A DNA stretch of 30,625 nt, taken from IMG/VR virus record IMGVR_UViG_3300035698_001826, positions 1 to 30,625 of that record, one strand, 5' to 3'. This stretch comes from a virus. How positions within the stretch are numbered: position 1 is the stretch's first letter; each line of letters begins with the position of its first letter. This document shows positions 1 through 30,625 of the stretch, piece by piece. The translations under genes were made by a program, and so were the position numbers. The notes under the pieces are model-generated. The model was not told the DNA's origin. It was given only the letters and a program-made list of their open reading frames with translations, and did no database searches.

Positions 1-158
1 CCCAATGCTTCTTGGCTTTTTGCCCACTGCGCTTCAAATAGTGCGAACTGTACATGAGTAGGCAAGGTGCAATCTCTCTGAAAATTACTTAGCTTGACCG
101 CATTTTCGTAAGCTGCCCACATTTCTGTCTCCCACATTCGAGGATTGCTTTTACCCAT
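1..158 (-). CDS. Hypothetical protein, 3' part beyond left edge
   Basis: An open frame starts with ATG at 158 and runs off the left edge without a stop (52 codons visible). The visible peptide begins MGKSNPRMWETEMWAAYENA and is rich in Trp, Glu and Gln. I do not recognise it. The ATG has no convincing Shine-Dalgarno sequence, but it overlaps the TGA of a short membrane-like frame just upstream (TGATG), which suggests translational coupling. It is the last visible gene of the minus-strand series that follows the cysteine protease. Confidence 0.55.
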   Translation of the reverse strand, partial: MGKSNPRMWETEMWAAYENAVKLSNFQRDCTLPTHVQFALFEAQWAKSQEAL

Positions 159-213
159 CAGGACACCCACGTCACAATGGCAAAAAAAACTACCGTCAGT
201 ATAGCAAGTTGCA
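157..213 (-). CDS. Possible membrane micropeptide (uncertain)
   Basis: A short minus-strand frame encodes a nearly pure transmembrane stretch, QLAILTVVFFAIVTWVS. Its TGA overlaps the ATG of the next gene. The frame is open from about 248, but the only standard start I can find is TTG at 213, giving 18 residues with a poor ribosome site. A non-standard upstream start (CTG) would give a peptide close to 30 residues. The coupling to the downstream start and the hydrophobicity argue for a real product; the missing good start argues against it. It could be chance. Confidence 0.2.
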
Positions 214-246
214 AAAAGGAATCTTTGACCGGCCCCAGGCTCTCAC

Positions 247-432
247 CTATTTATTGTGCATCTTCTGGCACTTCTCATATGAGTGTTGCCATACAGCAGA
301 TACTTCAACAGCGAACTGATATTCCCGGATATAGCCTTTGCCTTGGCCGTCATCCCCGTAAAGCATTTCCCACAGCTGGGTGTACGAATGGCGACGACGT
401 CGCTGAAAATATAAAACGATTTTATTAAACAC
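247..432 (-). CDS. Hypothetical small protein (61 aa)
   Basis: The gene starts with GTG at 432. GAGGAG lies five bases upstream, and the stop TAA of the preceding gene sits inside the same spacer, so the two genes are tightly coupled. The protein is basic and aromatic at the N-terminus, with a run of four arginines (RRRRH) at residues 11-15, and helical with several Trp, Gln and Glu residues afterwards. I recognise no family and assign no function. Confidence 0.6.
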   Translation of the reverse strand: MFNKIVLYFQRRRRHSYTQLWEMLYGDDGQGKGYIREYQFAVEVSAVWQHSYEKCQKMHNK

Positions 433-434
433 GA

Positions 435-686
435 TTACTCCTCAACTGAGACAACTTGAGTGCTAATCCACCAGATAGAAGAACCTGATATGTACACGCG
501 CTGACCTACTACGGGGTTTCCTGTCGGAAGCTCGTAGATTTCTGCAAGAGTAGTGACCTCGTCAGGAACAGGCTTAATAGCAAAAGCCTTAAAAAAATCA
601 ACTCTCTCACCTTGAGAGTTATTTTTAGTGCACATACTGTAGTCGTCAACAATGTAGACAGACCCTGTTTCAGTAGTTATTTTCAT
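435..686 (-). CDS. Small beta-rich phage protein (83 aa)
   Basis: The ATG at 686 follows a G-rich ribosome site (AGGGGGG, about nine bases upstream). The protein opens with MKITTETGSVYIVDD and ends with a short beta segment containing VGQRVYISG and TQVVSVEE. This layout (a 'TTxSGS-Y-D' opening, and a 'PVVGQRL...TSxVxxVE' close) resembles a family of small proteins common in actinophage accessory regions, but the function of that family is not known to me. It sits 22 bases downstream of the cysteine protease gene and is probably co-transcribed with it. Confidence 0.65.
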   Translation of the reverse strand: MKITTETGSVYIVDDYSMCTKNNSQGERVDFFKAFAIKPVPDEVTTLAEIYELPTGNPVVGQRVYISGSSIWWISTQVVSVEE

Positions 687-708
687 AGTCTCAACCCCCC
701 TCTACCTT

Positions 709-1407
709 TTACCAGCCATAACCCCGAACAACAGGTACACACGCTTCTCCGCGTTTTAGCAGTCTTTCAAGACTTGCAACAGAAATTTCTGCAAGTCCAC
801 GGATTCCCCACCCGTAGCCCCAAGAGTTTTGGAGGATGATGCTGGGTTTTCCACCAAGTTTTTCGGAGCTATCTTTATAACCGACAGCGATGATGCAGTG
901 TCCTCCGACGTTCGGACCTGAAACTTTGACTACGCCATTTTCAGCTGTGTACATTCCTTGATACCAAGGAATTCCCAGGACAACAGGACCTTTTTGTACA
1001 ACTGAGTCGATAACGTCATCTATATTGAATGCCCATCGATATTCTTTAATAAGGTTATACCTGTTCATTACTTGTGCCCCAGCGAGGACAGAGGTTCCTT
1101 CGTAGGATTCCCCATCCCAGTCATCTATTTTCTGCGCTTCGCGGTAGACGTGGAGAGCAAACTCGTGATTGTCACGGGGGATATCGGCTTTTACTTTCTC
1201 CAACATGACCCGATAGGGCTCATTGAGGGCTTCCGCAACCCATCCAAAGCCCACACAAGCCCCCTCAGAGCCTTGGTCTAGGATGGTTGGCACATACCAG
1301 AGCTTGTCTTCGCGCTTTTTACTTGCTCTGAGTAGCTTCCGAACAGGATATTTTTTTGACCTGGGGTCGAACCTTGGACGCCAGTCAAGTACTCTATTGT
1401 CAAACAC
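709..1407 (-). CDS. Papain-like (C1A) cysteine protease
   Basis: This 232-residue protein carries the full papain catalytic set. Gln45 and Cys51 lie in DQGSEGACVGF with the papain-type six-residue spacing, His170 lies in NVGGHCIIAVGY, and Asn194 lies in LQNSWGYGWG. The N-terminal 40 residues are basic; there is no signal peptide or membrane segment and no recognisable cell-wall-binding domain. The start is GTG at 1407 with AGGAT five bases upstream. The gene lies directly downstream of a holin and its terminator, where an endolysin is usually found, so a lysis role is plausible. A virion or host-targeted protease is an alternative. The family call is strong; the role is inference. Confidence 0.85.
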   Translation of the reverse strand: MFDNRVLDWRPRFDPRSKKYPVRKLLRASKKREDKLWYVPTILDQGSEGACVGFGWVAEALNEPYRVMLEKVKADIPRDNHEFALHVYREAQKIDDWDGESYEGTSVLAGAQVMNRYNLIKEYRWAFNIDDVIDSVVQKGPVVLGIPWYQGMYTAENGVVKVSGPNVGGHCIIAVGYKDSSEKLGGKPSIILQNSWGYGWGIRGLAEISVASLERLLKRGEACVPVVRGYGW

Positions 1408-1424
1408 AAAAATCCTATCCTAAA

Positions 1425-1447
1425 CTTATAAGCCAGATAACAAGCAC
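1425..1447 (-). promoter_or_regulatory. Possible promoter of the protease gene
   Basis: Reading the minus strand, TATAAG (plus 1425-1430) matches five of six bases of the bacterial -10 box and lies 17 bases after a T-rich block that is only a poor -35 match. It would start transcription about 10 bases before the GTG at 1407. It falls between the holin terminator and the protease gene, where a new promoter would be needed unless read-through occurs. Confidence 0.25.
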
Positions 1448-1510
1448 AAAAAGAGTGCGCCGACAAACATGTATACCTAGTCTAGTCTTATTTTACCTTA
1501 AAAGCAAAGA

Positions 1511-1533
1511 CCCCTCTCCCAAAAAGAGAGGGG
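1511..1533 (-). terminator. Rho-independent terminator after the holin gene
   Basis: An eight-base perfect stem (CCCCTCTC at 1511-1518 paired with GAGAGGGG at 1526-1533) encloses a seven-base loop. In minus-strand RNA the hairpin is followed by a U-rich but interrupted stretch (UCUUUGCUUUU). It lies 14 bases past the stop of the holin gene, so it would end the minus-strand transcript carrying the two membrane proteins. Confidence 0.75.
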
Positions 1534-1547
1534 GCCAGCTTAGTAAG

Positions 1548-1787
1548 CTACTTCTTTGACTTGATTTCTAGCTTTTTGACGGCCACTTTCTCGGCCCCGC
1601 CATAAACGACAACCGAGGTTAGCAATGACATCACACCAGCAAGTCCAGCGATGCTAACAATTTGAGTCCAGTCGACCTCAAACAGTCCAACTACTTGTGA
1701 CGCCGAGATTGTGGCTAGAGCTGTCTGAGCCAGTGTTTTCATGGCGCGTTCTCCAGCGTATGACCAAAAATCAATAATCTTTTTCAT
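1548..1787 (-). CDS. r1t-type holin
   Basis: The protein (79 aa from the chosen start) begins MKKIIDFWSYAGERAMKTLA and continues with a hydrophobic segment, VDWTQIVSIAGLAGVMSLL, then a second hydrophobic stretch and a basic tail. The 'FW..AGERA.KT.AQT' opening, a TVDW-like turn and a second span ending in a Lys-rich tail are the layout of the r1t holin family found in many actinophages. Members form lesions in the cytoplasmic membrane at lysis. A longer frame reaches 1877, but ATG at 1787 has a good ribosome site (TAGGAAAAAT) and gives the family-typical N-terminus. It sits just downstream of another membrane protein gene, whose stop is seven bases before this start. Confidence 0.85.
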   Translation of the reverse strand: MKKIIDFWSYAGERAMKTLAQTALATISASQVVGLFEVDWTQIVSIAGLAGVMSLLTSVVVYGGAEKVAVKKLEIKSKK

Positions 1788-1794
1788 ATTTTTC

Positions 1795-2112
1795 CTATCT
1801 ATCGTAGTGTTGGTTGTCTTCAGGGGGCGTGTCGGTTTCTTTTTCTTGTATATCTTTACGCCCCCATAGATTGACATCTTCTATCGTAGCACCACCAACG
1901 TAAACAGTGGTGATAATCGTAATTAAAGCTACTCCTCCAACAACCAGTTCCACCCCAACTTGAGTGTCAAAAAATAGTGTTACAGCTGCAAATATAATCA
2001 TTGCAACTCCAAGATAGTAGCTTCCAAAAATTAGTCGCCTGCGGTATTTCCATGAGGGTCTTCCCGTCTTGCGCTCTTCTTCTAGTATTGCTCTGTCTGG
2101 CACATTAAACAT
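1795..2112 (-). CDS. Two-span membrane protein in the lysis block
   Basis: A 105-residue protein with a basic N-terminal part (WKYRRRLIFG near residues 21-30), two hydrophobic spans (about residues 30-47 and 53-72) and a hydrophilic, acidic C-terminal tail. Two spans with charged ends fit a holin-like, antiholin or lysis accessory protein, and the gene is immediately upstream of the r1t-type holin. I do not recognise a specific family. The start is ATG at 2112 preceded by a weak AAGG site. It may be coupled to a small frame ending at 2105. Confidence 0.7.
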   Translation of the reverse strand: MFNVPDRAILEEERKTGRPSWKYRRRLIFGSYYLGVAMIIFAAVTLFFDTQVGVELVVGGVALITIITTVYVGGATIEDVNLWGRKDIQEKETDTPPEDNQHYDR

Positions 2113-2185
2113 TGTTAGCCTTACTCGATGTAGGTTCCAGTGATATGGACTGCCCCTGCAGAGTGGTCAGGTCAATAATAGGCAC
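2105..2185 (-). CDS. Possible 26-aa peptide (uncertain)
   Basis: A GTG at 2185 has GGAG six bases upstream and opens a 26-codon frame (VPIIDLTTLQGQSISLEP and a short polar tail) whose stop overlaps the first codons of the downstream membrane protein gene. Spacing and overlap look like a coupled small gene, but the length is too short to exclude chance. This 112-base gap otherwise holds only a TAGAAT box near 2222-2227. Confidence 0.25.
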   Translation of the reverse strand: MPIIDLTTLQGQSISLEPTSSKANNV

Positions 2186-2224
2186 AAGGCACTCCACGGT
2201 TAAATGTAAACAGCTACATCTATT

Positions 2225-2443
2225 CTACAGTAGTCTAGCTTCCGGTTCTTTTTTAATTTTGTCTAAATATCTAGCGTAGGCAATTAAAGACTTAGCGTCT
2301 TCCCACCAGCTTCTGTACGCTAGGTCTTCTTCGACACAGAAAGTCCAGTCTCCAACTTTGACATAAGTATATGGATACGTGTCAGTAGCTTTACTATCCA
2401 TAACTACTTCAGGAAGGTCTTCTTCGTTAAAAGGTACATTCAT
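2225..2443 (-). CDS. Hypothetical protein (72 aa)
   Basis: ATG at 2443 has a good ribosome site (AATAGGAGAAATA) and lies eight bases after the stop of the primase-helicase gene, so it is very likely co-transcribed with it. The protein is acidic at the N-terminus (NEEDLPEVVMD) and has an aromatic central part (YPYTYVKVGDWTF) followed by a helix. I recognise no family. Confidence 0.65.
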   Translation of the reverse strand: MNVPFNEEDLPEVVMDSKATDTYPYTYVKVGDWTFCVEEDLAYRSWWEDAKSLIAYARYLDKIKKEPEARLL

Positions 2444-2451
2444 TATTTCTC

Positions 2452-5079
2452 CTATTGAGCAAACCTACCGAGAACAGTCCAGTCTATATCTGCATTAGCA
2501 GTGGCAGTTTTTGTCTTCAAAGTGTACCCCAAAACATCAGCCCCACCGCTCTCTCCTGTTACCTCAACCCCACGGTCGCGCAACATACGGATAAAGCGAA
2601 TCTGAGATACTGGCTTCTCACCTCGAACTTCGCTCCACATACGGTAGACGGTGTAGACAGACTTGATGGGGACGGAGCCTCCGTCAAGTTTGTTCATGTC
2701 ATCTTCGAAGAACATACCAAGTCGGTCTTCACTCTTTCGATACATTTCAGAAGCTTTCTCAACCACAGCGCAAGTCCCTAAACCGTCCATCTCAGTGGAG
2801 TTCAAGTACTTGTACGCACCTTCAACAGCCCACGAGAGTACAGCGGGCAGCCCACCTTCTGGGTCAAACAAGTACTTCTTCAAAGTTGGGTCAGAAGTTT
2901 CAGGTGCTCGCATCCACGGAATGGGACGAATACGACGCCACATAGCATCATCAGTGATGATGGGTCGGTGGTTGGTTGTAATCCACATTTTTGCTTGAGC
3001 TTGGAAAGTAAACGGACGTTCTCCTGGAGAACGAGCAGAAATTTCAGAGGAGCCTGTCAGCTTCTTGACCGAGTTCTCTTTGATACGCTCGCCGTCTGGA
3101 AGTTCATCAAACCATACGGCACGCTTGCCACGAAGCTCTGCCCAGTGGTAGAGGTCTGTTGAAGAACTAGACATATCGTTTTGAGCAAGAATGCTTGAGT
3201 CCATGGGCCATGCGTACTGCTTGGTCCCCAGAGCTTTGATAAATGCTTCGACAAAAGTGTTCTTACCTGAGCCTGGAGTTCCATAAACAAGGAACATAAC
3301 GTCCAAGTTGTTAAGCCCCGTAAAGGTATACCCCACTGCTCGCTGTAACCACTCTTGGAATTCAACATCTCCGTTAGTAGCAAAGTCCATAAAATTCTTA
3401 AACCGAAGACTTTGAATTCCAGGTGTGTAGGAGATGGGAGTCTTCTTTGTGATGTGCAGGTCTGGCCTAAACTTTAGAAGCTCGGAAGTTCTTAGGTCCA
3501 CGACACCATTTGCCACACCGAGGAGGTAGGGGTCACTATCCCATTCATCTACTCGAACGCTAATCCTTGGGTCAGAGTTTGCATTCTTGATGGCTGCGTC
3601 AATCCGAGCAGTGGACTTAGCAAGATTTGCCCACTTGAGAACATCGGTACGTTCTTTCTCGTCGTACTCTGAAACCTCGCTGGCAATACTCGCGCCCATC
3701 TGTTTAGTCAGTTCACGAAGATTCAGGTGCTCAACATCATTCTCCCAGTGCTGTCCTGACCAGTTAAACCACCCTAACCCTGGGGTGTATCGAATTACGG
3801 GCTGGTAAGAGTCCACCAACCGACGACCGTTTCCCACATCTGTAAGAGTTCGCTTTGAGGGGTCACCGCCCTCCTGTTCGGTCAGGGCATCTCGGTCTTT
3901 GGGCACATCAACATTTGTCAGACTGGAAGCTTCACGAGAAGACCGACCTGCGTAGGCTGCACTAGCTACGGCAGCTCCAATTGTTCCTGGAGCAGTGTAG
4001 ATGTCATATTCTTTGTCTATATCGTCAGGGTCACTGGTAGAGACAACTTCTGTTCCACCAACCCTAAACACTCCTTGGCTAATTCTCCTTGCGGCGTCTT
4101 TTTGCCATTCTTCTACTTCTCCCCACCTCGAGGAGGTTTTAGGGTTATCGGCAACAAAGTCTAGGGCCCTGTGCACGTGGCTGAGCAGTCCCCCAGGACC
4201 GTCCATTTCGAGAGGTGGTCGGACCTTCTCGGCGTTAAATCGAATCATCAAAGTTTCAACGAAGAACCGACCTTCTGCATCAGTTCCGTACTTATTACCC
4301 AAAGAACATGCCAGACGGTACAGCTCAACGGCCCGAGCCCCTTCGTCAATTCCTTCGGTGAGCAGTTTGTCTACATCAAGCTTTTCGCCTCTAAACTCAA
4401 GACCATCGAAGAATCCCCAGTCTGATGAAGAAACAGAGCTACCACCAGTCCTTTTACTGCTTTTCTTCCTCAGAGGAGCGAGAAGCTCCTCGGGAGCATC
4501 CGCCATAGTAATTTCCCAGGGCGCGTGGCCCTTCTTCCACTCATAGGAGACACCCGAAACGTGGCGAGAAGGTGGAACAAGGACGTACCCGTTGTGCTTG
4601 ATGTCGATACCAGGGAGTTTTGCGCCCCTGAGGTTTCCAATTAAAACTTCGTTTTCGTCTACCCTGTAGTAGAGGTGACGTCCTCGAACCTCGCGCCCGT
4701 TGTGGGAATAAACTCCTGTAACAGCCTCAACAGTTGGGGGCAGGAATCCTTCTACTAGCTTCTCAAACTGCTCAAAGGATTCAAAACCTCCTGAGCGTGG
4801 GTCAATGTCAATAACAAAGAATCCAGATTTCCGACAAAAAACTCCAATGTTGTAGGAGCCGTCCCGTTCCCACCACAGGTCTATCTGATTTGGGTCTGAG
4901 GTTGCCTCAGTGTTCCATTTACTGATGACTGGGTGCTTCCCCATGTCTTTGGGGTCCGAGTGGCTACCGCCACAAGTGCATGTTCCCTCTTTGTTTATTC
5001 CGTGACAGGGAAGAATTTCCCATTTAATTTCGGCAAAATATCGCGCAAATGTCCCTAGAGAGGTAGAAGAATTGTTCAT
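2452..5079 (-). CDS. Primase-polymerase / SF3 (D5-like) helicase
   Basis: An 875-residue two-part replication protein. The N-terminal archaeo-eukaryotic primase (Prim-Pol) domain shows a Cys-rich opening (CTCGG, residues 34-38), GKHPVISKW (48-55), the metal-binding DIDP (91-94), an RHLYYRV segment with His135 and GIDIKHNGYVLVPP (157-170). The C-terminal superfamily 3 helicase domain shows Walker A GTPGSGKNT (600-608), Walker B WFDEL with Asp658-Glu659, and WITTNHRP (699-706) with the sensor Asn703, followed by candidate arginine fingers at 715-716. Residues of about 205-215 and 320-420 look like flexible linkers. Such proteins prime and unwind phage DNA at the fork. Start ATG at 5079 has only a weak GGA site. 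The gene is set apart from the other replication genes by the inverted island. Confidence 0.93.
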   Translation of the reverse strand: MNNSSTSLGTFARYFAEIKWEILPCHGINKEGTCTCGGSHSDPKDMGKHPVISKWNTEATSDPNQIDLWWERDGSYNIGVFCRKSGFFVIDIDPRSGGFESFEQFEKLVEGFLPPTVEAVTGVYSHNGREVRGRHLYYRVDENEVLIGNLRGAKLPGIDIKHNGYVLVPPSRHVSGVSYEWKKGHAPWEITMADAPEELLAPLRKKSSKRTGGSSVSSSDWGFFDGLEFRGEKLDVDKLLTEGIDEGARAVELYRLACSLGNKYGTDAEGRFFVETLMIRFNAEKVRPPLEMDGPGGLLSHVHRALDFVADNPKTSSRWGEVEEWQKDAARRISQGVFRVGGTEVVSTSDPDDIDKEYDIYTAPGTIGAAVASAAYAGRSSREASSLTNVDVPKDRDALTEQEGGDPSKRTLTDVGNGRRLVDSYQPVIRYTPGLGWFNWSGQHWENDVEHLNLRELTKQMGASIASEVSEYDEKERTDVLKWANLAKSTARIDAAIKNANSDPRISVRVDEWDSDPYLLGVANGVVDLRTSELLKFRPDLHITKKTPISYTPGIQSLRFKNFMDFATNGDVEFQEWLQRAVGYTFTGLNNLDVMFLVYGTPGSGKNTFVEAFIKALGTKQYAWPMDSSILAQNDMSSSSTDLYHWAELRGKRAVWFDELPDGERIKENSVKKLTGSSEISARSPGERPFTFQAQAKMWITTNHRPIITDDAMWRRIRPIPWMRAPETSDPTLKKYLFDPEGGLPAVLSWAVEGAYKYLNSTEMDGLGTCAVVEKASEMYRKSEDRLGMFFEDDMNKLDGGSVPIKSVYTVYRMWSEVRGEKPVSQIRFIRMLRDRGVEVTGESGGADVLGYTLKTKTATANADIDWTVLGRFAQ

Positions 5080-5208
5080 TAAATCCGCTGACTTGTTGTG
5101 GTTTTGGTAAAAGGTTTTCCTATAGTACCACGAGCTAGTTCAGGTCGTTGCCCAAAAAACTGGTTATCATTAATATAGCCACTAATTCAGAGAAAGTGCC
5201 ACTCTTTC
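5080..5208. promoter_or_regulatory. Divergent promoter region
   Basis: This 129-base gap lies between the leftward primase-helicase gene and the rightward coiled-coil gene, so it must serve two transcription units unless read-through occurs. It holds one reasonable plus-strand promoter (see the separate entry). On the minus strand TACTAT (around 5120-5125) could be a -10 box, but no good -35 box lies at the right distance. A small inverted repeat (GAAAG at 5192-5196, CTTTC at 5204-5208) sits directly before the plus-strand ATG. Confidence 0.5.
5148..5176 (+). promoter_or_regulatory. Possible sigma-70-like promoter for the plus-strand island
   Basis: TTGCCC (5148-5153) and TAATAT (5171-5176) are separated by exactly 17 bases; each matches four of six consensus positions. 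Transcription would begin about 25 bases before the ATG at 5209. Position and spacing are right, and the box matches are only moderate. Confidence 0.35.
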
Positions 5209-5637
5209 ATGCAAATACCAGACTCGCCCACGCCTGGCGAAACAAAACTTGTACTAGACAGCATCCTAGATACGCTCCGCCATGTCAAGTCTGAGATGGC
5301 AACAAAAGATTTTGTAGACCACAAGTTTACCTCTTTCAACGACCGCGTCCAAAGAATCGAGAACGACGTAAAAAAAATTCACGAGAGCTCAACGCGCTCT
5401 ACGCAAGAGCTCAAAACTATGATTACCGACAGAATTAATCAAGTTATTGGCGATTTTGACGAGGAAAGCGCCATCATCAACAACCGCATCGACCACATTG
5501 TTCAGAATCGCGAAGAACTTGAAAAGGACAAGAAAGCTAGACTTATCTATGTATATATGGCAGTCTTCGGCGCAATTCTTTCTCTTATTGTTAGTGTAAC
5601 CACTGCTGCTCTTGTTAGTGGGCTCTCCTTAAATTAG
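5209..5637 (+). CDS. Coiled-coil protein with C-terminal membrane anchor
   Basis: A 142-residue protein with a polar, heptad-like helical region (about residues 15-105, for example FNDRVQRIENDVKKIHESS), a charged Lys-rich junction (EKDKKARLIYVY) and one C-terminal transmembrane segment (about residues 113-138). This coiled-coil-plus-tail-anchor plan resembles XhlA-type haemolysin or lysis accessory proteins, but the sequence alone does not prove that family. It opens the only plus-strand gene cluster of the window. The ribosome site is poor: a GAGAAAG lies about 13 bases upstream, inside a small inverted repeat. A spanin-like or superinfection role would be equally compatible. Confidence 0.65.
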   Translation: MQIPDSPTPGETKLVLDSILDTLRHVKSEMATKDFVDHKFTSFNDRVQRIENDVKKIHESSTRSTQELKTMITDRINQVIGDFDEESAIINNRIDHIVQNREELEKDKKARLIYVYMAVFGAILSLIVSVTTAALVSGLSLN

Positions 5638-5700
5638 CGAGCAAATTTAAATATCTGCGCTAAGATGTTGTAATACGTCTCAGGACGAGGAGAATACAAC

Positions 5701-5973
5701 ATGACAACATCAACCACTTTGGCAACCCGACTCAAGGAATTGAGGGAGGCATCCCGGCTGTGTAAGTTTGCTGAGATTCTGAACTCTATGGACGAGGAGT
5801 GCCGAGACCTTATCACTCAAATTATTTCTATCCCGCAAGAAGACTCTGGCTCTGTCTCTAATGTAGACCTAGTCCTTGTTTTGCGCGAAGACGGATATGA
5901 TATTGGACGTTCTACAATCTCTGAGCACCGCAGAGAAATTTGCGCCTGCTACAGAACCGGAAGGAAAGAATGA
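5701..5973 (+). CDS. Helix-turn-helix-like DNA-binding protein
   Basis: A 90-residue protein with a strong ribosome site (GAGGAG seven bases before ATG). The N-terminal half (LCKFAEILNSMDEECRDLI) is helical. The C-terminal half reads VLREDGYDIGRSTISEHRRE, then CACYRTGRK, which matches the 'L...GY.vs.sTv..HRR..C.C' pattern of small actinophage DNA-binding proteins; the second helix would be the recognition helix. Possible roles are transcription regulator or small-terminase-like factor. Its TGA overlaps the ATG of the metallophosphoesterase gene (ATGA), which implies coupled expression. Confidence 0.65.
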   Translation: MTTSTTLATRLKELREASRLCKFAEILNSMDEECRDLITQIISIPQEDSGSVSNVDLVLVLREDGYDIGRSTISEHRREICACYRTGRKE

Positions 5974-7169
5974 GCGACTCACTAAAAAAGAAACTGACTG
6001 AGCTGGCAAGCCCAGGACATTCGGGGTCAGACATTAAAAAAACTCAGACACCAGAAAACTGGAGGCCCCGCTCTGAGGTTGACCAGCAGGGTGGGTTTGC
6101 TATCTCGACTCCACGTCCCCTGGGCAATACTCCTGGGGCTGAAGATGTAATGCGTGAGCACGGCCTCAATCCAGACGAGTGGATTGTTACAAACGCACGC
6201 CACGGAAAGTGGCAGACTTTCAACGGTGACTGGCTTGAGTCCTCTCGAGTTACACTAGCCCCCGCAAGGCATATGGGTGGACCAGACTTTGATTTGGAAA
6301 AGCTAGTTGACGAAATTAAAAAGTGGAAGCCAGGAAGTGCCCCCAAGCAAACTTCAGGAGCTGGAGCATTTTTGTTTGCCCCAAGTGACCAGCAGATTGG
6401 TAAGCGAAGTGGTGACGGTGGTACGGAACAGTCCGTCCACAGAATCCTCGAGTCTACCGAACGTGCAGTTCACCGTCTAAGCTCACTTCGCAAGATGGGC
6501 TTAGACATTGGCACAGTAGTTTTAGCTCTTCCAGGGGACCATGTTGAAGGAAACGTCTCTCAAAACGGTAGGCTCCAAGGTCTTGCATCCTCTGACTTAG
6601 GTCAGACCGAACAGGTCCGAGTTGCACGACGTCTTCTCATGGCGCAGGTAAAAGCTTTTGCCCCTCTTGCAGACCGCATCGTAGTTCCCGTTGTTAACGG
6701 AAACCATGACGAAGTTACTCGGCAGGTAGCTGCAGACCCAGCCGACGGTTGGAATGTTGAGATTGCTAGTGCCGTTCAGGATGCGTGTGCCGAAAACGAT
6801 AAGCTCTCCCACGTTGAGTTCCGCTACCCAGCATCAGGACACCAGACGCTTGCTGTAGACATTGAAGGGGTCATGCTTGGACTCTTCCACGGTCACCAGT
6901 TCTCGAGAGACGTAGAAAAGTACCTCTCTGGTCAAATGCTCGGTCAGACAGCTTTGGGTGGTGCAGACATCTGGATTTCAGGTCACTACCACCACTTCAA
7001 GTCTCAAGACATCGGTAATAGGTTGTGGGTGCAGTGCCCAACAACAGACCCAGGCTCTGATTGGTTCAGGGACCGCTCTGGGCAGTCCTCGAAGCCTGGC
7101 GTTCTGTCTATGGTATTCGGTGGGGACTACGACCCAAGAGAGTTTATTGGCGTTATTCCTGTGGTGTAG
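5970..7169 (+). CDS. Calcineurin-like metallophosphoesterase
   Basis: The 399-residue protein shows the ordered metal-binding motifs of the calcineurin-like superfamily: SDQQIGK (139-145), PGDHVEGN (188-195), NGNHDE (243-248), FHGHQ (306-310) and SGHYHH (337-342). The first motif has Gln142 where many family members have His (DxQ instead of DxH), a form I associate with phage members. The N-terminal 130 residues are a separate region without clear motifs. The chosen start, ATG at 5970, has AAGGAAAG upstream and overlaps the previous stop; the frame itself opens at 5940. The substrate is unknown; Mre11-like nuclease or nucleotide phosphatase activity are both possible. Its 3' end overlaps the convergent WhiB gene by 17 bases. 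Confidence 0.88.
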   Translation: MSDSLKKKLTELASPGHSGSDIKKTQTPENWRPRSEVDQQGGFAISTPRPLGNTPGAEDVMREHGLNPDEWIVTNARHGKWQTFNGDWLESSRVTLAPARHMGGPDFDLEKLVDEIKKWKPGSAPKQTSGAGAFLFAPSDQQIGKRSGDGGTEQSVHRILESTERAVHRLSSLRKMGLDIGTVVLALPGDHVEGNVSQNGRLQGLASSDLGQTEQVRVARRLLMAQVKAFAPLADRIVVPVVNGNHDEVTRQVAADPADGWNVEIASAVQDACAENDKLSHVEFRYPASGHQTLAVDIEGVMLGLFHGHQFSRDVEKYLSGQMLGQTALGGADIWISGHYHHFKSQDIGNRLWVQCPTTDPGSDWFRDRSGQSSKPGVLSMVFGGDYDPREFIGVIPVV

Positions 7170-7626
7170 TTTTGCCTTTAAGATTCGCATAGGCTTCCAC
7201 AGCGTTAGCGCTTGTTCTGCTTGTCCACGAGAATTTGCACTCAGAGCAGGAAACAACTTTCTTTGTCGTCCATCGTCCACCCCCAGAAGTTTCTTTCTCA
7301 ACAGAAAATAGTTTGTCTGTGGGGGCTCTACAGTTGGGGCAGAAGGGCGCTTCGCCTTTTCTAATTCTGCGAACTTCCTGCCCAGATTCATCAACAGACA
7401 AAACTACACGTAGTTCATACTCGTCGGACCCGCCCCAGACTCCCCATATTTCCTTGTTGTCAAGAGCCCACTGTAGGCACTCTTTTCGGACAGGGCAAGC
7501 CCCGCAGACTCTTTTTGCGTTCTTTACTTGTTCTTCTTCTTCCGAAAAGAAAATGTCTTTGTACGGCTCCATGGCGGGAGTTGCGCACAGCGCATCATTC
7601 TGCCACTGTGTTTTTTCAATCCCCAA
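7153..7626 (-). CDS. WhiB-family regulator with C-terminal zinc ribbon
   Basis: The N-terminal part is a WhiB domain: Cys14, Cys41, Cys44 and Cys50 (the C...CxxC...C Fe-S ligands, within RVCGACPVRKECLQWAL) and the GVWGG turn at 62-66. Residues 96-130 add a second pair of CxxC motifs (FCPNC and SCSEC), which looks like a zinc ribbon and is not part of a usual phage WhiB protein. At 157 residues it is longer than typical phage homologues. WhiB proteins bind the principal sigma factor and change host or phage transcription, so this gene points to an actinobacterial host. The start is TTG at 7626 with AGAGG upstream; it overlaps the previous gene by 11 bases. Confidence 0.92.
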   Translation of the reverse strand: MGIEKTQWQNDALCATPAMEPYKDIFFSEEEEQVKNAKRVCGACPVRKECLQWALDNKEIWGVWGGSDEYELRVVLSVDESGQEVRRIRKGEAPFCPNCRAPTDKLFSVEKETSGGGRWTTKKVVSCSECKFSWTSRTSANAVEAYANLKGKTTPQE

Positions 7627-7969
7627 GACCGTACACCTCTACTAACGTAATATTTGAAATTGTCTCTACAGCATCCCCATAAAAAGTTTCTCCCTTTTCA
7701 TCGCAGATGGTGAGGTCTGGCTCTTCATCAACTGTGCCAGCATGACCGTGATAAAACACACTAGATTTTTCTATAAAGCTTCTGCCATCGGAAAGACTAT
7801 CTACAAGACCATCTCTCTGCAAACACGAGGCAAGACCTCCTAGACACACAGGGTTGTGCATATCAACGTGGTCATATGTGAAGTAAATGACACTTTTGTA
7901 CCCTTGTTTCTTAAAGCCTTCGCCCGACCATTCAAACCAAAGGTTTTCGGCCATTCTTATAAAGTCCAT
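7616..7969 (-). CDS. Hypothetical protein (117 aa)
   Basis: The frame from ATG at 7969 encodes a soluble, acidic protein with aromatic clusters (MAENLWFEWSGEGF), a NPVCLGGLASCLQ segment near residues 39-51, and an acidic stretch DEEPDLTICDEKGE. I recognise no family with confidence. There is no ribosome site before this ATG; a TATACT box ends six bases upstream, so the message may be leaderless. A second in-frame ATG at 7954 is an alternative start. It overlaps the WhiB start and should be co-expressed with it. Confidence 0.65.
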   Translation of the reverse strand: MDFIRMAENLWFEWSGEGFKKQGYKSVIYFTYDHVDMHNPVCLGGLASCLQRDGLVDSLSDGRSFIEKSSVFYHGHAGTVDEEPDLTICDEKGETFYGDAVETISNITLVEVYGLGD

Positions 7970-7975
7970 TTAATA

Positions 7976-7981
7976 AGTATA
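7976..7981 (-). promoter_or_regulatory. Possible -10 box for a leaderless transcript
   Basis: TATACT on the minus strand ends six bases before ATG 7969, the distance expected if transcription starts at the start codon itself. It follows the terminator at 7999-8025, so a new promoter is needed here for the hypothetical gene and WhiB. No good -35 box is visible. Leaderless messages are common in actinobacteria, which is supportive context only. Confidence 0.35.
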
Positions 7982-7998
7982 TAACTAAAGTGACAAAA

Positions 7999-8025
7999 AA
8001 TAAGACCAGCAGGGCTGGTCTTATT
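7999..8025 (-). terminator. Rho-independent terminator
   Basis: A twelve-base perfect stem (7999-8010 with 8014-8025, core AGACCAGC/GCTGGTCT) has a three-base loop. In minus-strand RNA it is followed by a run of six U. It begins three bases after the stop codon of the gene ending at 8028. In the plus direction the stem is followed by a mixed U-rich stretch, so weak bidirectional action is possible. Confidence 0.9.
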
Positions 8026-8027
8026 CT

Positions 8028-8450
8028 TTATTTTACTTTCTTTTCTAAATAATTCGGAGAGTAATGTGAACCTTCGAGTTTTGGAACTTTATTGTCAGAA
8101 CTATTTACAATAATATCTCCGTACCTGATTGCAATAATTACACCTTTTCGTCCGTTGTGCATTTTGCCTAGGTCCCCATTGAAGGCGTCTTTCTTCACCC
8201 TAACTTGGTCAGCCACTTTAAGATGTCCTGCCATTGCGGGAGCCCACTTCTCATCTTTGTCATCGGAGTTCACAAGAGCGTGACCTTTGGCAAGTGAAGA
8301 GAAAACATCAATTGCTTCAACATGTAGCTCATCGGGTAGGTCAATGTTATCCCACGCCTCGAGGAGTGCAATAGCAGCATCTCCAGTACCACGTTTAACA
8401 CGCGCTTTGGTCAACTGTTCTTTGACCCACTCAAAATCTGTTGTATTCAT
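8028..8450 (-). CDS. Hypothetical protein with KOW/SH3-like C-terminus
   Basis: Counting from ATG at 8450, the protein has 140 residues. The N-terminal half is helical (FEWVKEQLTKARVKRG, EAWDNIDLPDELHVEAID). The C-terminal half contains LKVADQVRVKKDAF and HNGRKGVIIAIRYGDIIV, which looks like a small SH3-like barrel of the KOW type used to touch nucleic acid or protein. The frame extends three codons further to a GTG at 8459 that has no ribosome site, whereas ATG 8450 has GGAG three bases upstream. The gene stands alone between two terminators, so it probably has its own expression or depends on read-through. Confidence 0.7.
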   Translation of the reverse strand: MNTTDFEWVKEQLTKARVKRGTGDAAIALLEAWDNIDLPDELHVEAIDVFSSLAKGHALVNSDDKDEKWAPAMAGHLKVADQVRVKKDAFNGDLGKMHNGRKGVIIAIRYGDIIVNSSDNKVPKLEGSHYSPNYLEKKVK

Positions 8451-8470
8451 AGTCTCCACTTTACACTAAA

Positions 8471-8498
8471 GGGGGCCGAGTCGAGTGACTCAGCCCCC
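8471..8498 (-). terminator. Rho-independent terminator of the replication operon
   Basis: A twelve-base stem (8471-8482 with 8487-8498) encloses a four-base loop. One position is a C:A mismatch in plus-strand RNA but becomes a G:U wobble in minus-strand RNA, so the hairpin is built for minus-strand transcripts. It lies 12 bases after the stop of the ssDNA-binding protein gene and is followed by UUUA in that direction. Confidence 0.85.
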
Positions 8499-8509
8499 AA
8501 AAGTTTTTC

Positions 8510-9052
8510 TTAGAAGGGTGGTGGGGGCGGAGCTGCAACTCCCACTGATGAGGGTGCAGGAGCTGGTGCAGGTGGTGGTGTTGCAACCCCTGCAGGGCTC
8601 GCTACGGGTGAAGGTGCAGGTGCTACAGACACGCTGTCTGCGGTAATAGGCATGTAACGAGTAATCTCGTTGCGGTCCTGGCTGTTCCAGGTCCTCGTAC
8701 CGACCTGACCACGGAATACGCGGTTGCTCATTGCACTTGCAATCTGTTCGCTACTTGGCTGCTGAGTGAAGAAATCCTTGCCCAGCCCCAAAGCACCCAT
8801 CTGCGAGAAGAACATTCCCATCGCTTTTGGGTTCTCAGGAGAGATAACGACATTGTCCCAAACGAGGCGACGTGAGTGTGGACCAGACTGAACCTCAGTC
8901 TTTACCTTGAACATCACTTTTCCTGTCGAGGACATGGTGGAGGCGGACTCAATAACTTTGAGTTCGTACACACCATCGGGAAGAGGGGTGTAGTCTCCTC
9001 CGCCAGAGCTGTCTGCTGCTTGCAGAAGCTCATTCCAGTTTAACTGCGTCAT
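8510..9052 (-). CDS. DUF669-like single-stranded DNA-binding protein
   Basis: The 180-residue protein has an N-terminal beta domain with PLPDGVYELKVIES (24-36), KVMFKVKTEVQSG (45-57) and MGMFFSQMGAL, the pattern of the phage DUF669 group, which replaces SSB. Residues 143-180 are an Ala/Pro-rich disordered tail ending PPPPPF, similar in position to the acidic tail of SSB that also ends in Pro-Phe, but without acidic residues. It follows the Sak4-like ATPase gene by 27 bases and is the last gene before a strong terminator. Its likely role is to coat ssDNA for the polymerase, recombinase and nuclease of the same operon. The start is ATG at 9052 with AAGGA upstream. Confidence 0.78.
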   Translation of the reverse strand: MTQLNWNELLQAADSSGGGDYTPLPDGVYELKVIESASTMSSTGKVMFKVKTEVQSGPHSRRLVWDNVVISPENPKAMGMFFSQMGALGLGKDFFTQQPSSEQIASAMSNRVFRGQVGTRTWNSQDRNEITRYMPITADSVSVAPAPSPVASPAGVATPPPAPAPAPSSVGVAAPPPPPF

Positions 9053-9079
9053 TGTGTTTTTCCTTACTTCGTAGTGGAT

Positions 9080-9823
9080 TTATTCCGCTTTTGCTCCGAA
9101 AACCAAGTCTAGCATACGCTCTACACTAAGGTTTTCCTGTTCGACAATTGAGCCAAGACGTCCCTGAACTCGCTCGCCTGCTTCGTACTTGTTAGTACGT
9201 TCTACATACATCCTTCGTACTTTATACGGTGGTTGCATTGGGTCGGGGTTTGGAAACTCCTCAACTGCCAATGCTCCCAGGACGTCGTAGAAATATGGTG
9301 CTTGCACCTTGAGCTGACCCTGCAGGTATGGGTGATAGCGCCCGTCTTTGTCGGGACTAGCCATTGCCGTCAGGATAATTGCCTCAAGAGGGGCAACAGG
9401 GTGCATAGTGAGGTCACGCAAGTCACGGAGCAATGAGCCCATGTGACGGAGGATTTCCCCCCACTGTTGCATTTTAAGAGCCTCAACGCCAGCAATCTTG
9501 TCAAACAACTTGACCTGTAACTCCGAGATGGAGTCAATAATCAAGCTCTTAAACTGGTGCTGACCTGCCTGAAGCCACTGGTATGCCTTCAGAACAGTGT
9601 CGTAGTCGTGAACAACCACAACACAGGTGTCCCAAGTTCCGTCAGCCTTAGGTGGCTCTTCGGTCATGGGGTTCCAGTACTTGACGTTGATAGGGAGAAA
9701 CCGATGTCCACCTTCGACATCAAGCATGAGACGAGGGTATGGTGCAGTGACCGCAAAAGAGGATTTACCAACTTTTGACTCTCCGTACACCATCATCGTT
9801 AGAGAACGTTGAACTTCTGACAC
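9080..9823 (-). CDS. Sak4-like RecA-fold ATPase
   Basis: The 247-residue protein has a Walker A motif near the N-terminus (YGESKVGKSS, 13-22) and a Walker B strand FKSLIIDSISEL (91-102) with Asp97. Size, order and spacing fit the Sak4 / phage AAA_24 group, a short RecA-like fold that promotes single-strand annealing with the phage ssDNA-binding protein, whose gene follows. GTG at 9823 overlaps the TAG of the Cas4-like nuclease gene by one base (TAGTG), so the two are translationally coupled. That pairing, together with the SSB-like gene downstream, indicates an annealing-type recombination module. Confidence 0.87.
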   Translation of the reverse strand: MSEVQRSLTMMVYGESKVGKSSFAVTAPYPRLMLDVEGGHRFLPINVKYWNPMTEEPPKADGTWDTCVVVVHDYDTVLKAYQWLQAGQHQFKSLIIDSISELQVKLFDKIAGVEALKMQQWGEILRHMGSLLRDLRDLTMHPVAPLEAIILTAMASPDKDGRYHPYLQGQLKVQAPYFYDVLGALAVEEFPNPDPMQPPYKVRRMYVERTNKYEAGERVQGRLGSIVEQENLSVERMLDLVFGAKAE

Positions 9824-10764
9824 TAGATAGTTCCTTTCTTTTTGTCTTTACCATAGTAGTCGTATGGGTCGCCTTCGTCAAACATGTTTTCAACTGCCTG
9901 CTCCACCGCACTTCCGTCATCAAACATAGGACAGATAGAAAAAAACGGGCACTTCCATGTACAGTCTTGACTAGGACGAGGATATGCGACTGTCTGATGA
10001 GATATTCCCTCATCGAGAGCTTTCTTGGTGCTCATAATGTCTGTAACAACACCATGAATTCTATTCCAGAACGACCTCAGGGAGAACAGGTTGTGGCGAA
10101 CCTCAAACTGCTCATAGAAAGGTGGCTTTGCGTTAGCAGTTCTCTTCACTTTCTTAATGAGAGTGAAGATACCGCCCTCTGAGCGCTCCCCTGTGCCTTC
10201 GTTCTGGTGGTTCTCGAGCAACATATAGGTCAGAATCTGCTCATTCATGTGTGCCGTGCTGGCAAACTGACTGAACGAACCCCCGACCGTTTTGAAGTCC
10301 CTGAACATCCGGACTCCATCGACCTTGCGACGAACACGCATATCGATTTTACCCTGTAGCTCAACTTCGCCATTAAACAGTGGCATGGAAAGAACCTCCT
10401 CAGTGGAAATCATTTCAAGCTCGTTGTCAATTCCTTCTTCTTCTATCCACTGAAGGTACCCCTCAAGCATGATACGTCCGAGGTCTGCTTCACTGTCCAG
10501 CTCGCTGGGGTCGCGAAACTCTTCTGCAAGAATCAGTCGGTCCTTCTCAACCAGCCCTTCGTGCGCATCAAGAAGCGGGGTGCCCACACTGTAATACTGG
10601 TCCAGAGCCTCGTGAATGCGAGAACCCAGCGCCAGTGGACCAGTAAACTTCTTCTCTCGTGGCCTCAGCCTACGATAGTAAGACAGCCACCATTTTCTCT
10701 TACAATCCTTGTATGTTTGGATTTCAGAGTTAGACAGTGTATAAACTTCACCACTACTGCTCAT
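9823..10764 (-). CDS. Cas4/RecB-like PD-(D/E)XK nuclease
   Basis: The 313-residue protein shows the RecB-like nuclease motifs: GSRIHEAL with His51, GKID with Asp141, RDFKT with Asp156 and Lys158, and NEQILTYMLL with Gln176. Cys21 (TYKDCKRKW) and a C-terminal cluster Cys268, Cys272, Cys278 (CTWKCPFFSIC) match the four-cysteine Fe-S pocket of Cas4 and AddB-type nucleases. Such enzymes resect DNA ends; here it is coupled to the Sak4-like ATPase, which supports a recombination role. No CRISPR array or other cas gene is present, so adaptation is not suggested. Start ATG at 10764 has AAGGA eight bases upstream and overlaps the stop of the helicase gene. Confidence 0.88.
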   Translation of the reverse strand: MSSSGEVYTLSNSEIQTYKDCKRKWWLSYYRRLRPREKKFTGPLALGSRIHEALDQYYSVGTPLLDAHEGLVEKDRLILAEEFRDPSELDSEADLGRIMLEGYLQWIEEEGIDNELEMISTEEVLSMPLFNGEVELQGKIDMRVRRKVDGVRMFRDFKTVGGSFSQFASTAHMNEQILTYMLLENHQNEGTGERSEGGIFTLIKKVKRTANAKPPFYEQFEVRHNLFSLRSFWNRIHGVVTDIMSTKKALDEGISHQTVAYPRPSQDCTWKCPFFSICPMFDDGSAVEQAVENMFDEGDPYDYYGKDKKKGTI

Positions 10765-12581
10765 TTGGATTCCTTCTCTTCCTTTAGTAGCTTAAGGAGC
10801 TGGTCTTTATCTTTGACAACCTGCTCGAAGCTATCCGCTTTAGATTCTAGCACCTGACGAACGCGCTCCTCTACAGTGTTTGAGGTCACATAGTCGGTGA
10901 TAATAATATTGTCGTGAATCTCAGAGCCAATTCGGTGGACACGGTCGTTGACCTGCTTGTCATCAACTAGTGACCAGGGACGTTGCAGACGAATCAACCT
11001 ACGAGCTGCGGTAAGAGTAATTCCCACACCGCCCGCCTGCGCTGTAAACAAAATCCACTTTGTTCTATCAGCTTGGAAGTCATCAACCGCACGCTGGCGT
11101 TCATCTTCGTTCTGAGCACCCGTAATAAGCCCATGAGCAATGCCTGCTTTAGTGAGCCTTGCGCTAAAAAGCTCAATGAGCTGACGAGATACTGCAGATA
11201 CAGCAATTGAGTCTTCACCAAAGTCGCCGTGCGAGATGTCATCCATCAACGCATCAATTTTGCACGAAGGCTCGATAAGAGTAGCTTTGGACTCCCCTGT
11301 AGTTGGGTCTACTGTCATCTCAGCATAGGAGCTTGCAAACTGCAGGAGGCGAAGGGTTTGGGTTAGAACGCTAGGTGCTGACAGCATCGCCCCACCCTCG
11401 AGCTCGGCAATCATCCAGTCACGCATGTCGTTATATGCCTTCTTCTGCTTTGCAGACATCTCCACGTCACGGCGCTCTACGGTAACTTCCGGTAGCCAAG
11501 GGAGCACAACTTCTTTGAGCATCCTACGCATCCGAGGATTGAGGGTTGCGTAGAACTCGTCCCGCATGTGAGCTTTGATTCCCAAGACCATGAGACCACC
11601 AAATGCATTGAGCATTGTGTCTACCATGCGGTCAATCCATCGAGTTTTGCTTGGCCACTCTTCAGGGGAGAGCCAGTGCAAAATGGTCCACAGGTCTACA
11701 ACATCGTTAGCAATGGGTGTTCCGGTGAGAGCAAATCGAATGTCAGCTTTTCCTGTTGCGGACCATAAAGCCCTAGTTTGCTTAGACTTAGGCTGTTTAG
11801 ACCTGTGAACTTCATCCGCTACAACTGATTTAAAGTCAATCTCGTTGAGCTCCCGAACGTGAACTTCACATCGTCCAGGAGTTACTTTCTCGTTTAGCCC
11901 ACCGCACTCCACACAACGTGCAAGCGCAACAGAGCCATAGGGGGCGAGACGCGAGTGAGTCCTCAAAGACTCCCAGTTAATAACGAGCACATCAGGACCC
12001 CCCTCTGACTCTTCAATAAAGGGAGCAAACTGCTTCTTCCGCTGGGCAGAGGTGCCACTGACTACCTGAACAGAAACCTCAGGCCACCACCGAGCGAACT
12101 CACGCTCCCAGTTCTTTTTGAGTGTGTTTGGGCACACCACTAAGGCTGGAAACACGTCCTCGCCCGAGTCCTTGAGCTTCTTGAGTGCTCGAATTGCCTG
12201 AGCAGTCTTGCCCAGACCAGGCTCATCTGCAAGCAATGCCCGACGTGCTGTGCTTAAAAAATCTACACCAGCCCTCTGGTGAGGAAACAGGTCTTCGTCT
12301 CCTACAGCCTGCTCAGCGACCTCCCGTAGGGAGTTAGCAGGTCCGATGCGAGAAGTCAGCTCACCAGTAGCCCAATCTGTGAGGTTTGGACCAATTTCTA
12401 AATCTGTCTTAAACGTGGAGCGAAGAGCAAGACATCCTGTCCACGAGAGGGGCAGATGCCAGTGACTTTCCTTGGGGTCCCACTTGGCTCCAGGAATACT
12501 CTTACAGAGCTCTTTAAACCGCCAGTCAGCGGTAATAAGAATCTTACTGCCCGACGAGTCGAGCTCAACAAAAATTGTCAT
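10761..12581 (-). CDS. SNF2-family helicase with HARP-like N-terminus
   Basis: The 606-residue protein has the SF2/SNF2 motifs in order: FPHQRAGVDFL (99-109), Walker A LADEPGLGKT (117-126), DEVH (256-259), LTGTPIAND (285-293), AQAGGVGITLTAA (514-526) and QVNDRVHRIG (543-552). The N-terminal 50 residues contain FKELCKSIPGAKWDPKESHW, resembling the HARP region of SMARCAL1-type annealing helicases. Between motifs Ia and II lies a likely zinc site, Cys223, Cys226, Cys238 and His241. HARP-type proteins reverse forks and re-anneal strands; that activity is inferred here. It follows the RuvC-like gene by 15 bases and overlaps the Cas4-like gene by four. Confidence 0.9.
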   Translation of the reverse strand: MTIFVELDSSGSKILITADWRFKELCKSIPGAKWDPKESHWHLPLSWTGCLALRSTFKTDLEIGPNLTDWATGELTSRIGPANSLREVAEQAVGDEDLFPHQRAGVDFLSTARRALLADEPGLGKTAQAIRALKKLKDSGEDVFPALVVCPNTLKKNWEREFARWWPEVSVQVVSGTSAQRKKQFAPFIEESEGGPDVLVINWESLRTHSRLAPYGSVALARCVECGGLNEKVTPGRCEVHVRELNEIDFKSVVADEVHRSKQPKSKQTRALWSATGKADIRFALTGTPIANDVVDLWTILHWLSPEEWPSKTRWIDRMVDTMLNAFGGLMVLGIKAHMRDEFYATLNPRMRRMLKEVVLPWLPEVTVERRDVEMSAKQKKAYNDMRDWMIAELEGGAMLSAPSVLTQTLRLLQFASSYAEMTVDPTTGESKATLIEPSCKIDALMDDISHGDFGEDSIAVSAVSRQLIELFSARLTKAGIAHGLITGAQNEDERQRAVDDFQADRTKWILFTAQAGGVGITLTAARRLIRLQRPWSLVDDKQVNDRVHRIGSEIHDNIIITDYVTSNTVEERVRQVLESKADSFEQVVKDKDQLLKLLKEEKESK

Positions 12582-12596
12582 TATGTCTTTCTGTGG

Positions 12597-13064
12597 TTAA
12601 CTACGTAGTCGTTCTAGTGGACTCCAGCCCAACTTTACCATATAAAGTAGTCCATGCCTAATGGCATCCAGGGCGTGTCCTTCACCTCCTCGGTGCCAGT
12701 ATTCTAACTTCTTAAGTTTAGTATTGTCAAACATTGCTTTGGCGTCTGCTGGAGATTGCATATTTAAAGAATCGGTAGTGTGCCCATAGTCCAGCATAAT
12801 CTGCTTGAGCACACCAATTTTCTCTAGAGAAAAGGGCGACTGAGACTTCTTAGCTGTCTGAGCATTAATAGTAAACCTCTCACAGACAACATGAAACCCC
12901 TCCTTGTCTCCGTAGGAATCAAAAAACTTTCTAAGAGTGTTTGCATACTCCTGAAAGTCAACTTCGTAAGTCTCTGAAAGAATAGGCTCTTCACTAAGTT
13001 CCCACTCAAAAAGGGCGAGCCCTGTAGTCTTCCCTGGGTCTACCGCGACAATATAGTGAGTCAT
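12597..13064 (-). CDS. RuvC-like Holliday junction resolvase
   Basis: The 155-residue protein has the RNase H-fold acid residues of RuvC: Asp9 in IVAVDPGKTTGLA, Glu62 in VVCERF, and a C-terminal EGHALDAIRHGLLY with His130 and Asp133. Length fits phage RuvC-like proteins, which cut branched DNA formed in replication and recombination. ATG at 13064 overlaps the stop of the polymerase gene (TAATG) and has GGAGAGG about nine bases upstream. A crossover hotspot instigator or general RNase H-like nuclease role cannot be excluded. Confidence 0.82.
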   Translation of the reverse strand: MTHYIVAVDPGKTTGLALFEWELSEEPILSETYEVDFQEYANTLRKFFDSYGDKEGFHVVCERFTINAQTAKKSQSPFSLEKIGVLKQIMLDYGHTTDSLNMQSPADAKAMFDNTKLKKLEYWHRGGEGHALDAIRHGLLYMVKLGWSPLERLRS

Positions 13065-14911
13065 TATTCGTAAGCCTCTCCCCAGTTATTGAATGGTCCA
13101 GATACACCTGATGTCAGGGGGACCGCCCAACCGTCCCGAGTGGTCATACATTCTTTAACCAACTCCATCACCTCAGAAGCATCCGCCAAGGGAGCCTCGA
13201 GAACAATTTCGTCATGGACGGGGACAATAAGAAACTCGGTCAAATCTGCTTGGTCAAGCTTTACAAGGTTTTGCTTAAAAACTTCTGCTGCGCTGGCTTG
13301 AATTAAGTAGTTTGTTAAGCTGTAGACTCGGTCTGCATCACACGGGAGCCTACGACCAGTCCTTGTTGTGACGTAGCCTTGACCTTCCTCATTCAACCTC
13401 AAGGTGCCAGCCTCTTCGATATTCTTCTGCAGTTGCTTGACTCCAGGATAGTTTCTGTCGAACCCGTCAACAACGCCTTTCATAACAGATGTCGAAACAC
13501 CAGCAGTCAGAGCCATCTTTTCAACACCGGCTCCGTACAATTTACCATAGACCACACCTTTTATGAGTTTTCTTCGGGAATCATCTTTAGTGAGTGTATT
13601 ATCTTGATAGACCTGACCCATAATAGATGTAAACACGTCCCCACCAGTTGCATCCGCTTCGTGGAACAAGTTAATAAGTGACTCGTCTCCAGAGAATGAG
13701 GCGGTCAGACGGAACTCGACTTGGTCGAGGTCGGAGGTAATAATGACGTTGCCCTCTTCTCGAGGAATGAATGCCCTCCGAACAGTTGCGTCCCCCGCAG
13801 GCAAAGTCTGAAGCGCTGGGTCGGTTATGCTCATGCGGCCGGTTCGTGCTCCAAGGGTACGAACAGATGGGTGGACCACCCCGTCAATGTTGTCTTTAAG
13901 GAAGTTGGAGAAGTACGAGCTTGCCAGCTTGTCTGCTTTGCGTTGCTTGAGTACAGCATCAGCAAGAAGCTTAACTTCGTTGTTTCCTTCGATATAAAGC
14001 TTTTTTATCTGGTCTTTGGTCATAGACTTCTGACCAGACGGAGTAAATTCAGTAATAACTGCGCCCAGACCTTCAAAAGTCTTAACAAGTTGAACGTTAC
14101 TGGTTATAGAAGTCCCGTAAGTCTCTTTTGCCCAGCTTTTGACTCCCTCAGTGTACGCAGTTAGCTCGTCCAGCTTTTTCTGTGAGTAATCTAAGTCTAC
14201 GCGAGCCCCATTGAGCTCCATCTGAGTAACAATACGTCTCGTAGCCATTTCAAGCTCATAAGGAATGCTGTAAGCCTTGCCTGGACCACACTTCTGATAA
14301 AACTGCTCCCAAATACGCATGGTGAGCACCGTGTCCAGGGCTCCATAAGCCCAGTACGGTTGAAAGTTAAGTGGGACTGTGCCCCACGTCCACCCATTTT
14401 CGGCAAACTCTTTGTCCAAAGTGCTCTGTAAAGCTACCGAACGGGGGTCAACATAGCGAGCAGCGAGTTGCTTGAGTGCGCCAGTGCCAAGCGGGTCAAT
14501 AATCTGTGCCATGAGCATCGTGTCATGTGCTTGATGCCACGGCATCTTCCACTCAGAGGCAACAGCAAACCATTTAGCCTCGAAGGCGATGTTGTGGAAG
14601 ACAATAGGACCGTCATAGTCGGCCATTCCTTGATAAAAAACTCCAGACCACTTATCCCAAGGAATAGCCCAGCCCTGTTCACCGTCCCCAACCTGAGCTA
14701 GGCGAATTTGACCGTGCCAAGGGGAAAGAGCATCTTTGGGATTCCTACCAGGAAGTTCTCCTGTCTCAATATCTACGGAGACAGCATTGTGAGGTCTACG
14801 CTGACCTAACCACGAGATAAACTCGCTAGCTTTGTCAACGCTGTCTACGAAGTGGAGCTTTACACTACTCAACCCCTGCTGTCCCGTCTGTGTCTGTTCC
14901 GTCACTATCAT
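13064..14911 (-). CDS. Family A DNA polymerase with 3'-5' exonuclease
   Basis: The 615-residue protein has proofreading motifs SVDIETG (45-51), FHNIAFEAKWF (105-115, with Glu111 where Asp is usual) and YGALDTVL (189-196). The polymerase motifs are SDLDQVEFR (393-401: Asp394, Glu399), RRKLIKGVVYGKLYG (446-460) and VPVHDEIVLEA (563-573: His566, Asp567). The O-helix position that is Phe762 in E. coli Pol I is Tyr455 here, as in T7 polymerase. There is no 5'-3' exonuclease domain. It is the replicative polymerase of the operon. ATG at 14911 lies directly against its purine-rich ribosome site; GTG at 14905 would give better spacing. The start overlaps the upstream acidic-protein gene by 47 bases. 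Confidence 0.95.
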   Translation of the reverse strand: MIVTEQTQTGQQGLSSVKLHFVDSVDKASEFISWLGQRRPHNAVSVDIETGELPGRNPKDALSPWHGQIRLAQVGDGEQGWAIPWDKWSGVFYQGMADYDGPIVFHNIAFEAKWFAVASEWKMPWHQAHDTMLMAQIIDPLGTGALKQLAARYVDPRSVALQSTLDKEFAENGWTWGTVPLNFQPYWAYGALDTVLTMRIWEQFYQKCGPGKAYSIPYELEMATRRIVTQMELNGARVDLDYSQKKLDELTAYTEGVKSWAKETYGTSITSNVQLVKTFEGLGAVITEFTPSGQKSMTKDQIKKLYIEGNNEVKLLADAVLKQRKADKLASSYFSNFLKDNIDGVVHPSVRTLGARTGRMSITDPALQTLPAGDATVRRAFIPREEGNVIITSDLDQVEFRLTASFSGDESLINLFHEADATGGDVFTSIMGQVYQDNTLTKDDSRRKLIKGVVYGKLYGAGVEKMALTAGVSTSVMKGVVDGFDRNYPGVKQLQKNIEEAGTLRLNEEGQGYVTTRTGRRLPCDADRVYSLTNYLIQASAAEVFKQNLVKLDQADLTEFLIVPVHDEIVLEAPLADASEVMELVKECMTTRDGWAVPLTSGVSGPFNNWGEAYE

Positions 14912-15140
14912 CCTCTTCTTCGTCTTCGTCGTCTAACTCTAGTTCGATGCCCGTATCGTTATCTCGATAAAGTACCACATCTAGTAGCATGTTCGCAAGA
15001 ATTTTTGCAGAGGTGTCGTCGGAAAACCCAACCTCTTCTAATTCTTTGTAGACTTCATGAAATTCAATAAGCAAGTCTCTCAATGGACTTGTATGACTTA
15101 TAGGGGCCTGAGCAGAAGGTTTCTGCTCTTCCTCACTCAT
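14865..15140 (-). CDS. Small acidic protein (91 aa)
   Basis: The first 65 residues are a mixed helical region (LRDLLIEFHEVYKELEEVG). The tail is strongly acidic (LELDDEDEEEDDSDG) and ends with a Thr/Gly/Asp-rich stretch. ATG at 15140 overlaps the upstream stop (ATGA). The last 15 codons overlap the polymerase start, and the GAA GAA GAG codons of the acidic tract supply the polymerase ribosome site. Acidic small phage proteins next to polymerases may mimic DNA or bind replication proteins, but no function can be assigned. Confidence 0.7.
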   Translation of the reverse strand: MSEEEQKPSAQAPISHTSPLRDLLIEFHEVYKELEEVGFSDDTSAKILANMLLDVVLYRDNDTGIELELDDEDEEEDDSDGTDTDGTAGVE

Positions 15141-15607
15141 GGAATCTTCTCAAAACGATAAACTAAGTCTATAGCTGAGTCTAATTTTGCCGCGTCTTGG
15201 AGCACTCTTTTTGCAACTGCGGTCAGGTATCGAGCACCTCCCTCGTCATACTTGTGGAGTGCGTCTAATACGGCCTGGGGCTCTTCACTTACTTGAGCCC
15301 AGTAGCGATATTTTTCTGGAAATACAATAGGAGCTTCTAAAGTTGGTCTACATATTTCACAAGGTTCGGCACCATCTACAACTTTTTTAACATTAATCTC
15401 TGTGAGCCGGTACTTGTCTACGAGACTACATGCGCCTGAGTGATAGACAATAGATGCACCAATGCGAGAAAGAATGTAGGAGCCGTTTTCTGTTCTGTAG
15501 ATATTAAATTCAATCCACCGAATAGAGTCTTTCCTGCGAGAAGACGAAGAGCCCAAAAGAACACCATCGAACTCGAGGGTCCTATCTCCATCTTTTACCG
15601 CATACAT
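15137..15607 (-). CDS. Hypothetical protein with a possible zinc site
   Basis: The 156-residue protein has a beta-rich N-terminal half and a helical C-terminal part (LTAVAKRVLQDAAKLDSAID). His56 and Cys60 (YHSGAC) plus Cys83 and Cys86 (EPCEICRP) form an H-x3-C ... C-x2-C set that could hold zinc. I recognise no family. ATG at 15607 has a strong ribosome site (TAGGAG). It lies between tail genes and the polymerase operon and could belong to either module. Confidence 0.65.
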   Translation of the reverse strand: MYAVKDGDRTLEFDGVLLGSSSSRRKDSIRWIEFNIYRTENGSYILSRIGASIVYHSGACSLVDKYRLTEINVKKVVDGAEPCEICRPTLEAPIVFPEKYRYWAQVSEEPQAVLDALHKYDEGGARYLTAVAKRVLQDAAKLDSAIDLVYRFEKIP

Positions 15608-15630
15608 AATAATCTCCTAGTTAAATTCTA

Positions 15631-15846
15631 TCAAAGACTTTTGAGTTCTTGCTCGTGAATTTCTATGGCAATTTTTAAATCTTTGATAGCAGTGTCTGCC
15701 TCTTCGAGAGCATTGTTATCGCCAGAAGCAAGAGCAAACTTTTTATTCAGCTCATACTGATAGCCATCTTGAGCAAACCTAATAATGCGCTGAACAAGGA
15801 CTTCTTTCCTTTTATCCAAAGTTAAGTAGTCTTCAAACTCACTCAC
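15631..15846 (-). CDS. Hypothetical small helical protein (71 aa)
   Basis: The start is GTG at 15846, two bases after the stop of the 1006-residue structural gene, with AGG about seven bases upstream. The protein is predicted helical (LDKRKEVLVQRIIRFAQDGY, then EEADTAIKDLKIAIEIHEQE) and contains no cysteine or membrane span. It may be a small tail-module accessory protein by position, but the sequence shows no function. A TAGAAT box lies just past its stop. Confidence 0.65.
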   Translation of the reverse strand: MSEFEDYLTLDKRKEVLVQRIIRFAQDGYQYELNKKFALASGDNNALEEADTAIKDLKIAIEIHEQELKSL

Positions 15847-15848
15847 GG

Positions 15849-18800
15849 CTACGCCTGAGCTTCAGTCCAAGAAATACTACCCAGCACGTCAATCGCGCTG
15901 TCACTAAGGTTGGTAACGGCAATGGTTAAAACGTCAGGACCATCGGGGAAGATTTGCTGATTAGCATTAGCTCCGCCCCCACCCATAATCGCGTTACCCA
16001 GGTCACGGACGTTGTTGAGGTCCAAGCTCGCAGTACCAGACACGAAGAAACCACCTGTAATTTCTCCACCTGCAACCGCTGTTGTCCCGCCTGCGTAGTC
16101 TGCAACTTGAGCCAAACTAGAGTTGACCAGTGTCACATCACCACCAACAGCGTTTGTCCACGGGGTTGCAGTAGAAGGAATCCCATTAAGGAACAGGCGG
16201 ACAAGCATGTTTGCGCTAGTTGTTTTTGTTGACACACCAACCTCATCTAGCGTGAGCTGAAGCCTGTTGATGAGCTCTCTACCACCGAACTCTGAAATCT
16301 GACCGTTATCAACGGACGGAGCAACACGGATGGACATCAAAGCTTTTGTCGCCTCTGATGCGATGTTGGTGTATTCGGTTTGACCGTATGTAAACACCAG
16401 GGACTTGTCGGGGTCAAAACGTCCATCCATAATGACTGAGGTACCCCAGTGGTTGATGGATGGTCCAAAGGATGGGTACGCAAGCTCTACGATGGTTGGG
16501 TCTACTGTTGAGAATGTGAACGTCTGCCCAGTAGTAGCACCCATTGCCGAGAACAAAACCGTTGGGTTTGTTGCGGTTGAGGCCCTACTAAAGCTAATAG
16601 TTGTCCCATTAATTGCAGTAACATATGCGGTGTCGGGGAATCCTTGACTGATAACTCTTTGCCCAATCTGAATTCCTGCGTTTGCGGTTACGACACCATC
16701 TGTAGCACCGATAGACATTGTTACAGTCTGGGAGCCAGCTCCAGCTTTCGCTCTTGTGATTCCTGTAAAGGTTGTGGCCGTTTTTCCTGTGTAGTTAATA
16801 AACTCATAAACTAGACCGTTTCGCACGCAGAGCGTACCCGTTGGGGGGTATCCTTCGGTACTAACCACTGTAAGAGTGGTCGCAGTGTCCGAGAAAGTGG
16901 CCGTCATTTTTGTGGTCACGGACAGGGTGCTTGACTCATAGCGAGCTGGAAGGTTACCTGAGCGCATGTATGCCTCAGAGTTGATGTTGTTGTTGGGTGT
17001 CTTGTGAACATAAATAATATCCCCACGAGGGCCACGAACGCCGTAGCGAACAAAACCGGCTCCATACCATGTGTAGTCAATGTAAAACATTTGCATCTTG
17101 GTAAGGTCAATGATGTAACCAGATGGGCCAGTACCGTCCATCTTGTCAAGATTGAAGTCTTCTTGGAAAACAAGCTCGTCAAGGGTTTTAGAGATGTTCA
17201 CAAAGCTGGCTGTAGCACCCCTATAGGCGGGGGAGACAGTCATGCTTGTGTCACTGGCAATGTCCTGAATTCGGTAAGACTGACCTCTAATTACTACGTA
17301 GTCTCCAACCTCAAGTTGCTTTGCAAAACCAGTTGGGTACACGACGTTGCTCTGAAAAACAGTGTTGTCCCCCTGAGTAACTGAGACTTTACCTGCAAGC
17401 TGGTAGGTAGAGGACCTCTTCCCTGCTTTAAGTTTTTGTCCGTCGTATTCCCAAAAAACACCGTTTTGCTGGTCATACATGCCGATTCTGTTTACGCCTC
17501 CATACCAAGAAGCCACTGAGATGGCATAGTCTCCAGAGGCTGTTGTTTCTGCAGGAGCAACAGCTACTGTGTAGAGAAATTTAATGGGGTCAATGACGGC
17601 ATCTACTACATATGTTCCGTTGTAGCCAGCCTCGGTTGCCCCCGAAACAGTAATAAGTGCCCCAGGCTCAAGGTTGTGGCGTTCTTTAGTAAGAACTGTA
17701 ACCGTTGTGTCCACTGAAGTTAACGAGTCAAGCTGGAATGTCGGCTTAAGCACAGTACCCGAAGAAATCTGGATGCCCTTACCCGACTGGTAACGGAAGT
17801 ACCGTCGTGTTTGCCTAATAGCCTGTTGATTGGCAGAGCTACCATTACAGGAAAAGAACACACCACCATCAAAGGGTCGGTGCATAAACAAAGATTGAGG
17901 GCGGTTGTAGATACTTGCAGAAACAAACCCTACAGTTCCAGTGGGGGCACTAACTACATAGTAGACAAACTGAGTGGGGCTAATAATTCTTGCTACATAG
18001 AAGTTACCGTTTGGTGGGTTGGTGTCAGCCGTTGTACCCACCACAGAAATTTCATTACCCAAGGCAAGACAGTGGAGCTGTGAAGTGGTCACGGTAATGG
18101 CTTTTGTTATTGCATCGTAGGTAATGGCAGAGGGGGCACCACCAATAGAGGCCCCAGTAAAATACTCGTTTTCGGAGACCGTTGTCCTAAAGGTATCAAA
18201 AATTGACGTAATAGACGTGGTGTTTTCGGCAAAAGAAGTATATGTGAAGGTGTGAGGTGCAGAAGTAGTGACAGTCTCAACAATAAAGTTTCCGTTTGCA
18301 ACAACTAGGTTGGTGTCTGTGACATTGATAGGTGTGCCCACGGTAATCCCATGCGCTGCGCCTGTTGTGATAGTTACTGTCGTGGAGCCGGTGGCCATTG
18401 CAATTGATGTAATGTTAGGCACTTGAGCAATCCGGGAAAAAGAAGAACCTCTATTATTCACCAGAGCTAGGTTTTCCCACTTAGTTGTCTGAGTACCAAA
18501 CTCAAAGTCAGTGTCAATCAGGGCTTCTGGTTGGGAAACTCGCATCTTGTTAACGGGGTCAAGAATTGTTTCAGAGGGCTCAAACTTATCGTTGTACTCG
18601 TCTATAACAATTTGTAGAGAGTCTGAGTCGGCCAGAAGGCTGGTGTCATAATTGAGAACAATTACAGTTTCTTCAGTAGCATCAGCATTGATGCTCTCAG
18701 TAAAGGAAGTAGCGCGAAGGCTGGGGTCGGAGAAGTTGTAGATTACTCGGTTTGCCGTGACGTCCGTAATCAGAATGAGACGTTCTCTACTTAAGTAGAC

Positions 18801-18869
18801 AGGAAGCGTAATAGTGCGTTCTGACGCATCAAAAACATAGTCAGTGTTGAATAGAATTTTTCTTGCCAT
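15849..18869 (-). CDS. Large structural (tail) protein with FCCH-like repeats
   Basis: A 1006-residue beta-rich protein. The N-terminal 115 residues (RKILFNTDYVFDASERTITL and ITDVTANRVIYNFSDPS) look like a small attachment domain known to me from aquatic phage structural genes. Three FCCH-like repeats (pattern T..AHGI.VG..I.V...NG.F.V) lie near residues 155-205, 250-310 and 385-435. The remainder has beta segments and a Gly-rich stretch MGGGGANANQ before an Asp/Leu-rich C-terminal domain. There are no catalytic motifs. Placement after the tail-hub gene implies a tail fibre or baseplate protein. ATG at 18869 follows an AGGAG ribosome site; the stop of the previous gene lies five bases upstream. 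Confidence 0.75.
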   Translation of the reverse strand: MARKILFNTDYVFDASERTITLPVYLSRERLILITDVTANRVIYNFSDPSLRATSFTESINADATEETVIVLNYDTSLLADSDSLQIVIDEYNDKFEPSETILDPVNKMRVSQPEALIDTDFEFGTQTTKWENLALVNNRGSSFSRIAQVPNITSIAMATGSTTVTITTGAAHGITVGTPINVTDTNLVVANGNFIVETVTTSAPHTFTYTSFAENTTSITSIFDTFRTTVSENEYFTGASIGGAPSAITYDAITKAITVTTSQLHCLALGNEISVVGTTADTNPPNGNFYVARIISPTQFVYYVVSAPTGTVGFVSASIYNRPQSLFMHRPFDGGVFFSCNGSSANQQAIRQTRRYFRYQSGKGIQISSGTVLKPTFQLDSLTSVDTTVTVLTKERHNLEPGALITVSGATEAGYNGTYVVDAVIDPIKFLYTVAVAPAETTASGDYAISVASWYGGVNRIGMYDQQNGVFWEYDGQKLKAGKRSSTYQLAGKVSVTQGDNTVFQSNVVYPTGFAKQLEVGDYVVIRGQSYRIQDIASDTSMTVSPAYRGATASFVNISKTLDELVFQEDFNLDKMDGTGPSGYIIDLTKMQMFYIDYTWYGAGFVRYGVRGPRGDIIYVHKTPNNNINSEAYMRSGNLPARYESSTLSVTTKMTATFSDTATTLTVVSTEGYPPTGTLCVRNGLVYEFINYTGKTATTFTGITRAKAGAGSQTVTMSIGATDGVVTANAGIQIGQRVISQGFPDTAYVTAINGTTISFSRASTATNPTVLFSAMGATTGQTFTFSTVDPTIVELAYPSFGPSINHWGTSVIMDGRFDPDKSLVFTYGQTEYTNIASEATKALMSIRVAPSVDNGQISEFGGRELINRLQLTLDEVGVSTKTTSANMLVRLFLNGIPSTATPWTNAVGGDVTLVNSSLAQVADYAGGTTAVAGGEITGGFFVSGTASLDLNNVRDLGNAIMGGGGANANQQIFPDGPDVLTIAVTNLSDSAIDVLGSISWTEAQA

Positions 18870-18873
18870 CTGG

Positions 18874-19674
18874 CTATGCTCCTAGCATAATGTCAATGGG
18901 TCTATACGGATAGTTTGTCGTCTGGATAGTTGTTTCTTGTCCAGTCATAAGTCTACCATTGAAGACTGTTCCTGGCTCTGGAATAGTAGAAAATGAAATG
19001 TACCCAGCAGAGTCCACAAAGAAATGTAGTTGTTTAAAGGGGGACTGAAAAACATACTCTTCGGTGTAGACGTTTTGTACTATTCCGTCCATAAAAACCA
19101 GTAGTCTAAACGGATTGTCTATCGTGTACGGCAGACCCTGATACGTCAGAGGAAATCTATTTTCCAGCCCGTCAAACAAGTAACTGATGTCGTCTAGCTG
19201 GGTGACCTGCATAAAGTCACCGCCGAATGTACTAGCGTTTAGTAGGTCAGTGGTAACGGTTGCTACGTCAATGGATTCCCCAAAAAACTCTCCATTGGGT
19301 CCAACAGCAGCAATAACGTCACCCTCAAAAGAGACCCAGTTCATTAAATTTGAAGTTTGATTCTCTGATGCTTGAAGAGATAAAAGAACACTACCTGGAA
19401 GTCCACGAACAACAATTCCGGTATCCGTAATAATCTCGTTGATAATTCCAAGGTGCTCTGTGCCTACTGAGGCCCGCTCAACACCAGACTCGGTTACAGC
19501 CCTAGACCTAATCTTTTCTGAACGAACAGAGCTGTCTGAGATGTAGTCAGACACAACAATGTTCGGATTAAGGTGCGGGTCTGTAGCGGTATTTTTCTCG
19601 TTAAGTATCTGGTTCTGCATACTATTGATGCGGTTACCAATAGTACGACTTCTACGTTGTCTTCTAGTCGCCAA
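18874..19674 (-). CDS. Tail-associated structural protein (266 aa)
   Basis: The N-terminus is basic and Arg-rich (MATRRQRRSRTIGNRINS), followed by a helix and a Thr/Ser-rich segment (VRSEKIRSRAVTESGVERAS) typical of fibre connectors. The C-terminal 150 residues are beta-rich (LLVFMDGIVQNVYTEEYVF). It lies between two large tail genes and overlaps the hub gene by 11 bases; I infer a connector or fibre-attachment protein. The start is TTG at 19674 with a GTGGAT-like ribosome site. I recognise no named family. Confidence 0.65.
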   Translation of the reverse strand: MATRRQRRSRTIGNRINSMQNQILNEKNTATDPHLNPNIVVSDYISDSSVRSEKIRSRAVTESGVERASVGTEHLGIINEIITDTGIVVRGLPGSVLLSLQASENQTSNLMNWVSFEGDVIAAVGPNGEFFGESIDVATVTTDLLNASTFGGDFMQVTQLDDISYLFDGLENRFPLTYQGLPYTIDNPFRLLVFMDGIVQNVYTEEYVFQSPFKQLHFFVDSAGYISFSTIPEPGTVFNGRLMTGQETTIQTTNYPYRPIDIMLGA

Positions 19675-22600
19675 TTTTATCCACGTCCCAATCAGGAAGT
19701 AAGGTCAGCTGAACACTCTCGGGGAAGGTAGTCCCGTCGGGAACAGTAACTTTAATTGAGTCAATCTTCCGCACAAGTACGTTGTTTCTCGGCTCCAGAC
19801 CAGAGCCCATACGCTCAAGGAAGAAGATGTCATTAACGATGACTGAACACCAGTCTCCAGGATTGTACGACCCCACGAAAGGTTGTAGGGACCCGTTGAC
19901 AGTCATACTCAGAGTCAAGTCTGGTGGACGAGCCTCGGTCAGATAGCGCTTTGCGTAGGAAAATAGAATCGTCTCGTCATCAATTCCACTGACAACTTCT
20001 TCTGCGTCAAGAAGTGGCCATCTACGGTTAATGAGCTTTCCGTTGAGCATGTCAGTGTTGGAAGCAATTCCAATAGGGGGACCAGCATCTGGGCCTAGGT
20101 CACTCTCACCGATGGCAAAAAACCTAGTTGCAGATTCTTCTGAGGACTCGTCCATCTGGATATCAATAATGTTTCCTGGGTAATCGAAAACAAATTTATC
20201 CGCCCCGAACCTGCTGAGCGGAGACACTTCACCTTTTGCAGGAGGGTTTGGGTAGTCCAGAGGAATAAGGACAAAAGTACGTCTGAATTCGTTTGTTGCC
20301 TCGTTAAAAGATGAGTCAATTCGATAGTCAAATCCGTTTAGTCCGTCAGAGTACTCGTCAAGAACTTCTCCAACACTTCTCAGTTCAAAACCTCGGAAGA
20401 TGGTGGGGATGCTAGGGACCCCAGAATATGACCTAGTGGAAAAGTCCATTCCGATGTCTGCACTTCCAGGGAATGGCCCGAAGGTGCCAACAACAGCTGA
20501 AGGTTTGGATTTCACTCTTCCATACCCAAAGACTCTACGCTTAGTGAGGTCTCTGTGTGGTCTTACGTATTTAAAGGTGTTGTCTACAGGATTAACTTCT
20601 GTGATAGTAAATGTGTCGTTAAAAATTTGTGGTGCCCGAACGAAAGCAACATTGTTGGCGGGGGTCTCGAGAACATTGCTTGGTGCATCAAGATTGTACG
20701 TAAACGTATTTTCTGTTATTCCTGTGATAGGAACAAGACCATTAAAAATGCTGTCGATAGATGCAAGTCCAGCAATGTTTTCAATGCTTATATCGTTAGG
20801 AATTCCGTCTTGAATAAAGTTAAATGTGTTTCTTGAAACGGAAGTGATAAGTCTTTCACCCGTGTGGATGCTTTGGATGTTAGCTGTGGCAGGCGGTTGC
20901 TGGTTTTCTGGCTTGTCTGCAGTGACAGGCTCTGGGATTTCCTGAGATATGACATTATTAAGGATAAGTGGGTACGCAAAGCTTGTGTTTGTGGGCACCC
21001 CTGTAACAACATATCGACCATTGATGGGACTAACCCCAGCAACAATCCCCTCATCGACAAGCTCAGGGACGACACCGTTCGCAAAAAGACTGAAGCTGAT
21101 GGTTGTATTGGTTACTGCACTAAGAACAAAAGACCCGTTAAATACACTGTTGGGGCTTGTGATAAGCCCGTCCGCTGATGTGGGGGGGTAGAACTCTTCG
21201 GGAGCAACGGCCACCTCATAAGAAATCTGACCGCTAGCAACAGAAGCAATTTTGATGACTCCATCGTATGGCTCGCCTAGCCCAGAAATTACAACCTCTT
21301 CTTGACCTTCTGCAAAGTTGTGGGGAAACCTGGTGGTGAGTGTTGCTCGACCGTTTTCTACAGTTTTTGTTATAACATCTGCAGTGTCTTTCATTCCTGC
21401 AACAGCAATAACGTCGTTGACTTTAAAGTTGTGAAGCTCAGATAAAGTCAGCCTAGCAACGTTTGCAAATACTCTTTTGTCATAAATGGTGTAGGTGTCA
21501 AAAATATCAGAAACTTCAACAGTGTCTCCAATTTGAATATTGTGACTCTTTTTTGTTCCTAACGTTACAATGTTGCTAGTAATTTCTTTCTGGTTCAAAA
21601 AGCTTATATCTTTTAGGCTAGAAATTTTAACAGTCTCGCCTTGCGAAAAGTTGTGCCCAAGCCTAGTTGTCATGGTTACAGTGCTACCCACTACGGAACG
21701 TCTAGATAGCTCTGAGATATCCCTAAGCCCACTAACCTCGACATTCTCGCCCACATCAAACTCGTGGTCTTCGACAGTTGTGATGGTTGCCACACCTGTT
21801 TGAGAGTCGTATGATTTTTGCGCTATCTCAAGCTCGGGGGTGATTCCCGAGATGGTGACAGGTCGACCAATCTCATACCCGTGGGGGATGTCAGTGGTTA
21901 TCGTTACAACGTCGCCAACCAACTCAGTCTCCGAAATACTTGTGGTAATCCTTCTCTCGGATGCAGAGCTGTGTGGGACACCAGACCACGCAAAAGAATA
22001 ATAGTTGTAAGACTTGGTGTCTCCGTCAAAATACTCAAAGACTCGAGATACGTCGTCAACCTCAACAACCATGAGGTCATCCCACCACACATCACCATTA
22101 CCCTTTGAGGCACCGTTGTAAAGGTCAATTCTTAGGCTAGTAGTGGCACTGGGAACAACAAATGTTGTGGATACTTCCCGCACCGATTCAAAGTTTGGGG
22201 AAGAGTCTGTTCTCGCAAGAGTCCCTGTGCCGTTTCGCACAACAACAATCCTGCGAGAGTTCTCGTTGAGAGTACCTGTCAGTGGACCGTCCAAACGAAT
22301 TTTTGCTTTAACTATGTAAGTCCTCCCAACAATAAACTCTGGCATGTTCCATCCCACAGCCACAGACTCATTAGAGATGGAGTTTGTTGGGGTAATTCTC
22401 ATGCTCTTGCTACCCGTTGACTGCCACTCTACAGATTGGTAGGCCATGCAGTTAGAGGTGTTTACGGAGAAAACACTGGGGGCCTGTTGGTAGCTGACGG
22501 AAGCTTGAGGTACACCTTCCCAGTTGTAAATGTAGTCTCCTGCAGAAAAAGTGTTCCCGTCAAAATACTCATTGATTGTTGTAGATTCTTCAATTAAAAT

Positions 22601-25093
22601 AGAGTCAACATAGAACACATCTCCACCCGACCATGTGGCATTTGGGTAGAAAACAATAGAGATGTCTAAGTTTCCAGAGTCTAGAGCAGTAACCGTGCTG
22701 GACACCCGAACCCACTCGTCTTCTGCAATAGTGTAGATAAATTCTGTGGTGTCATCACCAATCTGAATTTTACCCGTGCCACTAGGAAAGCCAACGTTGA
22801 CCGATGGGATACGTATTCTGGCACTGACCGCGTAGGTTGTCCCCGACTGTATAGTTGCCGACTGAGTCAATCCCAGCACATCATTGTCACCTAAACCGTT
22901 GTGCTCGCACTTAAAAGAGTTTGTGCCCGCATAAACTTGTTCGGAAGATTGGGTAACAAGGATGTTGCTGGTGTACCCCTCTGTGTTTCCCGAAACATGT
23001 GACTCAGCGCCAGGGTTCCTGGATAAGTTTGTACGAACAGTTACAGGGACACCCTGGGCAACAGAAGTGCTTCGGTTAGCTGGACCTGACCAGTTATAAT
23101 CGTAGTTAAACGTGTTGGGTAGCGAACCGTCAAAATAGTCACGAAGCTGGTTAGTTTGCTCCACCATGTGAGATGAAAACTCAATCCAATCATCAGTTTG
23201 AGCATTACGCGCATCGTGGTAGACCCTGACTGCGCCAGCAAGAGTGTCTGCAGGAGCATTTCCTAACACGCTCAAACGAACTACGGTTTTGGCTGGGAGT
23301 TGAATCTCCTCCCCCTGAGAAACAGAAGAAACTACTTGGGCGCTGTTTATCCACGCAAGTCCTATAGAAACAGTGGTTGCGTATTGAGAATATACATACA
23401 CTGACGCTGTGTACGGGGCACCTGTTCGCGCAGTAAAACCCGAGGCAAAGTTTGGCTTCATACCAAAGAACGTCCCGGTTGCCGAGGGTGCCGTGGAAAC
23501 GGTGTATCTCAGAGCATAGTCCGAAGGAAATGTATTTACTTCTTCAGTAAACCCAATGGCACCAGTTCCTCCGCCTCCAGAGTTATCAAAGCTAAAGAAT
23601 GACGAGTTTCCAAAAATAGTGTTGTATGGCACAAGATTCTTGCGCAGTACATCAATCCCCGAGACAACCCCCTCAAAGCTTGGGTTGGGGAACTGATTGA
23701 TGTCCGATGCTGATATTGATGTTGCAGGTGTCAGGTCCGTATCGGGGACATTTGTTGTTGAGGTAGTCGTATAGCCAAAAGAAGTCTCACTAAAAATATT
23801 TGCGACAGAGAACGAGCCGTTAAGGACACCACCTAAATCTGAGAGCTGAATTCCTGTGCTGATGTCAATAGTCTGCCCGACATAAAAATTATGGGGCTCG
23901 GTCGTAGTAATAGTGACAAGACCACCCGATGCAGAAACTCTTTCAATGTTTTTTTCAGTGATTCCTACTGGCTCTGAAGCCACTGTTCCACCAAGCTCAA
24001 ACTTAAACTCATTGCTTGACGGGGTCTCAAAAACTACATACTCCCCGTCCCACCTCGGGTCAAGGTCTACAATCTGAACGGCTTGCCCGACCGAAAGACC
24101 GTGGGCTTCTTTAGTTTTTACGCGGGCTAACCCGTCAGAAATTTCTCGTTCAGTGATGTTATACCCAAAACTAATTCCAGGTTCAATGTACACATTAGGA
24201 AAGTCGACGCCAACAAAGTCCACGAGAGTGGCTTGCACCAAGCTTCTAATGTAATCATACGTGTCAGCTCTAACGGAGACGGTAACCCCTGTATAGACTC
24301 CATCTGGCACAAAACGTGTTGCCACGCCAGAAATAGTTTTCAGGGAGTCATCTAAATCTGAGTTCAAAAAGCTGAAATTTACTCCTCCAGGACCGCTAAC
24401 CAGCGAGACAGCGTGGGTTCCGTTATACACAGACTGCCCCCCGACGTCCACCGTGACAAGGTCACCCTCAATAAAACCGTGTGGAGTCTCTGCACCAAGA
24501 GTAGCAACACCACTCAGAAGTTCTGCCGAGTTCAGATTAACCTTCTGTTGAATTTTGTCGATAAAGAAAATGTCTTTTGTGGGTGTTGGTGTCCCAGCAA
24601 TAGAGTAATACCCGTTATAGCGAAACTGTGTTTCCTCGCCAAATTCAAGTAGTACTGATGCTTGAGGGCGAAGAGAGGTTGTCTCGGAACCATAGTCTAG
24701 GTTTACCTGAGCCACACCATTTGTTACAGTGAGTGTTGCCCCAAAAGAGTGTCCCCACGTTTTCCAAATTTTTCGGTGGTAGAAATAGCTTGTGAACTCA
24801 GAAGCATTAACAACAAGAGCACGTTCTACAAGATTGTAAGAGCGAGACCAAATAATGCCACCCCACACGCATACCCCGTCCCGAATGGCATAAAGGGCCG
24901 TGTTACCTGGGAAGGTAGAGGTGTAAACGTCAAAACTTTCAGTGGCATCAATAATAGGAATTTGACCCATGAAAGCACCCGCGCCTTTAAGAGCTCTTTC
25001 GTATGAAACCTGACGAAAAGGTATTTCAGAAAGAACTTTATTGGTCAGTAAATCGACTGTGTAGTATCGATATACGGGGGCTTCTACTGCCAT
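19664..25093 (-). CDS. Minor tail / hub-like protein with giant insertion
   Basis: The 1809-residue protein starts like actinophage minor tail (hub) proteins: YYTVDLLTNKVLSEIPF (10-26), PGNTALYAIRDGVCVWGGI (62-80) and VNASEFTSYF (95-104). Hub-like sequence also appears at 262-306 (RADTYDYIRSLVQATLVDF) and resumes at about 1533 (FPGSADIGMDFS, GFDYRIDSSF, GSYNPGDWCSVIV) to the C-terminus. Between about 310 and 1530 are inserted decoration modules: two FCCH-like repeats, three carbohydrate-binding-like modules with YFDG linkers (near 653, 844 and 1023), then a run of FCCH-like repeats. One further repeat sits at 196-245. The protein should sit at the tail tip and bind host surface glycans; that is inference. 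Start ATG 25093 has AAGAG upstream. Confidence 0.82.
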   Translation of the reverse strand: MAVEAPVYRYYTVDLLTNKVLSEIPFRQVSYERALKGAGAFMGQIPIIDATESFDVYTSTFPGNTALYAIRDGVCVWGGIIWSRSYNLVERALVVNASEFTSYFYHRKIWKTWGHSFGATLTVTNGVAQVNLDYGSETTSLRPQASVLLEFGEETQFRYNGYYSIAGTPTPTKDIFFIDKIQQKVNLNSAELLSGVATLGAETPHGFIEGDLVTVDVGGQSVYNGTHAVSLVSGPGGVNFSFLNSDLDDSLKTISGVATRFVPDGVYTGVTVSVRADTYDYIRSLVQATLVDFVGVDFPNVYIEPGISFGYNITEREISDGLARVKTKEAHGLSVGQAVQIVDLDPRWDGEYVVFETPSSNEFKFELGGTVASEPVGITEKNIERVSASGGLVTITTTEPHNFYVGQTIDISTGIQLSDLGGVLNGSFSVANIFSETSFGYTTTSTTNVPDTDLTPATSISASDINQFPNPSFEGVVSGIDVLRKNLVPYNTIFGNSSFFSFDNSGGGGTGAIGFTEEVNTFPSDYALRYTVSTAPSATGTFFGMKPNFASGFTARTGAPYTASVYVYSQYATTVSIGLAWINSAQVVSSVSQGEEIQLPAKTVVRLSVLGNAPADTLAGAVRVYHDARNAQTDDWIEFSSHMVEQTNQLRDYFDGSLPNTFNYDYNWSGPANRSTSVAQGVPVTVRTNLSRNPGAESHVSGNTEGYTSNILVTQSSEQVYAGTNSFKCEHNGLGDNDVLGLTQSATIQSGTTYAVSARIRIPSVNVGFPSGTGKIQIGDDTTEFIYTIAEDEWVRVSSTVTALDSGNLDISIVFYPNATWSGGDVFYVDSILIEESTTINEYFDGNTFSAGDYIYNWEGVPQASVSYQQAPSVFSVNTSNCMAYQSVEWQSTGSKSMRITPTNSISNESVAVGWNMPEFIVGRTYIVKAKIRLDGPLTGTLNENSRRIVVVRNGTGTLARTDSSPNFESVREVSTTFVVPSATTSLRIDLYNGASKGNGDVWWDDLMVVEVDDVSRVFEYFDGDTKSYNYYSFAWSGVPHSSASERRITTSISETELVGDVVTITTDIPHGYEIGRPVTISGITPELEIAQKSYDSQTGVATITTVEDHEFDVGENVEVSGLRDISELSRRSVVGSTVTMTTRLGHNFSQGETVKISSLKDISFLNQKEITSNIVTLGTKKSHNIQIGDTVEVSDIFDTYTIYDKRVFANVARLTLSELHNFKVNDVIAVAGMKDTADVITKTVENGRATLTTRFPHNFAEGQEEVVISGLGEPYDGVIKIASVASGQISYEVAVAPEEFYPPTSADGLITSPNSVFNGSFVLSAVTNTTISFSLFANGVVPELVDEGIVAGVSPINGRYVVTGVPTNTSFAYPLILNNVISQEIPEPVTADKPENQQPPATANIQSIHTGERLITSVSRNTFNFIQDGIPNDISIENIAGLASIDSIFNGLVPITGITENTFTYNLDAPSNVLETPANNVAFVRAPQIFNDTFTITEVNPVDNTFKYVRPHRDLTKRRVFGYGRVKSKPSAVVGTFGPFPGSADIGMDFSTRSYSGVPSIPTIFRGFELRSVGEVLDEYSDGLNGFDYRIDSSFNEATNEFRRTFVLIPLDYPNPPAKGEVSPLSRFGADKFVFDYPGNIIDIQMDESSEESATRFFAIGESDLGPDAGPPIGIASNTDMLNGKLINRRWPLLDAEEVVSGIDDETILFSYAKRYLTEARPPDLTLSMTVNGSLQPFVGSYNPGDWCSVIVNDIFFLERMGSGLEPRNNVLVRKIDSIKVTVPDGTTFPESVQLTLLPDWDVDKIGD
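21260..21950 (-). repeat. Run of six short FCCH-like repeats inside the hub gene
   Basis: The encoded peptide repeats a unit of about 35-40 residues: VVTITTDIPHGYEIGRPVTI, VATITTVEDHEFDVGENVEV, TVTMTTRLGHNFSQGETVKI, IVTLGTKKSHNIQIGDTVEV, VARLTLSELHNFKVNDVIAV and RATLTTRFPHNFAEGQEEVV. The shared pattern is a beta strand, H-G/N, a G or N two residues before the next strand, and V-x-V/I. More diverged copies follow on the C-terminal side. The repeats are diverged at sequence level, so they are old duplications or a domain array rather than a recent expansion. Confidence 0.75.
22065..22087. repeat. 23-base direct repeat shared by the two tail genes (copy 1)
   Basis: This 23-base segment is identical to 29202-29224. 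Both copies encode the WWDDLMVV segment at the end of a carbohydrate-binding-like module. Such identity between diverged modules could come from recent exchange between the two genes or from strong codon conservation. Confidence 0.8.
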
Positions 25094-25138
25094 GCCAGCT
25101 CTTTCGCGTTGTCATTACGTGTAAAAAACATTTTACCA

Positions 25139-28100
25139 CTATCCAAGCCAGCCAGAGCGATATCTAATCTGCAAAGACGCAGTCGTATTGACCCTTTCTG
25201 CTTCTCCATAAGGCTCGGGAATCTCAGCTCCCCCTGTGGGAATTGCGCCACCGACATCTCTAATGCTATCTGAGTCGTGAGGGACCCCATCCCACTGGTA
25301 GAGAACAGGGAATGCCCCGATTGTGCTATCCGTATCCCCATCAAAGTAATCTCCAACATACTCGCCCTCAACAATGAGAAGACCGTCAAACCAAAGGTCT
25401 GGGGAGCCTGATGCTTGATTGCTGTAGAACCGAAGCTTTGCATCTTCGACAGATGCGCTCACCGTGAAGGTGATGGCTACATTGTGAACACCAACACCTG
25501 TAGGAACAGAGTTTTGGATTTGCTCCGCCAACGAACTAGAAATATATCCCTCATATGAGAGTGTTGCGGTCTGCGTACCAATCTGTGCCCGTCTGGCAGT
25601 AAGAAGAGCCGTGTATGTTTTCCCAGGCTCAAGACCAGCGGTGACCATACTTGCCAAATCAACATAAGCAGAGCCTGTTGTTGTGGCAGTAGAGATAATT
25701 CTTGTGGAGTTCGCACCAGCAGAAGACCACAGCGAAGACTGAATGGCATAAGCATCTGTTGGAACAACTTTATTGACACTCGGAGCTTGGAACTGACTTG
25801 TGGAAGCATCGGGAGTGCCAGTCCACGTATATGAGAAGTCATCTACACCTGGGAAGAACCCATCAAAGTAGTCTTGTAGTGTGTTGCTTGCCTCGAGCAT
25901 GACCCTGTCAACAAAGAACGTGTGGCTGACAGCACTAACATTGCTGACAATAACATCTGCAGTTCCACCGTTTGCACTAGTAACTCTAGTCACGGAGATG
26001 CGTTGCCAGGCACCCGTTGCGACAACATTTGAGCCCAGCGTTGAGCCGATAAAGGTGCCGTTTGCGGTCCACTCTTGCAGTTCAATGCGGAGAGTCTTGC
26101 CTGCCCCACCCTTAACCCACGCAGAGGCGTAGTACCTCAGGGACGGGGAGACTGTTGCTCGAGAGATGAGCCTTATTCCTTGAAGTCCTACAGCTCCTGT
26201 ACACAGCACCTGCGCTGAGTATGTTCCAGCGTACTTTTCTGTCGCAGTGCGGTAGACAGTAGCCCCGTAAATTCCTGTCCAATCTCTAGCTGGGTTAATT
26301 GCCGAGGTAGAGGTAGACAAGTTGGGGGCACCTGTCCACGAGAAAGTAAAGTCTTGAGAGTCTGAGCTGTCTCCCGAGAAGAACGGGCTGAGATATGTTC
26401 CCTCAGCAAGGAGGACGTCATCCCACCACACTTCTCCGTTACCGGCAGAAGCGCCACCGTAAAGCCTTACAGAGTCCCATGTTGTTGCGGTATCGGGAAC
26501 CAAGAACGTTGCTCGAACAACATACTGACCCGCAGTGTTTGTTGCAGTACTACGGTAGGTGAGAGGAATAGTGTTTGTTCCGCCTGTAGAAACATTAGTA
26601 ATCAGCTGAAAAGCTAAAGCGTTTGAGTTCAAGGCTCCTGTAAGTTCTTGAGGAATACGCACTTGGCCAAGAATGGTACAAACCTTGCCAGCAAGAGTAG
26701 AGGGTGCAGGGAGCATTCCAGCTATGTTTGCATACGTGTCATTGCTTAGAGTGTTGGGGCTAATTTTAATGCTTCTTGTTCCAGCGGAGAACCACTCGCT
26801 AGATTGCACGGTACTTGATTCAGAAGAAGATAACACTCCACTAGGAAGGGGGGCTCTTTGCACACTAAAACTATTGTTGGGGGTTCCTGACCAGATGTAG
26901 GAGTAGTCTCCCGAGTTAGACGTTGAACCGTCAAAGTAGTTTTGCAGTGTGGGCGAGCCCTCAAGAAGAGTGTCATCTACGTAAAATATGTGCTCAACTG
27001 ATGCAACATTGGATACCACAACGTTTGCTCTAGCAGCGCCTGCACTTAGAGTACGAGACACCGAAATTCTTTGCCAGGAACCTGTTGCTGTGATATTGGC
27101 GCTATTAGTTGTCCCTAGCAGAGCTTGAGACTCAGAGAGCTCTTCGAGGCTGATGCGAAGAGTTTTACCTGGGGAAGCATAAACCCACGCAGAAGCGGTG
27201 TACGTCCTAGAAGGTGATACGGGTTGCGCTGAGGTCATTTTGAAGCCCTGCAATGGGTTAAGACCATCACACAAAACCTTTGCAGAATACGGTCCTGTTT
27301 TCTGCTGTTCTTGCGTTCGATGGACGGTGGAACCAAAAGTCCCAACCCAGTTCTCAACAAGCCTGACATTAAGGTCTGAGGTGGAATTGCCCACCGTCCC
27401 CGACCACGACACCGTAGAGTCTACGTCTGGGGAAATAGCTCCTGTAAAGTATGGACCAACATAGTGCCCAATAACTGCAAGCGAGTCTGACACATCAACA
27501 AAACCTGGAAGTGTAAGCGAGGGAATATCAATGTATACGCCCAACCCAGACGTAAATTCGTTAGAAACCGCTATTGTTTGACGTATTTCAGTCCAGTTTG
27601 TTCCAATTGCCGTAGATGTAAGAGTTTGACCGACTGGCTGTCCTGCTGAAGTTTTAATTCCAATAGAGAGTGTTGTTGACTGGCTAGCCCTAGCCCGAAG
27701 AATAACGGTAACAGGGGTACCAGCAGTGAAGCCATCAAACGGACTACCATCTGAATAGCGAAGAACCCTGGACGTTGTTGCAGAGTCCCCAGAAGGCCTA
27801 GAAATCCTGAGATACTTGTCCCCATCTGGCTCTGTTCCTTGATATGCAAATGTTGTTGCGCCTGCCCCAGCGGTTAACTGCCAGCCAGCTACAGCAGGAA
27901 CGTAATGCACGCTTGTGGAGGCGTGCGCTGTGCCCGTCCAAGTACCAGAGTAAGATTCTCCTGTAATAAGCGGGAACTGTCCATCAAAGTAGTTACGGAG
28001 TGTGGTCCCCCGCTCAAGAAGAGCATTGTCAATGTAAAAAGTGTGTGCAGTGTTGTTTCTGTTGCGCACAATAAGCTTAGCTTTTACTCCTGTTGTCCCA

Positions 28101-30481
28101 AAAGTTCCTGTTACCGACAATCTCTGCCAGGAACCTGTTGCTGTTGCAACTACTCCAGCAGTTTGACCAACGAGTACATCCCCAGATGTAAACTCTGACA
28201 GGTCTATCCGTACAAGCTTCCCAACTTCACCTTTTAGCCACACGGAAGCGGTGTAAGTAGTTGATGAGATAACGGTAATAAAATCTGTATCTACAGAGTC
28301 GTCAATGACAGCTGCCACCCGCTCTAGACTGTTACTACCAATATAGCTTTCGGAGCTTACTCGAGAGAGAGTTCCTGACCCAGTCAATGCCCACCCTGTT
28401 GAGTTGACTTCGACGCTGGGGTTGGGAACTAAGTTAGTGCGCAGGACAACCGCCTGGGCAGAAGCTGTGGAAACAGAGGACCCAGTTGTCCCCGACCATG
28501 CGTAGTCCCACCCGAAAGAGTCTGTTGTTCCGCCATCAAAGTAATCACGAAGTTGGTCTGTCTGTTCGATAAGGACAGCGTCGACAAAGAAAACTTTCCC
28601 ACTTGGGTTTGTGCCGGTTCCCGACTGGCACACGGCAAAATTTAAAGTTCCGTTACCAGTTGCTTGGGCAGTAAGCGAGATTCGAGCCCACTCCCCAATA
28701 ATGGTGGTGGAGGTTCCTCGGACGGTGCTAGCTAATGCGCCAGAGCCGTAAGCAATAAGTCTGAGACCGTTGTTAATTACTTCCTCGGCGTAAACATATG
28801 CTGAGGCGGTGTAGTGCTCCCCGTTTGATGCCGTTCGTGTATCAATGAGCAGTCCAGCGTCGACAATCCCCACGCCGATACCGTAGGTAAATTTGGCGGA
28901 GAATGTGCCAATAAAAGCTTCTTCAGTAGACTGCACGAGAGCAGAACCTGTACCCGCAAAAAGCGCAGAAAATCCTGTAATATTTGTTTCTGCAGATGGG
29001 TTTGTGGAGAGGTTACTTCTGAGAGTTACCGCCCCCGAGGCAATAGTGTTCATTGCAGGGTTTTTGATAACGTTTGTAGCGTACAACTCTGTCAGTGTTG
29101 CCGTTGAGGTTGAAGTGATGGGGGTGCCTGTCCACTCAAAATCGTACCCATTACCGTCAGCAGTGTTGCCGTCAAAGTAGGTTCCGCTGTACGAGCCTTG
29201 CACAACCATGAGGTCATCCCACCAGATGTCTCCGTTTCCTACGGATGCCCCGTTGTACGCCTCAACAGAGACGGTTGTTCCTGTTGCGGTGAAGCTGGTG
29301 CGTACCTCGTGTACGCCCACAGTGTTGGGGGCTTGAGGGGAGGACACAACAGTGGCGTCTCCTGATACACGCAATGTTCTGGCAAAAGCGTTAAGTGTCC
29401 CTGTTTGAGGGGATGCGATACGAATGTAGCCAACGATAGTGTACGAGTTTCCTGAAACAATACCCGAGATAGGACTTGATGTAGCTCGCGTTGCGGTACT
29501 TGTCCCTGTTGGGGTTATTCTGATGCTTTTTGTGCCTGTTCTCCACCATTCACTTGAAAGATAAGATGCTTCGCGCCCGAGAGAGCCTGTACCCCACTCA
29601 GAAACACCAACACCTGCAAGGGAGCTTGTTGATGCGTTGGGGGTTCCCGCCCACGAGACAGTGAGGTCACTGTTGGAGGAAACATTTGACCCGTCAAAGT
29701 AGTCAAGCATGGTTGAGGTGGGCTCAAAAAGCTCACTATCTATATACAATGTTGCGCCTTGGGCACTGTCATTAACAATCTTGACTCGAACAAGCTCACC
29801 GGTGGCACCGAATGTTATTGTTCGGTTTACTCTCTCCCAGTTCCCCGTACCTGTAAAGGTTGTGAACACTGTTTGAACGTTGTCTGTTGCAGTGCGTTCT
29901 TCTATTTCAATGTCAAATGTTGCGCCTGATGGGGCTTTCACATACGCAGACCATGTGTAGGACTGGTTTGCTGTCCCTGTGTAGTCTCTGCGGACAGACC
30001 CGATGCTGTAGGGGAAGAATACGGCGAGTGAGCCGTCCCCAGAGAAAGCTTCGGTCCATGAGTTGTAGGTGGAGCAGTCTGTGGCAGTCCACCCCACTGT
30101 TGGGACACCAGATTGTGTGCTTGTTGATGCGTTAGGGGTCCCAGTCCACGAATGGGAAAAGTCTCCGCCTACAGGGAAACTACCATCAAAATATGGGGGT
30201 GCTGTGGGCCCTTCTTCAACGAGGAGTCTGTCAACACTGACTCGACCGCCAGCATTGGTGAGGGGGACAAGTCTGATATTGTCTGTGCCTGTTGCGGTTG
30301 AGGTTACTGTGACTTCAGTCCAACCTGTTGCGGTGATGGCAGTGCTGTCAACCCCGCTTGCCACAAGTTTTACTTGGGGGGCGTCGCTAGCTCGGTGTAT
30401 GGACGCTCGAACAGTGAAAGTTTCGCCAGGCGTGAGAGTATCCAACTCTTGCAGAGTTAGATAGTCTTCAGTAGATGGCAT
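25139..30481 (-). CDS. Ten-module carbohydrate-binding-like tail protein
   Basis: The 1780-residue protein is almost entirely a tandem array of jelly-roll-like modules of roughly 170-215 residues. Each ends with a linker of the form YFDG-x(n)-W-S/T-G-T-P-x-x-S-T-S (some vary to YFTG or FFSG); ten linkers are visible. Module interiors repeat phrases such as NLSTNPSAE, YTASAWV, GSWQRISVT and WWDDLLV, typical of CBM_4_9-type modules. The C-terminus ends LQIRYRSGWLG, as in other actinophage minor tail proteins. The N-terminus (LTPGETFTVRASIHRASDAP) begins inside a module, without the first half or an anchor domain. ATG at 30481 has AAAGGA nine bases upstream and an in-frame stop lies upstream. 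Probable role: adsorption to host polysaccharide. Confidence 0.85.
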   Translation of the reverse strand: MPSTEDYLTLQELDTLTPGETFTVRASIHRASDAPQVKLVASGVDSTAITATGWTEVTVTSTATGTDNIRLVPLTNAGGRVSVDRLLVEEGPTAPPYFDGSFPVGGDFSHSWTGTPNASTSTQSGVPTVGWTATDCSTYNSWTEAFSGDGSLAVFFPYSIGSVRRDYTGTANQSYTWSAYVKAPSGATFDIEIEERTATDNVQTVFTTFTGTGNWERVNRTITFGATGELVRVKIVNDSAQGATLYIDSELFEPTSTMLDYFDGSNVSSNSDLTVSWAGTPNASTSSLAGVGVSEWGTGSLGREASYLSSEWWRTGTKSIRITPTGTSTATRATSSPISGIVSGNSYTIVGYIRIASPQTGTLNAFARTLRVSGDATVVSSPQAPNTVGVHEVRTSFTATGTTVSVEAYNGASVGNGDIWWDDLMVVQGSYSGTYFDGNTADGNGYDFEWTGTPITSTSTATLTELYATNVIKNPAMNTIASGAVTLRSNLSTNPSAETNITGFSALFAGTGSALVQSTEEAFIGTFSAKFTYGIGVGIVDAGLLIDTRTASNGEHYTASAYVYAEEVINNGLRLIAYGSGALASTVRGTSTTIIGEWARISLTAQATGNGTLNFAVCQSGTGTNPSGKVFFVDAVLIEQTDQLRDYFDGGTTDSFGWDYAWSGTTGSSVSTASAQAVVLRTNLVPNPSVEVNSTGWALTGSGTLSRVSSESYIGSNSLERVAAVIDDSVDTDFITVISSTTYTASVWLKGEVGKLVRIDLSEFTSGDVLVGQTAGVVATATGSWQRLSVTGTFGTTGVKAKLIVRNRNNTAHTFYIDNALLERGTTLRNYFDGQFPLITGESYSGTWTGTAHASTSVHYVPAVAGWQLTAGAGATTFAYQGTEPDGDKYLRISRPSGDSATTSRVLRYSDGSPFDGFTAGTPVTVILRARASQSTTLSIGIKTSAGQPVGQTLTSTAIGTNWTEIRQTIAVSNEFTSGLGVYIDIPSLTLPGFVDVSDSLAVIGHYVGPYFTGAISPDVDSTVSWSGTVGNSTSDLNVRLVENWVGTFGSTVHRTQEQQKTGPYSAKVLCDGLNPLQGFKMTSAQPVSPSRTYTASAWVYASPGKTLRISLEELSESQALLGTTNSANITATGSWQRISVSRTLSAGAARANVVVSNVASVEHIFYVDDTLLEGSPTLQNYFDGSTSNSGDYSYIWSGTPNNSFSVQRAPLPSGVLSSSESSTVQSSEWFSAGTRSIKISPNTLSNDTYANIAGMLPAPSTLAGKVCTILGQVRIPQELTGALNSNALAFQLITNVSTGGTNTIPLTYRSTATNTAGQYVVRATFLVPDTATTWDSVRLYGGASAGNGEVWWDDVLLAEGTYLSPFFSGDSSDSQDFTFSWTGAPNLSTSTSAINPARDWTGIYGATVYRTATEKYAGTYSAQVLCTGAVGLQGIRLISRATVSPSLRYYASAWVKGGAGKTLRIELQEWTANGTFIGSTLGSNVVATGAWQRISVTRVTSANGGTADVIVSNVSAVSHTFFVDRVMLEASNTLQDYFDGFFPGVDDFSYTWTGTPDASTSQFQAPSVNKVVPTDAYAIQSSLWSSAGANSTRIISTATTTGSAYVDLASMVTAGLEPGKTYTALLTARRAQIGTQTATLSYEGYISSSLAEQIQNSVPTGVGVHNVAITFTVSASVEDAKLRFYSNQASGSPDLWFDGLLIVEGEYVGDYFDGDTDSTIGAFPVLYQWDGVPHDSDSIRDVGGAIPTGGAEIPEPYGEAERVNTTASLQIRYRSGWLG
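25339..30194 (-). repeat. Array of ten YFDG-linker modules
   Basis: The linker codons for YFDG or a variant lie near 30185, 29690, 29170, 28530, 27980, 27435, 26928, 26380, 25862 and 25340. Spacing is about 500-640 bases, most often 510-550. The two sub-types alternate irregularly: modules with a WW/WFDDLL-type end (near 25.4, 26.4 and 29.2 kb) and modules with an FFVDxxLLE-type end. The array is a natural substrate for homologous gain or loss of modules. Confidence 0.8.
29202..29224. repeat. 23-base direct repeat shared by the two tail genes (copy 2)
   Basis: Identical to 22065-22087 in the hub gene and placed at the same point of a carbohydrate-binding-like module. About 7.1 kb separates the two copies, in the same orientation. 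Confidence 0.8.
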
Positions 30482-30499
30482 TACGTTTTTGTCCTTTGC

Positions 30500-30516
30500 G
30501 TGGCAAAGTTTGCCAC
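30500..30516. promoter_or_regulatory. Palindrome before the ten-module tail gene
   Basis: GTGGCAAAGTTTGCCAC reads as two eight-base arms around one central base. It lies 19 bases before ATG 30481, in the 66-base gap between two structural genes. It could be an operator, a hairpin that shapes translation or mRNA stability, or a weak terminator. Upstream on the minus strand a TAGAAT box (near 30522-30527) could be a -10 element, without a matching -35. Confidence 0.5.
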
Positions 30517-30547
30517 TTCTATTCTACCGTAATTTAGGATTAATACC

Positions 30548-30625
30548 CTACTCCGTATCTGGTGCAGGCTCTACCAGTTCCCATGAAGTAGTCTCCTCGT
30601 CCCAGACGTACTGATTTCCGTCTTC
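30548..30625 (-). CDS. 3' end of a structural gene (partial)
   Basis: The frame is open from the right edge to a TAG at 30548-30550 and encodes the last 25 residues, EDGNQYVWDEETTSWELVEP followed by APDTE. The YVWDEETTSW pattern, a Trp/Tyr-rich acidic repeat-like end, is common at the C-terminus of phage structural or fibre proteins. The gene begins outside the window, so it cannot be identified further. Confidence 0.6.
   Translation of the reverse strand, partial: EDGNQYVWDEETTSWELVEPAPDTE

Follow-up and report, generated by a model that had tools for sequence, protein, structure and literature searches.

The central tail hub of the gp27/Tal type is a trimer that sits on a hexamer of Dit. 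In lactococcal and streptococcal siphophages, decorated ("evolved") forms of Tal and Dit are known, in which a conserved core carries carbohydrate-binding or lysin modules that are inserted in loops and projected off the axis, and the binding of host saccharides by such insertions is established (PMC7291167; PMC9437275); in phage Douge, baseplate modules bind mycobacterial glycans (PMC13033339). The protein analyzed here is encoded by a viral contig of 30,625 bases (IMG/VR record IMGVR_UViG_3300035698_001826), hereafter called the window. Like the evolved Tal and Dit, it has a conserved core with modules inserted in its loops, but whereas these proteins carry one or two modules at one site, the hub family described below has three insertion ports, one of which takes up to 1225 aa, and a stack of FCCH domains that appears to be nested. 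It also shares its hub segments and their order, and its relatives a gene position close behind the tape measure and Dit genes, with the actinophage hubs of PHROG 1885 (Attoomi, Raleigh, and SV1 gp19, to which phiC31 gp46 is named as similar), although the Streptomyces hubs of this group, about 365 aa long, lack any large insertion.

The open reading frame that the earlier note had singled out at 19664–25093 is real, its strand now being set as minus. A homolog of 659 aa from phage DSL-LC01 aligns with its product over residues 5–176 (56% identity), 262–452 (31%, hub sequence up to about residue 311 and FCCH beyond), and 1525–1809 (54%). The N- and C-terminal pieces match the profile of PHROG 1885 ("minor tail protein") in order, at profile positions 13–125 (E-value 4e−17) and 149–339 (E-value 6e−17), respectively, and because these are neighboring parts of the profile, members of the ordinary family have both pieces side by side. 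Based on homology and on the modeling presented below, the 1809-aa protein is the predicted central tail hub, of gp27/Tal type (PHROG 1885), of a siphovirus, whose host is probably an actinobacterium. In a tblastn search of annotated phages, the hub matched Microbacterium phages of 186–195 kb and DSL-LC01, which was assembled from lake water and has an actinobacterium as its predicted host (PMC10611076). With DSL-LC01 as a query, we found hubs of Streptomyces phages (Attoomi, 365 aa; Raleigh, 366; Galactica, 367; SV1, 376) with the same N- and C-terminal segments and nothing large between them. No relative was found in a search of genome contigs, and sequence searches of the PDB, for which the compact hub and two alignments served as queries, yielded no genuine match. 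The three stretches first described as hub-like (residues 1–195, 262–306, and 1533–1809) are genuine, but the first ends near residue 175 and is followed by an FCCH inserted at 176–263, so that the segments now run from about 1 to 175, 264 to 311, and 1536 to 1809. The accompanying statement that ordinary actinophage hubs are nearly contiguous holds for the Streptomyces phages but not for the nearest relatives, all of which carry at least 153 aa at the main port. As these are never fully contiguous, the split of the hub is a family trait, extreme in the window.

The check suggested by the earlier note, a structure prediction of the joined hub segments compared with known hubs, was run on L083, an intact relative of 733 aa that joins the same segments, using an alignment with 44 other sequences, including the window protein. 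In the resulting AlphaFold2 model (pLDDT 81.5, pTM 0.61), nearly all of the best 50 Foldseek matches in the PDB were hubs of phages, pyocins, T6SS, or eCIS, or their relatives, at probabilities of about 1.0. They included T5 pb3 (E-value 5e−11), Mu gp44, T4 gp27, 80alpha, p2, Douge, Bxb1, and VgrG. TM-scores normalized to compact hubs (Mu gp44 and MuSo2) were 0.38–0.44, and the large overall rmsd of the matches is due to gapped alignments running across the insertions. The hubs of Douge and Bxb1 and T5 pb3 thus have a similar core fold, but show no detectable sequence similarity to the window-type hub and differ in decoration. The claim that a single hub fold carries very large insertions is borne out by the L083 model, by the contiguous homologs of about 365 aa, and by the PHROG 1885 matches at both ends, which together support the view that the three segments form one hub. 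That the N- and C-terminal parts form no single hub is hardly credible, being strongly contradicted by those contiguous homologs and by the hub matches of the intact L083; weak Pfam coverage was the one point that we found in its favor.

A search with the C-terminal hub segment retrieved 66 IMG/VR loci, of which 56 encode complete hubs, and lengths were compared in 36 non-redundant proteins. Total hub length in the family goes from 655 to 1823 aa, whereas the hub pieces measure 116–122, 25–30, 27–30, 48, and 270–285 aa in nearly all of the 36. Port A (residues ~120–145 in DSL-LC01, ~117–143 in the window; overall range 25–250 aa) holds either about 25 aa or about 235–250 aa, the long form including a CBM-like cassette; it is empty in the window hub and occupied by such a cassette in Pumpernickel-type relatives. 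Port B (175–184 in DSL-LC01; overall range 7–97 aa) holds 7–14 or about 90 aa, and 88 aa in the window. Port C (232–389 in DSL-LC01) ranges from 153 to 1225 aa, the window having the largest insertion of the 36. The window hub therefore bears some 1,300 extra residues at two points (88 and 1225 aa). As in evolved Tal proteins, the insertions lie inside the hub domain and go beyond mere C-terminal extensions. Length comparisons and the model of the relative show that foreign modules enter the hub at fixed ports between segments of fixed length. The features are listed in the table below. Residues 120–178 of the hub core (24560–24736, minus strand) themselves resemble an FCCH (second-half match, E-value 6e−4), and the ports may thus sit in an old FCCH-like barrel of the core.

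Table. Predicted features of the hub gene and its neighbors, in positions of the window
Feature	Position	Strand	Basis
Hub gene, 1809 aa	19664..25093	−	Open reading frame and homologs
Hub segment 1, residues 1–175	24569..25093	−	56% identity to the DSL-LC01 hub; PHROG 1885; constant length in 36 relatives
Port B insertion, residues 176–263, one FCCH-like barrel	24305..24568	−	FCCH HMM; 88 aa versus 9 aa in DSL-LC01/compact relatives
Hub segment 2, residues 264–311, with helix DTYDYIRSLV	24161..24304	−	48 aa in 36/36 relatives
Port C, two tandem FCCH barrels, residues 312–455	23729..24160	−	FCCH HMMs; both also in compact relatives
Port C, three CBM-like cassettes, residues 483–683, 685–871, 872–1051	21941..23647	−	Motif and mutual similarity
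Port C, six FCCH first halves in series, residues 1052–1275	21269..21940	−	Half-domain HMMs
Port C, six FCCH second halves in series, residues 1276–1512	20558..21268	−	Half-domain HMMs; AF2 model of residues 1045–1535
Hub segment 3, C-terminal hub, residues 1536–1809	19667..20488	−	54% identity to DSL-LC01; 66 IMG/VR loci
Upstream neighbor, 1780 aa, ten CBM-like cassettes, Dit-type terminal strand QIRYRSGWLG	25139..30481	−	
Downstream neighbor, 266 aa	18874..19674	−	Position; N-terminus compared with relatives

Each of the three hub cassettes ends in the motif YFDG..W.G, and they are up to 42% identical to cassettes of the 1780-aa upstream neighbor (tblastn E-value 1e−40 against 26252–27868). 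CBM_4_9 (PF02018) passes its cut-off in this neighbor (99.9 bits, seven stretches matched) but falls below it in the hub (16 bits versus 25.9; E-value 0.016). The neighbor has ten such YFDG..W.G cassettes, a Dit-type last strand, and no FCCH halves, and the gene preceding it is cut by the contig end. DSL-LC01 and the Microbacterium phages Pumpernickel, Zooman, Big4, A3Wally, and Cece encode direct homologs of the hub, but these lack the three cassettes at the position found in the window, Pumpernickel having one at port A instead. Elsewhere, the same cassette occupies port A of Pumpernickel and lies within the first FCCH of L042, and it also occurs in L011 and L072; in L082, a comparable insertion interrupts an FCCH first half. 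Its location thus varies among relatives, from one port to another and even into FCCH domains, which means that cassettes move from site to site.

The sequence between the hub segments had been described as FCCH-like and carbohydrate-binding-like modules. This composition is correct, but the arrangement is not that of simple beads, since two tandem FCCHs and three cassettes are followed by six first halves and then by six second halves. The note had overlooked both the three fixed ports of the family and the probable nest in the longest part of the decoration. The halves were located with separate HMMs for the first (F; VTITT.PH..VGD.V.VSG) and the second (S; FNGTYTVT.V..TTFTY). Compact hubs read FS FS, L083 and L053 read FS FFSS, and the window, the Microbacterium phages, L069, L072, L074, and L075–L077 read FS FS FFFFFFSSSSSS. 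The HMMs score one outer half of Zooman, Big4, and L074 weakly or not at all, L082 reaches six only if its cassette-interrupted first half and one weak second half are counted, and the strings of L071 and L073 are less regular. E1_FCCH (PF16190) scores above its cut-off at residues 1138–1195 (32.4 versus 29.5 bits), but two first halves lie under this match, which makes the Pfam register misleading there. Of the sequenced phage records, only seven, each from Microbacterium, turned out to have a run of F like that of the window. A search of viral contigs with the nest alignment gave no pattern of use, and one with a closer set yielded no contigs beyond those already found. FCCH and CBM-like modules strung in tandem within a long exposed loop, as the wording of the earlier note implies, do describe FCCH1, FCCH2, and the three cassettes, as well as the three tandem FCCHs of L038. 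As an account of the insertion, this arrangement is nevertheless very improbable, because its second half has no complete FCCH except the central one and the order of halves over residues 1052–1512 contradicts it.

Close relatives reveal how such an order can arise. FCCH2 is intact in L049, L041, and L048, whereas in L083 and L053 its middle loop contains a complete FCCH of about 80 aa. Dit provides a second, independent case: the run of Zooman and Pumpernickel ends in an intact FCCH, and in Big4 and Cece the same FCCH is interrupted at the same loop by a complete one. Nested insertion, recognized as A1–B–A2 by comparison with relatives that lack B, is thus found for one level, twice independently, in relatives. 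The FCCH inserted in L083 is 56–62% identical to an FCCH in Dit-type open reading frames of relatives, which implies that whole domains move. These alignments show that an FCCH can insert whole into the middle loop of another. Since two sets of close relatives have an FCCH inside an FCCH, we read the six first and six second halves as a self-nested stack. From the matched counts of halves, a weak coupling signal, and consistent models, we infer that residues 1052–1512 of the window protein form six self-nested FCCH barrels, a number shared by the Microbacterium homologs.

The pairing of the deeper halves was examined in nine nested hubs with a coupling score, whose training set was 85 contiguous FCCHs from nest-free loci; the window protein is outside the nine because one of its second halves was missed. 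Nested pairing ranked 5th of 720 and parallel pairing 605th, and without the innermost pair nested pairing ranked 1st of 120, ranks that are not strict probabilities because several choices entered the score. With dereplicated hubs, nested pairing falls to rank 63 of 720 (3 of 120 if the innermost pair is omitted); its rank for Dit, 486 of 5040, is a trend only. A mirror-tree test of half-domain similarity went against nesting (nested 705th of 720, parallel 26th); this result may be dominated by divergent end units, and it does not support growth by copying of the whole barrel next door. The AF2 model of window residues 1045–1535, built from 10 sequences, has a pLDDT of 82.6 and a pTM of 0.63, which are global scores. 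Foldseek matched it to E1 FCCH domains in the PDB at probability 1.00, and, among the matches listed from predicted viral structures, one was global (1247 aa, 29% identical, TM 0.53), the others reaching 0.22 at most.

The mirror-tree result also speaks for a different model, in which the F and S runs are two separate repeat structures, either beta-solenoids or a trimeric beta-helix stalk of the kind present in phage endosialidase tailspikes. The regular units of 36–40 residues with long strands fit this model, as do Foldseek matches to the K1F and phi92 endosialidases at probabilities of 0.72–0.99; the corresponding TM-scores, however, are only 0.12–0.17, with rmsd of 18–29 Å. Separate repeats are improbable, given also that F and S counts are equal in every clear case, including across two genes, and that a whole FCCH lies within a middle loop in the two direct cases.

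The case of two genes concerns Dit, whose core and FCCH-half nest extend over a gene pair in L011 (5166–11132), L010 (5403–11362), L012 (2703–7844), and L013 (3160–9343), and also in L168, L082, L166, and L077. The pairs total 7:7 or 8:8 halves in all eight phages counted, weak matches included; the halves balance only across both genes, and the gene break falls at the same level in 8/8. For Pumpernickel, Zooman, and L168, seven F and two S stand at the end of the Dit gene, and the end of the following gene holds five S and then the terminal strand of Dit (..FRSGW.G); if weak matches are used, L077 gives the same count as Pumpernickel. Big4, Cece, L082, and L166 have eight F and three S, then five S, again with weak matches. 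In DSL-LC01, Dit is encoded by a single gene, which contains one FCCH and has the same last strand. Without assembly of both products, it would be difficult to account for such a balance between two genes. Every first half would then be encoded by the first gene, together with the innermost second halves (two or three of them); the five outer ones and the last strand of the Dit core would come from the next gene. A programmed frameshift or read-through joining the two genes was set aside, because the frames differ from phage to phage and a separate start is present in the second gene, with an AAGGAC-like site upstream of it in several phages. In relatives, the tape measure and Dit genes directly precede the hub gene; the window contig ends inside or just before the Dit region, and the partner of its 1780-aa neighbor would lie beyond the contig end. 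We lean slightly toward a common scheme for both proteins, in which self-insertion into the FCCH middle loop grows arms (to a depth of six in the hub and of seven to eight in Dit), nest depth sets arm length, and the Dit nest is a natural split protein.

In the hub, F0 would pair with S0 (outermost), and so on up to F5 with S5 (innermost), the second halves closing the nest from the inside outwards. Every level would begin and end at the same barrel end, so that the stack would form a rod with both chain ends together at the hub, and a long arm could grow without disturbing the hub fold. From what is known of the family, there would be three arms per trimer, with the cassettes at the base and the innermost barrel at the tip, and these arms would reach out to cell-wall glycans before the hub opens. 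By analogy with decorated proteins of other phages, the cassettes probably bind glycans and the nested stack is probably a stiff arm, the hub insertion being a putative receptor-binding structure. On the other hand, the decoration might be mainly structural (a spacer, brace, or shield), with the receptor bound by other proteins such as the 1780-aa neighbor or the downstream fiber. This agrees with the ten cassettes of the neighbor versus three in the hub, and with nested relatives such as Zooman that have no detected hub cassette; moreover, we found no demonstrated binding activity for FCCH barrels in phages. CBM-like cassettes, however, recur at different hub ports in different relatives, and other phages have CBMs in their decorated Dits and Tals that bind host cells (PMC7291167; PMC9437275). 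A mainly structural role seems less likely than not, but far from negligible. Taken as a whole, the explanation by a gp27/Tal hub with fixed ports and a six-deep FCCH nest as an arm appears likely to us.

Large decorated hubs are already known. What looks new is the depth of the self-nesting and the splitting of a stack between two genes; our searches of the open-access literature turned up no previous account of nested FCCHs in phages. The Si3 insertion of cyanobacterial RNA polymerase beta', singled out as the complex example among 2.7 million domains, has six levels of recursive nesting (PMC13114784). The phage stack would likewise be recursively nested, but in an unrelated domain and protein; unlike Si3, it would belong to a virion protein and, if our reading is true, its depth (six self-nested levels for the hub; seven or eight for Dit, split over two genes) would equal or exceed that of Si3. 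Self-nesting would be a rare way for a conserved core to grow a long arm, and would show how a phage hangs very large structures on an exact, ring-forming fold: the ports are fixed, and nesting returns both chain ends to the base. Relatives with zero, one, or many levels would make the step series visible, which is rare for nested folds, and Dit with its two genes offers a testable example of two polypeptides building a single domain stack. Annotators should note that Pfam-style FCCH matches in nested proteins can connect halves that do not belong together.

The gene after the hub begins with a similar basic N-terminal peptide (RRxRSIG-like) and is otherwise wholly different in the window (18874–19674), L009 (9949–11388), L011 (15527–16993), and L012 (11594–19954). 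The peptide looks as if it were a hub-binding tag on interchangeable fibers, and the 266-aa downstream neighbor is probably a hub-attached fiber gene. The window further encodes, at 15849–18869, a virion structural protein of 1006 aa (phrog_5838) that contains FCCH-like stretches.
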